DNA from: Gloeocapsopsis crepidinum LEGE 06123 | Lineage (GTDB): Bacteria > Cyanobacteriota > Cyanobacteriia > Cyanobacteriales > Chroococcidiopsidaceae | Reading direction: 5' to 3' | Assembly: GCF_015207655.1 (NCBI RefSeq) | Contig: NZ_JADEWN010000011.1 | Location: forward strand, 1-64,000 | DNA: 64,000 bases | Part shown: positions 1-64,000 of the stretch, one piece after another | How positions within the stretch are numbered: the first letter of the stretch is position 1 | How the letters are laid out: every line of letters starts with the position of its first letter | The notes under the pieces: model-generated | Told to the model about the DNA's origin: nothing | Database searches by the model: none | Seen by the model: only the letters and a program-made list of their open reading frames with translations | Program-made: the position numbers and the translations under genes

Positions 1-136
1 GGGTAAGGGGTGAGGGGTGAGTTTAAGAGAGTTATGAGTTAAGAAAATTCTTTTAATAAATGCCTCCGGCACCTTTCTTCGCTTTCCAAAACTAGTCACT
101 CACCCCTCGATCCTCACTCCTCATCCTAATTAATTG
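1..136. repeat. Intergenic repeat cluster downstream of fabD
   Basis: No gene is visible here. Bases 1-20 are iterations of a GGGTGAG-like heptamer and about 105-124 carry the same motif in reverse. Between them, 60-100 is a 41-base block that recurs at 12737-12777 with three mismatches (38/41 by eye). The flanks of the two copies also share a motif beginning GTTTAAGAGAG or close to it. This looks like a dispersed non-coding repeat rather than a gene remnant, because neither copy has a long reading frame. Confidence 0.6.
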
Positions 137-1018
137 CTAAGCAGAGAGATCTGCAGCACTACTAATATTCTTTAAGATTAATTCAGAGTGGGTGCGTTTG
201 ATCAAACCAGTTAGCACATTACCAGGACCAATTTCCACAACTTGCTCAATACCCTCCTGACGGAAGCACTCAGAAGTTTCACGCCACCTAACAGCACCAG
301 TCATCTGCCGACGCAAGCGTTCTTTGAGCACGTCGCCGTCAATAGATGGAGTTGGTTCAACGTTTGATAGTACAGGTACTTGAGCCGAATTAAAAACTAC
401 TGATTTTAGAACTTCCTCAAATTCAGCAGCAGCAGCAGCCATTAAAGGCGAGTGAAATGCTCCTGATACATTTAGGGGAACAGCACGCTTTGATTTTACC
501 TGCGATAGTACTTTGTTTACGGCTTCAGGTGTTCCCGAAATCACTGCCTGGGCGGCGCTATTGTCATTTGCTAGGACAACATCGGGAGTTTGTTGAATTT
601 GCTGTTCAAGTTGGTCGCGGTCAAAGCCAATCAAAGCTGCCATCATACCACCAGCAGCATTGTCCATCAATTCGGCTCGCCGCTTGATCAAGGTTAATCC
701 TGCAGCCCAATCATAAACTCCCGCAGCATACAGGGCGATATATTCTCCTAAACTATGACCAGCAACAAGATCAGGATGTTGACCTTGTTGTTGCATTAAG
801 TCAGCAAGAATACTTTCAATCACATAAAGACAAGGCTGAGTGTAAAGTGTACGGGAAACTTTATCGTCCTCACTTTGACAAATTTCAGTCACTGACCAGC
901 CTAAGATTTCTTCAGCTTGGGCAAATTTCTGTTGAGCTGCGTCTAGTTCTAACAAATCGATTCCCATACCAATTTTTTGGGAACCTTGTCCTGGAAATAC
1001 CCATGCAGTCTTAGTCAT
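137..1018 (-). CDS. fabD: Malonyl-CoA:ACP transacylase FabD
   Basis: Transfers malonate from CoA to acyl carrier protein, supplying the extender for type II fatty acid synthesis in the cytosol. The 293-residue protein starts FPGQG (oxyanion Gln11), has the nucleophile motif GHSLG at 87-91 (Ser89) and the catalytic His189 in AFHSP; length is normal for the family. The ATG at 1018 is chosen because it directly precedes the conserved TKTAWVFPGQG start. An in-frame extension to 1093 would overlap fabH and adds no family sequence. It lies 25 bp after fabH and is the third gene of a plsX-fabH-fabD operon. Confidence 0.96.
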   Translation of the reverse strand: MTKTAWVFPGQGSQKIGMGIDLLELDAAQQKFAQAEEILGWSVTEICQSEDDKVSRTLYTQPCLYVIESILADLMQQQGQHPDLVAGHSLGEYIALYAAGVYDWAAGLTLIKRRAELMDNAAGGMMAALIGFDRDQLEQQIQQTPDVVLANDNSAAQAVISGTPEAVNKVLSQVKSKRAVPLNVSGAFHSPLMAAAAAEFEEVLKSVVFNSAQVPVLSNVEPTPSIDGDVLKERLRRQMTGAVRWRETSECFRQEGIEQVVEIGPGNVLTGLIKRTHSELILKNISSAADLSA

Positions 1019-1043
1019 TTTTTTAGCAATTAGCTGTGAGTCA

Positions 1044-2060
1044 TTAGTAATTAGGATCAGGTTTATCTGTGCCCCATTCAAAGATTGCAGCACCCCAAGT
1101 CAATCCAGCACCAAAGCCAGAGGTTGCAATAATGTCACCAGGTTTGATTTTACCTGCACGCACAGCTTCATCAAGTGCTAAAGGAATAGAAGCAGCTGAA
1201 GTATTGCCATGATAGGCAAGATTGCTGATGACTTTGTGGTTGGGAATATGCAGGCGTTCGGCTACAGCGTCGAGGATGCGTTGATTTGCTTGGTGTAGTA
1301 GTAGCCAATCAATTTGCTCAACTTTGAGATTAGCGCGAAACAGTGCCTTATCGATGACTTCTGGAACACGCTGTACTGCAAAGCGATAAACCTCTTTCCC
1401 ATTCATTGTAATCGGTTGGTAATTTCCTTTAGCAACATCAATTTCATTAATGAGTGGTTGAGGCTGTGGGCTGTAGGCAAGATTAAGGCATTGATTTTGC
1501 GTGCCGTCACTTTTCAGTTCAAATCCTAGTAAGCGATCGCGCTTGGTAGCTTGCATTACTACGGCTCCTGCACCATCACCAAACAAAACACACGTCCGTC
1601 GATCTTCCCAATCTACCCAACGTGAGAGAATGTCTGCTCCAATTAAAAGAATATTTTGGTAAACACCGGTTCTGATGTACTGTGCAGCAGTCACCAATCC
1701 AAACACAAATCCTGAACAAGCTGCTGTCATGTCGAAGGCAACGGCTTGAGTTGCGCCTAAAGCTGCTTGAATCTGACACGCACTGCCAAATAAATCGTCA
1801 GGAGTTGAAGTTGCCAGAATAATTAAGTCAATGTCTGGTGGTGTAATTCCTGCCATGACGATCGCCTGCAAAGAGGCTTGAGTTGCGATCGCTTGCAAAG
1901 AGTCATTCGCTGCTGCTAACCGTCGCGAACGAATTCCTGTTCGTGTTGCAATCCATTCATCTGAAGTTTCCACGAGCTGACTGAGTACTTGGTTGCTTAG
2001 GGAATTAGTCGGTACTGCTGAACCACTCCCTGTAATTGCTACCCCAAAATTTTGCAACAT
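1044..2060 (-). CDS. fabH: 3-oxoacyl-ACP synthase III (KAS III) FabH
   Basis: Starts each fatty acid chain by condensing acetyl-CoA with malonyl-ACP. The 338-residue sequence has the thiolase-fold catalytic triad: Cys115 in TAACSGF, His256 in LHQANQR and Asn286 in YHGNTSAAS, plus the C-terminal glycine-rich [10 protein letters not shown]. Length is close to the usual 325-335. It lies between plsX and fabD on the same strand, the common cyanobacterial order. The 152 bp gap to plsX contains a heptamer repeat, so the operon may be interrupted or processed there. Confidence 0.96.
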
Positions 2061-2110
2061 TCTTCTCCATAGTTCAGATGTGGGTTGTGAAGATTTTAGA
2101 GAGCGAGTGA

Positions 2111-2138
2111 AAGAGGGGTGAGGAGTGAGGGGTGAGGA
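2111..2138. repeat. GGGTGAG-type short tandem repeat
   Basis: Heptamer-like iterations between plsX and fabH. The 20-mer AAGAGGGGTGAGGAGTGAGG at 2111-2130 is found again, identical, at 36382-36401 inside the annotated 5' end of the Omp85 gene. Related iterations are at 1-20, 105-124 and, on the opposite strand, 37812-37832. This resembles the short tandemly repeated repetitive (STRR) sequences known from cyanobacteria. Confidence 0.7.
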
Positions 2139-2212
2139 ATTTTGAATTGAAGATTTTTCTTAACTCAACACTGATTACGAGTAACTCCTAGTCTCCCTCA
2201 GCTCTAAAAACC

Positions 2213-3259
2213 CTAACCCCTGATTCCCGATTCCTGATCTGTGACCTCTAAATTTACGCCTCTATTTTGTGATTGAATTCGCTCCAATACTTGATTATCA
2301 ATTGCTTCTTTTGCCAAGCGAATGGCATTAAAAATTGACGGTGCTTGGGAACTGCCGTGACTGATGATACAAACTCCAGCTACACCAAGAAGCAATCCTC
2401 CACCGTGTTCTGCATGATCAATCCGCTGCTTGATCCGCTTTAGGTTTGATTTGAGTAGAGCTGTACCAATTTGTCCGTGCAAACCTTGAGGTAACTCTTC
2501 TCTAAGAATTTGAATTGCGACCTCTCCCACAGCTTCAGCAAACTTCAACAAGACATTACCAGCAAAGCCATCACAGACAATCACATCAAATTGACCGGAA
2601 AGGACATCTCGACCTTCCGCATTTCCGATAAACGAAATATTATTGTTGACTTTCAGTAATTGGTGAGTCTTCACTGCCAAGTCGTTGCCTTTAGATTCTT
2701 CCTCGCCGATGTTTAACAACCCTACCTTGGGCTGCACGATTCCTAATACGTATTGACTGTAAATCGTTCCCATCAGCGCAAACTGCTCTAAAAACTTAGG
2801 ACGACAATCTACATTTGCTCCCACATCAAGAATGAGTACTGGCTTACTGGCAATCATTGTTGGCAAAACTGCACCAATAGCAGGACGATCAATCCCCCGC
2901 AGGCGTCCCAAGCGTAGCAAAGCAGCTGCCATTGCGGCTCCAGAATGACCAGCCGAAACCACCGCATCTGCTTGTTTTTGTTTTACTAAGTCCATCGCTA
3001 CATTAATTGAAGCCTTTGGTTTGCGTTTGATAGCACTAAGCGGCTCCTCATGCATTTCTACCGTTCCTTCTGCTGGAACGATGGCGATTTGGTCTAAACG
3101 ATTTTGGTGTAAAACAGATTTAATTTGCTGGGGATCTCCCACCAAGACAACTTCTACTCCTAATTCCTCCCGTGCCCGCAGTGCGCCAGCAACAATTTCG
3201 GTAGGAGCATAGTCCCCCCCCATAGCATCAATTGCGATCCGTGCGCGAGTCGCTCCCAT
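2213..3259 (-). CDS. plsX: Phosphate acyltransferase PlsX
   Basis: Converts acyl-ACP to acyl-phosphate, the acyl donor for glycerol-3-phosphate acylation, and so links fatty acid and membrane lipid synthesis. The 348-residue protein begins with the diagnostic IAIDAMGGDYAP and keeps the family blocks VSAGHSGA, LDVGANVDC, NIGEEESKG and CDGFAGNVLLK. It is first in the plsX-fabH-fabD operon. The start at 3259 (ATG) puts the AMGGD motif close to the N terminus, as usual. Length is typical. Confidence 0.96.
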   Translation of the reverse strand: MGATRARIAIDAMGGDYAPTEIVAGALRAREELGVEVVLVGDPQQIKSVLHQNRLDQIAIVPAEGTVEMHEEPLSAIKRKPKASINVAMDLVKQKQADAVVSAGHSGAAMAAALLRLGRLRGIDRPAIGAVLPTMIASKPVLILDVGANVDCRPKFLEQFALMGTIYSQYVLGIVQPKVGLLNIGEEESKGNDLAVKTHQLLKVNNNISFIGNAEGRDVLSGQFDVIVCDGFAGNVLLKFAEAVGEVAIQILREELPQGLHGQIGTALLKSNLKRIKQRIDHAEHGGGLLLGVAGVCIISHGSSQAPSIFNAIRLAKEAIDNQVLERIQSQNRGVNLEVTDQESGIRG

Positions 3260-3583
3260 TGCTCAAAGTTCTAGAAACCTACAAAATTCTATCAGATTAA
3301 GCGTTATCGGTTGGGAATTAAAAGTTTTGGAGAAGATGAATATCTCACTCAGATACTTCTACAGCAAGGGCTAGAGCATTTTAGTTCAAATTAGAGAAAA
3401 TCAACAAAGTAAGGAAAAAGATGTTTCAGAGTTATTTTTCACTCTGCAGCTCTTAAGCTACTTGTTTCTTTTCAAGGTTGAAACTCTTGACCTTAGTTGA
3501 TCGACACGTAATAGAGTTAAAATTATTTCCTGAATTGGAATTGACACTTCAGGTTTTGAATTGAGCACTGCTGAGGATCAAGA
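3260..3583. other. Divergent intergenic region plsX / dacB
   Basis: 324 bp between two divergent genes, so it should hold promoters for both. It is AT-rich. I see no convincing open frame, repeat or palindrome, and I do not call a specific -10/-35 pair. Confidence 0.5.
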
Positions 3584-4894
3584 ATGCTGCAGCTATTCGG
3601 GTCAGGACTGGTTTCACTGTGGTTGGAAATGGCAGGGTTGCAACCTAAGCCCGTAGACGCTTTGGATTTTTTTACTCTCAATAGTCGTCCTGGTTTAGTT
3701 CTGACACCTGATACTCATCCTTTTGCAGCCAACACCGTACAAGAGTATCTACGGCAATTGGAGACGACTGGACTGGTTAGTAATGCTCAAGGCATCTGGC
3801 TGCAGTCTGGACCGGTACTACTCGCGAACAATCAAGGAACTGAGCCTTTACCTGCCGCTTCGATTACCAAAGTGGCAACTTCACTTGCTGCTTTAAAAAC
3901 TTGGGAACCTAATCACCAATTTGAAACTCTTGTTGGAGCAACTGGATCAATCAACAATGGTGTCTTACAGGGAGATTTAGTCATTCAAGGAGGGGGCGAT
4001 CCTTTTTTTGTGTGGGAAGAAGCGATCGCACTCGGTAATAGTCTCAACCGCATGGGGATCAAGCAGATTACAGGAAACTTAGTCATTAGTGGCAATTTTG
4101 CCATGAACTATAAAACAAATTCTTTACAAGCTGGTCAATTGTTACAGCAAGCGCTCGATGTCACAACCTGGTCGCGAGAAGCAACTACACAATACTTAAC
4201 GATGCCCCCAGGAACCCTACGCCCACAAGTCGTGATCGCGGGTACTGTTCAAGTCGCATCTTTACCAAATCCCAAACAAATCTTACTCATGCGTCACCGT
4301 TCGTTACCCTTGTCAGAAATTCTCAAGGAAATGAACATCTATAGCAACAACGAAATGTCGGAAATGCTAGCCCAAAATCTGGGAGGGGCACAGGTAGTGC
4401 AATCTATAGCAGCCACTGCTGCGGGAGTACCGCCACAAGAGATTCAATTAATTAATGGTTCAGGCTTAGGAGTCGAAAACCGCATTTCACCAAGAGCCGC
4501 TTGCGCAATGTTAATGGCAATTCAACGCGAGTTACTGCCTTCCCAACTGAGTGTCGCCGATTTATTTCCCGTCTCAGGACGCGATCGCCGCGGCACAATG
4601 GAAGCGCGACGCATTCCCCAAGCTGCTGTGATTAAAACAGGGACTCTTCGTGATGTCAGTGCTTTAGCCGGAGTTATGCCTACACGCGATCGCGGTCTGG
4701 TTTGGTTTGCCATCATCAATCGCGGCACTAATGTCGAAGGTTTACGTACCAGACAAGATCAACTCTTGCAACGCCTGTTAACGCAATGGCAAGCTGCCTC
4801 TACAACTCCTGCGGCAATTACTCCTAGATCCTTAAATAACACTCCTACCCCACTTGGTGCAGCAAGTCGTAATGAAATTTTATATGGGGGTTAA
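3584..4894 (+). CDS. dacB: D-alanyl-D-alanine carboxypeptidase/endopeptidase (PBP4 family)
   Basis: Class C penicillin-binding protein trimming peptidoglycan stem peptides in the periplasm. The 436-residue protein has the three active-site motifs in order: SITK at 93-96 (nucleophile Ser93, Lys96), SNN at 254-256 and KTG at 351-353. The insert between the first two is short, as in other cyanobacterial members. The N terminus (1-25) is only mildly hydrophobic, so export is expected from the family but the signal peptide is weak. The C-terminal tail after about 400 is Thr/Pro-rich. Transcribed alone, divergent from plsX. Confidence 0.9.
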   Translation: MLQLFGSGLVSLWLEMAGLQPKPVDALDFFTLNSRPGLVLTPDTHPFAANTVQEYLRQLETTGLVSNAQGIWLQSGPVLLANNQGTEPLPAASITKVATSLAALKTWEPNHQFETLVGATGSINNGVLQGDLVIQGGGDPFFVWEEAIALGNSLNRMGIKQITGNLVISGNFAMNYKTNSLQAGQLLQQALDVTTWSREATTQYLTMPPGTLRPQVVIAGTVQVASLPNPKQILLMRHRSLPLSEILKEMNIYSNNEMSEMLAQNLGGAQVVQSIAATAAGVPPQEIQLINGSGLGVENRISPRAACAMLMAIQRELLPSQLSVADLFPVSGRDRRGTMEARRIPQAAVIKTGTLRDVSALAGVMPTRDRGLVWFAIINRGTNVEGLRTRQDQLLQRLLTQWQAASTTPAAITPRSLNNTPTPLGAASRNEILYGG

Positions 4895-4941
4895 CCAGCA
4901 GTAGATCAAAAGTTATCTTCTGTAGTCAATAATTTATCTGC

Positions 4942-5265
4942 TTAGGTGTGTAGAAATCCTTGTCTTCTAGCCTTCTGATACCACTTTTCTGCCTCTGCTT
5001 GAGACGCATCAATATCAGGAGCGCCCATCATAAATATACAACCTAAGTTATTTGCAGCTAAGCCATAACCTTGATTAGCTGATTTCTTGTACCACTTCAC
5101 TGCTTCTGAGATATCGCAATCTAACCCAAGTCCTAAATGGTACATATTAGCAATTATGCATTGCGCTTCAGCGTTTCCTCGATCAGCAATGGGTTTCAAC
5201 AACTCAAATGCCTTGGTATAGTCTTCAGATTTAAACGCGGTTATGCCTTTCTTTAAGCCAGGCAT
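4942..5265 (-). CDS. Sel1/TPR-like repeat protein
   Basis: Small all-helical scaffold protein, probably cytosolic, with about two Sel1-like repeats (AEAQCIIANMYHLGLG and AVKWYKKSANQGYGLAANNLG) and a third partial one near the C terminus (AEKWYQKARRQG). Partner and role are unknown. The ATG at 5265 is chosen because AAGGAG lies at 5276-5281, ten bases upstream. The longer frame to 5310 would need a TTG and has no ribosome site. 107 residues. The C terminus ends just after the last repeat, so it may be a trimmed member. Confidence 0.65.
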   Translation of the reverse strand: MPGLKKGITAFKSEDYTKAFELLKPIADRGNAEAQCIIANMYHLGLGLDCDISEAVKWYKKSANQGYGLAANNLGCIFMMGAPDIDASQAEAEKWYQKARRQGFLHT

Positions 5266-5397
5266 ATTGGTTAGACTCCTTGAGAAGTTTTTGAGTGAGA
5301 GAGGTTTCAACCAAGGAAAAATTTTGTTATTGTGCGTGACACTTAACTTAGTTTAAGCCGACTTGTTTTTTTGGGTTACTTATCAGATTGCTGGTAA

Positions 5398-6552
5398 CTA
5401 AGGAATGATCTCAGTTACGACTCTATTACCGCTACCACTCCTAACAACAAGACTTTCATCTTGAAGTTTGCCTACAGCTTTATCACCAGTAAAGCTTACT
5501 GGCGGTTGAGTTTGACGGTAAACAACATTACCTTGGGCTTCAACTAACTGAGTAGGAATTGTCCAAGTTAGCCTTTGAGAATTAATTGTCTGACCTTTCT
5601 GTCCAGATCCTGCAACATCACCATTAAGATAAGCAATCTGCTTTTGCAAATCCATTCGCCCTTGTTTTGCTGTCATCGTCATTTTTTCTTGATGATGTAC
5701 AATTCGGACTGGCTGATCGGTGGTGACAATTTCTGTATTCAGATCCCAAACGGCGGAGTTGCTGGCAACTTGTACGGGTGGATTGACAAGTGCAAGTTGG
5801 GCATTTTGTTTTAAGGTAGCGACGTTGGTTTTTAAACTGAACTCGCCAGAATTAGCAGTTGATCTTGCTGTAATTTTTTTGTCTTGATAACGGTCAATTG
5901 CGATCGCGCGATCGGCAATGAATTTTTCCTCCTCAATCAACCACGTCAAATGTTCAGTCCGCAGTTGTGTGGCGGGGTTAGTTGTATTAGCAACGACTTT
6001 CCCTTGTAACTCAACGTGCTGTTTGCGGGTAAATACCCGTGCTTCTTGGGCTACGGCTTGCACCTGTTTATGACTACCAGTGATTTGATTGCGGACGATC
6101 AATAAATCTTTTTCGGGAAGCCATTCCAATTCATTCCCACGCAGTACTAAACCACTTTTAGGATCTGTCGCAACAATTTGCCCTTTGAGGAATAGCTGTT
6201 TCCCATCTTGATGAACTTCCCCTTCCTGGGCTTTGATTTGATATACAGGCTTACCATCTTGGAATAGCTCGCCTGTAGGATTTTTGACCTGTGCTACTTG
6301 TCGATCTTGACTGTATGACGCTTGCGCAGCATTAACTTTCCAGACAGTCTGCCCTTGTTCGTCTGCTTGTTCCAAATCAACGTTATTGAACGTTAATTCA
6401 GTGTCAATTTTTTGTACTGTCGTCGTGTCTTCAGATAGCTTGTTCGCAGTTTGATTTTGACTTTGACAACCCATAGCCGTTAGTAGCAGCACTACTAGAA
6501 GTTGTGCCGTGAAGCTACGGTGAATAGAGAATAAGAGATAGAAACGATTCAT
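5398..6552 (-). CDS. lptC: LPS export periplasmic component LptC (long cyanobacterial form)
   Basis: Part of the Lpt bridge carrying lipopolysaccharide from the inner to the outer membrane. The 384-residue protein has a hydrophobic N terminus ending in a lipobox-like TAMGC (Cys29). Repeated beta-jellyroll-type segments follow (for example around 60-110, 110-160 and 230-290), about twice the length of the E. coli protein and as seen in cyanobacterial LptC. It follows the NYN-domain gene by 24 bp and is probably cotranscribed with it. Anchoring by lipid rather than by a helix is inferred from Cys29. Confidence 0.85.
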   Translation of the reverse strand: MNRFYLLFSIHRSFTAQLLVVLLLTAMGCQSQNQTANKLSEDTTTVQKIDTELTFNNVDLEQADEQGQTVWKVNAAQASYSQDRQVAQVKNPTGELFQDGKPVYQIKAQEGEVHQDGKQLFLKGQIVATDPKSGLVLRGNELEWLPEKDLLIVRNQITGSHKQVQAVAQEARVFTRKQHVELQGKVVANTTNPATQLRTEHLTWLIEEEKFIADRAIAIDRYQDKKITARSTANSGEFSLKTNVATLKQNAQLALVNPPVQVASNSAVWDLNTEIVTTDQPVRIVHHQEKMTMTAKQGRMDLQKQIAYLNGDVAGSGQKGQTINSQRLTWTIPTQLVEAQGNVVYRQTQPPVSFTGDKAVGKLQDESLVVRSGSGNRVVTEIIP

Positions 6553-6576
6553 ATCTCTATCTTCGCTCGTTATTCT

Positions 6577-7227
6577 TCACTCTTGTGAAGTTGGAATAAT
6601 ATTTGGGATTCCATCAGGCGCCAGTCCCTCTTGTGAGGGTTGCTCAATAATATTCATTGTGGGAATTGGACGATAGAGATAGTCTTGTCTTGGAGTTTTC
6701 TGAATATCGTCTTTGATCGACTCTAAATCAATGTAGCGATCTGAAACATTAATCAAGCTATCGCTTGTCATTGTCCGTAAACTGACAACTTCGACTCGCG
6801 CCCCACGATAGCTAACCGCATTTGCCGCATAAGCGAGATCGCCATCGCCACTAACCAATACTGCGGTGTCGTAGGAATCGACTAATGCCATCATGTCCAC
6901 AGCAATTTCAACGTCTAGGTTTGCTTTCTTCGAGCCATCCGGTAGCTGGACTAAATCTTTAGCAATGACTCTGTACCCATTACGCCGCATCCACAATAAA
7001 AAACCTTGTTGCTTTTCGTTGGTACGGTCTACGCCTGTATAAAAAAACGAGCGCAACAGCCGAGAACCACCAGTCAGCCTGCATAAGAGTTTTGTGTAGT
7101 CAATTTCGATACCTAACTGCAGCGCAGCGTAAAACAAGTTAGATCCATCAATAAAAATGGACACCCTACCTCGATTCTCTAGCACCTGTTCGGGCGTGAA
7201 AATCGCATCCGATTCAAAATTTAACAT
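6577..7227 (-). CDS. LabA-like NYN domain protein
   Basis: NYN-domain (PIN-like fold) protein of the DUF88/LabA family. In Synechococcus LabA acts in negative feedback on the clock output. The fold suggests an RNase, but activity is not shown for this protein. Residues 22-165 carry the family acidic sites: Asp27 in IFIDGSNLF, the Lys-Ala-Asn-Leu-Asp-Val block near 105-110 and SGDGDLAYA near 137-145. The C-terminal 45 residues are low in conservation. It is upstream of lptC with a 24 bp gap, an arrangement whose meaning is not obvious. Confidence 0.85.
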   Translation of the reverse strand: MLNFESDAIFTPEQVLENRGRVSIFIDGSNLFYAALQLGIEIDYTKLLCRLTGGSRLLRSFFYTGVDRTNEKQQGFLLWMRRNGYRVIAKDLVQLPDGSKKANLDVEIAVDMMALVDSYDTAVLVSGDGDLAYAANAVSYRGARVEVVSLRTMTSDSLINVSDRYIDLESIKDDIQKTPRQDYLYRPIPTMNIIEQPSQEGLAPDGIPNIIPTSQE

Positions 7228-7392
7228 GATTTATTATGCCTCGATGTTATTAAACCTTTTTATTTATAAAAAATGATTGTTTTAGATAAAGTATGTTACA
7301 CCAAACTGTTATATTTTACTGACAATTTATATTAAGACTTGATTATGTTTTGCCATCATAAAGTTGTCAGCATTAATATATTCAGTAAGCTA

Positions 7393-8991
7393 CTAAATTG
7401 TTTGTAGCAACTCAAGTCTTTGAAAAACAGGTTTTGGAGTACCTAATTTTTGCTCTACGCTTAATAGTCCCCACTGAGAGTGGGACTTAAATGGTGTTAA
7501 AGTAGCAATTTGTGTTTTTTCATTGAAATTTATTGCAAAACCAAGTTGTTGATAAATCTTGCTTGACACGTTTGGAATGATTGGTGATAGCAAATATGCT
7601 GCTAATCTAATAGATTCCAATACAGTGTATAGCACTTGCTCTACTTGTTGCTGATGTCCTTGTTTATAGAGTGTCCAAGGTGCTTGTTCGTCAATAAACT
7701 TATTACCAGCCCGTACTAAAGACAAGATAGCATCACAAGCTTGGTTAAAAGCTAACGCTTCATAATTCTGTTTGACTTTTTTTTCTAAAGCTGAGCCAAT
7801 TGCCTTTAATGGATGGTCTGAGGATATATCATCACTAGAACAATCAGGAATATTGCCATTACAGTATTTCTTCACCATATTTAATGTACGGTTTAGTAAA
7901 TTGCCTAAATCATTGGCTAGATCTGCATTTAGTACATTAATAAAGCGAGTTTCGTTAAAATCTCCGTCTTTTCCAAATTCGATTTCTTTAAAAAAGTAAT
8001 ATCGCACAGCATCCGCACCATAGCGTTCAACTAAAGCAATGGGATCAAGCGTGTTGCCCAAACTTTTGCCCATTTTTTGACCATCTTTAGTCAAAAATCC
8101 ATGCACGAAGAGTTTGTGTGGAATGGATAGCCCCGCAGACATTAGCATCGCGGGCCAGTAAACCGCATGGAACCGCAAAATATCTTTGCCGATTAAATGT
8201 AAATTGATTGGCCACCATTGACTTAGGGCATTTTCTAAATTTGGCTCGTCTTCGGGATTGAGTAAAGCTGTAATGTATCCAATTAAAGCATCGACCCAAA
8301 CGTAGATTGTTTGTTTGGGATCAATTGGTACTGGAAAGCCCCACTGTACGTTTACGCGTGAAATTGAAAAGTCTTGTAGTCCCTGACTAACAAAACTGAG
8401 GACTTCATTGCGGCGACTTTCAGGTTGAATAAAATCTGGATTTTGTTGGTATAGTTCTTCTAGCTGTAACTGATAGCGCGACAGGCGAAAAAAGTAATTT
8501 TCTTCATCGCGCCACTCAGCTGGCTTATTGGTGTGGATTGGACAGCGATGTCCATCTAGTAGTTCGCGTTCTTCTTTGAACTCTTCGCAGGCAACACAAT
8601 ACCAGCCTTGTTGTCTACTTTTGTAAATATCTCCTTGATCCCAAAGGCGTTGAACAAAACTTGTGACGATCGCTTCGTGTTTGACGCTTGTTGTACGAAT
8701 GAAGCTATCGTACTGAATATCTAGTTTTTCCCATAAGGCAACAAATCCCGCCGCAATTTCATCGCAGTAAGCTTGTGGCGATCGCTCTTTACTTTCTGCC
8801 GTACGCTGAATCTTTTGTCCGTGTTCATCGGTTCCTGTCACTAACATGACAGACTTGCCTTGTAACCGCGCAAATCTTGCTAGGATATCGGCTGCGATTG
8901 TTGTGTAAGCACTACCGATGTGTGGTAGGTCATTCACATAATAAAGTGGTGTTGTCAGCGCGAATTTTGTTGTTTTACTCGCAGATATCAT
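7393..8991 (-). CDS. metG: Methionyl-tRNA synthetase
   Basis: Charges tRNA-Met. The 532-residue class I synthetase has HIGS at 24-27 (the HIGH box), a single zinc-knuckle-like insert with CVAC at 132-135 and CPIH at 150-153, and the signature KMGKS at 306-310 in place of KMSKS. The C-terminal anticodon-binding helices run from about 370. It lacks the C-terminal tRNA-binding extension of E. coli MetG, as most cyanobacterial enzymes do. Monocistronic, with AT-rich gaps on both sides. Confidence 0.96.
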   Translation of the reverse strand: MISASKTTKFALTTPLYYVNDLPHIGSAYTTIAADILARFARLQGKSVMLVTGTDEHGQKIQRTAESKERSPQAYCDEIAAGFVALWEKLDIQYDSFIRTTSVKHEAIVTSFVQRLWDQGDIYKSRQQGWYCVACEEFKEERELLDGHRCPIHTNKPAEWRDEENYFFRLSRYQLQLEELYQQNPDFIQPESRRNEVLSFVSQGLQDFSISRVNVQWGFPVPIDPKQTIYVWVDALIGYITALLNPEDEPNLENALSQWWPINLHLIGKDILRFHAVYWPAMLMSAGLSIPHKLFVHGFLTKDGQKMGKSLGNTLDPIALVERYGADAVRYYFFKEIEFGKDGDFNETRFINVLNADLANDLGNLLNRTLNMVKKYCNGNIPDCSSDDISSDHPLKAIGSALEKKVKQNYEALAFNQACDAILSLVRAGNKFIDEQAPWTLYKQGHQQQVEQVLYTVLESIRLAAYLLSPIIPNVSSKIYQQLGFAINFNEKTQIATLTPFKSHSQWGLLSVEQKLGTPKPVFQRLELLQTI

Positions 8992-9380
8992 GCAAATTTT
9001 ATAAATAAATTTGAAATTTTCTTTATCATACCTCAGAGTCTCTGAGTATGTATTTTTGTTACCAAATTCTATTAGTAATGGCGTCTCCTAGCGCTAGGAT
9101 TAGGAGATAACAGAGTAATAATGAAGCAGTTATAAATAATAGCGAAATATCAAGATAAATGCTGTTAAAATTAGACGATTATCTCAATTTTAAGGAATTT
9201 ATCCTTAAAAAGATACCAGAAAATGATGCCTCTTCCAAGACTCAAACTAAAGATAAACAAGTTTGTGACAGTTCTTACTTCTGGTACTCACTGCCAAAGA
9301 TAAATAAATGTAACAATTTAGTTAAGTAAAGCTAATTAGCTTTACTTACGTCCTAGAAAGCACAATCGATATTGCAACGC
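8992..9380. other. Divergent intergenic region with two palindromes
   Basis: No gene seen. Two structures stand out. TCCTAGCGCTAGGA at 9086-9099 is a perfect 14-bp palindrome. TTTTAAGGA and TCCTTAAAA at 9188-9210 form a perfect 9-bp stem with a five-base loop. The region lies between divergent metG and plsC, so either could be an operator or part of a leader. Confidence 0.55.
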
Positions 9381-10127
9381 ATGAGTGCAAACAACGCCTT
9401 GCAGGTTTCTCAAGGGTTTCTCACTGCGGTGGGAACTCAAATGTTTCGTTATTACGAGGATCACATTCCTCGTGGTGGTCCTGTACTCGTGGTGAGCAAT
9501 CATCGCAGTTTCATGGATGCGCCAATTCTTATGACAACTCTAGAACGACCAATTCGCTTTGCCTGCCATCACTATATGGCTCAAGTGCCAATTATGCGAG
9601 AAATTGTCACAGATTTGCTAGGATGCTTTCCGCTAGAGGCAAAAGGAAAAAGACAACAAGGCTTTTTTGAGCAAGCGTTAAGCTTGTTAGATACTTCCCA
9701 AGTCGTTGGCATCTTTCCTGAAGGGACAAAACCGATGGTAACGTTCACACAGCCCGATCATTTAGGCAAGTTTCATCGTGGTTTTGCGCATTTAGCTTTA
9801 CGGGCTAATACATCTAGTGTCGTGTCATCAGGACAAAATTTGACGATTTTACCAATAGCGATCGCATCATTAGAAGAAGTGAACACTTCAGCAGTACCTC
9901 TAAAGTTACTCAGTTTATTTGATCCTTCTGAACCTTTATTTAACCAGTCTAGTTGGCATCCATTAGTCATTTATCGTCGTGTCGCAGTTTTAGTTGGTCG
10001 TCCGTATTGGGTTTCACAGCATCAGCAGATGGAATACCAAGGCAAGCAGGCAAAAGAAATAGTGGCTGAACTAACTCACTACTGTCAAGACGAGATAGCA
10101 CAACTGTTACGTCAAGGATTTTATTAA
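9381..10127 (+). CDS. plsC: 1-acyl-sn-glycerol-3-phosphate acyltransferase family (PlsC-like)
   Basis: Acylates lysophosphatidic acid or a related glycerolipid at the membrane. The 248-residue protein has the catalytic HX4D block (SNHRSFMDAP, His41 and Asp46) and the glycerol-phosphate-binding FPEGTKP at 112-118. The ATG at 9381 is preferred over a TTG three codons upstream. The gene is followed after 185 bp by an alpha/beta hydrolase on the same strand. Family membership is clear, but substrate preference (LPA versus another lyso-lipid) cannot be read from sequence. Confidence 0.85.
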   Translation: MSANNALQVSQGFLTAVGTQMFRYYEDHIPRGGPVLVVSNHRSFMDAPILMTTLERPIRFACHHYMAQVPIMREIVTDLLGCFPLEAKGKRQQGFFEQALSLLDTSQVVGIFPEGTKPMVTFTQPDHLGKFHRGFAHLALRANTSSVVSSGQNLTILPIAIASLEEVNTSAVPLKLLSLFDPSEPLFNQSSWHPLVIYRRVAVLVGRPYWVSQHQQMEYQGKQAKEIVAELTHYCQDEIAQLLRQGFY

Positions 10128-10312
10128 GGATTAAAGATATTGCAATGGTTGCTTTATGGTAGAAATCTAGCACTCGGATTTTTTTGTGTATTCGATACGT
10201 CATAAATTTTTAACATTTAATGACTGAATAAAGATTAAAGTTCGATATCATTCCTGTCCCTTGACCTTTGACTTAATTTACAGCAGATTTTTAAGTTGAT
10301 TCAAATTTAACA

Positions 10313-11134
10313 ATGTCAGAAATTAATAGAAAACCTGTTTTTTTGACACCTAACAAAGTTCAGCCGCATTATCCTTTGTTTGTATTCTTACCTGGTATGG
10401 ATGGAACTGGGAGATTGCTGCGATCGCAAACTGAAGGTTTAGAAGTTGGGTTTGATGTGCGTTGTTTATCAATTCCTCTGGATGATTTAACAAGCTGGGA
10501 AGATCTTACTCAACAAGTTGTTGATTTAATTGAGCTAGAAATTGCCAAAAATCCTCAACGACAAGTTTATCTGTGTGGGGAATCATTTGGTGGGTGCCTG
10601 GCAATCAAAGTTGCACTATACTCACCACAGCTTTTTGACAAGATTATTTTAGTCAATTCAGCATCTTCTTTTCATCGTCGTTCTTGGTATAGCTGGGTAT
10701 CGCAGTTAATTAATGTCGTACCTCGTTGGTTGTTTCCCTTTGGCGCATTAGGACTGCTAGCAGTCCTCGCCTCCCTTGATAGAATTGCTCCAGCAGATCG
10801 CCAAGATATGCTTCATACAATGCGTTCTGTTCCACCAGAAACAGTTTTGTGGCGGATAACTTTGGTAAAAGAGTTTGATGTCAGTGATGTGCAGTTACGC
10901 CAGTTAACTCAACCTATTTTAGTTGTTGCTAGCAAGCGCGATCGCCTCTTGCCATCTGTTGCTGAAGCACACCACCTCTCTCAAGTTTTAGATAATGTCA
11001 AAACGGTATTCTTACCTTACAGTGGACACGCTTGCTTAGTAGAAGAAGACATTAACCTTTACGACATTATGCAGATAGAGGATTTTCTAGATCGTGCAAG
11101 TCAATCAGAATTACCCTATGTAGTTGATTATTAA
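10313..11134 (+). CDS. Alpha/beta hydrolase related to plant phytyl ester synthase hydrolase domain
   Basis: Alpha/beta hydrolase of 273 residues. FLPGMDGTG (25-33) forms the oxyanion region, GESFGG (89-94) holds the nucleophile Ser91, an acidic residue lies in KRDRLLPS near 206-213 and the His is in YSGHACLVEE near 245. The N-terminal PGMDGTG wording is typical of the hydrolase half of plant PES/DGAT2-like proteins and cyanobacterial Slr2103-type enzymes, which fuse such a domain to an LPLAT domain. Here an acyltransferase gene lies just upstream. An esterase or acyl-transfer role on lipids is inference. Confidence 0.75.
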   Translation: MSEINRKPVFLTPNKVQPHYPLFVFLPGMDGTGRLLRSQTEGLEVGFDVRCLSIPLDDLTSWEDLTQQVVDLIELEIAKNPQRQVYLCGESFGGCLAIKVALYSPQLFDKIILVNSASSFHRRSWYSWVSQLINVVPRWLFPFGALGLLAVLASLDRIAPADRQDMLHTMRSVPPETVLWRITLVKEFDVSDVQLRQLTQPILVVASKRDRLLPSVAEAHHLSQVLDNVKTVFLPYSGHACLVEEDINLYDIMQIEDFLDRASQSELPYVVDY

Positions 11135-11151
11135 AACGATAACGACGAGTG

Positions 11152-12630
11152 TTAATCGGGTTGCAAGTGAGAAAAGGAATTTCCACTAGAACTTGGAGTT
11201 CCACCTTCTGCTTTGACTTCAAACGTTGCGTTACAAGCTTGGGGTTGTTCTAACACTTGCAAGCAAAGTTCAGCAATTGAATCGCGGCTAACTTTACCCT
11301 TAATACTGTCGCCCTGATCGAAAGTTAATGATTGTACTCCAGTTTCCTCTGTTAAAGCACAAGGACGAATAATTGTGTAAGGAATACTACTGTGTCTTAG
11401 AGATTCTTCTCCGCGCCACTTCCAAGTTAAGATACCACCTAGCTGATCGTTTAATCTTACCGCTGGAGGTTCTTCCTCTAAGTTAATTCCTGGGCGTCCA
11501 GGACGAGTTACTCCCGCCGAGCTAATTAAGATAAACTGTGGTAACTTAGCACCACCATAAGCTTTAATTGATTCGATTTGTAATGCAAAGCCACCAGGCG
11601 TAAACCGTGGGTTGAGTTCGCCATCATACTCAAACTTACTTAACATTAATTGCAACGAAGCAATTCTACTTGCATCAATCTTAGGTGCATCTTTTAAGGT
11701 TTTGGCACGAAATACTGCAGTTAAATCAGCAAAGGGAATACAGATATCCATCCAAGTATTGCTAACTGTATCGAAGGAATAGGAATAAGCTGTACCATCC
11801 CACTTAGTATCTATACGAATGAAGCACTTATAGCGTTTGCCGTCACCTCTAACACGTAGTTTAATACCTTGATAGCCAGATAAATTTAATGCTGGCTCAA
11901 AGTTTTTAGTTCTGACAGAAGCAAAGCCACCTGAATTTGCAGTAGATACACAACCAGTAAACAATGCAGTATCTTCAACAAATCTAATTTCACTTTGACT
12001 TACACCGCCCATTACAACATCATCTACAGCACCCCAAATGCGTTTTAACTCCTCGGAGGGATGTACGAAATCAAAGATTAGCTTTTCATCAGCAGGAATC
12101 GTAGCAAAATGTTTTGCCGCTACTTCGACTAAGTTCTTGACACCTAAGTATTCTACAGCTTCTGGAGTATCGCCAACGATTTCAGGTTGGTAAAACTTGA
12201 TGCCTTGATTGTATTTCGCACGATCTGGGGTGTCTCCTTCCACAGGTTGAACGCGCACTGCAGTACAACAAATAACTGCTGTGACATCTGCCATCATTTC
12301 TAAGGTGAGAGTTTCTGGTTTTGTGATGTCGCCAACATAGAGTTCAACACTATCGCCGAGTATTTCCTTTGCTTTTTCAGCGTTGCGGACAAGCGATCGC
12401 ACTTTGTAACCACGCGCAGTTAGTCTTTGTACTACGCGCCGACCAACACCACCTGTCGCCCCAGCGACTAACACGACTCCCACTCTTTTCTCTCCTGTTG
12501 GTACTACCTGAGAATCTTGAGATCCTGACATAAACCGCTGTATCCAACCAACAAAAGGAATAACCTCAAAAAAGGTCAGGGTTTGTACAAACCTACCCAG
12601 ATCCCATTGAGAACGATTTGTTTGAGTCAT
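11152..12630 (-). CDS. SDR-type NAD(P)-binding protein with internal CIA30 domain
   Basis: 492-residue atypical short-chain dehydrogenase/reductase. The nucleotide-binding motif AGATGGVG is at 56-63 after a hydrophobic N terminus that may touch the membrane. The fold is interrupted at about 165-350 by a CIA30-like beta domain (complex I intermediate-associated protein 30) with WGAVDDVVMGGVS. The SDR fold resumes with FILISSAGVTRPGRPG near 370 and ends in an Asn/Gly/Ser-rich tail. Cyanobacteria and plants carry such fusions. A role in assembling a photosynthetic or NDH complex is suggested by the CIA30 family but not shown. Convergent with the hydrolase gene, 17 bp apart. Confidence 0.85.
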   Translation of the reverse strand: MTQTNRSQWDLGRFVQTLTFFEVIPFVGWIQRFMSGSQDSQVVPTGEKRVGVVLVAGATGGVGRRVVQRLTARGYKVRSLVRNAEKAKEILGDSVELYVGDITKPETLTLEMMADVTAVICCTAVRVQPVEGDTPDRAKYNQGIKFYQPEIVGDTPEAVEYLGVKNLVEVAAKHFATIPADEKLIFDFVHPSEELKRIWGAVDDVVMGGVSQSEIRFVEDTALFTGCVSTANSGGFASVRTKNFEPALNLSGYQGIKLRVRGDGKRYKCFIRIDTKWDGTAYSYSFDTVSNTWMDICIPFADLTAVFRAKTLKDAPKIDASRIASLQLMLSKFEYDGELNPRFTPGGFALQIESIKAYGGAKLPQFILISSAGVTRPGRPGINLEEEPPAVRLNDQLGGILTWKWRGEESLRHSSIPYTIIRPCALTEETGVQSLTFDQGDSIKGKVSRDSIAELCLQVLEQPQACNATFEVKAEGGTPSSSGNSFSHLQPD

Positions 12631-12707
12631 AAGTAACGTCCTCTCTGCTTTTCTTAGTGTAGCTGTTCGTGTAGGTAAGCAGAGGAGACAAAGGAGTTAT
12701 GAGTTTT

Positions 12708-12777
12708 GAGTTTAAGAGAGTTGAGAAAATTCTAATATGCCTCTGGCACCTTTGTTCGCTTTCCAAAACTATTCACT
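12708..12777. repeat. Second copy of dispersed intergenic repeat
   Basis: Bases 12737-12777 match 60-100 at 38 of 41 positions by eye. The preceding stretch (about 12708-12736) also resembles 21-59, with small gaps. It lies in the promoter region between the divergent SDR and marR genes. Confidence 0.6.
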
Positions 12778-12809
12778 AGCCACTCTTAGTTAGTACCTCA
12801 CCAATTTGC

Positions 12810-12839
12810 TTGACACTTCAAATAAGTGCATATACACTT
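12810..12839 (+). promoter_or_regulatory. marR promoter with palindromic operator
   Basis: TTGACA at 12810-12815 looks like a -35 box. The near-palindrome AAGTGCATATACACTT at 12824-12839 covers the expected -10 position (TATAC). The same palindrome, perfect as AGTGTATATACACT, recurs at 13306-13319 before the next gene. Two copies flanking a MarR gene point to autoregulation and co-regulation. The -10 assignment and a possibly very short 5' leader are inference. Confidence 0.7.
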
Positions 12840-12845
12840 GAAATC

Positions 12846-13289
12846 ATGCAAGACCAATCAATCAAAACCGTTGCTACTGACTGTACTTGCTTAAATCTGC
12901 GTAAAGCCTCCCGCGTTGTAACGCAATTGTTCGATCAAGTGTTGCAACCAAGTGGAGTTTTGGCAAATCAGTTCGCACTGCTAGCCGCCCTCAGCCTTGC
13001 AGAAAGTGTATCAATTACGCGCTTAGCACAAGAGTTAGTGATGGATCGAACAACACTAACACGCAATCTCAAACCGTTAGAACGTGATGGATTGATTTGC
13101 ATTGAACCAGGTCAAGATCAGCGAGTGCGGGTTGTGAGTTTAACTGAAAAAGGTCAAGCAGCTTTAGTCAAAGCACTTCCATTATGGAAACAAGCACAAA
13201 CTAAGGTTACTGAGGAATTGGGTCAAGACCGTTGGCAGGCATTATTATCCAATTTGTCTGACACAGTATCCTTACTCCGCGAAATTTAA
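12846..13289 (+). CDS. MarR family transcriptional regulator
   Basis: 147-residue winged-helix dimeric repressor type. The core runs from about 40 to 120 with the recognition region ITRLAQELVMDRTTLTRNLKPLERDGLI and the wing DQRVRVVSLTEKG. The N-terminal helix has two cysteines in TDCTCLN, which could serve as a thiol or redox sensor, but that is a guess. The ATG at 12846 is chosen because an upstream TTG start would be the promoter -35 itself. It likely binds the AGTG-ATAT-CACT palindromes before its own gene and before the membrane protein gene that follows on the same strand. Confidence 0.85.
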   Translation: MQDQSIKTVATDCTCLNLRKASRVVTQLFDQVLQPSGVLANQFALLAALSLAESVSITRLAQELVMDRTTLTRNLKPLERDGLICIEPGQDQRVRVVSLTEKGQAALVKALPLWKQAQTKVTEELGQDRWQALLSNLSDTVSLLREI

Positions 13290-13305
13290 TTTTTTTGGGA
13301 ATTTG

Positions 13306-13319
13306 AGTGTATATACACT
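13306..13319 (+). promoter_or_regulatory. Palindromic operator before the membrane protein gene
   Basis: AGTGTATATACACT is a perfect 14-bp palindrome lying 19 bp before the ATG of the next gene and 16 bp after the marR stop. It is the twin of the site in the marR promoter. Its position just upstream of the ribosome site suggests a second promoter, repressed by the same regulator. Confidence 0.65.
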
Positions 13320-13338
13320 TTAATAGCAAGGAGTTCAA

Positions 13339-13938
13339 ATGAAAATGAGTAAACATTCAATTACTCAGCGTTGGTTCTTTCTAGTACTGTCACTTTGGGG
13401 AATTGCGGTTTTACTAGGAGGGTACTATGGTTTTTTCACCAAGATTGACTTAATTTGGATTGCGCTACTTGTCGTGACGGGAATGACAACCCCAGTAGCA
13501 GTGTACTACTTAAACGCAGATTTCCATGCTTACATTCAATCGCTCGACTTGAAGTATTTAACCGTTTTCCACTTGTGGCGGATTCCGGCTGGGCTGTGGT
13601 TTTTGTATTGTGGAAGTCAAAGTTTGCTCCCAGAAAGGTTTGTTGCAAATGCAGGTTATGGCGATTTAGCAGTAGGGTTATTAGTACCTGTGGTTCTCTT
13701 ACTCAGATTTCGCGGTAGGTACACGACGTTTCACATTTTTAGTGTCTTAGACTTTGCGATCGCTGTAGGCACAGGGTTAACGTTTAATCTATTGCAAGTA
13801 CCACTAATGGAGAATATTGCGACATTTCCAACAGTGATGATTCCGCTGTTTGGTGTTTGCGTGACAGGCGCACTCAGTATCATGACTTTAGATCGATTGA
13901 TTGGGAAAAGGCGATCGCAATTAGCAATTAGCAATTAG
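13339..13938 (+). CDS. Membrane protein of unknown function, MarR-linked
   Basis: 199 residues with about six hydrophobic segments (near 11-32, 36-58, 73-92, 103-122, 130-150 and 156-178). No family was recognised. AAGGAG at 13328-13333 supports the ATG at 13339. It follows marR by 49 bp with a shared operator, so it is the likely target of that regulator and may belong to a stress or xenobiotic response, as many MarR targets do; the substrate is unknown. The last residues (SQLAISN) are encoded by a tandem AATTAGC heptamer repeat, so the native C terminus may have been extended. Confidence 0.7.
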   Translation: MKMSKHSITQRWFFLVLSLWGIAVLLGGYYGFFTKIDLIWIALLVVTGMTTPVAVYYLNADFHAYIQSLDLKYLTVFHLWRIPAGLWFLYCGSQSLLPERFVANAGYGDLAVGLLVPVVLLLRFRGRYTTFHIFSVLDFAIAVGTGLTFNLLQVPLMENIATFPTVMIPLFGVCVTGALSIMTLDRLIGKRRSQLAISN

Positions 13939-13939
13939 C
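13913..13939. repeat. AATTAGC tandem heptamer repeat
   Basis: About three consecutive copies of an AATTAGC-like heptamer overlap the 3' end of the membrane protein gene and supply its stop codon. This is an STRR-type element. Confidence 0.65.
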
Positions 13940-14041
13940 AACCTAATCATAATCCCATCGCCCTGTAACTTGCTAATCGTAAATAGGGCGTTTTTGCCTG
14001 TTAAGATGTAACTGATTCACATATTTATACAATCGTCAATC

Positions 14042-14920
14042 GTGACTGTTAAGCCAGATTGGTTGCGCGTCAAAGCGCCTCAGTGGGAGCGTGTTGGCAG
14101 CGTTAAAGAAATTTTACGAGATTTAGCACTCAATACGGTGTGTGAAGAAGCATCTTGCCCAAATATTGGCGAGTGTTTCAACGCGGGTACTGCAACATTT
14201 TTAATTATGGGACCAGCGTGTACTCGTGCGTGTCCGTATTGCGATATAGATTTTGAGAAAAAGCCTAAAGCCCTCGATCCTACTGAACCGGAACGACTTG
14301 CAGAAGCAGTACGCCGGATGCGACTGAATCATGTTGTGATTACCTCGGTGAATCGCGATGATTTACCTGATGGAGGGGCGTCGCAGTTTGTGCGGTGTAT
14401 TACTGCAATTCGGGAAGTGTCACCACAGACAACAATTGAAGTACTGATTCCTGATTTGTGTGGCAACTGGGATGCGTTAGAGATAATTTTACAAGCGCAA
14501 CCAGAGGTATTAAATCATAATACGGAAACGATACCTCGGTTGTATCGTCGGGTACGTCCGCAGGGAAATTACGATCGCACTTTAGAATTACTGCGTCGTT
14601 CTCGCGATCTTGCCCCTTGGGTTTATACTAAATCAGGATTAATGGTTGGGTTAGGAGAAACTGACGCGGAAATTCGCGCTGTAATGGCAGATCTCCGCGC
14701 TGTTGATTGCGATATTTTGACACTAGGACAATATCTACAACCAAGTCAGAAACACCTGAATGTTGCTCAGTTCGTTACGCCAGAACAGTTTGATGCTTGG
14801 AAACAGTTTGGTGAAGAGTTAGGTTTTCTTCAAGTTGTCTCTTCCCCCTTAACTCGCAGTTCTTATCATGCAGAACAAGTCAGAGAATTGATGCAACGCT
14901 ATCCACGTAGCCGATTTTAG
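14042..14920 (+). CDS. lipA: Lipoyl synthase (radical SAM)
   Basis: Inserts two sulfurs into protein-bound octanoate to make lipoate for 2-oxoacid dehydrogenases and the glycine cleavage system. The 292-residue protein has both cluster motifs: the auxiliary cluster cysteines 34, 39 and 45 ([12 protein letters not shown]) and the radical SAM triad 60, 64 and 67 (CTRACPYC), plus a terminal RS(R)F serine region. The start is GTG at 14042. The downstream gpsA begins 4 bp after the stop, so the two are probably translated together. Cyanobacteria often have two LipA copies; only one is in this window. Confidence 0.95.
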
Positions 14921-14923
14921 TTA

Positions 14924-15892
14924 GTGATTAAGAGTGAGTTTGATTTCTCCACAGACAATGGGAGAATTCCACCAAAATTAGTAACAGTTTTGGGTGCTGG
15001 TGCTTGGGGTTCGACTTTGGCAAACCTCGCATCTGCAACAGGGCATAATGTGCGTTTATGGTCGCGTCATCTTGACCGTAGTCTAGCAGAAACAGTTGAA
15101 GGCGCAGATATTGTTGTCTCTGCCATCTCAATGAAAGGGGTGCGATCAATTGTCGAACAAATTCAATCTTTCCCATTTGCACCAGAAACAATTTTTCTGA
15201 CAGCGACTAAAGGTTTAGAACCAACGACGACTTTAACTCCAGCACAAATTTGGCAAGCTGCATTTCCCCACCATCCAATTGTCGTTCTTTGCGGTCCCAA
15301 TTTATCAAAAGAAGTTCAGCAAGGTTTACCGGCTGCAACAGTTGTAGCAAGTACAAATATTACTGCAGCAGAAGTTGTGCAAACGGTGTTTTCTTCTAGT
15401 CGGTTTCGTGTTTATACCAATACCGATCCAATTGGAGTAGAACTTGGCGGGACAATCAAGAATGTAATTGCGATCGCCGCTGGTGTCTGTGACGGTTTAC
15501 ACTTGGGAACTAACGCTAAAGCTGCGCTTGTGACACGGGGACTTACTGAAATTATTCGGATTGGTGTTGCTTGGGGTGCAAAAATTGAGACTTTTTACGG
15601 TTTATCAGGATTAGGCGATCTACTTGCAACGTGTAACAGTCCCTTAAGTCGTAACTATCAAGTTGGTTATCAGCTAGCGCAAGGTAAAACTTTAGCAGAA
15701 ATTCTCAAACATCTAGAGGGAACAGCTGAGGGTGTGAACACGACGCAAGTTTTAATCGAAAAAGCAAATCAGCAGCACATTTCTGTACCGATTACAACTC
15801 AAGTTTACAGATTATTACAAGCAGAAATTACACCACGACAAGCGTTAGAAGAATTGATGTTACGCGATATCAAACCAGAGTATAACTTTTAA
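14924..15892 (+). CDS. gpsA: Glycerol-3-phosphate dehydrogenase [NAD(P)+]
   Basis: Reduces dihydroxyacetone phosphate to glycerol-3-phosphate, the lipid backbone. The 322-residue protein has the Rossmann motif GAGAWGS near 25-31, the catalytic-lysine region ELGGTIKNVIAIAAG, and GLGDLLATC. The segment between the first two beta strands is shorter than in E. coli GpsA, as in other cyanobacterial enzymes. The GTG at 14924 follows the lipA stop at once and is the only plausible start. Expected to act in the cytosol upstream of the PlsX-type lipid pathway encoded elsewhere in the window. Confidence 0.95.
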   Translation: MIKSEFDFSTDNGRIPPKLVTVLGAGAWGSTLANLASATGHNVRLWSRHLDRSLAETVEGADIVVSAISMKGVRSIVEQIQSFPFAPETIFLTATKGLEPTTTLTPAQIWQAAFPHHPIVVLCGPNLSKEVQQGLPAATVVASTNITAAEVVQTVFSSSRFRVYTNTDPIGVELGGTIKNVIAIAAGVCDGLHLGTNAKAALVTRGLTEIIRIGVAWGAKIETFYGLSGLGDLLATCNSPLSRNYQVGYQLAQGKTLAEILKHLEGTAEGVNTTQVLIEKANQQHISVPITTQVYRLLQAEITPRQALEELMLRDIKPEYNF

Positions 15893-16089
15893 GAATTAAT
15901 AGAATGTACTTCATAGTAAATGCCTGATTTGATTATCGACAAGCGCCATGTGTGCTTTGGATTGTGGGCAGGAATAGTCAGATGATGTTCTCCCTTTTGT
16001 TGAGTAGTTAATCTAATATGGCTACCTGTTTGACGAGTAACAATATAACCAAGCTTTGCCAGTGCTTGTACTAGAGTGCTAGCTGACAA
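15889..16089 (-). CDS. hicA: HicA-like toxin, probable start codon lost
   Basis: Small dsRBD-like mRNA interferase of the HicA family: ALAKLGYIVTRQTGSHIRL contains the catalytic His in the GSH motif, followed by HHLTIPAH. Only a TTG at 16089 can start this frame. In the same frame further upstream the codons read ATA-AAT-CTA-CCA-AGA-GAT, i.e. [I]NLPRDLS, which is the normal HicA N terminus. So the original start was probably an ATG at 16105-16107, now ATA, overlapping the antitoxin stop. The C-terminal half is diverged. The module is probably inactive or weakly expressed. The last bases overlap the gpsA stop on the other strand. Confidence 0.6.
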   Translation of the reverse strand: MSASTLVQALAKLGYIVTRQTGSHIRLTTQQKGEHHLTIPAHNPKHTWRLSIIKSGIYYEVHSINS

Positions 16090-16103
16090 ATCTCTTGGTA
16101 GAT

Positions 16104-16299
16104 TTATGAAGCAATAACTTCATCTCGAACAATATGTAAGCAAATAACTTTAGGACGACTTTGTTCATCGGGAAAATGGCAATGAACTGCATCACGTACC
16201 ATCTCCCGTAAGGTCTCCAAGTCCGAAGAAGTAAACTATCGACTCACCCAATGCTTTAGCCCTGTAGCCACCTTCAACCAAAAACACAATTTCACTCAT
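16104..16299 (-). pseudogene. HicB-like antitoxin, frameshifted
   Basis: The frame from ATG 16299 reads MSEIVFLVEGGYRAKALGES, then breaks. Removing one base in the AAA run at 16233-16235 restores TSSDLETLREMVRDAVHCHF followed by DEQSRPKVICLHIVRDEVIAS and a stop at 16104. This is the short HicB-type antitoxin found before HicA in many cyanobacteria. A single one-base insertion is the only lesion. With it the protein would stop after 36 residues. Confidence 0.75.
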
Positions 16300-16363
16300 T
16301 GCTGATTATTCCTATCATTATGTAGTGCAAAAAGTTTATTCGATTTAATTATCTGCGATCGCA

Positions 16364-16726
16364 CTACTGATCTTCATTCGATAGAGGAGGTAACAAAGGT
16401 TCTAGCTGAGTCAGCAACTTCATAAGTTCTGAGGTGACGCTCTTCCAAATGATGTCTTGTTAAATCTCATCGTAACGATGAATAAGAATGTTTCGTAAGC
16501 CGACAATCCTGCGCCAGTCAATCCCTGAAGGTGTGCGTCGAAAAGCTTCAGATACTCTACCTGCTGCTTCGCCAAGAATTTCTAGTTGTCTCCTACTGCA
16601 CTTTGAATTAATAAGCTTTCCTGATAGTTCTCAAAAGAGAGGTTAGCAGTAAATTCCTGGATGCGACGGACTGCCGATATCATACATATCCCAGAGTGCA
16701 GCAACATCACGGTTGCTTGCTTGCAT
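16364..16726 (-). pseudogene. HepT-type HEPN toxin, inactivated
   Basis: Reading the minus strand from ATG 16726, which overlaps the mntA 3' end by 20 bp, gives QASNRDVAALWDMYD. A +1 frameshift follows, then AVRRIQEFTANLSFENYQES, a -1 frameshift near AV-RQLEILGEA, then RRIVGLRNILIHRYDEI, a TAA stop and a HEPN tail ending at 16364. The catalytic RX4HXY motif (RNILIHRY) is still recognisable. Two frameshifts and a nonsense codon make this a clear pseudogene. Its partner mntA is intact. Confidence 0.85.
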
Positions 16727-17042
16727 AAATTACCTGGTGAGTTTTCAAGATCTCAGATCTGCGATAGGGATTTTTCAATCCGCGTTTATCTACGAGATCT
16801 ACTTTTCGTTGAAACATAATTTCAAGTTCTTGCTGCATATCCAGCCAGTCAAACAAACTCCAACCGTGATTATGAGCAAGAGTGATTAAAATATCAACGT
16901 CGCTATCAAGTCGGAAGTCATCGCGTAAAACTGAGCCAAACAAAGCAAACTCAACAATTTTCCATCGCTGACAGTAATCGGCAATTTGTGATGGTGAAGC
17001 CTGAAAACGCTCGCTAATTATAGTTGGGATTGCTGTAGTCAT
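16707..17042 (-). CDS. mntA: MntA-type nucleotidyltransferase antitoxin
   Basis: Minimal nucleotidyltransferase of 111 residues. The signature GSX10DXD is complete (GSVLRDDFRLDSDVD), with a third acidic position in KVDLVD. In MntA-HepT modules this protein AMPylates and neutralises the HEPN RNase toxin. The ATG at 17042 precedes ATTAIPTIIS; a longer TTG-started form is less likely. The hepT partner just downstream is destroyed, so this antitoxin is now an orphan, perhaps still acting on other HepT proteins. Confidence 0.8.
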   Translation of the reverse strand: MTTAIPTIISERFQASPSQIADYCQRWKIVEFALFGSVLRDDFRLDSDVDILITLAHNHGWSLFDWLDMQQELEIMFQRKVDLVDKRGLKNPYRRSEILKTHQVIYASKQP

Positions 17043-17152
17043 TATCTTGCTGAGCGGATGGGATCTCAAGTTGAGCGATCGCGTGTCGCAGCAGTTCAGT
17101 TAACATTCAGAAGCAGCCAACAATTGTTCTTTGCCAGACTTAGAGAATGAGA

Positions 17153-17695
17153 TTATGTTCCGCTTGATGCGTTGCTTGTCAAATTCTCCAAACCATTTCT
17201 GAGCATGGCTGGAAGAATTATCTTATGCACTGGTTTGATCGGAACGAAATAGGCTCGACCTAACCAGTTGTTGAATTTTACTACAGTTGAAATAATAACC
17301 CAGCATTTTCCCTCCTCACGTTCTAATTGGACTGAAACCCGATAATTTAGATGCTTATCATCCTCACCGAGCATAATCTCGTCTAGCCTACGGTTAAGTA
17401 CCTCAAATACACCAACTGCTGTTCCTGGTTTCAGTTCGTCTTGCCCATAAGATGGCTCTATATCAATCGATATCTTCAAACCAAATGGACGAACTATTAC
17501 ATTGCGTAGCCCTAACAATGCTGTAATCCACTGCGGCATTCTTAAAAAGATTGCTCGTGTCACTGAATCTATATTCTGCGGTTGATTCTCTGGAAGCTGG
17601 CATTTAAACGCATCAGCAAAATCAATATGTGTTAACGAGCATCCTGCAAGGCTTGTATTCGGAATATCAATTTCTTGGACAACGATTTCTCTCAT
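17153..17695 (-). CDS. DUF2867 family protein
   Basis: 180-residue protein of the DUF2867 type: an SRPBCC-like beta fold with the segment DFADAFKC near the N terminus, GLRNVIVRPFGLK near 80 and a C-terminal VKFNNWLGRAYFVPIKPVHK. DUF2867 domains occur alone or fused to SDR proteins; function is unknown. Not obviously co-transcribed with the decayed TA genes beyond it. It lies between them and the NDH-1MS leader. Confidence 0.7.
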   Translation of the reverse strand: MREIVVQEIDIPNTSLAGCSLTHIDFADAFKCQLPENQPQNIDSVTRAIFLRMPQWITALLGLRNVIVRPFGLKISIDIEPSYGQDELKPGTAVGVFEVLNRRLDEIMLGEDDKHLNYRVSVQLEREEGKCWVIISTVVKFNNWLGRAYFVPIKPVHKIILPAMLRNGLENLTSNASSGT

Positions 17696-17885
17696 TTACT
17701 CGCCTCTTCAATCCTGAAGATTTCTCCAGCAATACTTCTCAGACTACCATTCCTCAATAAACTTAAAGTAACTTAACCCTGAGCAGTAACCAATAACTTT
17801 TCAATCACTAAGCTTACCGAGGACTTGAGGTATAGCTGATGATGCAATTCAACACAAGCGATCGCTTCCAAACACGTTCAACTTA

Positions 17886-17907
17886 TGCATAGACGATAAT
17901 CTATGCA
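17886..17907. promoter_or_regulatory. 22-bp inverted repeat upstream of ndhF3
   Basis: TGCATAGA and TCTATGCA are perfect inverted arms of 8 bp with a six-base spacer. It lies about 280 bp before ndhF3. It may be an operator or mark a transcript 3' end; no U tract follows. Confidence 0.45.
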
Positions 17908-17951
17908 AACTATTGACTCATAGTAATGATTAATCTTTAGTATAAGTAAAA

Positions 17952-17970
17952 ATCAATGGTTACTATTGGT
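17952..17970. promoter_or_regulatory. Candidate LysR-type (CcmR/NdhR-like) box
   Basis: ATCAATGGTTACTATTGGT contains CAAT-N7-ATTG symmetry and fits the general T-N11-A LysR pattern. NdhR/CcmR is known to repress ndhF3 operons through TCAATG-type sites. The match is partial and by eye. Confidence 0.35.
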
Positions 17971-18097
17971 AAACTCTATGATAGGCATTACTAATAAACA
18001 AAAATTATTGAAACTATCGTATATTCCACTGAAGCAATAATTTATTTTTAACACTCAAAAAGTTAAAATTTTATTTAAATCAAATAACTAAATAACG

Positions 18098-18142
18098 AAA
18101 GCATGACTTAGTACTATTGCAGTTTCATAAGCCTCATGCTTT
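18098..18142 (+). promoter_or_regulatory. Long-loop hairpin in the ndhF3 leader
   Basis: AAAGCATGA at 18098-18106 and TCATGCTTT at 18134-18142 are perfect 9-bp inverted arms with a 27-base loop, ending 44 bp before the ndhF3 ATG. It could fold in the mRNA leader or bind a dimeric regulator. Confidence 0.45.
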
Positions 18143-18186
18143 AGTGTGAAAATTTTTAGTCGTTTCGAGAATTAAAGGTAATTCCA

Positions 18187-20073
18187 ATGGAATTTCTCAT
18201 CCAGAGTGTCTGGGTTGTACCTTGCTATGCCTTAATTGGCGGTCTTTTGGCTGTACCTTGGTCGCCAGGAATACTACGGCGTACAGGACCAAGACCGGCA
18301 GGATATGTCAATTTCATAATGACATTTCTGGCATTTTTACATAGCTTACTTAGCTTGCCAGCAACTTGGCATCAACCACCCCAACAAATCTTCATTCCTT
18401 GGTTGAATACTGCGGGTTTAGATTTAACGATCGCAATAGAAGTCTCTTCAGTTAGCGTCGCAGCACTTGTTGTTATTACTGGTATCAATGTACTAGCACA
18501 AGTTTACGGCTTTGGCTACATGGAAATGGACTGGGGTTGGGCAAGGTTTTATTCCCTACTCGGTTTATTTGAAGCTGGATTATGTGCCTTAGTATTGTGC
18601 AACTCGTTGTTTTTCAGCTACGTACTCTTGGAAATCCTCACTTTGGGAACCTATCTATTAGTGGGTTTATGGTTTAGCCAACCGTTAGTAGTTACAGGTG
18701 CAAGAGATGCCTTCTTGACAAAGCGCGTCGGTGACTTATTTCTATTGATGGGAGTGTTGGCGCTGCTACCTCTAGCAGGAACTTGGAACTTTACCGAACT
18801 TGCAACTTGGGCGGCTACTGCCAACGTCGATCCGACAGTGATGACACTTATCGGTTTAGCATTAATTGCCGGTCCAATGGGTAAATGCGCGCAGTTTCCG
18901 TTGCATCTATGGTTAGATGAAGCAATGGAAGGACCTGTTCCTAGCACAATCTTACGGAATTCAGTCGTTGTCGCTAGTGGTGCTTGGGTATTAATTAAAT
19001 TACAACCCGTATTAGCGTTATCCCCTGTTGTCATGTCTGCATTGGTAGGGATTGGTGCGGTGACTGCGGTTGGTGGTTCTTTAATTGCGATCGCCCAAAT
19101 TGATATCAAGCGATGCTTATCATATTCGGTTAGTGCATATATGGGCTTGGTCTTTATTGCTGTTGGTACGCAACAGAGTGAAGCGGCGTTGTTATTGGTA
19201 CTAACTCATGCTGTAGCCGCAGCACTTTTGGTGATGAGTACGGGTGCGATTGTTTGGAATAGTGTCACCCAAGATGTGACGCAACTCGGTGGCTTGTGGT
19301 CGCGTCGTCCTGTGTCTGGTATAGCCTTTATTGTCGGTACGTTAGGGTTAATTGGTTTTCCACCACTAGGTAGTTTTTGGGCATTACTCAAACTTGCATC
19401 CGCGCTATGGGAAACGCAACCTTGGCTAGTGGGAGTTATTATCGTCGTAAATGCTTTAACCGCATTTAGTTTAACTCGTGAGTTTGGTTTAGTGTTTGGT
19501 GGTAGACCTAAGCAAATGAGTGAGCGATCGCCAGAAATTCATTGGCCTATGGCACTACCTATGATTATCTTGCTCGCTTTCACGTTACATCTTCCGTTAG
19601 TATTACAAAGCTTATCCCTGTTACCTACTTGGGAACTACTCAATAAAGATGTGGCTTTACTATTAATTTGGTCGAGTATCTTTGGCTGCAGTATTGGTGG
19701 CGTTATTTACTTTGGTAATGCAATTGCTAAACCAGTACAACTTCCTTGGAAAGGATTGCAAGACCTGATTGCTTATGATTTTTACACGCCAAATCTGTAT
19801 CGCCTGAGTATCGTTTTTAGTGTAGATATCATTTCCAAAGTTACCGATATTGTTGACCGTTTTGTTGTCGATGGCATTGTTAACTTAGTTGGGTTAATTT
19901 CAATCTTTGGTGGAGAAGGATTAAAGTATAGTACTTCTGGTCAAACACAATTTTATGCTTTTACTGTGTTACTGGGTGTAGGTTTATTTGGAGTTTTGAT
20001 GAGTTGGCAATTTTGGGGAGATCAGTTTTTGAACTTGATGTATTCATATATTTCCTTAATTCTCAACTTCTGA
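18187..20073 (+). CDS. ndhF3: NDH-1MS subunit NdhF3 (CO2-uptake complex)
   Basis: 628-residue membrane antiporter-like subunit of the CO2-hydrating NDH-1 complex in thylakoids. It has the NdhF-type N terminus (WSPGILRRTGPRPAGYVN) and the proton-channel region GKCAQFPLHLWLDEAMEGPVP with the conserved Lys and His. First of three co-directional genes with ndhD3 and cupA. Assignment to the F3/D3/CupA (inducible, high-affinity) set rather than F4/D4/CupB rests on protein lengths, the contiguous F-D-Cup order and the CupA active-site match. F4 is the alternative. Confidence 0.85.
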   Translation: MEFLIQSVWVVPCYALIGGLLAVPWSPGILRRTGPRPAGYVNFIMTFLAFLHSLLSLPATWHQPPQQIFIPWLNTAGLDLTIAIEVSSVSVAALVVITGINVLAQVYGFGYMEMDWGWARFYSLLGLFEAGLCALVLCNSLFFSYVLLEILTLGTYLLVGLWFSQPLVVTGARDAFLTKRVGDLFLLMGVLALLPLAGTWNFTELATWAATANVDPTVMTLIGLALIAGPMGKCAQFPLHLWLDEAMEGPVPSTILRNSVVVASGAWVLIKLQPVLALSPVVMSALVGIGAVTAVGGSLIAIAQIDIKRCLSYSVSAYMGLVFIAVGTQQSEAALLLVLTHAVAAALLVMSTGAIVWNSVTQDVTQLGGLWSRRPVSGIAFIVGTLGLIGFPPLGSFWALLKLASALWETQPWLVGVIIVVNALTAFSLTREFGLVFGGRPKQMSERSPEIHWPMALPMIILLAFTLHLPLVLQSLSLLPTWELLNKDVALLLIWSSIFGCSIGGVIYFGNAIAKPVQLPWKGLQDLIAYDFYTPNLYRLSIVFSVDIISKVTDIVDRFVVDGIVNLVGLISIFGGEGLKYSTSGQTQFYAFTVLLGVGLFGVLMSWQFWGDQFLNLMYSYISLILNF

Positions 20074-20152
20074 GTTCTATTATGTAGCTGCAGACATCTT
20101 ACCTGCGACAAAACTAGAAAAACACCATCAAAAATCTTAAGGTAAATATCTT

Positions 20153-21679
20153 ATGCTCAGTGTTTTAATTTGGTTGCCTATTTTAGGTGCAGCACTTATA
20201 GCATTGCTTCCTAAAAATATTCCCACAGAACGCATTCGCCTTGCAGCACTTCTTGTCGCTGGTTTCACCTTGGCATGGAATATTTTTCTGCTACTCAAGT
20301 TTGATATTACGAGTTCAGGAATGCAGTTTTTAGAAAACATTCCTTGGAATGAAACATTAGGGTTAAGCTATCAACTTGGAACTGATGGCTTATCAATTCT
20401 GATGCTGGTACTTAATAGCTTACTAACCTGGATTGCAATATATAGCAGTGCCAAGCAAACTGAACGCCCGCGACTTTTCTACTCATTGATTTTGCTAGTT
20501 AGCGGTGGGGTAGCAGGTGCATTCGCTGCACAAAATCTCTTGCTGTTTTTCTTGTTCTACGAACTCGAACTAATTCCTTTCTACCTACTAATTTCAATTT
20601 GGGGTGGTGAAAAACGAGCCTACGCTGCCATCAAGTTTTTGATTTACACTGCTGTATCTGGTGCATTAATTTTAGCCACATTTCTAGGTATAGTATGGCT
20701 TACTGGTGCTTCCAGCTTTGCTTACGATACTCTGACAACACAGGGTTTATCTTCAACACTGCAGGTAATACTGCTAGCAGGCATCATTCTCGGTTTTGGT
20801 ATCAAAATTCCCTTAGTTCCCTTTCACACCTGGCTACCTGATGCTTATGTTGAAGCTTCTGCACCGATCGCAATTCTTCTTGGTGGAGTCTTAGCTAAGT
20901 TGGGAACCTATGGAGTTTTACGCTTTGGTATGGGTTTGTTTCCTGAAGCCTGGACAATTATCGCACCAACTTTGGCAATTTGGGGTGCAGCGAGTGCTAT
21001 TTATGGGGCATTAGCGGCGATCGCCCAAAAAGATATTAAACGTATGGTAGCCTTTAGTTCAATCGGTCATATGGGCTACGTATTATTAGCAGCGGCGGCT
21101 AGTACTCCCCTAGCGCTTGTTGGTGCGGTTTCGCAAATGGTTAGCCACGGTATCATTCTAGCGATCTTATTTCACTTAGTCGGAGTTGTCGAAACTAAAG
21201 TTGGTACTCGCGAGTTAGATAAGCTAAATGGATTAATGAGTCCAGTGCGCGGTTTACCAGTTATTAGTGCCCTCCTCGTTTTAAGTGGTATGGCTAGTGC
21301 GGGTATTCCTGGAATGACAGGATTTATTGCCGAATTTATTGTATTTCAGGGCAGTTTCTCTGTTTTTCCGATCCAAACGATTTTGTGCGTTGTTGCAACA
21401 GGTTTAACCGCAGTTTATTTTGTCATTTTGCTTAATCGTACCTGTTTTGGAAAACTTGACAACAATCTCGCTTACTATCCTAAAGTCTTTTGGTCTGAAA
21501 AAATCCCAGCTTTCATTTTGGCAGGCTTAATTATCTTTTTAGGAGTACAACCAACTTGGCTAGTGCGTTGGAGTGAACCCACAACAACTGCAATGGTGGC
21601 AACAATTCCTGTAATCGAGAATGTAGGGATTAGAAGTGAAGATCAAAAGGTGAGTGAGTGGCTAGTGGCTAGTGACTAG
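20153..21679 (+). CDS. ndhD3: NDH-1MS subunit NdhD3
   Basis: 508-residue NuoM/NdhD-type membrane subunit with the motifs FYELELIPFYLLISIWG and LVPFHTWLPDAYVEASAP and the broken-helix lysines. It works with NdhF3 and CupA to couple electron and proton flow to CO2 hydration. It starts with ATG 80 bp after ndhF3. Its last residues (VSEWLVASD) are encoded by a TAGTGGC-type tandem repeat that also supplies the stop, so the C-terminal tail is probably not conserved. Confidence 0.88.
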   Translation: MLSVLIWLPILGAALIALLPKNIPTERIRLAALLVAGFTLAWNIFLLLKFDITSSGMQFLENIPWNETLGLSYQLGTDGLSILMLVLNSLLTWIAIYSSAKQTERPRLFYSLILLVSGGVAGAFAAQNLLLFFLFYELELIPFYLLISIWGGEKRAYAAIKFLIYTAVSGALILATFLGIVWLTGASSFAYDTLTTQGLSSTLQVILLAGIILGFGIKIPLVPFHTWLPDAYVEASAPIAILLGGVLAKLGTYGVLRFGMGLFPEAWTIIAPTLAIWGAASAIYGALAAIAQKDIKRMVAFSSIGHMGYVLLAAAASTPLALVGAVSQMVSHGIILAILFHLVGVVETKVGTRELDKLNGLMSPVRGLPVISALLVLSGMASAGIPGMTGFIAEFIVFQGSFSVFPIQTILCVVATGLTAVYFVILLNRTCFGKLDNNLAYYPKVFWSEKIPAFILAGLIIFLGVQPTWLVRWSEPTTTAMVATIPVIENVGIRSEDQKVSEWLVASD

Positions 21680-21686
21680 TTGTTAG
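21653..21686. repeat. TAGTGGC-type tandem repeat at the ndhD3 3' end
   Basis: Iterations of GTGGCTA/GTGACTA overlap the last codons of ndhD3. A similar run (TTAGTGGTTAGTGACTAGTAG) follows the cmpB stop at 27409-27429. Confidence 0.6.
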
Positions 21687-21761
21687 TTGCACTTCGACTA
21701 ACTCAAAAGAATTTACTCAATGCCATCCCAAGCACTATAAATTACAAATTACCTAGTTACC

Positions 21762-23087
21762 ATGACCGCAACGATTCAACCTCCAACCACTAAACTACCA
21801 CCATCGCAACACGAATTTGCTGAGGTTATTCACCGCTTAGAAGCTGGTGGGGCTATGTTACCTGATACGCCAGAAAACTTGATGCAAATTATCGGCATCT
21901 ATAAAGCTTATGCTGTGCCAATGGATTTCTATTGGCGAGATTTACTCTATATTGCTGAACGTGTATTTCTAGATCCTTTTCCCTTTTTTAAATACTTCGT
22001 TCCCAAAGAGTATTTGGAACTACACAATCACTATGCAGGTGAAGACGCTGATTTAAGAATTTGGCAAAAAGGCGAAGCCACAGCGCATCCTGAACTACTT
22101 ACGTTTATGGAGAAGGGTGAAACCTTCAAAATGCCCAAACTGTTGCATCATTGGTTTCACGATCGCATCAATATGGAATTTGCCGAAGAATGTATGCGAT
22201 CAATGCTGTGGCATCGGGGAATGTATGCACCTTATAATAAGTTTGATTCGTACTTAGATAGCGAAGAGTACAAAGCGAACGCAGATAAAGCAATTAAAGC
22301 TTACTTTCAGGGTAATCCCTTGATGTTAGGGATGTACAAACTGTTTCCCGACATGTTTTTGGAACAGTGTCGCCAGATGTCGTATTACAGCAATCTTGGC
22401 TTATTCTGGGAAGTGATGGCACCAGTATTTTTTGAAATGAGCGATCGCTACGATGCTGGTGATTTTAAAACTGTACCCGATGCAATGAATTTCTTGGTAA
22501 ATGGCATCTTTGCAGTAGCAGGGCGTCCGATTTATCATCATGTCTACGTTCGCGGTGAACGCTACGAGATTATTCCTAAATCAAAAGGCTTTACATGGCT
22601 ATACGAAGCTGCATTACCGTATGTCGAAGCCGTTTTCTATCGCACTTCACCATTTAGAGGAACAAAGTCATACAATGCGCAAGCGCGACAAGTTCCCGAC
22701 GATCAAAAAGATTTTCATTATGGTATCCTCTATGCTGATGTCTTCCCCGTTGGCACTGCGGGTATTCCTCCCACATTGTTAATGCAAGATATGTTGCATT
22801 TTCTACCACAATATTTGGTTGATTACTATCATCAACACTGTCGCGGTGAAGAAGATATGCTGATTCAATTAGGCATCACTTTTCAACGTTCCATGTATTG
22901 CGTAACATCTGCTGTTATTCAAGCATTGCGGACTGCCTTGTTGTATCCTTTAGACGACCCAAATCCAAAGCATTTACAAGCCAATCGCGACTTTTTTGAA
23001 GCACAATTAAATCGCTTTACGCGCCCAGAATACGGTATTCGTGATGCTGCACGTTTACGAGATATTCAACAGCAAGATTATCGATAG
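21762..23087 (+). CDS. cupA: CO2 hydration protein CupA (ChpY)
   Basis: 441-residue peripheral subunit on the cytosolic end of NdhF3 that converts CO2 to bicarbonate like a carbonic anhydrase. The block KLLHHWFHDRINMEF places His130 and Arg135 at the positions I recall as zinc ligand and partner in the thermophilic CupA structure, with identical numbering. This favours CupA over the shorter CupB. It starts with ATG 82 bp after ndhD3. The usual downstream partner cupS is not next on this strand; a cupS-like gene lies inverted about 1 kb on. Confidence 0.88.
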   Translation: MTATIQPPTTKLPPSQHEFAEVIHRLEAGGAMLPDTPENLMQIIGIYKAYAVPMDFYWRDLLYIAERVFLDPFPFFKYFVPKEYLELHNHYAGEDADLRIWQKGEATAHPELLTFMEKGETFKMPKLLHHWFHDRINMEFAEECMRSMLWHRGMYAPYNKFDSYLDSEEYKANADKAIKAYFQGNPLMLGMYKLFPDMFLEQCRQMSYYSNLGLFWEVMAPVFFEMSDRYDAGDFKTVPDAMNFLVNGIFAVAGRPIYHHVYVRGERYEIIPKSKGFTWLYEAALPYVEAVFYRTSPFRGTKSYNAQARQVPDDQKDFHYGILYADVFPVGTAGIPPTLLMQDMLHFLPQYLVDYYHQHCRGEEDMLIQLGITFQRSMYCVTSAVIQALRTALLYPLDDPNPKHLQANRDFFEAQLNRFTRPEYGIRDAARLRDIQQQDYR

Positions 23088-23118
23088 TTTATTAGGGAAA
23101 AGAAGCGATCACATCTAC

Positions 23119-23143
23119 AGGGTAGGTAGCAATGCTTACCCTA
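23119..23143 (+). terminator. Possible terminator after cupA
   Basis: AGGGTA at 23119-23124 pairs with TACCCT at 23137-23142 and an inner TAGC/GCT pair closes the loop. ATTGTTGT follows, so the U tract is weak. Confidence 0.4.
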
Positions 23144-23191
23144 TTGTTGTATCAACTAAAATATAGCCATTACCCACAATGGAGGGCTTGT

Positions 23192-23650
23192 ATGAAGCCT
23201 ACAACCGAACGACTACGCTGGACAACAGCTGACTTAGAGTTGTTGCCCGATAACGGCAATCGCTATGAGATTATTGATGGAGAGTTATTTGTAACAAGAG
23301 CGCCGCACTGGAATCATCAACGAGTTTGTGGCAATATCTACCAAGAACTTAATGTTTGGTCATAAGAGACAGATTAATGTGATTCCTGATGTTGTTTGGG
23401 CAAGTAATGAGAGATTAGCCCTATGATTAGACGATGCAGGACATTTGACTGCTGCACCAGAATTAGTTGTGGAAGTTTTGTCGTTTGGTGGTGAAAACGA
23501 ACGCCGTGACAAAGAAGTCAAATTAAAACTTTATTCCTCTAGGGACGTACAAGAATATTGGATCGTTGATTGGCAAAAACAACAAATTGAGGTTTGTCGT
23601 CGCGAAAAAGCTGCTTCAACCTTGAATGCAACACTGTTTGCAAACATTGT
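23192..23650 (+). pseudogene. Uma2 (DUF820) nuclease-like gene, disrupted
   Basis: MKPTTERLRWTTADLELLPD with YEIIDGELFVTRAPHWNHQR is a typical Uma2 start. The frame ends at 23362-23364, after an internal deletion. It resumes as VIPDVVWASNERLAL, a stop, then LDDAGHLTAAPELVVEVLS and YWIVDWQKQQIEVCRR. The C-terminal end is cut at about 23645, where a DUF29 remnant on the other strand begins. Uma2 genes are abundant restriction-endonuclease-fold genes in cyanobacteria and often decayed. Confidence 0.75.
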
Positions 23651-24005
23651 ATATCCCTTCGGTGGCTTCGATCGAGGCTTGATCGATAGCACTATCTACT
23701 AAACCCGCAATCACTTCATATAACTCTTCATTGCTAACGTAAGTTCCTTTACTGGATGGACGAGTATTGAGATCTTTAATTTCTCTTACACTGTTGCGAA
23801 TCGATACATCCCAAGATTTGGCAGTACGCTGCTCGACTTATTGTTTGATAAGGTGAAGAAGTAAAACTTTGGCGTAAGAGCGAATATTTCGAGCAAAGCC
23901 TCTTTTTCCCATTTCTTCTAAGTCTTCAACGTCTTCAACCAAAGCATAAGCATCTTCAAAATCTTTATGAATAAGAAGTTCCTTGAGTTCTAGTAATTCT
24001 TCCAT
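23645..24005 (-). pseudogene. DUF29-like protein, truncated with internal stop
   Basis: The minus strand from ATG 24005 reads MEELLELKELLIHKDFEDAY, then EEMGKRGFARNIRSYAKVLL and LHLIKQ, a TAA stop, VEQRTAKSWDVSIRNSVREI and on to about 23645, where it meets the Uma2 remnant. LHLIKQ followed by a Trp-rich SWDVSIRNS block is characteristic of DUF29. The internal stop and the lost 3' end make it a pseudogene. Possible coding similarity continues upstream of the ATG (LLAEFLRQQKHQ). Confidence 0.65.
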
Positions 24006-24081
24006 ATTGCCTTGCTTGGATTGGTGCTTTTGTTGACGTAAAAATTCTGCTAAAAGGGTGAGTACTACCCACCCGCATCAC

Positions 24082-24483
24082 CTATCCCATAAGAATAACG
24101 GTATCAATGACGTGAATAACGCCATTATCGGCTTCGATATCGGGTGCGATTACCGTAGCATTTTTCACTTCAAACCCGTCAGAACAATCAATTCTAATGG
24201 GTGAACCTTCAACCGAAGTCACCAAATCAACTTTTGCTAAGTCAGCCTTCATCAGCTTACCTGGAACTACGTGAAACGTCAGAATCCGCGTGAGTTGCGG
24301 AATATTCTGCACCAACGTTTGCACTGTACCAGGTGGAAGTTTTGCAAAAGCGTCATCATTCGGTGCAAAAACTGTAAAAGGACCAGGACTTTTCAGCGTT
24401 TCTACCAAACCAGCCGCTTGTACGGCTGCTACTAGGGTATTAAACGAACCTGCACTCACCGCAATATCAACAATGTCCGCCAT
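24082..24483 (-). CDS. cupS: Fasciclin-domain protein, CupS-like
   Basis: 133-residue single FAS1 domain without a signal peptide: [41 protein letters not shown], the H-box-like [10 protein letters not shown] and [14 protein letters not shown]. CupS, the small soluble subunit of NDH-1MS, has this fold and is normally encoded right after cupA. Here it is on the opposite strand, separated from cupA by about 1 kb of pseudogenes. It could instead be a generic cytosolic fasciclin protein, so the symbol is provisional. Confidence 0.7.
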
Positions 24484-25111
24484 GAATTCGCCTCACTCAG
24501 AACTGTTTTAGCAACTGTGTTAGTAATTAATTTAGCTTACTTGTTATGACAGTATTCGTAATGTATTAACTTTGCATAAGGAATTAATTTATATTTCTCA
24601 TTAGGAAAATAAAAAACTTTTGTAGCAAGAAGTTGCAGCTTATTATCAGTCCAAAACTCAAGTATTTATTATACTTATTACCTGCACAGCACATTTAGCG
24701 ATCGCCAGCTAATTCCGCAATGAAAATACATCATCACATTGCTTAGCTAGTAATTGATAAATAAAACTTAAGGATGTTATTTGCTAATAATAGACAGTAA
24801 AAATTACCTCTAAACATCCCTATAGATAGCATTTAATTTTTCATTAATAATTTGCGGTTTTAGGTGAACCAATTATTAATTAAAGATGATAAAGTTACAT
24901 TTAACGCACAGCTAATTGTGAGAAAGAACAGCTAGCGAATGTTTTTACACTAACTGAGGTAATGGCTGCAAGTTCTATTAAGGGTTGCAGCATTATTTTA
25001 GTGCTCGCATCTCATAACTCAGCTAAAAGTAATGAATGTTTTAGGATTTCCTACTAAATAGGATTTTCAATAAATAACTTATTGAGGTCATATAGTTTTC
25101 TTGGAGAAAGT
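24484..25111. other. Divergent region between cupS-like gene and cmpA
   Basis: 628 bp, AT-rich, no gene. It contains a bulged hairpin at 24961-24994 and a direct repeat TAGGATTT at 25042-25049 and 25059-25066, close to the cmpA start. CmpR-type TTA-N7/8-TAA sites are likely by family knowledge, but the AT-richness gives many matches and I do not pick one. Confidence 0.5.
24961..24994 (+). promoter_or_regulatory. Terminator-like hairpin in the cmpA leader
   Basis: AATG-G-CTGCAA pairs with TTGCAGCATT (ten pairs, one bulged G, 13-base loop) and is followed by ATTTTAG. It lies about 115 bp before the cmpA ATG, so it would be a good attenuator if the promoter is upstream of it. Confidence 0.4.
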
Positions 25112-26473
25112 ATGAGCGAATTTACAAATCAATCTCGTCGAAAGTTTCTTTTAACAGCTGGAGCATCTGCAATAGGGTCAATATTTCTTAAAGGATGCTT
25201 AGGAAATCCGCCAGGGACAACAGGTAGTATCACTCAAGTTCAGCAAGTAGCGGCTACTAATATTAATCCTGAACAAGCTCCAGAAACTCCTAGAATTAAG
25301 TTAGGCTATGTCCCCATTGTTGAATCTGCTCCATTAATTATTGCCCTAGAAAAAGGCTTTTTTGCAAAGCATGGCATGACAGAAGTAGAGCTTTCCAAAC
25401 AAGCGTCTTGGGGTTCAGCAAGGGACAACGTAGAAATTGGTTCAGCAGGTGGTGGTATTGATGGCGGTCAATGGCAAATGCCAATGCCACATCTAATCAC
25501 GGAAGGCATCATCACCAAGGGAAACGTCAAAATTCCCATGTATTTGTTAATGCAATTAAATACTCATGGGAATGGCATTGCGGTTGCATCTAAATGGGAA
25601 GGTCAAGGTATCAATTTGAAACTGGCACAGGGACAAGCAATCATTAGTCAGTTGAAATCGTCAAATAACATCTTTAAAGCAGCACATACATTTCCTCAAG
25701 TTAACCAAGATTTTTGGATTCGTTATTGGTTAGCTGCTGGTGGTATAAATCCTGATACCGATATCAACTTGATGCCAGTACCATCGGCTCAGACGGTTGC
25801 CAATATGAAAACAGGAACAATGGACGCCTTTAGTACTGGCGACCCGTGGCCTTACCGAATCGTGAAAGACAAAATTGGCTACATGGCAGCTTTAACGGCA
25901 GAAATTTGGAAGAATCATCCTGAAGAATACTTAGCAATTCAAGCCGACTGGGTTGATAAAAATCCCAAAGCGACAAAAGCTTTACTAAAAGGGATAATGG
26001 AAGCTCAGCAATGGCTAGATAATTTTGATAATCGTGCAGAAGCTGCCAATATTTTAGCTGGACGAAACTATTTCAATTTACCAGTAGAAATTCTTACTGA
26101 ACCATTCCAAGGAAAATACAACATGGGTGATGGACGCACCATTGACGATCGCTCGATGGCAGCATTGTACTGGAAAGACGAAAAAGGTAGCGTTTCCTAC
26201 CCCTACAAGAGCCACGACCTTTGGTTCCTTACCGAAAGCGTCCGCTGGGGCTTTTTACCTCCAGACACGCTCACAAACGCCACAACCATCATTGATAAAG
26301 TCAACCGTGAAGATTTGTGGAAAGAAGCCGCCAGAGAATTAGGTGTTCCTGCTGCTGATATTCCCACCAATACATCGCGTGGTGTCGAACAATTTTTCGA
26401 TGGTATTCAGTTTGACCCAGCAAATCCTACTGCTTATCTCCAGAGTTTGAAAGTCAAGCGAGTCAATGTTTAA
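25112..26473 (+). CDS. cmpA: Bicarbonate ABC transporter substrate-binding lipoprotein CmpA
   Basis: Periplasmic bicarbonate-binding protein of the high-affinity BCT1 transporter. It has a twin-arginine motif SRRKFLL near the N terminus and a lipobox ending at Cys29 (FLKGC), then the NrtA/CmpA fold. It is called CmpA, not nitrate-binding NrtA, because of STGDPWPYR and HPEEY (269-273), where the acidic residue replaces the nitrate-contacting lysine of NrtA. ATG 25112 is preceded by GGAGAAAG; an upstream TTG is unlikely. 453 residues, normal for CmpA. First gene of cmpABCD. Confidence 0.93.
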
Positions 26474-26572
26474 GAGAAAAGTTTTAGCACTTGGCAACTA
26501 GCATTTAGCTACACAAACGCTAACGGCTAATTGCTACCAATTACCAACTAATAATTTAGGAAAACCGAGTTA

Positions 26573-27412
26573 ATGACAACATTACGCACACGTCCCGCTA
26601 GAAGTTTACAAAACCCGTGGCTCTCGCGGATTAATAAACAATTTCCTGATATTGTACCGCCAATCATTGCGACCGCAATCTTCCTAGTCATCTGGCAACT
26701 ATTTTCTTTAACACCTGGTGCAACCTTACCAGGACCAGTCCAAGTTGTGCGCGACACCTGGATACTGATTTTCTGGCCTTTTTTTGACCTAGGTGGAACT
26801 AATAAAGGTTTGTTTTGGCAAATCCTTGCAAGTTTACAACGAGTAGCAATTAGTTATGTCCTAGCTGCAATTTTCGGCATTGGATTAGGCATTTTGATCG
26901 GTACAAGTAAAGTCATGTCCAAAGCCTTAGATCCGCTCTTTCAACTACTACGAACTGTACCACCTCTGGCTTGGGTTCCTATTTCACTAGCTGCATTACG
27001 CCAAAATGAACCCGCAGCATTATTTGTTATTTTTATCACAGCAATATGGCCCATATTAATTAACACTGCGGTAGGCGTTAAACAGATTCCCCAAGACTAC
27101 AACAACGTTGCAAAAGTGTTGCAACTAACCCGCAAAGAGTATTTCTTCAACATTCTCATCCCAGCTGCATTACCCTACATTTTCACTGGATTAAGAATAG
27201 CGATCGGCTTAGCGTGGCTAGCAATCATCGCTGCTGAAATCGTCATGTCTGGTATTGTCGGCATTGGCTTCTTCATCTGGGAAGCATACCAAAACAATAA
27301 CGTTAGTGAAGTGATTTTAGCCCTCGTTTACATCGGTGTCGTTGGCTTACTCCTCGATAAAATCATGGCATGGATCGAAACCCTAATTGTGCCCCAAGGA
27401 CAGAAGAGTTAG
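26573..27412 (+). CDS. cmpB: Bicarbonate ABC transporter permease CmpB
   Basis: 279-residue inner-membrane permease of BCT1. It has multiple hydrophobic helices and the binding-protein-dependent permease loop near LGVKQIPQDYNNVAKVL, followed by TRKEYFFNILIPAALPYIF. Homologous to NrtB, so the substrate is assigned from cmpA and cmpC in the operon. It starts with ATG 99 bp after cmpA; the gap holds heptamer-like repeats. Its stop is followed directly by a TAGTGGT-type repeat before cmpC. Confidence 0.92.
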   Translation: MTTLRTRPARSLQNPWLSRINKQFPDIVPPIIATAIFLVIWQLFSLTPGATLPGPVQVVRDTWILIFWPFFDLGGTNKGLFWQILASLQRVAISYVLAAIFGIGLGILIGTSKVMSKALDPLFQLLRTVPPLAWVPISLAALRQNEPAALFVIFITAIWPILINTAVGVKQIPQDYNNVAKVLQLTRKEYFFNILIPAALPYIFTGLRIAIGLAWLAIIAAEIVMSGIVGIGFFIWEAYQNNNVSEVILALVYIGVVGLLLDKIMAWIETLIVPQGQKS

Positions 27413-27452
27413 TGGTTAGTGACTAGTAGTAAATCAGAAATTGGAAGGAGTT

Positions 27453-29459
27453 ATGTCTGTATTCGTTGCTGTCGATAACATTGATAAAGTCTTTGATTTA
27501 GCCGGTGGCGGGCAATACGTAGCCCTCAAAGGAATTGACCTGCAAATCAAAAAAGGTGAATTTGTTTCCTTAATCGGTCACTCTGGTTGTGGTAAATCAA
27601 CACTATTAAATATGGTGGCAGGTTTGGATTTACCCTCTGATGGTGTCGTCACTCTAGAAGGACAACGCATCACCAAACCAGGACCCGATCGCATGGTTGT
27701 CTTTCAAAATTATTCACTGCTACCGTGGCGTACTGTCCGCGAAAATATTGCCCTGGCGGTGAATGCAACGATGAAAGATTTACCAGCAGGCGAACGACGC
27801 GCGATCGTCGAAAAACATATCGATATGGTTGGGTTGCGTCCTCATGCAGATAAACCCCCAGAAATGCTATCAGGCGGACAAAAACAACGAGTAGCGATCG
27901 CCCGCGCTTTAGCAATTCGTCCCAAATTACTCTTACTCGATGAACCTTTCGGGGCGCTAGATGCATTAACACGTGGTAACTTGCAAGAACAACTGATGCA
28001 AATTTGTGAGGAAAACCACGTTACCGCGATCATGGTGACACACGATGTCGATGAAGCCGTATTGCTATCTGATCGCATTGTGATGTTAACCAATGGACCC
28101 GAATCAAAGATTGGTCAAATTCTCGAAGTTGATATCCCGCGTCCGCGCAAGCGCATGGAAGTTGTCGAACATCCCAGCTATTACAGCTTGCGTAGTGAGA
28201 TGATTTACTTCCTCAACCAGCAGAAACGCATTAAGAAAATTCGGGCGCGAAAAACTGCGGCGATTTCCCGTCACGGCTTAGAAAAAGTCAACCTCGAAAT
28301 TGGGTTTGTTCCCCTCACGGCTTGCGCCCCCTTAGCAGTAGCGAAAGAAAAAGGCTTTTTTACGAAGCATGGTTTAGACGAAGTGACTCTGGTACGTGAA
28401 ACCAGTTGGCGCGGAATTGTTGATGGTATCACTGGTGGATATTTAGACGCCGCGCAAATGCCTTCAGGAATGCCAATGTGGTTAACTTTAGGAGGGCACG
28501 AAAACCGTCCGTTACCTGTTGCAACATCGCTAACAATGACTCGTAACGGTAACGCGATTACTCTCGATAAACGTTTTTACGAGCAAGGCATTTACACCTT
28601 ATCTGATTTCAAAGCACATCTGCATTCAACTGCAAATCAACAGCATCGCATGGGCATGGTACATCCAAGTTCGATGCACAACCTTTTACTACGTTACTGG
28701 CTAGCCGCAGGTGGGATCGATCCTGATCGCGATGTTTCCCTCAAAACGATTCCTCCCGCGCAAATGGTTGTAGATTTACAAGCTGGAACAATTGACGGTT
28801 ATTGCGTCGGAGAACCTTGGAATATCCGCGCTGCGGAAGAAGGCGTTGGTTTTACTATAGCTACTGACTTAGAAATTTGGCTAGGACACCCTGGTAAAGT
28901 TCTCGGCGTCCGCGAAGATTGGGCAGCAGCCTATCCTAACACCCATATTGCACTAGTCAAAGCACTTCTAGAAGCTTGTCGTTACTGTGCAAATCCAGCG
29001 AATTCTGAAGAAGTCCGCGAAATTGTGGCGCGGCGGGAGTACGTTAGCACAGATCTTGCTTATGTTCAAATCGAAGATCCGAATACCTCAACGTGTAGTC
29101 TTGATCGTCCAATGCGAGAATACGCACATCACCAATTTTATGCAGACTCAGCAATCAATCGTCCCAGTCGTACCGAACAACTGTGGATTATGACGCAACT
29201 GGCGCGTTGGGGTGACACTCCATTTCCCAGAAACTGGGTAGAAATCGTCGAACGTATCTGCAAGGTTGGCGTGTTTAGTACTGCAGCAAGAGAATTGGGT
29301 TTAGATATTAGTTACACTCGTCAGCCAATTAAGTTATTTGATGGAACTGTATTTAATGCTGACGATCCGATTGGCTATCTCAACGATTTAGCAATCAAAC
29401 GCGATTTCTCGATCGCTGAAGTTGTACTTGATGCGCGACGTCCGCTTGTCGCCGCTTAA
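27453..29459 (+). CDS. cmpC: Bicarbonate ABC transporter ATPase with CmpA-like domain, CmpC
   Basis: 668-residue fusion. The N-terminal ATPase has Walker A GHSGCGKST (42-50), signature LSGGQ (139-143) and Walker B LLLDEP. The C-terminal domain from about 280 is a solute-binding-like module (GFVPLTACAPLAVAKEKG, FCVGEPWN-type CVGEPWN) thought to sense bicarbonate or another regulator inside the cell. ATG 27453 is preceded by GGAAGGAG; an upstream TTG is rejected. NrtC has the same architecture, so identity follows from the operon. Confidence 0.93.
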   Translation: MSVFVAVDNIDKVFDLAGGGQYVALKGIDLQIKKGEFVSLIGHSGCGKSTLLNMVAGLDLPSDGVVTLEGQRITKPGPDRMVVFQNYSLLPWRTVRENIALAVNATMKDLPAGERRAIVEKHIDMVGLRPHADKPPEMLSGGQKQRVAIARALAIRPKLLLLDEPFGALDALTRGNLQEQLMQICEENHVTAIMVTHDVDEAVLLSDRIVMLTNGPESKIGQILEVDIPRPRKRMEVVEHPSYYSLRSEMIYFLNQQKRIKKIRARKTAAISRHGLEKVNLEIGFVPLTACAPLAVAKEKGFFTKHGLDEVTLVRETSWRGIVDGITGGYLDAAQMPSGMPMWLTLGGHENRPLPVATSLTMTRNGNAITLDKRFYEQGIYTLSDFKAHLHSTANQQHRMGMVHPSSMHNLLLRYWLAAGGIDPDRDVSLKTIPPAQMVVDLQAGTIDGYCVGEPWNIRAAEEGVGFTIATDLEIWLGHPGKVLGVREDWAAAYPNTHIALVKALLEACRYCANPANSEEVREIVARREYVSTDLAYVQIEDPNTSTCSLDRPMREYAHHQFYADSAINRPSRTEQLWIMTQLARWGDTPFPRNWVEIVERICKVGVFSTAARELGLDISYTRQPIKLFDGTVFNADDPIGYLNDLAIKRDFSIAEVVLDARRPLVAA

Positions 29460-29506
29460 GCCTCAAAAATCAATCCAAAATCCGAAATTTACAATCTGGA
29501 ATTACA

Positions 29507-30355
29507 ATGTTTAAGCGCACTTTTGCCTATACCGAGACAGCAAGTCAAACCGTGTCAGTTGCAACGCAACGCGAACCATTTTTGGTGATGGAAGATGTCT
29601 CGAAGGTTTATCCCACATCAAAAGGACCATATACCGTTTTAGATGGTGTTAATCTCACGGTTGCTGAAGGTGAATTCATCTGTGTCATCGGTCACTCAGG
29701 TTGTGGTAAATCAACACTCCTCAACATGGTTGCAGGGTTTAATCACCCAACTTCAGGAGAAGTGCGGCTTGGTTCTAAACCAATTACCAAACCAGGACCC
29801 GATCGCATGGTAGTCTTCCAAAACTACGCTTTACTTCCTTGGCGAACAGCGTTTGAAAATGTCTATTTAGCAGTCAATGCAGTTCACCCCAATAAACCCC
29901 AAGCTGAAAAAAGAGCGATCGTCCGCGAACACCTAGCAATGGTAGGACTCAGCGAAGCTGCGGATAAAAAACCACCACAACTCTCAGGTGGTATGAAACA
30001 GCGGGTCAGTATTGCACGGGCTTTGGCAATTCGTCCGCAAGTATTGATTTTAGATGAACCTTTTGGCGCGTTGGATGCGATTACTAAAGAGGAACTACAA
30101 GAAGAATTGCTGAAAATTTGGAACGATCATCGCTGTACAGTTTTGATGATTACGCACGACATTGATGAAGCTTTATTTTTAGCAGATCGCTTGGTAATGA
30201 TGACAAATGGTCCTCATGCGAAAATTGGGGAAGTCATGGAAATTCCCTTTCCCCGCCCACGCGATCGCGCCCGTATTATGGAAGATCCGCAATACTACAA
30301 ATTACGCAACTACGCGCTTGATTTCCTCTATCATCGTTTTGCTCACGATGAGTAA
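29507..30355 (+). CDS. cmpD: Bicarbonate ABC transporter ATPase CmpD
   Basis: 282-residue second ATPase of BCT1, pairing with CmpC. Walker A GHSGCGKST is at 62-70, followed by signature LSGGMKQR and Walker B LILDEPFGALD. No regulatory domain. It starts with ATG 47 bp after cmpC, and cmpABCD is closed by this gene. The next gene downstream on this strand is an ArsR-type regulator about 100 bp on. Confidence 0.93.
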   Translation: MFKRTFAYTETASQTVSVATQREPFLVMEDVSKVYPTSKGPYTVLDGVNLTVAEGEFICVIGHSGCGKSTLLNMVAGFNHPTSGEVRLGSKPITKPGPDRMVVFQNYALLPWRTAFENVYLAVNAVHPNKPQAEKRAIVREHLAMVGLSEAADKKPPQLSGGMKQRVSIARALAIRPQVLILDEPFGALDAITKEELQEELLKIWNDHRCTVLMITHDIDEALFLADRLVMMTNGPHAKIGEVMEIPFPRPRDRARIMEDPQYYKLRNYALDFLYHRFAHDE

Positions 30356-30459
30356 CAAGTACCTACAAGTTTGCTCATAGCGTTTTTTTTACAGCCATTA
30401 TATTACTTATGCGCAATATAGTGGCATTTCCCCAATCTTATGCTGTGCTAAGGATATTC

Positions 30460-30819
30460 ATGCAATCTCCTCAAGTTCTGTCCCCTGTTGCAGAATATTT
30501 CAAAGTCTTATCTGAAGTGAGTCGATTAACAGTTTTAAGCAGTCTCACTTCAGGGGCAAAAAATGTCACCGAAATTATTACAATCACTGGACTCGGACAA
30601 GCGAATGTCTCTAAACATTTGAAAGTATTACTACAAGCAGGTATTGTGACTCGCACTCCTCAAGGTGGCAATGTCTATTACCAAATTGTCGATCCGATCG
30701 CTTTCGAGTTATGTGAATTGGTGTGCGATCGCCTTTCGATTCGGATCAATGAACAAGCAAAACAAATCGCAGCATTGCAGAGTTTACGCGAGCAATCGTC
30801 TTATAGCGATCGCGTGTAA
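30460..30819 (+). CDS. ArsR/SmtB-type transcriptional regulator
   Basis: Winged-helix protein of 119 residues from ATG 30460, which has AAGGA just upstream; an in-frame ATG at 30409 would add 17 residues. The helix-turn-helix is NVTEIITITGLGQANVSKHLKVLLQAGIV and the wing TPQGGNVYYQI. The classical metal-binding CXC motif of ArsR/SmtB is absent; the only cysteines are in ELCELVCDR near the C terminus. It could act on cmpABCD or on itself; co-transcription with cmpD is possible but not shown. Confidence 0.8.
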   Translation: MQSPQVLSPVAEYFKVLSEVSRLTVLSSLTSGAKNVTEIITITGLGQANVSKHLKVLLQAGIVTRTPQGGNVYYQIVDPIAFELCELVCDRLSIRINEQAKQIAALQSLREQSSYSDRV

Positions 30820-30926
30820 GTTGTAAGTTTTTTTTAACGAACCACATTGGCGTAGCCTTCCTATAATATAGGACACGAAGTACGCGGAAGAAAGAGAGGT
30901 TTTCATATAGAGATAAGTATGAGGAA

Positions 30927-31595
30927 TTACTGAGGATTTCTACTTACATGCAACATGACAGCTTGAGGAATTCCAGCCCAAAGTGGTGTATTAAGGTTCG
31001 CTGTTCTTAATCCTTCGGCAGTCCAATTATTGCTATTTCTCAAAAGTGAGTAATGACCTCTCGCTTCATAATAGCTAGCTTCTGATTCATCGTTGCGTAT
31101 GAATAATATTATTTGTCCTTGAGGTGTTAACTCAAAAGAATTTTGAATAAACTGTATAGTATTTAAATAATTTGTGGTGCTAACTCCTGTGCATTGGATA
31201 TCATGTTCTTGTGGCAGTTCTGAATAACCTTCAACTCGCATAGCTGAACCACGAGAGAAGAATAAGGCTTGTATACCAAGCGGGACAATCTCCTGAATTT
31301 GGCTAGGATTTGCTGGATAAAAGTCGCGATCGCCCCAACCAAAACCTAAGTATTGATAATTTTCTGAAGGCTGATTACCAATTTTTTGAAGCTTTAAAAA
31401 TTGTTGCCAGTTATATATATTATTTTGAACAGGTACAATAATATTAGTATGAATACCAACCTGGTTGACGCAAATTGTTACATCATTTTCTTGGTAAGAA
31501 ACCCATTTTCTCGGAATTAATGAAACGAATAAAAGCAAAGAAGTAATACCTGCAAAAATTGCTGAAAAATAAGAACAAGTTTTTTTAAAAATCAT
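30927..31595 (-). CDS. DUF2459 (TIGR02117) family protein
   Basis: 222-residue protein with an N-terminal membrane helix (about 9-27) and the family blocks VGIHTNIIVPV, YLGFGWGDRDFY and ARGHYSLLRNSNNWTAEGLR. The conserved His and Asn/Trp segments suggest a papain-like or hydrolase fold, but no activity is known. It probably faces the periplasm. Transcribed alone towards the ArsR gene. Confidence 0.8.
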   Translation of the reverse strand: MIFKKTCSYFSAIFAGITSLLLFVSLIPRKWVSYQENDVTICVNQVGIHTNIIVPVQNNIYNWQQFLKLQKIGNQPSENYQYLGFGWGDRDFYPANPSQIQEIVPLGIQALFFSRGSAMRVEGYSELPQEHDIQCTGVSTTNYLNTIQFIQNSFELTPQGQIILFIRNDESEASYYEARGHYSLLRNSNNWTAEGLRTANLNTPLWAGIPQAVMLHVSRNPQ

Positions 31596-31679
31596 TAATT
31601 CATTAATTATTAATGCACGTTAGGGAATTTATAAATAAAGATTTATTATTTAATTACATCTGTAAGAGCAAGAGCATTA

Positions 31680-32212
31680 ATGGCTAACCTTACCCTCAAT
31701 CACTTCATCCTTACAGAATATCATCAGTTAGCAAAACTAGGAATTATTGGCGAAGATGATCGAGTTGAGGTCACAGAGGAATGAACAGCCCATTAAGACT
31801 GCATTACTCGACTCATTGGGGAGTTAGCATTAGTAGGCGATCGCGCAACTCTACGCAGTCAATCTGCCATAACGTTCAACAATAGCGAACCGGAACCAGA
31901 TTTTACAGATCCGTGCAAAATCGGTTTAATGATTACCCTAGCTCTCATCCAAGGGCAATTGATGTCTTGCTGTTAATTGAAGTTACCGATTCATCTTTGA
32001 GTTACGATCAAGAAATCAAAGTATCTCTCTATACTGAAGCAAAATTTCTCACTATTGGATATTTAATTTAGTAGAAAACATTCTAGAAGTCTAGAGAGAT
32101 TCCTATCAAAGTTCACAAGGCAAACATAGCCACGGAATAAAGCGTATTATATTGCCTCATCAAGCGATTGTATTTCTTTCTCATCCAATTCTTGACTCGA
32201 TTTATCTAAAAT
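31680..32212 (+). pseudogene. Uma2 (DUF820) gene remnant 1
   Basis: Starts MANLTLNHFILTEYHQLAKL with GEDDRVEV, then a TGA. Later pieces in other frames give VGDRATLRSQSAI, PEPDFTD, DVLLLIEVTDSSLSYDQEIK and VENILEV, the typical Uma2 core order. Several stops and frameshifts are present. Confidence 0.7.
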
Positions 32213-32237
32213 GCTTCCTATTATTCGAGCTTAAATG

Positions 32238-32870
32238 ATGTCTTAATCCATCACTTCTACTTCAACCAAGTTAACTTTTGCTGAATATCTTTTTTATCAA
32301 GGAAAACCCGACGTTTTATATGAACTGTTTAGGGGTCAATTAATCCTTATGGCTGCGCCTACAGCTTTACACACTAGAATCTGTAATTTCTTGGTTTATC
32401 AGTTTCAAGGCTACTTCGCTAATGTTAATATATCATTAAGAGCAACAAGCTCAACTAAAGTAAGAATTGAAGAGAACTCGTCACGAATTCCTGATGTTGT
32501 CGTGTGTACTTAGACTCTATGGAAACAACTATGTCATAGAGCAGGTGGTGGCGTACTAGATTTTCATGAAGCACCTCAATTAGTAGTTAAAGTTGTCAGT
32601 GATAATTGAGGAGAAGATTATATTCGTAAATATGCAGAGTATGCTTCGCTGGATATTCCTGAATATTGGATTATTGCTCCTAAAAAAGAGCGAATATGGA
32701 TTTCAACTCACGCCGAAAATGAAGAAGGATACGAAAAAAAGAGTTCAAGCAAGGACGGCAAATAGTTTCTCTTCAGTTTCCAAAACTTATTTTATCCGTT
32801 TGAGCAAAAAGCCGCACGATTAGCTGCTAAGTTACGGGAAATGGGAATCGAGCCTGATACTCTTGAGTAA
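32238..32870 (+). pseudogene. Uma2 (DUF820) gene remnant 2
   Basis: One continuous frame is interrupted by stops: a TAA at codon 3, TAG after RIPDVVVCT, TGA in VSDN-GEDYIRKYAEYAS and TAG after KDGK. The Uma2 order is clear: LTFAEYLFYQGKPDVLYELF, LVYQFQGYF, the core RIPDVVV, IPEYWIIAPKKERIW and the C-terminal AKLREMGIEPDTLE. The substitutions look point-like, suggesting slow decay rather than deletion. Confidence 0.75.
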
Positions 32871-32919
32871 GATGCGCGATCGCCTTCACAATAAATAAGC
32901 GATCGCACTCTTATTATTC

Positions 32920-34362
32920 CTATTCTGGTTGAGCATCTGGAGATTGAGTTGGTGTATCTAAACTATCACCAGTTTGCGGTTCTCCAGTTGCTTCCGTTGG
33001 GGGTGTAGGGGAAGCAGGTAGTGTTGGAACTACAATTGATGGTGCTTCCTCTGTCGGGGAAGGTTCCGATGGAGATGGGGATTCACTAGCAGGCTGTGAT
33101 GTATCTGCTGGAGAAGGCGATTCGGGTGATGCATCTGGGACAGGAGATTCAGTAGGAGATGGTGCTTCTACTGGTGTTGTTGATTCTTCTGGTTCAACTC
33201 GGTTACGCGGACGCCAACGAAAAGGCGCTGGTTCTTCTGGGGGTGTCGTTGCTTCGGGTTGTGACGATGGCGTCATTTCAGTATCGTTTTCACCAGTTTT
33301 TTGAATATTACTTGGTGGAACGATTGCAGGTGCCGTTTGTTGAGGACTATCATCTTCAGATAACACATTAGCAACAGCAACCGCAGCCACACCCGCGATC
33401 GCAGCGGCTCCAATACCGAGTACAATTCCAGATAACCCCCGTTTACGCTGAGGGACACCCCGTGGAGGTTCTATTGATTGTGGCTGGGGAATTACTGCAA
33501 CTGTGGCGGCGGTGTGAGTAGGCACTGATTGAGTTTGGATATCCGCTGCTGTAAAAGATTCTGAGGGTAATAAAGCAAGCCATTCTGATACCGTTGCAGG
33601 GCGAAACTTAGCTTCTACCGCCATACCACGCATGACAGCTTGGTTAATTGCAATACTTAGTTGCGGCTGGACATCGCGGGGTGTTGGCATCGAAACGCGA
33701 TCTCGTAAACTAGCTGCAACAGGAACCGTTGCTGTTAATAAAGAATATAATGTTGCTGCTAAACCATAAACATCAGTTGCAGGAGTACGCAGTGCGTGAG
33801 GTAGATACTGTTCAATCGGTGCGTATCCTTCAGAAACAATATTAGTATGCGTTTGTGTATGACCTGGAGTAAATTCGCGGGCAATGCCGAAATCAATTAA
33901 AACAACTTCCTGCGTGCTTTGGCGTAAAATAATATTTTGTGGTTTAACGTCTCGATGTAATAAATTATTTTTATGTACTACTTGTAAAGCTGCCGCGATC
34001 TGGCGAATATAGTGAATTGCTGTTGCTTCTGAAAGTGGATTATTAGGAAAAACAACTTGATCTAATGTTTGACCAGGAACGTAGTCCATCACCATATAAG
34101 GTAATGTGTCTTCTATAAAAAAGTCGCTCACACGTACAATATTGGGATGAACACAAGTCGCTAATCTGCGGGCTTCATCTTGAAATTGCCGATAGAAACT
34201 GACATATTCAGGATGCTGTCGCAGTTCCTCGTTGATCGTTTTAATAACGACAACTTGACCTAAGTACTGGTGAGTCGCTGTAAATGTAATCCCAAAGCCA
34301 CCGCGTCCAATTTCTTGATCTAGGGTATATTTCCCTCGTTGCAATTTTTTTCCTACTAGCAT
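32920..34362 (-). CDS. Membrane-anchored Ser/Thr protein kinase
   Basis: Hanks-type kinase of 480 residues. It has a glycine loop GRGGFG (19-24), Lys41 in VVIKT, the catalytic loop HRDVKPQN (136-143) and DFG (157-159). A single membrane helix at about 311-334 is followed by a Pro/Ser/Glu/Thr-rich extracytoplasmic tail of some 140 residues without a recognisable sensor domain. ATG 34362 with GGGAGG upstream is preferred to a TTG two codons earlier. Substrates are unknown. A PP2C phosphatase with similar membrane anchoring is encoded at 53.5 kb. Confidence 0.9.
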   Translation of the reverse strand: MLVGKKLQRGKYTLDQEIGRGGFGITFTATHQYLGQVVVIKTINEELRQHPEYVSFYRQFQDEARRLATCVHPNIVRVSDFFIEDTLPYMVMDYVPGQTLDQVVFPNNPLSEATAIHYIRQIAAALQVVHKNNLLHRDVKPQNIILRQSTQEVVLIDFGIAREFTPGHTQTHTNIVSEGYAPIEQYLPHALRTPATDVYGLAATLYSLLTATVPVAASLRDRVSMPTPRDVQPQLSIAINQAVMRGMAVEAKFRPATVSEWLALLPSESFTAADIQTQSVPTHTAATVAVIPQPQSIEPPRGVPQRKRGLSGIVLGIGAAAIAGVAAVAVANVLSEDDSPQQTAPAIVPPSNIQKTGENDTEMTPSSQPEATTPPEEPAPFRWRPRNRVEPEESTTPVEAPSPTESPVPDASPESPSPADTSQPASESPSPSEPSPTEEAPSIVVPTLPASPTPPTEATGEPQTGDSLDTPTQSPDAQPE

Positions 34363-34423
34363 AGTCAAGCCTCCCCACCGAACGATAAAGTATAAATACC
34401 GACTTCTACTTTATCGCTCCTCC

Positions 34424-36490
34424 TTAAAAGCGATGACCGAAACCAAACTGTAAGCGACTTTCTCCTTGATCGTTAAATCCAAAATCAGCACGAATTAAAC
34501 CAATCGGTGAATTGACTCGCACACCAGCACCATAGCCAAAGCCTGATCCTGGTTTATCGCGTACTACCGCTGGTTCTCCGAGTACTGTATCTCCTGAACC
34601 TAAATCTGAAGCAAAGTCAGCAAAAACCACTCCTCCAAGAAAATCGAGGATTGGAAAGCGGTATTCTGCCGAAGCTAACACAAACGATCGCCCACTGCCA
34701 ACTTCCCCGCTACCATAACCGCGTACTGAATTTAAACCACCCAAATTAAACGCTTCATAGGGTGGTAAATCGCCAATTGTTGTCCCCCCTTGAACATTAA
34801 AGGCAAAAACTTCGGGATCATCTTTGCCTCCGATCAAATCGACAGGAACATACTGACTATAATTAGCCCACAGGCGACTCATTGAAATTGCCCCTTGACC
34901 AATGGGAATTGACTGTTCCGCGTTCAGGCTGAGTACAGAACCTTCAGTTGGATTGACAAGGTTATTCCGAAAATCTTTCGTCGCAGCAAAAGATATCGTT
35001 GTCAAATCGTCGATTCCTGTACCACTCAAGGTTAAAGGATTACCCAACTCATCTTCAGGGGAAATATTCCCTGCGCGATCGCGAATACTGGTGCGTTTGT
35101 AGTTTAATCCCATTGAAGCTTGCCAGTCATCAATCGGGCGCTGTAAAGTTACACTTGTGCCAAATTGTCCTTCTCTTGGGCGATCGTCGTTTGGTAATGA
35201 CACTTCACCATCAAAAGTTTGTGAAATCCCGCGACGGCGAAACGCATTGAGTTGATACCCGAAGCGATCGGGGTTACTCTCCCGATAAGGACTTGTGAAA
35301 TTTGTCTCAAATTGAATATCGCGACGACTGATTTGGACATCAGCACCGATTGAATCATTAATACCACTAAAGTTAAAGTCTTTGTAGCTCACTGTCGCAA
35401 ACAGTCCACTATCATCATTGTAACCGCCACCCAAATTAGCAGCACGCGCTGGCGTTTCTGTCAAGTCATAAATAACATCAACTTTTGTGGCATCGCCTTC
35501 TAAAGCAACGCGGACGCTTTGGAATAATCCCAGTTGATACAGTTGTTGTAAGTCTTGTTTAACAGTTTCTTCGCGGAAAACTTGACCTGGTTTGACACTT
35601 AATTCACGACGGAGAAAATCAGGCTGCGTGCGTCCTTGGATTAGTTTACCTTTATCATCAACAAACCTACCATCTTCATCTGAAAAGCGGAATCGGACAT
35701 CACTCACAACTCCTTCTGCAACTTCCAACGTTATTACGCCTTTTGCGTTAGGACGAATCGCGATGACTCGTGCCAAGGTGTAGCCATTCTGAGCATACCA
35801 CTCGTTAATTTGTTCGACACTTTGACTCAATGCTGATGGACTAATTGGATTGCCAATTTGCGGTTTTATGCGTTCTAATGCTACATTTTGTGGTAATGCT
35901 TTTGCACCTGCAAGCTGTAGCGAACGCACAATGACAGGTTCTACCTGAAACACCACATTTAATCCTGAAGCAGTCGGGTTACTACTAACCGTGGCATTTC
36001 TAAACAAATTTGTCGCTAAGATCGCGGCGACATCTTGTTGTAGCTGACTTTCACTTGTTTCTCCTCCGACACGAGTTTTAATCGCATTGCGGGCGATTTG
36101 TTGTAATTCTTGACTGGTGCCAACAATTTGTACATCCGTTGCGGTAACAAACAAATCGTTACCCTCTACTGGTAACTGCTGCGAATTCGTTGCTAAGTGC
36201 GTTGGATTTGTCGGTTCTCTTGTGGGGATAACAACCGCGTTTTGGTATTCTTGATAATACTGCACATCACTGCTGGGAACTAAAACTTGAGGGCTAGCCG
36301 TCGCAAGCGATGTATCAATTAACTCTATGGCAGTCAACCCAGCCAAGGTACAAATTGCAGCACAAGAAACACGCATAGCAAAAGAGGGGTGAGGAGTGAG
36401 GGAGAACCAGTGCATTGCGGAAGTGACCGCGCCCTTTGTAGCAGCTGGCGTTGAGGGGTAAGTAATCAGCCTTGAATGCGAATTACTCAT
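34424..36490 (-). CDS. bamA: Outer membrane assembly protein, Omp85/BamA family
   Basis: Inserts beta-barrel proteins into the outer membrane. It has POTRA domains from about 100 to 340 and a C-terminal 16-strand barrel with the conserved NLGGLNSVRGYGSGEVGSGR region (VRGY motif) and a C-terminal aromatic end (FGHRF). The start is uncertain. ATG 36490 gives 688 residues, but residues about 28-38 (FSLTPHPSF) are the translation of a GGGTGAG repeat. ATG 36376 (650 residues) starts directly at the signal-like MRVSCAAICTLAGLTAIEL. Divergent from the LpxB-like gene, 50 bp apart. Confidence 0.88.
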   Translation of the reverse strand: MSNSHSRLITYPSTPAATKGAVTSAMHWFSLTPHPSFAMRVSCAAICTLAGLTAIELIDTSLATASPQVLVPSSDVQYYQEYQNAVVIPTREPTNPTHLATNSQQLPVEGNDLFVTATDVQIVGTSQELQQIARNAIKTRVGGETSESQLQQDVAAILATNLFRNATVSSNPTASGLNVVFQVEPVIVRSLQLAGAKALPQNVALERIKPQIGNPISPSALSQSVEQINEWYAQNGYTLARVIAIRPNAKGVITLEVAEGVVSDVRFRFSDEDGRFVDDKGKLIQGRTQPDFLRRELSVKPGQVFREETVKQDLQQLYQLGLFQSVRVALEGDATKVDVIYDLTETPARAANLGGGYNDDSGLFATVSYKDFNFSGINDSIGADVQISRRDIQFETNFTSPYRESNPDRFGYQLNAFRRRGISQTFDGEVSLPNDDRPREGQFGTSVTLQRPIDDWQASMGLNYKRTSIRDRAGNISPEDELGNPLTLSGTGIDDLTTISFAATKDFRNNLVNPTEGSVLSLNAEQSIPIGQGAISMSRLWANYSQYVPVDLIGGKDDPEVFAFNVQGGTTIGDLPPYEAFNLGGLNSVRGYGSGEVGSGRSFVLASAEYRFPILDFLGGVVFADFASDLGSGDTVLGEPAVVRDKPGSGFGYGAGVRVNSPIGLIRADFGFNDQGESRLQFGFGHRF
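36382..36402. repeat. GGGTGAG-type repeat inside the 5' end of bamA
   Basis: Contains the same 20-mer (36382-36401) as 2111-2130. It either encodes part of an N-terminal extension or lies in the 5' leader if the ATG at 36376 is used. Confidence 0.7.
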
Positions 36491-36540
36491 TACTTAGTTT
36501 ATGAACTAACAGACACTTACTGGTGTTATTTTGTTTCTAG

Positions 36541-37785
36541 ATGAATAATTTATCAGCATTTTCCTCAAGTTCTACGCTAAAGTTACTTTGTCTTAGTAAT
36601 GGTCACGGTGAAGATGTAATTGCTGTGCGGATTTTACAAAAATTACAGCAGTTAACTTCAATTGACATCGCTGCTTTACCTATAGTTGGCGAAGGACGCG
36701 CCTACTCACAATTAAGTATTCCTATAATTGGTGCAGTGCAAACAATGCCTTCCGGTGGATTTATTTATATGGATGGGCGACAAGTTTTGCGAGATTTACA
36801 AGGTGGTTTGCTCAAACTAACTGTGTCTCAAATTAAGGTAGTCCGCAGTTGGGGAAAAACCGGAGTGATTTTAGCTGTAGGTGATATTGTACCGTTACTT
36901 TTTGCTTGGGGGAGTGGGGCAAATTACGCTTTTGTCGGCACAGCGAAATCAGAATATTACCGAAGAGATGAATCAGGATGGCATCAACGGCGATCGCCAA
37001 TTTCACGTTTAGAAAATTTATCTAGTTCAGTTTACCATCCTGTGGATCGTTATTTGATGCGTCACCCGCGCTGCAAAGCGGTATTTCCCAGAGATACACT
37101 AACAACAAAAACATTACAAAAATGGGCAATTCCTGCATTCGATTTGGGAAACCCAATGATGGATGGATTAGAAGCGCAGAATTTATTAAAGCTAGATACA
37201 GATCCGCAGCGGTTAACGATTCTGTTACTTCCTGGTTCGCGCCCTCCTGAAGCTTATGAAAATTGGCAAAAAATTCTCCTCGCTGTTACTCAATTAATCT
37301 TTGCATTTCCGACGCGATCGCTATTATTTCTCGCGGCGATCGCTCCCACGTTAACTTTAGAACCGTTGTGTCAAAGTCTTATCGATTCAGGTTTTTCTCA
37401 AGCAAGCTTGACATTTGAGCAAAAAAATGCATCAGTTATTCTAACTCAAAATGCTTACAACGATTGCTTACACCAAGCAGACTTGGCAATTGCAATGGCG
37501 GGAACAGCCACCGAACAGTTTATCGGTTTAGGAAAATGTGCGATCGCCTTTCCAGGGAATGGACCACAATATACGTATGCCTTTGCTGAAGCCCAAAGCC
37601 GTCATCTTGGTTCATCATTAACTTTAGTTGAACACCCAAAACAAGTTGCGGATGCAGTGCGATCGCTGCTTCAAGATCCAACTCGACTTCAACAAATTGC
37701 CGAAAACGGCTATCAACGCATGGGAGAACCAGGCGCAGCCCATCGAATCGCCCAATGTTTAGTCCAGCAATTCAACTTAGAATAG
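36541..37785 (+). CDS. Lipid-A-disaccharide synthase-related protein (TIGR03492 type)
   Basis: 414-residue GT-B-like protein related to LpxB and typical of cyanobacteria: LCLSNGHGEDVIAVRIL at the N terminus, LLPGSRPPEAYENW, and a nucleotide-sugar site around DLAIAMAGTATEQFIGLGK. A role in outer-membrane glycolipid synthesis is inferred from family and from its position next to Omp85; cyanobacteria do not make canonical E. coli lipid A, so the product is uncertain. It starts with ATG 36541, divergent from bamA. Confidence 0.8.
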   Translation: MNNLSAFSSSSTLKLLCLSNGHGEDVIAVRILQKLQQLTSIDIAALPIVGEGRAYSQLSIPIIGAVQTMPSGGFIYMDGRQVLRDLQGGLLKLTVSQIKVVRSWGKTGVILAVGDIVPLLFAWGSGANYAFVGTAKSEYYRRDESGWHQRRSPISRLENLSSSVYHPVDRYLMRHPRCKAVFPRDTLTTKTLQKWAIPAFDLGNPMMDGLEAQNLLKLDTDPQRLTILLLPGSRPPEAYENWQKILLAVTQLIFAFPTRSLLFLAAIAPTLTLEPLCQSLIDSGFSQASLTFEQKNASVILTQNAYNDCLHQADLAIAMAGTATEQFIGLGKCAIAFPGNGPQYTYAFAEAQSRHLGSSLTLVEHPKQVADAVRSLLQDPTRLQQIAENGYQRMGEPGAAHRIAQCLVQQFNLE

Positions 37786-37811
37786 ATTACAGAAGGTAAA
37801 GCTTTAGACAT

Positions 37812-37832
37812 TCCCTCACCCCTCACCCCTCT
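37812..37832. repeat. GGGTGAG-type repeat before the ABC exporter
   Basis: CCCTCACCCCTCACCCCT, the reverse complement of the repeat type at 2111 and 36382, ends two bases before the TTG start of the ABC ATPase gene. Confidence 0.7.
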
Positions 37833-37833
37833 C

Positions 37834-38754
37834 TTGATCGCCCTAGAAGTTCACAACTTACATAAAACCTACAAGCAACGTAAAAAGCTGATTGAAGCTG
37901 TACGTGGCGTTTCTCTAAACATAAATTCTGGTGAAATTCTCGCATTTCTGGGTCCCAATGGCGCAGGAAAAACAACTTGTATCAAAATGATTGCAGGCTT
38001 AATTAAGCCCGATGCAGGATCGGTCAAAATTGCAGGTTCTGATCCGCATCGCAATCCGCGATCGCTGCGTTTGGTAGGTGCAGTTTTAGAAGGAAACCGC
38101 AATCTCTACTGGCGACTCACTCCCGAAGAGAACTTAGAGTATTTCGGGACATTGCGCGGACTCAATCGCCGTGTAGCGCATAAAAACGGACTGCAATTAT
38201 TAGAAAGATTTGACTTAATATCAAAGCGCCGCGCCCCTGTACAAACACTTTCACGGGGGATGCAGCAGAAGTTGGCGATCGCAGTTGCATTAGTTCATAC
38301 TCCACGGTTGTTGTTACTCGATGAACCTACGCTAGGTTTAGATGTGGAAGCAAGCCAAAATGTCAAAACTTTAGTACGCGAGATTGCGCGTGAAGGCTGC
38401 GCGATTTTGTTAACAACTCATCAACTTGATGTCGCAGAAGAAATTTCGGATCGAGTTGCGATTATTCAACAAGGCAAAATTTTAGCCGAAGAATCAACTC
38501 GCGAAATTATCCGGCGCTTTTCGGGTTCAACTTATATCATCGAGATAGCGGGTGAATTAGATTCCGTACAAACGAGTAAACTAGAATCTCTAGGTGTCAT
38601 CATCCAAGCCGATAGAATTATTTACGAGGGAACCTCAGAAGGTTTATATCAAGTTCTAGCTGTTCTCAATCCTCTACCTTTAATCCAAGTCAAACAACAA
38701 GCTGACTTAACGCAAGTCTTCCTCAAAATTGTCCGAGACAACCGTAATGCTTGA
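37834..38754 (+). CDS. ABC-2 type exporter ATP-binding protein
   Basis: 306-residue ATPase: Walker A GPNGAGKTT (40-48), signature LSRGMQQK, Walker B LLLLDEPTLGLD and an H-loop in LLTTHQLD. The C-terminal 70 residues are an ABC-2-type extension. TTG 37834 is the only start that keeps the conserved ALEVHNLHKTY. No ribosome site is visible because a heptamer repeat occupies the position. The stop overlaps the permease gene by 8 bp. Substrate unknown. Confidence 0.85.
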   Translation: MIALEVHNLHKTYKQRKKLIEAVRGVSLNINSGEILAFLGPNGAGKTTCIKMIAGLIKPDAGSVKIAGSDPHRNPRSLRLVGAVLEGNRNLYWRLTPEENLEYFGTLRGLNRRVAHKNGLQLLERFDLISKRRAPVQTLSRGMQQKLAIAVALVHTPRLLLLDEPTLGLDVEASQNVKTLVREIAREGCAILLTTHQLDVAEEISDRVAIIQQGKILAEESTREIIRRFSGSTYIIEIAGELDSVQTSKLESLGVIIQADRIIYEGTSEGLYQVLAVLNPLPLIQVKQQADLTQVFLKIVRDNRNA

Positions 38755-39520
38755 ACTATTTTTAGCTGAACTCAAACGCAGTTGGATTGAGTTTACGCGC
38801 TATCCTGTTGATGCGATCGCCGGAGTTTTTATCATTACATCCGTATTTTATGGCTTATTTCTCAGTGCCCGTTACATTGCAGGCCCTAATTTACAATTTG
38901 GCGATCGTCTTGATGCGATCGTTGTCGGATATGTGCTGTGGACTTTGGTAATTTTTGTTGTTACGAGTATTGTCAGTATCCTGCAAATTGAAGCACAAAC
39001 GGGAACTTTAGAGCAAGTCATGCTGACACCCTATGGTGTATCGCGGGTATTTTTGGCACGAGCGATCGCAAGTTTAACTATCAATCTTGTCATAATTACA
39101 GGAATTTTACTACTAATTCTCTTACTAACAGGACGACGATTATATTTTCCTCCTACTTTAATTTTGCCACTCGTGACAGTTTTATTCGGTGCTTATGGTT
39201 TAGCATTCCTCATGGCTTCTTTAGCTTTGCTATTTAAACGTATCCAACAACTACTTGGCTTAACACAATTTGCATTATTATTTCTCCTTACAATTCCCTC
39301 AGAAACCTGGAGTGGAACGCTAGGGATTGTAAGATTACTGTTACCAATGACAATGGGCGCAGGAATCCTCCGCGATTTAATGGCACGTAATTTAAGTTTG
39401 AACATTGTTGAGATTTTGCTTGCCTTACTCAACGGATTAGGATATTTAATTTTAGGTTTGGTTATATTTCGTCGGGCTGAAGTTGAAGCGAAGCGGCGAG
39501 GTATTTTAGGAGGTTATTAA
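38747..39520 (+). CDS. ABC-2 type exporter permease
   Basis: 257-residue membrane protein with about six helices, forming a two-gene exporter with the ATPase upstream. The ATG at 38747 overlaps the ATPase end (ATGCTTGA), indicating translational coupling; a TTG six codons earlier is less likely. The ABC-2 motif region LEQVMLTPYGVSRVFLARA is visible near 85. Substrate (lipid, polysaccharide or drug) is not deducible. Confidence 0.85.
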   Translation: MLELFLAELKRSWIEFTRYPVDAIAGVFIITSVFYGLFLSARYIAGPNLQFGDRLDAIVVGYVLWTLVIFVVTSIVSILQIEAQTGTLEQVMLTPYGVSRVFLARAIASLTINLVIITGILLLILLLTGRRLYFPPTLILPLVTVLFGAYGLAFLMASLALLFKRIQQLLGLTQFALLFLLTIPSETWSGTLGIVRLLLPMTMGAGILRDLMARNLSLNIVEILLALLNGLGYLILGLVIFRRAEVEAKRRGILGGY

Positions 39521-39533
39521 AAAGTTCAAATAT

Positions 39534-40079
39534 TTAGATGCGGTGTAAATAATCCGTTGGTACACTATCTACTAACCAAACATTATTATCAGAACAGTAA
39601 AAAGTGTAACCTGCTTGCTGCATTGCGGCTGCATCTATCGCAAATATAACTGGGTGTCCGTGTCTAGCACCAACTTTACGCGCTGTTTCAATGTCTGCTG
39701 ATAAATGTACGTGATGTCGCGACATTTTGTTTAATCCATATTGCTGAATCAAATCTACAGCTTTATGTCCAGTTCCGTGAAACAGCACATTGGGAGGAAT
39801 AGCAAGTTCTAATTGTAAGTCAATTTCTACACTATGCCCCTGATTAGCTCGAATTAAATTACCTGTCACATCAAAAGAAAAGCGTTGTTTGTCATTTTTG
39901 GCAACGACTTCATTCAACTCACTACGGCTAATCGGAAATGCATTTTTTGCACAAGTTATTAATAATTCATCTACTTTAACCCAGCCACCAGGCGCTAACT
40001 TTAAACCAAGACGTTCCGGTTGATGACGTAGATGCTTGCTGAGATATTTACTAATTTTAATTAGACGATTTTTATTCAT
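39534..40079 (-). CDS. kptA: RNA 2'-phosphotransferase Tpt1/KptA
   Basis: Removes an internal 2'-phosphate from RNA by transfer to NAD+, giving ADP-ribose 1''-2''-cyclic phosphate. From ATG 40079 the 181-residue protein begins KNRLIKISKYLSKHLRHQPE, continues with GGWVKVDELL and HVHLSADIETARKVGARHG (the NAD-binding and catalytic region) and ends in FYCSDNNVWL. The upstream extension is hydrophobic and unlike the family, so 40079 is chosen. In fungi it finishes tRNA splicing; bacterial substrates are unknown. It lies near the rtcB genes. Confidence 0.9.
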   Translation of the reverse strand: MNKNRLIKISKYLSKHLRHQPERLGLKLAPGGWVKVDELLITCAKNAFPISRSELNEVVAKNDKQRFSFDVTGNLIRANQGHSVEIDLQLELAIPPNVLFHGTGHKAVDLIQQYGLNKMSRHHVHLSADIETARKVGARHGHPVIFAIDAAAMQQAGYTFYCSDNNVWLVDSVPTDYLHRI

Positions 40080-40254
40080 CAAACTTAGATATATACAAAT
40101 TAAATAAAGTATGAATATTAATAAATTCAATCTCAGTAAGAAAAAACTCTACACAAGGAATGACTAGCTTCACTAGCAACAGATTAAACTAAAACGAAGC
40201 AGGCGATCATTAGTTCGGTACAAGCGTTGCTGTGATGGGCAATTTTCAAATATA

Positions 40255-40848
40255 TTACTGTGTGAGAGCCTCAGCAACTACTTGTAGTACTCTGTTATTA
40301 AAAGGCATACAGTCATGCCAAAGAACAGGAATCTGCACAGAGTTACCAATGGGAAGTATTGAATAACTAGCTGGCAAGATTACTACATCAAAGGGAGTCC
40401 AAATACTTGTGCAATCGATAGATGCCAAGCATTCAATATGCCGATGTAGCATCCTTAACAATGGGCTATTTGGTTGCATTTGACAACATCCCAAATGGGA
40501 CAAGAGATATGCAGTCCACGTTCCACGATGAGGTGTAGAAATGCTGATGAAACGTTGAACCTGTTCAACTCCACCTAGACACTGAAGATAATATCGACCT
40601 GCAAGTCCACCCATACTGAAGCCTACAAGATCTATGGGTTGATCTAGGGAAAAGTTTTTGCTGATGTAGTCTTTAATCTGCCGCGCCCAATGTTCTAACC
40701 CTAATTCTCCAGTGCTTGGTTCAAAACTAAGAGAATAGGTACGCCATCCTAAATGACTAAGATAATCTGCTAATTTACTCATTTGCAGGTGGCTAGAAAT
40801 TCGACCATGAAGCAATAGAACAGGATTACGGATAGACATCGCATTCAT
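40255..40848 (-). CDS. Alpha/beta hydrolase, lipase-like
   Basis: 197-residue triacylglycerol-lipase-type hydrolase: LLHGRISSHLQM at the start, nucleophile elbow VGFSMGG near 95, and ISTPHRGTWTAYLL. The catalytic His is probably in VLWHDCMPFN near 178. Short for the family, without a signal peptide, so it is likely cytosolic. Substrate unknown. Confidence 0.75.
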   Translation of the reverse strand: MNAMSIRNPVLLLHGRISSHLQMSKLADYLSHLGWRTYSLSFEPSTGELGLEHWARQIKDYISKNFSLDQPIDLVGFSMGGLAGRYYLQCLGGVEQVQRFISISTPHRGTWTAYLLSHLGCCQMQPNSPLLRMLHRHIECLASIDCTSIWTPFDVVILPASYSILPIGNSVQIPVLWHDCMPFNNRVLQVVAEALTQ

Positions 40849-40930
40849 ACGAGTTCATTCTCTAATGAAGTAGCAGCAATCTCCTCATCAATAACCTCAT
40901 GCTAACTTAACTCTAAATATCAGCTGCTAC

Positions 40931-41349
40931 TCATGCTCAATTGTCTTTAAGAACTCTTCTGCTGTAATTATTATCACACTCCGAAATGGATGTAATACAA
41001 GCAAATCTTTGTCGCCAGTAATTGTGTACTGGGCTTCTCCGTTCAATGCCAATACTAAAACCTTATCATCTTTTGGATCGCGGCACTCTTGCACATTCTC
41101 AGTTATTTCTACTAGAACTGCCCGTTCTACTAAAGCTTCTAAAAATTCCTCTTGTTCTTAGCTTGTCACATACTGATTAAAGCTTTCGCGCCCTAATACC
41201 TCATTCAATTCCTCTAGTAGTTCAAGTGATAGTAGTACTTCTCAGTCTACTAAAGCATACCGAAGAGTCTGCCCAGGTTTACTATTTTCAAACAGAAGCG
41301 CGCTGATAATTACATTTGTATCAAAAACGCAGCGTACTTCATTCATCAT
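40931..41349 (-). pseudogene. PIN-domain toxin, two nonsense codons
   Basis: From 41349 the minus strand reads MNEVRCVFDTNVIISALLFE (PIN Asp in FDTNV), then ALVD and TGA (41242-41244), EVLLSLELLEELNEVLGRES, then TAA (41158-41160). It continues with EQEEFLEALVERAVLVEITE, CRDPKDDKVLVLALNG and TGDKDLLVLHPF to the stop at 40931. This is the PF13470-type VapC-like toxin. All acidic residues remain, so only the stops inactivate it. It overlaps its antitoxin. Confidence 0.8.
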
Positions 41350-41566
41350 TTAAAATTGATTCTAAAACTTCTGGGGTTAATCCTCGTGCTTGCGCATTCC
41401 GACTAATCTCACTCATCACTTCTTCCAGAGTTTTTTTACTTCTAGTTGCATTGCCGAGTTTAAGGCTAAGTAGTGCCTCCATTTTCCGACACTCTTCCTC
41501 AGAAGCTTCCTCAAAAATGCGGGCTACCTCAGCATTAACGCGAATTGTAATAGTTTTGGTTTCTAT
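41339..41566 (-). CDS. Antitoxin of the PIN pair, no canonical start codon
   Basis: Open frame of about 75 codons: ETKTITIRVNAEVARIFEEA, GNATRSKKTLEEVMSEISRN and RGLTPEVLESILNDE, like the small antitoxins before PF13470 PIN toxins. Its stop overlaps the PIN start (GATGAATGA). In frame upstream there is only ATA at 41564-41566 and further non-start codons back to a TAA; no ATG, GTG or TTG fits. Either the start was lost (ATG to ATA, as in hicA here) or it uses a rare start codon. Probably decayed. Confidence 0.55.
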   Translation of the reverse strand: METKTITIRVNAEVARIFEEASEEECRKMEALLSLKLGNATRSKKTLEEVMSEISRNAQARGLTPEVLESILNDE

Positions 41567-41686
41567 GACAGCGATGTGATGCTTAATGACTGTAATTTTA
41601 TAAGTTCTTCTATTTTACTAAAATAGCAAATTTAATCAATCTTTTCGTTTACTAAAGTTGGAAAAAACTATAATTATTACCTATTA

Positions 41687-42118
41687 TTAAATGTCCAAAA
41701 TTACCATAGCTTGCCAACCATCAGCACTTTTTTCTAATTGAAAACGATGTAGAGTTACAGCTTTAACATCAACGCGCTGATAATGTTTACTAGGATTGAG
41801 TTTTTCTCCTTGTGTAACTGCTTGAAGATGGTGTATTCCTGCTTCTTTTTCTAAATTAACTTGTTGTGGACGCAGCAGTAGTAATTCGCTATCTTTGTAG
41901 TAAATAAATTCTTGGAGAAAGTTAAACAACAGCATATCTAATGCCTCGTTATTCAAGTTGAATTGGCGAGTTTCTTGGAGGGCGATCGCATCAATATTAT
42001 CAATCATTGTATTAATTGTTGCATCACCCGCAGCAATGAACAGTTCTTCCAAATCTTTTCCCCAAGCTCGAAAAGCAATGTCTGCGATCGCGATATCTTC
42101 CAAATACTCATAAGGCAT
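41687..42118 (-). CDS. Archease (RtcB-activating protein)
   Basis: Small cytosolic protein of 143 residues. Archease accelerates guanylylation and turnover of the RNA ligase RtcB. Typical features are PYEYLEDIAIADIAFRAWG at the N terminus with the metal-binding Asp, and VDVKAVTLHRFQLE near the C terminus. The ATG at 42118 follows the G3E GTPase stop by overlap; a GTG four codons upstream is possible. It is the last gene of rtcB-G3E-archease. Confidence 0.92.
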   Translation of the reverse strand: MPYEYLEDIAIADIAFRAWGKDLEELFIAAGDATINTMIDNIDAIALQETRQFNLNNEALDMLLFNFLQEFIYYKDSELLLLRPQQVNLEKEAGIHHLQAVTQGEKLNPSKHYQRVDVKAVTLHRFQLEKSADGWQAMVILDI

Positions 42119-42119
42119 A

Positions 42120-43007
42120 TTACTGCTCACACATTTTTAACTGATCAATAATTTCTTCTTGATATTCTTTAACCTGTCTACCAATAAAAACTAACTCTGT
42201 AGCATCTTGCTCAAATGGTTCTAAATCCCAGCGTCCAGCCACAAAATTAAATAAATAAACTTGGTCAACAAATTTTATAAATCCTTTTGCTCGATACACA
42301 TTTTTTTCTATCAGTTTATCAGCAAATTCCTCAAAACATTCTAGCTTTAAAGTAGCCTGTGTTTTATAACTAAACGAATCAAATTCAGGTTGATGAACAT
42401 GATGCGGTTCTGGTTGTATTCGTTCTCTAGCAATTCCAAATAATAAATCTGGATCGACTTGACAGCGCTGAGTGTACAGAATCTCGGCGACTTCGTTATA
42501 CAAATGTAACTTTGCTTCGATTGTTTGCAACTGTTCTTCTGTGACTAAATCGACTTTATTGAGTAATATGGTATCTGCGGCTTCAATTTGCATTCGTGTT
42601 GTGTGACCAATACTTGGATATTTCACCATTGCATCTGCATCAACAACAGTCACTACACCATCCAATCGGACTTTAGTTAAACTTTCTTGAATATCAAATA
42701 CTAACGCATCAGGTTCTGCGACACCTGTTGTTTCCACCACAATCATCTCAGGATGAACTGTCTCAAGAATTTCGTCAACTGCTGCTTCAAATTCTCCGAG
42801 TAGCGAACAACAAACGCATCCGCCACCTAAATCCGCCATTGCGACATTTTTACCTTGAATAACTTTGCTATCGATCGCAATTTCACCAAACTCATTCATC
42901 AAAATAGCAATTTTGCGAGGAATTGAGTTGAGAATATGACGTAAGAGGGTAGTTTTACCACTACCTAACGATCCTGTAATTACTGTCAGCGGAATGCGCA
43001 GTTCCAT
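42120..43007 (-). CDS. G3E/COG0523 GTPase (metallochaperone type)
   Basis: 295-residue P-loop GTPase of the CobW/COG0523 group: Walker A GSLGSGKT (12-19), the metal-binding CXCC motif in GGGCVCC (61-67), EEEDD-type switch ETTGVAEP and NKVD near 150. It contains a His/acid-rich stretch (HHVHQPEFD) before the C-terminal domain. COG0523 proteins deliver metals to target enzymes. Sitting between rtcB and archease, it may load Mn2+ or Zn2+ into RtcB, but this is inference. Confidence 0.88.
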   Translation of the reverse strand: MELRIPLTVITGSLGSGKTTLLRHILNSIPRKIAILMNEFGEIAIDSKVIQGKNVAMADLGGGCVCCSLLGEFEAAVDEILETVHPEMIVVETTGVAEPDALVFDIQESLTKVRLDGVVTVVDADAMVKYPSIGHTTRMQIEAADTILLNKVDLVTEEQLQTIEAKLHLYNEVAEILYTQRCQVDPDLLFGIARERIQPEPHHVHQPEFDSFSYKTQATLKLECFEEFADKLIEKNVYRAKGFIKFVDQVYLFNFVAGRWDLEPFEQDATELVFIGRQVKEYQEEIIDQLKMCEQ

Positions 43008-43053
43008 AGCTTATTTCTGTTTTTATTGCAGCTTGCTAAAAATCAAAATTTGC

Positions 43054-44514
43054 TTAGCCTTTAATATTTCCAATTGGCGTAAAGCGCACCACTCTTTTAC
43101 TAATTCCTGCTAATTCTGCGGCTTCAATAACTTCATCAACGTCTTTGTAAGCGCCTCCAGCTTCTTCGGCTAATCCCGACAAAGAGGTACTGCGGACATA
43201 AATACCCCGCGTTTGCATCTCTTTTTGCAGTTTTTCACCACGAAACGTTTTTCGCGCCTTGGTACGACTCATTGTGCGTCCACTTCCATGCGCCGTACTA
43301 AAGAAACTTTGTGCACCACTAGGAACACCTAATAACAAGTAAGAACCAGTTTCCATACTGCCACCAATAATTACTGGTTGACCGATATGTTGGTACTTGT
43401 CAGGAACACCCATCATTCCAGGCGCAAATGCACGAGTTGCACCTTTGCGATGTACTAAAAGCGATCGCTTTTTACCATCTACAACATGACGTTCTAGTTT
43501 AGCCGTATTATGCGCTACGTCATACACCACATGCATTCCTAAATCTTCTGCGGAACGCCCAAAAATCTCCGAAAAAACCTCACGAATCCGGTGTAAAATC
43601 ACTTGTCGATTAGCAAACGACATATTTAAACCACACTTCATTGCCGAAAAATACGCTTGTCCTTCAGGCGAATCAAATGGCGCACAAGCTAACTCGCGAT
43701 CTAAAATTTTGATGCCATACTTGCTTTCCATCACCTTAAGGAAAACTTGCAGATAATCAGTCGCTACTTGATGTCCAAAACCACGACTACCACAGTGAAA
43801 CATCACAACGACTTGATCTGGTTGAGTAATGCCCATTTTTGCTGCTAATTCGGGATCAAAAATATCCTTTTTCTTAGCAACCTGAATTTCTAGATAATGG
43901 TTTCCAGAACCTAAAGTTCCAATTTGATTAAAACCACGATCAATTGCTTTTTCACTAATCTTGGCAGCATCCGCACCTGCAATACAACCTTGTTCTTCTA
44001 TCAGTTCTAAATCTTCTTCCCAACCATAACCATTTTCAACGCACCATCGTGCACCTTTTTCAACAACTTTGCGAAATTCATTACGCGATATTTTAACAAA
44101 ACCAGTGCTTCCTACTCCTGCAGGAACTCGCTCATAAAGTCGATCGACAACTTTTTTAACATACGGTTTTATCTCGTCATACGTCAGGTTTGTCACTACC
44201 AAACGCATTCCACAGTTAATATCAAACCCGATACCGCCGGGAGAAATAACGCCGCCATTTTCGACATCCATAGCCGCAACTCCACCAATAGGGAAGCCAT
44301 AGCCAAAGTGTCCGTCTGGCATACATAAGGCATATTTAGTGATTCCTGGCAGTGTTGCTACATTGGTAACTTGGTCGTAAACAGCATCGTCCATTTCCTG
44401 GATTAATTTTTCCGTTCCATAAATACGCGCTGGAACACGCATACCTTCTTTGTACGAGATAGGAATTTCCCAAATCGTATCCGAGATTTGCTTTAATGAT
44501 TTGATATCAGCCAT
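43054..44514 (-). CDS. rtcB: RNA-splicing ligase RtcB
   Basis: Joins RNA 2',3'-cyclic phosphate or 3'-phosphate ends to 5'-OH using GTP and Mn2+. The 486-residue protein has the metal-binding DINCG (Asp98, Cys101), the GTP-linked His409 in TAHGSGR, and the HNTAK and HVVYDVAHN blocks. Length is normal. It is first in a three-gene minus-strand operon with the G3E GTPase (46 bp gap) and archease. It probably serves RNA repair or tRNA integrity. Confidence 0.96.
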   Translation of the reverse strand: MADIKSLKQISDTIWEIPISYKEGMRVPARIYGTEKLIQEMDDAVYDQVTNVATLPGITKYALCMPDGHFGYGFPIGGVAAMDVENGGVISPGGIGFDINCGMRLVVTNLTYDEIKPYVKKVVDRLYERVPAGVGSTGFVKISRNEFRKVVEKGARWCVENGYGWEEDLELIEEQGCIAGADAAKISEKAIDRGFNQIGTLGSGNHYLEIQVAKKKDIFDPELAAKMGITQPDQVVVMFHCGSRGFGHQVATDYLQVFLKVMESKYGIKILDRELACAPFDSPEGQAYFSAMKCGLNMSFANRQVILHRIREVFSEIFGRSAEDLGMHVVYDVAHNTAKLERHVVDGKKRSLLVHRKGATRAFAPGMMGVPDKYQHIGQPVIIGGSMETGSYLLLGVPSGAQSFFSTAHGSGRTMSRTKARKTFRGEKLQKEMQTRGIYVRSTSLSGLAEEAGGAYKDVDEVIEAAELAGISKRVVRFTPIGNIKG

Positions 44515-44739
44515 TTTTTATTAAAGAGTACTTGAAAAATAATTAAAAGTAACTTTCAACTGCATTATTATTTGAAGTTTTTAACCGCAATTATTATCAC
44601 AAATAAGTGAGAATTTATTGACATTTTTTCAACTGAAAGTAGAGCTACAATTTTGTAATTGCGGTATTCTACTTTCAGCTACTACGTTCACGAATAACTA
44701 CCTATCCTCGAATTCACCTCATCACAAATGCAGAAAATA

Positions 44740-44940
44740 TTATTTCGGTTCTTCTGCGGGACGTTGCGTTGCAGGAGGATGATCTACAAATTCTTGAGTT
44801 CTGGTAGTATTTGTTGTAGCTCCTTCGGGTAGAAGATCTTCAGGATCGACGGTTTTGTCCGCAGCAATATCCATGACACCTTCAGCATTTGTATTAGGTT
44901 TGTCAGAAGTACCTTTATGATTGGCATGACCGCTAGACAT
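44740..44940 (-). CDS. Small acidic/hydrophilic hypothetical protein
   Basis: 66-residue Asn/Thr/Asp/Glu-rich protein from ATG 44940 (SSGHANHKGTSDKPNTNAEG). No family recognised; likely disordered. The frame continues upstream to 45141, but that part resembles translated non-coding sequence and overlaps the next gene's 3' end. Confidence 0.45.
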   Translation of the reverse strand: MSSGHANHKGTSDKPNTNAEGVMDIAADKTVDPEDLLPEGATTNTTRTQEFVDHPPATQRPAEEPK

Positions 44941-45098
44941 ATCTACTTTCTCGCATGACATAACTGAACATACATTCAGCTTATGATCGTGGAATATAGT
45001 GCATACCCTATCTAAGGGCTTAGATTCAATAAGCCGCAGTGCTTCTAAAGCGATTGCGCAGAGCGCAGCACTCTCATGCGATCGCATCTCAAATACTT

Positions 45099-45488
45099 TT
45101 ACTCTCCCACAACAGTTGCGCTCATTTGAGCTTCTTGCCAAAGCTTAAATAGTAAACACTCAACTACATAAGACAAAGTAGTCACAAAAATACCTTCTTC
45201 AGTCTCTGTATCGGATGCTAGCCAAGTACCTTGAAGAGAGACTTCGATATACTCTGCGTCACAAGCACACAGCGTAATTGTATCCTCTTTGAAGCGTCGA
45301 GCCTCAGTTTCTAGAGAATCCAACCCTGGTAAATCAGCAGGTAATAAAAACGAAGCCATGCTAGGTTCAATACAAATGCGTTTACCGACTCGGAGTGCCA
45401 AAGTAACTCGCAGTGCTACCCATTCCTCTAGTGGTTGCGTTAAGTACTCTAAACAGAAATTACTATCAAGATATGTTAGTTTCAGCAT
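45099..45488 (-). CDS. Conserved cyanobacterial protein, HNH-linked
   Basis: 129 residues, mostly beta-like: LKLTYLDSNFCLEYLTQPLE, FLLPADLPGLDSL, and AEYIEVSLQGTWLASDTETE. I recognise it as a conserved cyanobacterial hypothetical protein, with no known function. Its start overlaps the HNH gene stop by about 22 bp, so the two are coupled and may act together. Confidence 0.7.
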   Translation of the reverse strand: MLKLTYLDSNFCLEYLTQPLEEWVALRVTLALRVGKRICIEPSMASFLLPADLPGLDSLETEARRFKEDTITLCACDAEYIEVSLQGTWLASDTETEEGIFVTTLSYVVECLLFKLWQEAQMSATVVGE

Positions 45489-46023
45489 TGTGCTTTGAAG
45501 TTCCTCCTATTTCAGGTGGAAACGACTCAGATCGCCAAAAATGTTCGGCAAAAGCAACCGTGGGGTGCATTGGTGCTTTTGGTTTAGTGTGTAGAGGCAT
45601 ACCAGCTTCAAGAGGAGTGCGATCGCTTTTACGTTGGTTACACCTTTCGCAAGCCGTGACGACATTATCCCAAGTGTGTAAACCACCCCTAGATACTGGA
45701 AGGACATGATCGAGTGTCAAATGTTTGCGGCTGCCACAGTATTGACAGGTATGGTTGTCGCGCCGCAGCACTTCGCGCCGATTGACTGGCGGAACTTTCC
45801 AAATTCGTTCGACACTGGCGACTGTTAGTCGAATATAAGCTGGAACTGCAAGTACAATACTTGGCGATCGCACGAACCAGCTTGTCTCTTGAACTAAATC
45901 TAGTGCTTCAGCTTTACCTGCAATTAATAGTTGAACAGCTCGTCGGACGTTAACTTTACTGATCGGAAGATAATTTTTGGAAAATACAACTACTGACTGG
46001 TCTAATACTTGATTTACGATCAT
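45466..46023 (-). CDS. HNH endonuclease
   Basis: 185-residue protein. The C-terminal HNH fold has CQYC (zinc), LTLDHVLPVSRGG, the asparagine in TWDNVVTACERCNQRK and a second CXXC. The N-terminal 75 residues (VVVFSKNYLPISKVNVRRAV) are the conserved region of this standalone family. It is chromosomal, lacks a phage context and is common in cyanobacteria; role unknown. A rho-independent terminator of the preceding gene lies just upstream. Confidence 0.85.
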   Translation of the reverse strand: MIVNQVLDQSVVVFSKNYLPISKVNVRRAVQLLIAGKAEALDLVQETSWFVRSPSIVLAVPAYIRLTVASVERIWKVPPVNRREVLRRDNHTCQYCGSRKHLTLDHVLPVSRGGLHTWDNVVTACERCNQRKSDRTPLEAGMPLHTKPKAPMHPTVAFAEHFWRSESFPPEIGGTSKHNAETNIS

Positions 46024-46042
46024 AATAACCTAGCTCCTATAT

Positions 46043-46077
46043 AAAAAACCCCCACTTCTGTACGCGAGAAGCAGGGG
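46043..46077 (-). terminator. Rho-independent terminator between small genes
   Basis: On the minus strand, CCCC-TG-CTTCT pairs with AGAAG-T-GGGG around a seven-base loop, followed by TTTTTT at 46048-46043. It ends transcripts from the 46101-46364 gene before HNH. Confidence 0.75.
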
Positions 46078-46100
46078 CTGGGAAAGACCTTTAAATCCTT

Positions 46101-46364
46101 TTATCTTTGTGTAGGTATAACGTGCCATCTACACCTCCCGCTCAGCTTCTTTAGTTGTAGTGCAGTTAATAGCACATTACACAAATCTGCTAAATTTTCA
46201 CCCTTAACTTTTCTAGCTTGCCAATGTTCTAAGCGATCGCCTCTTATTTTTTGGACAAAGTTGCTACCTGTGCCTAATCTTTTGAGTTCAATAGCTTTTA
46301 TCTCCCACAGATCAACACCTAGGGTAAAAACCACAGAAACAGAAGTAGAGTCGGTACGTTTCAC
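46101..46364 (-). CDS. Small basic hypothetical protein
   Basis: 87-residue, Arg/Lys-rich protein from a GTG at 46364. No family recognised. The terminator just downstream at 46043-46077 is the best evidence that this is a real transcript. The C terminus (SGRCRWHVIPTQR) is strongly basic. Confidence 0.45.
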   Translation of the reverse strand: MKRTDSTSVSVVFTLGVDLWEIKAIELKRLGTGSNFVQKIRGDRLEHWQARKVKGENLADLCNVLLTALQLKKLSGRCRWHVIPTQR

Positions 46365-46540
46365 AGGAAGCTTTCTCTTGCGTGGAGGGCTTGACGAACT
46401 TTGTTATGACACAGCCTAATCTTGGCGCATACCGCAAAAAACTACAAGCTGGATGCCTACAGTTGAGCGTGATATTTGAACATTACTTTAAACATACTAC
46501 ACTTGTATTACTAACCTGTCTAGATATTTCAGGAGAAAAA

Positions 46541-46870
46541 ATGCATACACTCACACGTACTGCAACTACAGAAATGGAAGTCACCAGCATTCGCTTGGAA
46601 AAAGAACTAAAAGATCGCCTCAAAGAACTCGCTGGTAATCAAGGTTATCAAGCGTTGATCCGAGATATTCTGTGGAAATACGTACAGCAGAAATCTAGTG
46701 ACTATGTGCACTCACCAGCTGATATCCGAGCTAGTATTGCAGCAACAGCTCAGAAAGAAGAACACTGTGTGATTACAGGACAATCAATTCAACCACAAGA
46801 ACCTATGCTATTGGGGTTAACTACCTACGGAGATTTGGTTCCCATTAGCATGAAGAGTTTACCTATGTAG
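46541..46870 (+). CDS. Ribbon-helix-helix-type small protein
   Basis: 109 residues from ATG 46541, with AGGAG nine bases upstream. VTSIRLEKELKDRLKELAGNQ followed by GYQALIRDILWKYV is a CopG/RHH-like DNA-binding segment. The C-terminal half (EHCVITGQSIQPQEPMLLGL) has a CXXTG-like turn. No toxin partner lies next to it. The longer frame from 46382 lacks a ribosome site. Confidence 0.65.
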   Translation: MHTLTRTATTEMEVTSIRLEKELKDRLKELAGNQGYQALIRDILWKYVQQKSSDYVHSPADIRASIAATAQKEEHCVITGQSIQPQEPMLLGLTTYGDLVPISMKSLPM

Positions 46871-47287
46871 TACTCTACTGAGAATAGCTTGAAGTTTTTA
46901 GTAACTCATAGATAGTGGCGGGCAATATACTTCCCGCCGCTCTAAAATTTCACGGAAAAACTTTATCTAAAAATTTATGTAAAGTTTTTACATATCTGAG
47001 GGAGAAACATTTTCTCATAAGCATTTTAGCTAGTTGGTTCTGATTAAATAGTTGCTCATAATCAGCGAATCTACTGATTCTCTATAGCTGCAGGCAGGAT
47101 ATTGTGGAGCAATAAATTCTCAGCATTGGTTTCATCAATTCTTCTATGTTTTTTAATTATTCGTTGTCTACATCTTTCTCAGTAGGGGCATCCTAAATAG
47201 GAAAGTATTAGCTGTGAGGTGAGCAATTGTGTCAACTCATTCATGGGCAACAGTCAATAGTGTATTGCTAAGCATAAAAATCAAGGG
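46871..47287. other. Intergenic region before the histidine kinase
   Basis: 417 bp. A strong stem GGCGGG (46917-46922) / CCCGCC (46933-46938) with a ten-base loop lies 47 bp after the RHH gene. No U tract follows, so it is either a weak terminator or a structured 3' end. Nothing else seen. Confidence 0.5.
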
Positions 47288-49336
47288 ATGTCTAAAGTAT
47301 CGTTCTGTCAATCTGTGCGACTACTACAACAGAGCAAGTCAAAAATGAAGCCGCTTTTATCGTCGCAATCTCATTGCCCAGATGAAACTAATTGCTCGCA
47401 AAAATATTCAGTTAGATTGATGCAGCATCAAATAGAATCCGCCCATCTGGGAGAACAAATCAATCAGATTATCTTGAATGGCTCTGATAACGAAACGCGG
47501 CTACCGAAAATAGCACAAATTCTAGGAGAGGCTTTTCAGGTAGACTGGTGTAGTATTATCACGACAGCTGACGAGCAAGATACAGCTCAGATAGTTGGTC
47601 ATTGGTGCTCGAATGAGAATTTAACAGTTCCCCAGCAACCATTATTATCTTCACTACAACAATTCGCATTGGCGTATGCATCCCGCCCATTTGTATTTGA
47701 CGATGTTAAGGCAGCAATGCCTAATTTCACAGCACAGCTACCACTTGAAGTAGGAGCAATTTTAGGTATACCGCTTTGGTGTGAAGGTAAAATCGGCGGT
47801 GTTATCAGTTTTCTGCGGGCACAACCTTATCATTGGAGTGAGGAAGAACAAGCAAGTGCTTTGGCTGTGGCGACATCGGTAGCGATCGCCATTACTCAAA
47901 TCTTACAAAATCGGTTGATCGCTTCTTTACAGCAGCAAGTCACAACTTCAGCACAATATCAAACATTGATCAACCAAATTACAATGGCTAGCCGCAGTTC
48001 CTTAGACTTAGATCGTATTTTTCAGCTAGCACTCTCCCAAACAGCTCAAACACTCAAAGTAGATCGCGGTTGTATTCTTACTTTAAAGTACGCAGATCCT
48101 TTATTCAAAGTCCGTCAGCGGCAGAAGAAAATTCCTCAAGCCATAGCTACAGTTGTCAGTGAATGGCAAGGCTGTCATACCGACTTAGCGACGAGTCGTA
48201 GTTCTATCAACCAGTTCTCGCTTTCGGAAAGTTGGTTGTGTCAGCAAGGACTACTAAACTTTCCCCAACCAATTGTTATTAATAGTCAAGAAAAGTTCTC
48301 TCAACTGAACTACCAGCAAGAAACTCCTGATGTCTTTGATGTTCACTCTTGGCAATCTTTAGCCATGCTACCACTAGAAAATCAGGGTACCGTGCTGGGA
48401 TTTATTGTATTACAGCATTCATGCGCTCATCTTTGGCAAGAAGACGAGCTAGCTTTACTCGAACTGGTCAGCACTCAAATCAGTACTGCGATTATTCAAA
48501 GCCAAACTCTGCGCCAAGTCCAATCTTTAGTAGAAGAACGCACGGCTCAACTACAACGCAGCTTGGAAGTTCAGGCAAAATTATATGAAAAAACTCGCCA
48601 GCAAATTGACCAGTTGCGGCAACTCAATCAGTTGAAGGATGAGTTTGTGAGTACAATGAATCACGAACTACGAACGCCGTTAACTAGTATGAGCTTAGCA
48701 ATTAAGATGCTACGTCAACCTGGATTACCCACAGAACGGCAAGCTAAGTATTTGGATATTTTAGAGCAACAGTGTTCTCAAGAAATCAATTTAATTAACG
48801 ATCTCCTCAGACTTCAGGAACTTGAATCGCATAAAGCACTCTTGAATGTAGAAACAGTCAATCTTGCCGCTCAACTTGAGCATATCGCGTGTTTGTTTGC
48901 AGACAAGTGGAAAGATAAAGGACTAGCTTTCAGTGTAAATCTTCCTAAAACACCTCTACTACTCCAAACTGATGCTGAAAGTTTGCATCGTATTCTACAA
49001 GAATTATTAACCAATGCTGGCAAATATTCTGAACCCAATTCTACAGTGATTATCAACGCACGGCATCAAGATAATCAGATCGTCCTACAATTAATTAATC
49101 ATGGTCCTGGTATTGCTGCAGAGGATGTTACCCACATTTTTGATAAGTTTCGTCGCGGTCAAGGTGTGACCCAACAAGCAATTCAAGGCACTGGTTTAGG
49201 GCTGGCTCTGGTAAAGTGTTTAGTACAACACATTGATGGTGCGATCGCCGTTTCTAGTACTGTCAGTCAATCTGGCAGTAGTGAAATTTGCTTTACGCTG
49301 ACGCTACCATTAACTTTGAACCAAGCTCAAACTTAG
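47288..49336 (+). CDS. GAF-domain sensor histidine kinase
   Basis: 682 residues, soluble. It has two GAF-like domains (about 65-200 and 235-400), a coiled linker, HisKA with phospho-accepting His459 in MNHELRTPL, and an ATPase domain with N-box LLTNAGKYS, HIFDKFRRG and GTGLGLALVK. Cyanobacterial GAFs may bind a bilin, but I see no clear chromophore Cys in the expected place; Cys residues are at scattered positions. No response regulator is adjacent. It starts at ATG 47288, though a start slightly downstream is possible. Confidence 0.88.
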   Translation: MSKVSFCQSVRLLQQSKSKMKPLLSSQSHCPDETNCSQKYSVRLMQHQIESAHLGEQINQIILNGSDNETRLPKIAQILGEAFQVDWCSIITTADEQDTAQIVGHWCSNENLTVPQQPLLSSLQQFALAYASRPFVFDDVKAAMPNFTAQLPLEVGAILGIPLWCEGKIGGVISFLRAQPYHWSEEEQASALAVATSVAIAITQILQNRLIASLQQQVTTSAQYQTLINQITMASRSSLDLDRIFQLALSQTAQTLKVDRGCILTLKYADPLFKVRQRQKKIPQAIATVVSEWQGCHTDLATSRSSINQFSLSESWLCQQGLLNFPQPIVINSQEKFSQLNYQQETPDVFDVHSWQSLAMLPLENQGTVLGFIVLQHSCAHLWQEDELALLELVSTQISTAIIQSQTLRQVQSLVEERTAQLQRSLEVQAKLYEKTRQQIDQLRQLNQLKDEFVSTMNHELRTPLTSMSLAIKMLRQPGLPTERQAKYLDILEQQCSQEINLINDLLRLQELESHKALLNVETVNLAAQLEHIACLFADKWKDKGLAFSVNLPKTPLLLQTDAESLHRILQELLTNAGKYSEPNSTVIINARHQDNQIVLQLINHGPGIAAEDVTHIFDKFRRGQGVTQQAIQGTGLGLALVKCLVQHIDGAIAVSSTVSQSGSSEICFTLTLPLTLNQAQT

Positions 49337-49343
49337 AACAACA

Positions 49344-49928
49344 GTGACTCAACACGACCCTAACCTGGAACTAGTCTCAAATACCGCTGCGATCAACAAT
49401 GCGACAAGTTCGGGAACAATAGAAGCATTGTTACAGGCGGTGGAAGTGCGAACTGAGCGCTTGGCTGAGCGACACCGTAGAATTTCTGCTCGTATTCAAA
49501 TTCCTCATTCAATCGAGCAAGTCTGGCAAGTCCTCACCGACTATGAGACATTAGCCGACTTTATCCCAAATTTAGCTCGTAGCCATCGCCTTGAACATCC
49601 CACAGGTGGTATTCGTCTAGAGCAAGTTGGTACCCAGCGCTTGCTTAATTTCAACTTCTCCGCACGAGTGATTCTTGACCTAGAAGAAAAGTTTCCTCAA
49701 GAAATCAATTTTCAAATGGTTGAAGGTGACTTCAAAGACTTCTCTGGTAGTTGGTGCTTGGAGCCTTGTTTGGTTGCGAATCAAGCAGGAACGGCTCTAG
49801 AGTACATTGTTCGGGTTCTACCAAAGCGTACCATGCCAATTTCGATCATTGAGCGCCGTTTAAGTAGAGATATGCAAACAAATTTGATTGCTATTCATCA
49901 AAGAGTCACAGAACTATTTACTTTTTAA
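49344..49928 (+). CDS. SRPBCC/START-like (cyclase/dehydrase) protein
   Basis: 194-residue ligand-binding fold: ARIQIPHSIEQVWQVLTDYE near 52, GIRLEQVGTQRLLNF and a C-terminal long helix. Starts with GTG 49344, 7 bp after the kinase stop, so likely co-transcribed with it. Polyketide-cyclase-like proteins often bind hydrophobic ligands, including membrane-linked pigments or lipids. A role as the kinase's ligand carrier is speculation. Confidence 0.8.
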   Translation: MTQHDPNLELVSNTAAINNATSSGTIEALLQAVEVRTERLAERHRRISARIQIPHSIEQVWQVLTDYETLADFIPNLARSHRLEHPTGGIRLEQVGTQRLLNFNFSARVILDLEEKFPQEINFQMVEGDFKDFSGSWCLEPCLVANQAGTALEYIVRVLPKRTMPISIIERRLSRDMQTNLIAIHQRVTELFTF

Positions 49929-49954
49929 ATCTTGAAAATAAGTAAGCAAATCAA

Positions 49955-49994
49955 GGTTAGGGAAACAGAATTGCCAGATGCATCCCTAATCTTT
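49955..49994 (+). terminator. Terminator after the SRPBCC gene
   Basis: GGTTAGGGA pairs with TCCCTAATC (one G-U) around a 19-base loop, followed by TTT. It ends the kinase/SRPBCC transcript. Confidence 0.5.
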
Positions 49995-50068
49995 CCCTTA
50001 CCTATATATCGTAAGGTACACTTCGCCTTAATAACACTATTTTAACGCCTTTTAACTGGGCTTTAAAT

Positions 50069-50140
50069 ACCCCCAGGGGAATTCGAATCCCCGTCGCCTC
50101 CGTGAAAGGGAGGTGTCCTAGGCCTCTAGACGATGGGGGC
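50069..50140 (-). tRNA. tRNA-Glu (anticodon TTC)
   Basis: The minus strand folds as a 72-nt tRNA: acceptor arm GCCCCCA/TGGGGGT, anticodon loop CCTTTCACGG with anticodon TTC, and T-loop GATTCGAAT. No encoded CCA is seen. Besides translation, charged tRNA-Glu is the precursor for tetrapyrrole (chlorophyll, heme, bilin) synthesis in cyanobacteria. Confidence 0.93.
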
Positions 50141-50214
50141 GTCTGATTTGCACTTTTATTAGAATAGCGAGCTTAGCGTGATTTTGTCAACACTTTATGA
50201 AAAAAAAGATGCTT

Positions 50215-50493
50215 CTACGCTAAATCAGATGAATTCCTCAACCGCATCAGTTGACGGCGCATTTGCGGCGAGGCTTCTAGCTCAGAAATTTCTTGTGCTT
50301 CTACGTGTGCCTGCAAAGGTTCCATATACTCATCCTCCCCACTAGCAAACGCCTCGATCAGCAACTCTAGTAAGTCTTCGCGATTACGTAAAACACATTT
50401 TTCTTCAATCAGTCGAAATTTGAGCTGGACGTTGCACTCGTAAACGCCGACTTCGACTTTGCTTTGTTGGGGTGGTATTGCATTAGATTTCAT
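50215..50493 (-). CDS. Conserved cyanobacterial small protein
   Basis: 92 residues: SKVEVGVYECNVQLKFRLIE at the N terminus and SPQMRRQLMRLRN near the C terminus, which I recognise as a conserved hypothetical of cyanobacteria (Npun-type), function unknown. Acidic middle (ASGEDEYMEP). Follows tRNA-Glu by about 75 bp on the same strand and reads towards it. Confidence 0.7.
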   Translation of the reverse strand: MKSNAIPPQQSKVEVGVYECNVQLKFRLIEEKCVLRNREDLLELLIEAFASGEDEYMEPLQAHVEAQEISELEASPQMRRQLMRLRNSSDLA

Positions 50494-51035
50494 ACTTTTA
50501 AATATCCAATTTTTTGTAGTAATTAAGTAAATAACTGATATATCGGTCTTAATCTAAGGATGTTTATTTTCGACACAGATAAATAAATCTCAGCTACCTC
50601 ACTTTAACTTTTCTTGACAAATTTTAAAAACCGGAGAATTAAGATCAATATGGTCAATCACTATTATTCAGCCTTTAAGCTGAAATACAATAAAGTTTCT
50701 GTAAGGAGTTTGTAAGAGTTGTCTAATTTTTTATATATGACGGTGCCAATGGTTTCTAAGTTTCACTTAGCAGACAAGTTCCGTTGGCACGCTTGTATTT
50801 ATTAACACCTGGGCAACTTAGAAAATAAATTCCTTATTAAAGAAATATATAGAGGAAATTTAAACCGAAGTACAATTGTAAGCTGCTCTAAACAAAAATT
50901 AGGTTGATCTAATGTTAAAAATTTGCTAATCAGAATGTAGTAAGTAACGCAGAAATACTGAGATTTTTTTTTACTATTCTCTCTTTATTGCTATTTTGGA
51001 AAAGTAGCATTATGCGAAGTTACAGGAGATTACCA
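50494..51035. other. Divergent intergenic region before leuD
   Basis: 542 bp, AT-rich. It holds the strong nested hairpin at 50743-50790, described separately. No gene or promoter pair is called. Confidence 0.5.
50743..50790. promoter_or_regulatory. Nested stem-loop upstream of leuD
   Basis: GTGCCAATGG (50743-50752) pairs with CCGTTGGCAC (50781-50790) as a 10-bp stem with one G-U. Inside it, CTAAG and CTTAG form a second 5-bp stem with a UUUCA loop. It could be an untranslated RNA, a leader element or an operator. It resembles no RNA family I can name. Confidence 0.5.
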
Positions 51036-51578
51036 ATGAGTAAAGTCATTCAAGGTAAAATTTTTGTTGTTGACGATAATATAGACACGGATCAGATTAT
51101 TCCTGCAGAGTACTTAACACTAGTCCCTTCTAAGCTTGATGAGTACGAGAAGTTAGGAAGTTATGCTTTAATTGGATTGCCTGATCGATATGGCAAGTTT
51201 GTTACTCCAGGGCAAGCGAAGACAGAATATCCAATTATCGTGGCAGGAGAAAATTTTGGTTGTGGCTCTTCGCGAGAACACGCACCGATCGCCTTGGGTG
51301 CTTCCGGTGTTAAAGCAGTTGTAGCACAATCTTATGCACGGATTTTTTTTCGTAATTGTGCAGCTACGGGTGAACTCTACCCTTGGGAATCAGTAGAACG
51401 TCTGTGCGATGAGTTTCAGACTGGTCAAGAGGTCACGATTGACTTTGACCAAAATCAAATTACTAATCATTCCCTGAATAAAGTATACGTTCTTAAGTCT
51501 TTAGGTGAAGTTAGACCGGTTATTGATGCAGGTGGCATTTTTGCCTATGCCCGCCAAACAGGAATGATTTCACGTTAA
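51036..51578 (+). CDS. leuD: 3-isopropylmalate dehydratase small subunit (LeuD)
   Basis: Swivelling domain subunit of isopropylmalate isomerase for leucine biosynthesis. The 180-residue protein has the substrate loop GCGSSREHAP and NIDTDQIIPAEYL; AGGAG upstream supports ATG 51036 over a longer frame. The large subunit LeuC is not in the window. A homoaconitase-like activity is a possible alternative, as the families overlap. Confidence 0.88.
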   Translation: MSKVIQGKIFVVDDNIDTDQIIPAEYLTLVPSKLDEYEKLGSYALIGLPDRYGKFVTPGQAKTEYPIIVAGENFGCGSSREHAPIALGASGVKAVVAQSYARIFFRNCAATGELYPWESVERLCDEFQTGQEVTIDFDQNQITNHSLNKVYVLKSLGEVRPVIDAGGIFAYARQTGMISR

Positions 51579-51692
51579 GCGCGATCGCCTTTGGCGCTGA
51601 GAAAAGCGCAATCGCTGAAATTATGGGCATAAACTTATGCAGATCCGGTCTAAAATGAGTTCAGTGTGATTCCTCTGTTAAATCATCCACCT

Positions 51693-52049
51693 ATGGAAGA
51701 TCAGCTTCTTAAGTCCACAACCCGCCATGTACGCATCTTTTCTGCTGAAGTGGATAAAGATGGTGAACTAGTGCCTAGTAACCAAGTTCTGACACTGGAT
51801 GTAGACCCAGATAACGAATTCAACTGGAATGAAGATGCTCTCCAACAGGTGTACCGCAAGTTTGATGACTTAGTAGAGTCTTATAGTGGTGCCGACTTAA
51901 CTGATTACAATCTTCGCCGGATTGGGTCAGATTTAGAGCATTTTATCCGTCATCTCTTGCAAAGTGGTCAAATCGGCTACAATCTTCAAGGGCGCGTTGT
52001 TAATTACAGTATGGGTATTCCGCAAGTTGCATCTGATGATAGCAAGTAA
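51693..52049 (+). CDS. ndhM: NAD(P)H-quinone oxidoreductase subunit M
   Basis: 118-residue oxygenic-phototroph-specific subunit of the NDH-1 hydrophilic arm. The sequence [33 protein letters not shown] and [20 protein letters not shown] is diagnostic. ATG 51693 is preferred over GTG 51666. It links this locus functionally with the ndhF3/ndhD3 genes 30 kb away. A terminator follows. Confidence 0.95.
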
Positions 52050-52152
52050 GCTGTCCTGTAAAGTACTATAAAGCACAAGGTTCAACTTGAAAGTCCACAC
52101 TGACGATCGCTGTCAAGATAGTGAACTCTCAGTGTATTGCTATAAAATTAGT

Positions 52153-52186
52153 ATCCAGGGATAGTATCTCGCTCCCTGGATTATTT
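52153..52186 (+). terminator. Terminator after ndhM
   Basis: ATCCAGGGA (52153-52161) and TCCCTGGAT (52173-52181) form a perfect 9-bp stem with an 11-base loop, followed by TATTT. Confidence 0.6.
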
Positions 52187-52242
52187 CGTTAACCTTTCAA
52201 GCTAGTCATGAAGGACTTAATAACGTAAGCTGTTGTATAAGT

Positions 52243-52515
52243 TTACCACCACTTACGGTCGCCTTCTTCGTCAACTCGTGCTTGCCTGATTACATCTGAA
52301 ATTTCTTCTGCATCTTTAACATGATGTAGAGCCTTTTCTTCTCCATCTGGCTCATCTACTACAAAATACGCAGGAACTTCAATATGATCTCCAGTAATAT
52401 CTGGAGAATCTACCGCAAGCTGCTGAGATTTTTCTTCTATCGTTTCGGGTTGCTCGGAAATAACATCGCCAGGGTTTACGGCACGATGAGTATCTTTTTC
52501 TTGTTCGTTTGCCAT
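52243..52515 (-). CDS. Acidic hypothetical protein
   Basis: 90 residues, strongly acidic (EKDTHRAVNPGDVISEQPET, VDEPDGEEKALHH). No family recognised. The C-terminal RQARVDEEGDRKWW is amphipathic. Convergent with ndhM, so independent of it. Confidence 0.5.
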   Translation of the reverse strand: MANEQEKDTHRAVNPGDVISEQPETIEEKSQQLAVDSPDITGDHIEVPAYFVVDEPDGEEKALHHVKDAEEISDVIRQARVDEEGDRKWW

Positions 52516-53455
52516 AAATTTAGAAGAGTAACTTTACATTAAACTAATTTTTATTACAGATTAAAGAACAACAAAGGCGATCGCATCTTTCCAGCGACAT
52601 AAATTGATATATAAGTAAGCGGGTGAAAATAAACGTAACTTAAATATTGTTATTGGTTAATGGTCAATAGTCAATAGAGTAACAATTAACTATTAACCAG
52701 CATGAAATGGGCGATCAACAATTACGCTCACTTAATTATAAAAAGTGCTGTTTTTATTTGGTTTCTAGCGCTATTTTTTCCTATTTATATATAACTTTTA
52801 CTAGAATAAAATAATTGTACATGAGTCATAAACCATTGCTATTAGTAGTCAATTTTACTTTATTCTTAATCACTCACCTTCAGCTCAAATGTCTTAACTT
52901 AATCAAGCTCATACATAGCATTAGGTAGAATAAGGCTACTTTTCAGTACTGGAAAGTAGTATTTTCGATTGAGATTAAGAATGTTCTATTCTTTTGATTA
53001 AAATACTTATTGCAATGATGACAATGTTGGGCTGAAATGAATATTTACTTGAAAAAAAATAGACAGCAAGTAAATTAACAGATATATTATTAAGAAAATA
53101 ATTAGCTAATGTATTATTTTATAAAGTAAGAACAAGAAACTATATTTGGCAAATCAAAGTCTTTATTATGGGAAACTAATACTATTCAGCTTCACTTAAT
53201 ATAAACGAATAATGACTAAGGTAATAACCAAGATTAATTAAGAATTTCAGGTATCGTGCGAGAAAAGCCTATCCTATAATTAGAAAAATTGTATCAAAAT
53301 ATCGAAATTTCAGATCGTGAAAATTGTTCGACAGCAGAATACCAGAGACAGAGAAATTTTGCATGAAGCTCTTGATGTGGCAATTTAGAGAGTAATCAGT
53401 TTGTAATAGTAGGACTGCTGTACAAAATTCTCAATGGCTGATTGGTGCGAAAACT
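52516..53455. other. Long AT-rich intergenic region with dispersed repeat copy 1
   Basis: 940 bp without a gene or convincing frame. Bases about 52577-52738 are copy 1 of a 150-bp element repeated at about 55808-55960 (see finding). The rest is AT-rich and shows no strong hairpin by eye. Confidence 0.6.
52577..52738 (+). repeat. Dispersed repeat, copy 1
   Basis: Shares with 55808-55960, in the same orientation, the blocks GCGATCGC..CTT..CC, TAAGT.AGC/GAGT.GGT.AAAATAAA.GTAACTT, a variable run with AATGGTCA, AGTAACAA and GCGATCAAC.ATTA. Degenerate, with gaps. Confidence 0.55.
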
Positions 53456-55732
53456 ATGCAAAATGAAGCAGCAAGGCTCCAATGTCCAAACGAACACTGC
53501 AAAGCTGCCAATAATGAAAGTGATAAGTATTGCCAGCAATGCGGTACATTTATACCTAAACTCTACCTGTGGGCAGTAGGATCGGGTATTGAAGAGTATC
53601 GAGTTGGAGAAATTGCCGCTGAGCGGTATTTGCTGAAAAGTAAGCGACTATTTCTTGACACCAAGCCAGGCTTACCACCGGAAACACAGCAGTATGAAAT
53701 TACGACCGCAACAAAACCCTATTTAAGGTTAATTCCCTACCGCCTTCAGATTCCTCAAGTATATGGTTTTTTGCCAGGACAGGCTAATTGTGACATATTC
53801 TTGTTAGAAGCGCCGGTTTATTCTCAAGCAACACCTCTGGCAGGACAATTGCTACCAACGCTATATGATGCTTGGCAAGATGCAACATCACTACGACAAT
53901 TACATTGGCTATGGCAAATTGCGCAATTGTGGCAACCTCTCAGCAGTGAAGGAGTCGTGTCTAGTTTACTGGATCTACAGCTACTGCGTGTGGAAGGCTC
54001 TTTGGTACGATTATTACAACTGCGAGCAGATCAGGATTCTCAACCAACCATAGCCGAATTAGGTCAGTTATGGCTAGAGTTAGTAGACCAAGCACGACCA
54101 AATATTGTTGAGTTTCTCAATCAATTATGCTGTTCTATGTTGAAGGGAGTCTTAAGTACAGATGCTCTTGTGGCAGCATTGGATCGAGGTATTGCCGAAC
54201 TAGGGCGATCGCAAGCTCGAAAATTAGTCATTAGCACTTACACAGATCCTGGACCTACTCGGCAACGCAATGAAGATGCATGTTACCCTGCCAGTGGTAA
54301 TACAATAACATCACCAAAACCAGCAGTAGTGATAGTTTGTGATGGAATCGGTGGTCATGAAGGAGGTAATGTTGCTTCGCAGTTGGCAGTAGATGTATTA
54401 CAACAAGTCAAACAACTGCCATTAGATGATATCAACTTAGATGCCACAGCACTTACTAACGACTTAGAACGTTTTGTCCGACTTGCTAATGATCGCATTA
54501 GCCAGCGCAACGATAACGAACATCGCTTTGGTCGTCAGCGTATGGGAACTACACTAGTTATGGCAGTAGAGCGTGCGCATGAAATGTATATTACGCACGT
54601 AGGAGACAGTCGCGCTTACTGGATTACTCGCACAGGTTGCCATCAGTTGACCTTAGATGATGATGTGGCTTCTCGTGAGGTACGTTTGGGCTATTCACTT
54701 TATCGCAATGCTTTAGCACAAGCATCGTCTGGTTCTTTGGTACAAGCTCTAGGAATGAGTTCTTCAACAGCATTACATCCAACTGTACAACGGTTTGTAC
54801 TTGATGAAGACTGTATTTTTTTGCTATGTTCTGATGGTTTAAGCGACTACGATCGCGTAGAAGAGTATTGGGATACCGCAATTTTACCTGCAATCAATGG
54901 CAATATTCAGGAAGCAGATGCCGTTGCACGATTAGTCGAAATTGGTAACACGCAAAATGGACACGATAATGTTACTGTTGCGCTTGTAGGTTGTAAAGTT
55001 GAATACTCTGAGCCAGCGATACCGCTATCTATTACTTTATTTGAGGATGTTGTTCATTTTCAGGAGCGCGACAACACAACAAAAGCGATCGCATATCGTA
55101 CAGAACAAGATGCTACAGTCAATCTTACCCCTTCAAGTTCCGATAAATTGCGACAATCGCACTCAATTAAACGTCTCTTGCTACCGATGTTACTCGGAGC
55201 TATCTTGCTGTTGACGGGTGGAGGATTGCTTGCTTATTTTTTATTAGGACTTAATCGCACAAAGCAACCACTAAATTACCCAACAGTGCCATCCCCAGTC
55301 GCATTACCCACAGAACCACCGATAACTCAATCTGTTGCAGCTAGCACGCTATCAGTTGGTACTTTAGTACAAATTAATCGCCAAATTGATCTTGAGCAAA
55401 ATCCAAGTGCGATCGCCGCTTCCACCTCACAATCTCAAATTGCCCAAGTTCCTACAAACGGAATCTTGAAAGTAACTAGTAGAAAAGAAAACCTTCAACA
55501 AGGAGATCTACTCAGGCTAAAATTTCTTTGCGTTAGTGATAATACCGCAGAAATCGACGTCAGCCCCAACTCTAGGCAATTACAGCAAAATACAACTTCC
55601 CCCTTGATTCAATTAGGACAAGAAGGATGGATTCATCAAACAACACTGCTACCGAGTGTTGAAAAAACTCTAGGTCAAACAAAAAGCAATTCTTGCCCTG
55701 TTTCAACTAACCCAACAACGTCCACTCCTTAA
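53456..55732 (+). CDS. PP2C phosphatase with zinc ribbon and membrane helix
   Basis: 758 residues. Zinc ribbon with Cys 10, 15, 26 and 29 at the N terminus. A region of about 30-255 without recognised family follows (kinase-like or effector-like). The PP2C catalytic domain spans about 258-510 with TRQRNEDA, VCDGIGGHEGGN, HVGDSRAYW, LCSDGLSDYD and GHDNVTVALV. A membrane helix near 575-597 and a C-terminal segment complete it. Likely a partner of Ser/Thr kinases such as the one at 32.9 kb. Metal-binding aspartates are all present. It starts at ATG 53456. Confidence 0.85.
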   Translation: MQNEAARLQCPNEHCKAANNESDKYCQQCGTFIPKLYLWAVGSGIEEYRVGEIAAERYLLKSKRLFLDTKPGLPPETQQYEITTATKPYLRLIPYRLQIPQVYGFLPGQANCDIFLLEAPVYSQATPLAGQLLPTLYDAWQDATSLRQLHWLWQIAQLWQPLSSEGVVSSLLDLQLLRVEGSLVRLLQLRADQDSQPTIAELGQLWLELVDQARPNIVEFLNQLCCSMLKGVLSTDALVAALDRGIAELGRSQARKLVISTYTDPGPTRQRNEDACYPASGNTITSPKPAVVIVCDGIGGHEGGNVASQLAVDVLQQVKQLPLDDINLDATALTNDLERFVRLANDRISQRNDNEHRFGRQRMGTTLVMAVERAHEMYITHVGDSRAYWITRTGCHQLTLDDDVASREVRLGYSLYRNALAQASSGSLVQALGMSSSTALHPTVQRFVLDEDCIFLLCSDGLSDYDRVEEYWDTAILPAINGNIQEADAVARLVEIGNTQNGHDNVTVALVGCKVEYSEPAIPLSITLFEDVVHFQERDNTTKAIAYRTEQDATVNLTPSSSDKLRQSHSIKRLLLPMLLGAILLLTGGGLLAYFLLGLNRTKQPLNYPTVPSPVALPTEPPITQSVAASTLSVGTLVQINRQIDLEQNPSAIAASTSQSQIAQVPTNGILKVTSRKENLQQGDLLRLKFLCVSDNTAEIDVSPNSRQLQQNTTSPLIQLGQEGWIHQTTLLPSVEKTLGQTKSNSCPVSTNPTTSTP

Positions 55733-55807
55733 GAATCTCTCAAACAATGCTCCAGTCTCAACATTACTGAAAAAAAGTGAAAAGGATTCTTCGCTAGGTA
55801 AGAAAAC

Positions 55808-55960
55808 GCGATCGCTTCCTTATATGGTTGCAACCTAAGTGAGTAGGTAAAAATAAATGTAACTTGAGGGCTGTTATCAGTTAATAGATCAATGGTCAGT
55901 GAAGTAACAACCATTACCCAGTATATAAGTGTGCGATCAACGATTATGACCACTTATTTA
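55808..55960 (+). repeat. Dispersed repeat, copy 2
   Basis: Same-orientation partner of 52577-52738, so the two copies flank the PP2C gene. Degenerate ends carry AAGTG in opposite orientation, hinting at weak terminal inverted repeats. A MITE is possible but not shown. Confidence 0.5.
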
Positions 55961-56371
55961 AATGTATTTAAGTCACTAACAAGAAAGTAGGATTGAGATT
56001 GTTGGCAACAATTACATAAACGTCCTTATTCCAATTTCCTGACTTGATTCATGAACTATTTCTGGTTATTCATGCCTAGCAAAGGATGACAGTACATTTG
56101 CTGGCTACTGACATTACGAGGATCTAGTTACTCTTTTATAAGAGCAGCACGTTGATTTTTTGCTTGATTGTAAGCAAAGGAAAAAGCAAGTTTGATCTAT
56201 TTCTTACGAAAGATTTCTCATTTTGGCGTACTATTATTATCTACCAAAGGTTAGTAAAAGATCCATCATCAGGAAGTCCCTTTGACATTAAAAACATAGT
56301 TAAAGTTTGATAGTTCTAAAATTTAAATATTTGATTTTGTTGAAGATAAATAAAATTACAACATAGACAAT

Positions 56372-56404
56372 GTAGCTCTTTCCACCAATTACGGAAAGGG
56401 CTAC
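56372..56404 (+). promoter_or_regulatory. Leader hairpin upstream of the 56465 gene
   Basis: GTAGCTCTTTCC (56372-56383) and GGAAAGGGCTAC (56393-56404) pair over 12 bp with one G-U and a nine-base loop, 60 bp before the start codon. No U tract, so it is more likely a leader element than a terminator. Confidence 0.5.
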
Positions 56405-56464
56405 GAAGCAAGTGTAGCTAGACATACCAGCAGTTTTCTGTCAATGTATTTCAGGAGTTCTACC

Positions 56465-57109
56465 ATGGCACAAGAATTCAATCCAGCGCAAGATGAGAGT
56501 CAATATACTCCTTCACCAGCGCAATTGGATTTATTAGAAGCACTTTTATCATCAGAAAATGCTACCTATCCATGGAATCCTGCAGATCCAGAAGCAGCGA
56601 TTTATTTTGAAGAACAAGATCAACTTGCGATTGAATCATTGTCAGAAGAAGAAATTAAAAGACGTTCGCAACACTTTTACTCAGAGCTAGAGCAAGTTTG
56701 GTATAAAGTAACACCCAAGAGGAATAATTTTCCTAACGTTGGCTGTAAGCGAGATTGGCAACTCCACTTCACTGCCTTCGTGCCTCAAAGTTGGCTAGAA
56801 GCGATCGCTTGTCAAGCCCAACAAGTTTGCCATACTCAAAGTCCGCTAGCAGAAAAATTGGTAGACTGCGTTCGTGGTTTACTCCCAAGTTTAGTTGAAG
56901 AAGATTTGCTAGTACTAGCTCGCCCTTTCGCATCTGCTACACGCAACGCAAAGCAAGAATCTGAAAATGTTATTAGTTACGTGCAACAGCATAAGTGGGA
57001 CGAGTTGTCAGAAATTGAACAAGCAAAAGCAAGTTTGGCGATCGCCCGTTACGCTTTAGCACAAACGAAACTAGCACACAGTCCTTATACCAATGGACAG
57101 CAACATTAA
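56465..57109 (+). CDS. Conserved cyanobacterial hypothetical protein
   Basis: 214 residues from ATG 56465 with AGGAG upstream; a longer frame lacks a ribosome site. Largely helical and acidic: PSPAQLDLLEALLSSENATY, PEAAIYFEEQDQL, and GLLPSLVEEDLLVLARPFAS. No family is recognised with certainty. It is preceded by a structured leader, which suggests regulated expression. Confidence 0.6.
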   Translation: MAQEFNPAQDESQYTPSPAQLDLLEALLSSENATYPWNPADPEAAIYFEEQDQLAIESLSEEEIKRRSQHFYSELEQVWYKVTPKRNNFPNVGCKRDWQLHFTAFVPQSWLEAIACQAQQVCHTQSPLAEKLVDCVRGLLPSLVEEDLLVLARPFASATRNAKQESENVISYVQQHKWDELSEIEQAKASLAIARYALAQTKLAHSPYTNGQQH

Positions 57110-57175
57110 CAAAACCTGGTCTGTTTTCGACGCACAGTTATTGCTTCAGCCATCAGGTTGAGATTACCGAAGATT

Positions 57176-58531
57176 TTACGAGCGTTTTCCAAACCGAGTA
57201 GCAAAGTTTTGCGATCGCGTTGGTGAAAGTACCCGCGCCTTTAATATTGCTGCTGTTAAAAATGCATACGAAACAACACCAACAACTGCTAGAAGTAAAC
57301 CACTAAGAAGTCCTGTAGTATTCCACAACGCATGAAGTACCGCAGCGCTCAAATACCCTGTTCCTAGAATTTGCCAGCGCTTACGTGGCTTGAGCACGCT
57401 TAAGCCAATGAAATAGCCAAAATAGCCGCTGTAAGCCATATGTCCAGCTATTGATCCTAATATTCGAGGAATCAATAGTTGGAAACCAACAAGTTCACCC
57501 ACACCACCCTGATCGGCGACACTGCGAGTAATTTCTGGAACATATTGCCTCAGTGTTTCTACCAAAGTAAAGCTCATTGCGGAAGCTGTACCTAGTAAGA
57601 TTCCGTCTAACGGTTCTGCAATACCAATGCGTTCTCGCCACGGAGATTGCAAACGTCTTCCGATGATGTAAGCCCAAAGTACTGGTAACGCTTTAAGCAG
57701 TTCTTCCATCAACCCAGCACCAAAAAACATCCGTATCAATAGTTCAGGGAAACTTACGGATTCAGCAGTTAAAGGAATCTGACCAGGAAGTAGTCTACGA
57801 AAAACAAAAATAAATAACGGTAAAATAGGACTTAGTAAAATTAGAAGAGAAGCGATTGCGACTCCTAAAATTGCCCACCAAGGCTTACGCTTACCACAAA
57901 GCTGATAAATGAAGTAATACGCAGCACCCGCAAGGTAGATTGCAACAAGTATCTGATTAAAATATGCTGTTTCAGGTCTGCCTACCGTGGCAAACATCAA
58001 AACAACAAAGATAACCGTTAGTACTCCTGGAATGAGATATGCCTTACTTGTTAAGTCCTTTGCCGTAGTTGCAATGGGAAATAGCTGAGTAAAACTGACT
58101 GAGTGCTCTGAGGATGACGTCTCAATGAGTTGCGGTGTTTCTTCTGGTGCAGATTGTAGTGTGTGTTGTATGTGAGTTGTATACTCAAAAACAAATTCAG
58201 CACCGTTATATCCCAGCGTAATGCGATCGCCTGCGCGTAACTCCTGACATCGCTCCAAACGACGCCCATTGACGTAAGTACCATTAGCACTATTCAAGTC
58301 ACAGACAAGCCAACGTCGCTGAATGCCACTATTCAACATTGGTCGGAAAACTACATGACGGCGAGATACCATGCCATAAATACTAGAATCTAGTATGATT
58401 TGACAACTATGGTCGCGCCCAACAACAACCTCTTGAGTTCTAGAGAGGGGATAGCGGCGATCAATATCTGTTTCCCCTACACTATTACGAGGTAATTGCT
58501 GCAAAAATCCCTCAGTGTCTTGTCCGGTCAT
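57176..58531 (-). CDS. FHA-domain PrsW family intramembrane protease
   Basis: 451 residues. The N-terminal FHA domain (about 30-110: GRDHSC at 38-43, SRRH at 56-59, LNSANGTYVN at 79-88) binds phospho-threonine. The C-terminal half has several membrane helices and PrsW-type glutamic protease elements: MEELLKALP (Glu276/277), AGHMAYSG (His364) and AAVLHALWNT (His400). PrsW cleaves anti-sigma factors in Bacillus. Phosphorylation-triggered membrane proteolysis is inferred and fits the Ser/Thr kinase and PP2C encoded nearby. Convergent with the gene at 56465. Confidence 0.85.
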   Translation of the reverse strand: MTGQDTEGFLQQLPRNSVGETDIDRRYPLSRTQEVVVGRDHSCQIILDSSIYGMVSRRHVVFRPMLNSGIQRRWLVCDLNSANGTYVNGRRLERCQELRAGDRITLGYNGAEFVFEYTTHIQHTLQSAPEETPQLIETSSSEHSVSFTQLFPIATTAKDLTSKAYLIPGVLTVIFVVLMFATVGRPETAYFNQILVAIYLAGAAYYFIYQLCGKRKPWWAILGVAIASLLILLSPILPLFIFVFRRLLPGQIPLTAESVSFPELLIRMFFGAGLMEELLKALPVLWAYIIGRRLQSPWRERIGIAEPLDGILLGTASAMSFTLVETLRQYVPEITRSVADQGGVGELVGFQLLIPRILGSIAGHMAYSGYFGYFIGLSVLKPRKRWQILGTGYLSAAVLHALWNTTGLLSGLLLAVVGVVSYAFLTAAILKARVLSPTRSQNFATRFGKRS

Positions 58532-58666
58532 GAGTTGGAATACGGTGTTGGCAACAGCATACAGCAGTTATGACTGACTGCGATCAAAATTGCCATAGTT
58601 GACTCACTACTACATCAGTAGTGAGCTTATCTATATTGAGGATGCTACCTAAATTGCCTAAGGCTT

Positions 58667-58876
58667 CTACTTACCGTTTGCAGCATTGGTATCACGCACC
58701 GCTGCATAAAACAAAAAGCCAGTTAGAGGAATACTCATTGCTAGAATAACACTTGTCACAGTTACTCCTAAATCTGGCTGCCCAGAAGAAAGTTCAAACA
58801 CTGAACCTACTGCCGCGATCGCTGCTATACATGAGCCACCAAGAAACAGCCCACTTTTAGGGGTCATTGTATTCAT
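58667..58876 (-). CDS. Small membrane protein
   Basis: 69 residues with two hydrophobic helices (about 9-30 and 37-58: LGVTVTSVILAMSIPLTGFL). No family recognised; reminiscent of small cyanobacterial membrane proteins. It lies 12 bp downstream of def on the same strand, so the two are probably cotranscribed. Confidence 0.6.
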   Translation of the reverse strand: MNTMTPKSGLFLGGSCIAAIAAVGSVFELSSGQPDLGVTVTSVILAMSIPLTGFLFYAAVRDTNAANGK

Positions 58877-58888
58877 TTTGTAATTTTC

Positions 58889-59452
58889 CTAAGCGAATGG
58901 TTTAACAGCTTTTGCTGAGAAGCCGTGCTTTGATAGCTCAGCATTCAGTGCGATTTGATTTTCTACTCGATCAACAAATAATACTCCATTGAGGTGATCG
59001 ATTTCATGTTGAATGCAACGCGCTAGTAACTCATTAGCTTGTAATGTCCGAGGACGCCCGTTTTCATCCTTGTAGCTAATCTCAACAACTTGAGGACGTA
59101 CAACATCCAAATAAACGCCAGGAATACTCAAACATCCCTCTTGCATCACGCACAGTTCTGGGCTTAGTTTTTTAATCGCTGGATTCACTAAAATTAGTGG
59201 TGGATTAGCTGGGTTGTCTGGTTCGCAATCGATAACAATGACTTGTTTTTGGAGTGCTACTTGCGGTGCTGCTAAACCAATACCATCTGCACTGTACATT
59301 GTTTGCAGCATTTCTTTAGCAAGTTCTCGGAGTTCTTGATCGACTTTCGCAACTCGCTTAGCTGACTGGCGTAAAGCGCGATCGCCTAAGTATCGAATAT
59401 CTAACGGAGGATTTTTTAATTTTTGTTTTTCAACAACAACTTCAGAAGGCAT
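58889..59452 (-). CDS. def: Peptide deformylase
   Basis: Removes the N-formyl group from nascent proteins. The 187-residue protein has all three motifs: GIGLAAPQV (57-65), EGCLS (105-109, metal Cys107) and QHEIDH (148-153, two metal His). Starts at ATG 59452. Standard bacterial class I enzyme, upstream of a small membrane protein gene. Confidence 0.95.
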   Translation of the reverse strand: MPSEVVVEKQKLKNPPLDIRYLGDRALRQSAKRVAKVDQELRELAKEMLQTMYSADGIGLAAPQVALQKQVIVIDCEPDNPANPPLILVNPAIKKLSPELCVMQEGCLSIPGVYLDVVRPQVVEISYKDENGRPRTLQANELLARCIQHEIDHLNGVLFVDRVENQIALNAELSKHGFSAKAVKPFA

Positions 59453-59755
59453 GGAATTATAACTCGCTTTTTTCCGCTAACTTTCTCATTTTCATTTTAT
59501 CAAGCCTCGATTCTCTCTATTCTCGCTTGTTCTCAAGATAAATATCATTTGGATAATAGAGTTTCGCTCAATTGCTTTCTATTGGGATGGGATCTTGGTT
59601 GATACACAGTCGTGCTACAAGGCAATGGATAGAAGCACTACACTAATACACTAAAGTTATCGGCTGATGTTCAAGCTTAAGCAACAATTCGGGGTTTAAC
59701 TAGGCAGTATTTCCAAATTGTCGGTGAAGCAAAGGCAAATCAATTCCAAATTGTG
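59453..59755. other. Divergent region between def and HEAT gene
   Basis: 303 bp, no gene or notable repeat seen; promoter region for both genes. Confidence 0.45.
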
Positions 59756-60391
59756 ATGAAACAACTCGATTGGCAAAATCTTCTTGAGAAATTGAGCCAA
59801 GCCTCTGATGAAGATGCTGTCGAGGCTGCTAAGTTACTTTCCCAACAATACCACGAACAGAGCATTCTATCTCTGATTCAGTTTGCGAGATCAAAACAGC
59901 CGCCACATAGGAGAGAACTTGCGCTTTATGCTTTGGCTTGGATGCATAACCCTCAGTTTGTTGACACCTTTATTCAAATACTAGGAGATCTTAGCGAGGT
60001 GGAGAATGTGCGTGGTCAGGCGGCAGAGGCACTTGGAATGTTATTTGATCAAAATTCTGGACAGATATACTACCACAAAGCCGAAAGTGCATTGCTTGAG
60101 CATGTTTCGGACTTATCCCCTGTTGTTCGATTTTGGTGCTGTTATGGATTAGGGAATATGAGGTCACATCGTGCTGTTGAGCAACTTAAAGCGATTCAAG
60201 CACAAGATCATGTGCTGTGTCCTGGGTGGTGGTACGTGTCTAAGGAAGCTGAGGATGCTTTAGCGCGTATTGTGGGGCAAGGCAATAATGACCCCACTTT
60301 GGCTAACCTTGCGACTTTTGCTGAGGAAGATCGTGTACTTGCTGAATTAGGAATGAGTGATTATACAGCAATGCTTGAGCAAGAAGACTAG
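59756..60391 (+). CDS. HEAT-repeat protein
   Basis: 211-residue alpha-helical repeat protein with about four HEAT-like units (REYLALYALAWMHNPQ-like segment near 52-70, GQAAEALGMLFD, VVRFWCCYGLGNMRSHRAV, DALARI). Such proteins act as scaffolds; some belong to phycobilin lyase (CpcE/F-type) families, but no specific signature is seen. ATG 59756 or the adjacent GTG at 59753. Confidence 0.65.
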   Translation: MKQLDWQNLLEKLSQASDEDAVEAAKLLSQQYHEQSILSLIQFARSKQPPHRRELALYALAWMHNPQFVDTFIQILGDLSEVENVRGQAAEALGMLFDQNSGQIYYHKAESALLEHVSDLSPVVRFWCCYGLGNMRSHRAVEQLKAIQAQDHVLCPGWWYVSKEAEDALARIVGQGNNDPTLANLATFAEEDRVLAELGMSDYTAMLEQED

Positions 60392-60538
60392 CTTTGAACA
60401 GAGCACTGTGTTAGTTGGTATGGTTTGAGTAGCTATCTGGAGTGATGTTATTTTGTAGCTATCAAACTTAAGTTGAATTTCAGGAAGATTACGACTAAAG
60501 ATAACATGATGAAGGAAAAGCAATCATCAAGTTGAAGT

Positions 60539-61369
60539 ATGCGATCGCAGTGGGAATGTTTACTACAAAACGTTGGTGAATGGCAGGGTTCATTTACTCG
60601 TTTTTCACCCAAAGGAGATTTACTTGAAGATACTCCGACTGTCGTTTCCTTGGAGGGGATCGACAATAATCAGGTAATGCGCCAAATTATTCGGCGTACT
60701 TTACCCAATCAAACTGTAGACGAGAAAGTTTTACAATACAGCACATTAGGGAAGCAGATTTTATTTTTTGAAAATGGGGCTTTTTCTCAAGGTTCGATCC
60801 AACTTGCTCCCTATGCAGAGTTTGGTGCAGAACACGGTTTGATTGTTGACGATCGCCGCTTACGCTTAGTACAGTTGTTTGATAAAACTGGAAACCTCGA
60901 TAGAATTACCTTAATTCGCGAGAAACTTCCTGATGCGACAACACCAGAACGCCCAGTGCTGAAGGTTGAGGACTTAGTTGGAGAATGGCATGGTGAAGCT
61001 GTAACGCGATATCCAGACGGGCTTGCTGATACTTATCCCACCAAGTTACGTGTAGAAAAAACAAGCGACACCCAACTTGTGCAACACCTGAGTATTATTC
61101 AGCAAGGTTCGCAGCATACCATCAGTTCGACTGGAAAAATTTCAGGCTCAATTTTATCGTTTGAAACAGGTTCGCAGTGGAATCAAGTATTACTTCTTCC
61201 CGATGGCGCTTCTGCTGCTTCTCCTCAACACGTCCGCATTGGACAAGCCTTTTTTTTGGAACTCGGTTGGCTAATTGATTCAGGTCGGCGTCAAAGAATT
61301 ATCCGTCGTTACAACGAAAAAGGTGAATGGTACAGCTTGACGTTAGTAACAGAGACGAAAGTCAGTTAG
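60539..61369 (+). CDS. DUF3598 (calycin-like) protein
   Basis: 276 residues made of two lipocalin-like halves, about 1-125 and 145-276, each starting with W.G.R/G-type blocks (GEWQGSFTRFSPKGDLLEDT and GEWHGEAVTRYPDGLADTYP). DUF3598 is found in cyanobacteria and plants; ligand unknown. Probably cytosolic, no signal peptide. Convergent and overlapping by 4 bp with the PAP2 gene. Confidence 0.75.
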   Translation: MRSQWECLLQNVGEWQGSFTRFSPKGDLLEDTPTVVSLEGIDNNQVMRQIIRRTLPNQTVDEKVLQYSTLGKQILFFENGAFSQGSIQLAPYAEFGAEHGLIVDDRRLRLVQLFDKTGNLDRITLIREKLPDATTPERPVLKVEDLVGEWHGEAVTRYPDGLADTYPTKLRVEKTSDTQLVQHLSIIQQGSQHTISSTGKISGSILSFETGSQWNQVLLLPDGASAASPQHVRIGQAFFLELGWLIDSGRRQRIIRRYNEKGEWYSLTLVTETKVS

Positions 61370-62262
61370 CGCACGCGCCTACTTGTTAAAGGTGTAGCTG
61401 AAAGTCGCATCCAAGCAAATACTATTGGTGCAAACAGCAAAGTCCATAATGCAGCAGCAAAGAACAGTAACCCTTCTAGCACCAGCTGATCGTCAACTAA
61501 TAGTGGAACTAATAAAAGTGGAATCAACACACCTAGTCCAATCAATAGCTTAAATGATTGTCCAGTACGCGAAATTGGTGTAGGAGAAAATCGAATATAA
61601 CGATATTCAGTCAAGCCACCAACAATAAAACCCGCAACCGTTCCCATTACGTGCCAAACTCTTGCTGAATCTCCGGCAAAGGGAATTGCTACAAGCACTG
61701 CAACAAATATTAAACCTCCCCAAAATTGAAAAAATTTGAACGATCGCCTAGTCAAAAAATCTTCCAGCGTTGGTAACATCCGTAAGTAAGCAACGGTAAG
61801 TACTACACCAATCAACACACCACCAATCACATCTCCTAAATAGTGAACGCCAAAGTACAAGCGGGATAGCATAACACCTGCAACAGCGATCGCTACAATC
61901 ATTTTCGGCATCCAGTTCAAAGTTGCTAGCATTCCCCACATTGAGGTTGCAAGTACAGTATGTCCACTGGGGAAAGAGGATGTGAACTCATCCTTCCAGA
62001 CAATAATGCGTGGATCTTCTGGGCGCGGTAATCCGATTAAAGTTCCAATAACTAAGTCAATAGTCATGGAAAAGACAACAATGCCAACTAAACTATAGGT
62101 CAGTCGCCGATCAGAAATCCAAAATGTCAACGCTGCTAGCAGTAATACGCCTTGAGTATCGCCCAGATAGCTAAACAACTCAAATACCCAGTACCAGCTA
62201 GAGCTAAAAACCTCTTGTATCCTAACAATAAGGTCAGTTCCCCATAATAAGTTTCCCAACAC
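61366..62262 (-). CDS. PAP2 family phosphatase (membrane)
   Basis: 298-residue polytopic phosphatase of the acid-phosphatase/PAP2 superfamily: LPRPEDP (Arg80), SFPSGHT (98-102) and SRLYFGVHYLGD (Arg134, His140, Asp144). It hydrolyses a lipid phosphate, possibly phosphatidate or undecaprenyl diphosphate, in the membrane. Extra helices in the C-terminal half make it longer than the basic type. It starts with GTG 62262. Confidence 0.85.
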   Translation of the reverse strand: MLGNLLWGTDLIVRIQEVFSSSWYWVFELFSYLGDTQGVLLLAALTFWISDRRLTYSLVGIVVFSMTIDLVIGTLIGLPRPEDPRIIVWKDEFTSSFPSGHTVLATSMWGMLATLNWMPKMIVAIAVAGVMLSRLYFGVHYLGDVIGGVLIGVVLTVAYLRMLPTLEDFLTRRSFKFFQFWGGLIFVAVLVAIPFAGDSARVWHVMGTVAGFIVGGLTEYRYIRFSPTPISRTGQSFKLLIGLGVLIPLLLVPLLVDDQLVLEGLLFFAAALWTLLFAPIVFAWMRLSATPLTSRRVR

Positions 62263-62332
62263 GTTTTCGTCAGTAGTAAATCGCCAATGTATGGCAATTA
62301 TCTGACTTTTGCTGCAGAAGTAGTCATGTAAT

Positions 62333-62908
62333 TTACATCAAAGAACACTGTCGCTGGAGTGCTTGCCTAAGCAGTACTTGATACTCGCGCTGATTAACTC
62401 GATAAGCACCAAACCGCTCTAAGTGAGGATTCATCATCTGGGCATCAAAGAAGACAAAACGGCGATCGCGCAGTCGTTCTACCAACTTCACAAGTGCAAC
62501 TTTTGAGCCATCAGAGATGCGATAGAACATGGATTCTCCAATAAAAGCTCCTCCGATAACAATTCCTAAAACTCCCCCTGCTAACCCATCACCTTGCCAT
62601 GTTTCAAAGCTATAAGCCCAACCAGATTGGTAGAGTTGCCAATAAATTTCTTGTAACTCTGGAGAAATCCAAGTTTGTTCTCGATTTGCACACCCAGCGA
62701 CAACACCGGAGAAATCGCGGTTCACTGTAACAGTAAATCTTTCAGAGTTCAGTACTCGTCGTAATGACTTAGGATAACAAAACCGTTCATCTAAAGGAAT
62801 TAGCGTGCGATCGCGGCTAGTATACCATCTCAAGACGTTTGCTTCATCAGCCATCAGAAAATAGCCTTGAGCGTAACCCTCAATGATCGCAGAAACATCA
62901 TATTCCAT
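62333..62908 (-). CDS. aat: Leucyl/phenylalanyl-tRNA-protein transferase
   Basis: Attaches Leu or Phe to N-terminal Lys/Arg of proteins, making N-degrons read by ClpS. 191 residues from ATG 62908: [57 protein letters not shown] and [11 protein letters not shown] are the classical blocks. A slightly longer form from 62929 has a poor start context. Confidence 0.93.
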
Positions 62909-63105
62909 GAAGCGTAAGCAACAAGTCAACCTGTACTATACGTAAATATATTTAAACATCGTACCTTTCTTAAGAGAAGCGCATAAATATTCTTATTCAA
63001 TTACCTTCTCTGCCACCAACATTGAAGTTTGGGACGCTTGGTATTACTTTAGAATCTAAATAATGCTTGAATAATCGACTAACTATTCTTCAGCCGAGCG
63101 TTATC

Positions 63106-63435
63106 ATGTCTGAGCCAATTCCACCGATTACTCTGCCTCCAGCAGAAAACCCGCAAACTGAAGGAGAGTGGTTGCAACAGGTTTTGCAGCGGTGGCTTGA
63201 TGAAGAATTTTTACCAGAACCAGCTAATCAGCAAATTGCCCAACGTGCTGCTCAAATCTTTGTCCGACAAAGAATGGAAGGCGAAAATGACTTAGGTTCG
63301 CTGGTGCTTGCGATTGTGACTGAAATGCAAGCTTTTGATTTTTCGCAAAGTTTTTATGGTGAGTTTGCGATCGCTAATGCAGTCAGCGACCTCCTTTTAG
63401 ATAGTTTAGGTATTGATCGCTGTTGTGGTCAATAA
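63106..63435 (+). CDS. Conserved cyanobacterial hypothetical protein
   Basis: 109 residues from ATG 63106, helical: PPITLPPAENPQTEGEWLQQ, LDEEFLPEPANQQIAQRAAQ and LLLDSLGIDRCCGQ. I recognise it as a conserved cyanobacterial protein with no known function. The first in-frame codons from 63067 lack a ribosome site. Confidence 0.6.
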   Translation: MSEPIPPITLPPAENPQTEGEWLQQVLQRWLDEEFLPEPANQQIAQRAAQIFVRQRMEGENDLGSLVLAIVTEMQAFDFSQSFYGEFAIANAVSDLLLDSLGIDRCCGQ

Positions 63436-63522
63436 AGAAACAAGGATCGGGGAGCAGGTTTTAGGAGTTAAGAGTTTTTCACCCTTAACCCTTTTCACGC
63501 TTTATCATTCCCCGTTGTGCTA

Positions 63523-63825
63523 TTACCAGCTAGATTTGACAACTCCAGGAAGTAATCCTTGGTGCGCCCATTCGCGCAATACGTGACGAGATAGACCAAA
63601 ATCCCGATAGACTCCTCTAGGACGCCCTGTCACCCAGCAGCGATTATGTAAACGTGTTGGAGCACTATTACGTGGTAGCTGTTGAATTTGCCGATGAATT
63701 TCCAACTTCTCGCGTTGTGAAGTTGCTTGCTCAAACTGCTCAATTAAAGCTTCCCGCTTTTGTGCATATTTTGTAACAAGCTTTTGGCGCTTTTTCTCGC
63801 GCTCAATCATGCTTTTTTTAGCCAT
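63523..63825 (-). CDS. rpsN: 30S ribosomal protein S14
   Basis: 100-residue S14 of the zinc-free (C-) type: [20 protein letters not shown], then [16 protein letters not shown] at the C terminus. In cyanobacteria this gene is separate from the main ribosomal operon, as here. Starts at ATG 63825. Confidence 0.96.
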
Positions 63826-64000
63826 TTACAGTTTTTTTGATTCCTAATTAAAGACACCATTCTCTATTGTAACTTTTTGTAGGGCATTGACAACAATTTG
63901 AGTTCACTGAATTGTGTATTTCCAGTAATAAATCAATGAGAAATCTGGAATTTTAGACTACAATAAGTCGCCAGGAAGCTACGAATGAAACTATCTTAAA

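Follow-up and report, generated by a model that had tools for sequence, protein, structure and literature searches.

PrsW (YpdC) of Bacillus subtilis, the site-1 protease of RsiW, belongs to the same Pfam family as the cyanobacterial protein described here, and the available part of its description (PMC12943098) gives the family motifs EExxK, FxxxE, H, and HxxxD/N as E75E76xxK79, F110xxxE114, H138, and H175xxxD/N179. The B. subtilis enzyme is an independent membrane protease acting on an anti-sigma factor, whereas the cyanobacterial protein, FHA-PrsW, adds an N-terminal FHA domain and a conserved juxtamembrane segment. Fusions of PrsW with FHA, PilZ, cyclic-nucleotide-binding, and Zn-ribbon domains are described by Zhang et al. 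2012, together with the idea of a 'signalling peptidase' (accessible text of PMC3482391); FHA-PrsW fusions and this idea have thus been known since 2012. In that text, however, the fusion occupies one sentence, cyanobacteria appear only in the phylum list of PrsW, and neither residue conservation nor a locus is given. In the case of Leptospira LIC_20173, PrsW is likewise joined to a cytoplasmic signal-reading domain and is predicted to be active, like FHA-PrsW, but the PilZ-like domain is C-terminal, while the FHA domain of FHA-PrsW is N-terminal (portion of PMC12943098 at hand). Bdellovibrio DgcB (FHA-GGDEF) provides an example of an enzyme-fused FHA domain acting as a switch with a self-peptide as its ligand; DgcB is a cyclase whose ligand is its N-terminal tail, whereas FHA-PrsW is a putative protease whose N-terminal tail is poorly conserved, with 25% identity (sections of PMC6733907). 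In the open-licence PMC literature, no study of cyanobacterial FHA-PrsW and no experimental FHA-PrsW study was found by title. What is new here is how constant the residues are, how widely the protein occurs, the description of its locus, and, next to the membrane, a conserved T-x-x-D that might serve as a self-ligand.

The features discussed below lie in the window, the whole 64,000-nucleotide stretch of Gloeocapsopsis crepidinum LEGE 06123 that was analysed:

57176..58531, minus strand: FHA-PrsW gene, an ORF with an ATG start encoding 451 residues, with FHA and PrsW Pfam matches
58211..58429, minus strand: FHA domain (PF00498), residues 35-107
58028..58099, minus strand: conserved juxtamembrane segment, residues 145-168, a candidate self-ligand T-x-x-D or a mere helix cap
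57248..57886, minus strand: PrsW intramembrane protease domain (PF13367), residues 216-428
58667..58876, minus strand: small protein of 69 residues with two helices predicted by eye, between def and FHA-PrsW
58889..59452, minus strand: peptide deformylase (def), upstream syntenic neighbour
56444..57109, plus strand: U221, convergent neighbour with no Pfam family
53456..55732, plus strand: PP2C phosphatase, convergent syntenic gene
32920-34368: Hanks kinase, about 23 kb from FHA-PrsW

On the 451-residue protein, the PF00498 profile scores 64.1 bits against a cut-off of 20.7 (E 1.7e-17), and the PF13367 profile scores 118.4 bits against a cut-off of 23.5 (E 3.7e-34), covering profile positions 1-195 of 196. 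Both lie in one ORF, which bears out the initial annotation of an FHA domain fused to a PrsW protease. Six-frame searches of the genome recover the same coordinates for both domains, and FHA-PrsW accounts for the sole PF13367 match at E<=0.001 in the whole genome of 5.67 Mb. Both domains also share one ORF in the 81 full-length copies, which come from 80 genome handles and include that of the window, and in the best 80 of 416 loci; with so many genomes carrying this arrangement, the fusion cannot be dismissed as a single artefact. FHA-PrsW is a real, intact, and widely kept cyanobacterial protein. The copy in L131 (G007) is broken into two ORFs by a frameshift or an assembly error.

In the sample of 291 Cyanobacteriia genomes, 250 match the FHA-PrsW protein at E<=0.001. 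The match rows, split by hand into strong and weak, comprise about 173 genomes at full strength (E 1e-46 or less) and 77 weak ones (E 1e-24 or more), so that the architecture, which the initial annotation proposed to look for in other cyanobacteria, recurs in about 173/291. PF13367 itself occurs in 199/291 of these genomes, and some genomes therefore contain other PrsW proteins only. The carriers include G013 and G047, which we take to be two Gloeobacter genomes, and G030, presumably Thermosynechococcus elongatus BP-1. In the 117-genome sample of the phylum, the other classes gave no full-strength match, the best reaching 8.7e-12 with the listed places within the FHA range. The best 80 of 416 loci are, by title, all cyanobacterial save one in a 'Tatlockia' bin (L137), with 66% identity, which is probably mis-binned. 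In addition, families f4, f12, f15, f22, f30, and most of f23 are without a full-strength match in the 291-genome sample, which indicates that the protein is dispensable. A mobile-element origin was considered and set aside, the plasmids yielding one FHA-only record, the phages two partial matches, and the viral contigs one short match. A defence role was rejected as well: at E<=0.01, no PADLOC match was obtained for FHA-PrsW, CHAT-FHA (a protein of related loci described below), or U221, and PP2C gave one weak match. In a tree of the 81 proteins, the f24 (Gloeobacter-like) sequences are not monophyletic once the tree is rooted, and those of f33 and f36 lie dispersed; nothing is drawn from this tree.

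Conservation was assessed on 161 sequences, namely 81 full-length aligned proteins from 21 families (80 fetched regions and the window) and 80 contig-scan loci. The fetched regions were hand-chosen from the listed match rows, mainly strong ones, for family coverage, and the contig-scan loci are the best-scoring 80 of 416, mostly Nostocales; some genomes are possibly in both sets, and three paralogues were excluded and treated separately. Because of the hand selection, the restriction to the best 80 of 416, and relatedness, the 161 sequences do not count as independent, and relatives that match weakly or lack the FHA domain are represented too sparsely. Within this set, G38, R39, S56, R57, H59, N83, G84, T85, and N88 of the FHA domain are invariant in 161/161 (81 chosen and the best 80 of 416). 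These nine positions cover the R, S, H, and N-G-T-x-x-N residues characteristic of FHA phosphopeptide sites. Simultaneously, E276, E277, K280, F321, E325, H364, and H400 of the PrsW domain are invariant in the same 161/161 (81 chosen, best 80 of 416), and position 404 holds N in 159 of these 161 sequences and D in the other 2. All four PrsW motifs are therefore present as E276E277xxK280, F321xxxE325, H364, and H400xxxN404, and their residues match the motif positions of B. subtilis PrsW (available part of PMC12943098).

The mean identity of the 80 other full-length members to the window protein is 0.25 in the tail (residues 1-25), 0.52 in the FHA region (26-118), 0.11 in the linker (119-144), 0.60 in the juxtamembrane segment (145-167), 0.63 in the first two helices (168-215), 0.64 in the PrsW region (216-428), and 0.74 in the C-tail (429-451). 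The site residues are thus much more strongly conserved than the sequence around them, as identity averages only 52% in the FHA region and 11% in the linker. Loss of the FHA site or of the protease glutamates was named in the initial annotation as the observation that would speak against its proposal; the 161 sequences keep both, and the altered FHA domains are found in the three paralogues, which retain the protease residues and carry R39S in L126 and NPI instead of NGT in L118 and L119. The constancy of both sites across 161/161 argues that their joint function matters. L118 and L119 are second FHA-PrsW copies in 4 kb loci of G115 and G211 and offer a natural contrast for FHA function. An apparent loss of FHA in homologues was also followed up and rejected: eight rows match only from about residue 129-143, and the six of these that were fetched (L086, L087, L088, L089, L092, and L093; the remaining two rows are G084 and G282) all contain FHA, so that the truncated matches arise from the alignment.

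With loop limits set by hand from the hydropathy profile, the summed Lys/Arg per loop is 0.2, 2.4, 1.3, 3.3, 0.3, 2.8, 0.0, and 4.7, an alternation of low and high values. By the positive-inside rule, this predicts eight helices with both ends cytoplasmic, which would place the FHA domain on the same side of the membrane as the kinases. The AlphaFold model of the full-length protein reaches a mean pLDDT of 71.8, and its fold-match lists are filled by FHA domains. The modelled FHA domain matches FHA domains of known structure, some of which were solved in complex with phosphopeptides, and the top 16 rows have Z values from 15 to 16.7; the highest of these belongs to Chlamydia CT664 (3gqs_B; Z 16.7, rmsd 1.5, 100 aligned), and DgcB is matched with Z 15.5, rmsd 2.0, and 98 aligned.

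Around the gene, the same-strand upstream neighbours are def in 36/81 loci and the small protein in 41/81, both together in 36/81, and an FtsX gene lies farther upstream in 14/81. Downstream and convergent are U221 in 34/81, CHAT-FHA in 31/81, PP2C in 27/81, and ndhM in 21/81, with U221 and PP2C each spread over 7 families; the remaining neighbour clusters reach 14/81 or fewer. In 47/81 loci, the fetched flanks contain none of U221, CHAT-FHA, and PP2C, although some flanks end at contig ends, and FHA-PrsW thus does not need these genes nearby. All three are present in 67/80 of the contig-scan loci, which are the best 80 of 416. In Anabaenopsis L135 and Nodularia L165, U221 and CHAT-FHA are gone and PP2C lies within 211 bp. 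Across genomes, the presence of CHAT-FHA, the small protein, and PP2C tracks FHA-PrsW only loosely; the synteny is thus old rather than obligatory. Among 20 sequences of U221, Y42, W86, P114, D154, R160, A163, W185, L188, and A201 are invariant.

CHAT-FHA, a caspase-like domain with a C-terminal FHA domain, is encoded for example at L045:9355-10995 and L091:9240-10910, both on the minus strand, and at 29 other loci. In L091, the Pfam matches are 1.5e-24 for CHAT and 3e-11 for the C-terminal FHA domain. The His and Cys are kept in 31/31, the FHA Arg is changed in 5/31, and Tyr replaces the Asn before GT in a ten-sequence consensus. In the genome studied here, CHAT-FHA was not found at E<=1e-40, and none lies between PP2C and U221 in the window. 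As an obligate partner it was rejected, since matches at E<=1e-40 occur in 155/291 genomes (with other CHAT proteins behind part of the rows), and these include genomes that have no FHA-PrsW, for instance most of those in f23. In the open-licence PMC literature, no paper containing both 'CHAT domain' and 'FHA domain' was found.

The small protein combines two stretches of hydrophobic residues with a conserved FELSSGxPxLG loop, and the product of 58667-58876 has no Pfam or NCBIfam match. It occurs in 254/291 genomes of the class, as a single copy in all rows but one, and f12 genomes of 1.6-1.9 Mb are among the listed ones that lack it. The small protein, of 64-69 residues, is a possible substrate of FHA-PrsW; a dedicated substrate role was rejected because the 254 genomes include families such as f4 that are without FHA-PrsW.

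Both signalling genes that the initial annotation offered as partners are real; their partnership with FHA-PrsW fares less well. The genome contains 21 Pkinase matches over the cut-off, besides 4 PP2C_2 and 10 FHA matches, so that the kinase at 32.9 kb, one of 21 and some 23 kb away, is uninformative as a partner and was set aside. PP2C at 53.5 kb is syntenic as described, but its family (paralogues included) is found in 89/116 genomes at E<=1e-70, also where FHA-PrsW is absent; its dedication to FHA-PrsW was therefore dropped, and the link is only positional. The PP2C protein itself carries cysteine pairs near its N-terminus and, ahead of the phosphatase domain, a long stretch without a Pfam name, possibly, as a guess by eye, a degenerate kinase-like part. 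The initial annotation also read the enzyme as site-1-like, which would point to an anti-sigma substrate, and proposed to look for linked anti-sigma factors; Pfam gave no match to a sigma or anti-sigma family for those neighbours that were scanned.

FHA-controlled intramembrane proteolysis is the most likely mechanism of FHA-PrsW and somewhat more probable than not. A Hanks-type kinase would phosphorylate a threonine on a membrane-protein substrate, an adaptor, or the protease itself. The FHA domain, predicted to be cytoplasmic, would then bind the phosphothreonine and either deliver its target to the active site within the membrane, putatively E276, E277, K280, E325, H364, and H400, or unlock that site, and a PP2C phosphatase may reset the switch. 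Phosphorylation as the trigger, as the initial annotation had suggested, is what we infer from this arrangement, and catalysis, phosphothreonine binding, gating, and the direction of the signal are to be read in the same conditional sense. In favour of gated proteolysis are the two strong Pfam matches, the 161/161 constancy (81 chosen and the best 80 of 416) with its contrast to the altered-FHA paralogues, the predicted topology, the fold matches, and the PP2C gene in the conserved block. Against it are these altered-FHA paralogues, the PP2C relatives in genomes without FHA-PrsW, the families without FHA-PrsW, the 47/81 loci whose flanks have none of the three convergent genes, and the fact that the PrsW of known role cuts an anti-sigma factor, with no such factor found among the neighbours scanned.

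Gated proteolysis has to be weighed against two other readings of the same protein. The PrsW fold might be devoid of protease activity and serve as a scaffold, like APH-1 or the translocon subunit that the model resembles. A separate model of residues 160-451 (pLDDT 78.2) has its best VIA match in APH-1 of gamma-secretase (5a63_C; Z 13.0, rmsd 4.8, 220 aligned), followed by 7tm3 chain 6 (Z 12.7, rmsd 4.5, 216 aligned). Neither APH-1 nor 7tm3 chain 6 is known to be a protease itself. The top five VIA rows are all APH-1 or translocon chains with Z 10.2-13.0, at the caution line of the tool for helical proteins, and the first rows of other kinds have Z 9.5 and 7.4. Foldseek gave no match for this model at E<=0.001, and CAAX proteases are absent from the listed VIA rows, which excludes nothing. 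PrsW and APH-1 are grouped in one superfamily (accessible text of PMC4602095). However, the PrsW motif residues are kept in 161/161 (with D for N404 in 2), including positions at which B. subtilis PrsW is sensitive to mutation (available part of PMC12943098), and an inactive scaffold is very unlikely. Alternatively, the protease may be constitutive, with the FHA domain only tethering it to some phosphorylated assembly, such as one that acts in division or at the envelope, for quality control in which no phospho-switch takes part. The upstream synteny with def and, farther away, FtsX fits such tethering, as does the lack of a linked regulator among the neighbours scanned. Nevertheless, the neighbouring genes have housekeeping functions and their combination varies between loci, and tethering is considered distinctly improbable.

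Within gated proteolysis, the FHA domain may recognise a phosphorylated threonine, either in the same chain or in a sister copy, with T156 as the best candidate, and thereby open or close the protease, by analogy with the Bdellovibrio cyclase DgcB, which is switched by its own phosphorylated tail. The juxtamembrane segment, which comes after the variable linker and leads into the first helix, follows the pattern [ST]x[ST]QLFPIxSTG[KR]DLxxKAYLxP, with variants from the 81 proteins, and averages 60% identity to the window protein beside the 11% linker. Among the 161 sequences (81 chosen, best 80 of 416), position 156 is Thr in 149 and position 159 is Asp in 142, together forming T-x-x-D. A Thr with an acidic residue at +3 is a plausible FHA ligand, and Asp at +3 suits some FHA domains. 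The FHA domain of DgcB is among the fold matches, and the ligand of DgcB is a self-peptide in which the +3 position is important (sections of PMC6733907). On the other side, Thr is missing at position 156 in 12/161 (the same 81 chosen and best 80 of 416), and S/T-x-x-D is an ordinary capping box at the start of helices, where the model places a low-confidence helix. Self-gating, which forms part of the case for FHA-controlled proteolysis, is accordingly a tentative and rather doubtful version of it.

To our knowledge, cyanobacterial Hanks-type kinases have few known outputs, and outside Bacillus and Clostridium little is known of what triggers PrsW enzymes. FHA-PrsW physically joins a reader of kinase signals and a PrsW protease, in a genome with 21 Hanks-type kinase matches, and a direct test thereby becomes possible. 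In the widest and unlikely form of the proposal, FHA-PrsW would be an ancient cyanobacterial switch, from Gloeobacter-like genomes onward, that turns kinase signals into cutting via its own juxtamembrane phosphothreonine and shares one locus with CHAT-FHA and PP2C in many lineages. If this were true, these lineages would possess a single locus for phosphorylation-controlled proteolysis, with FHA-PrsW as the membrane arm and CHAT-FHA as the cytosolic arm.
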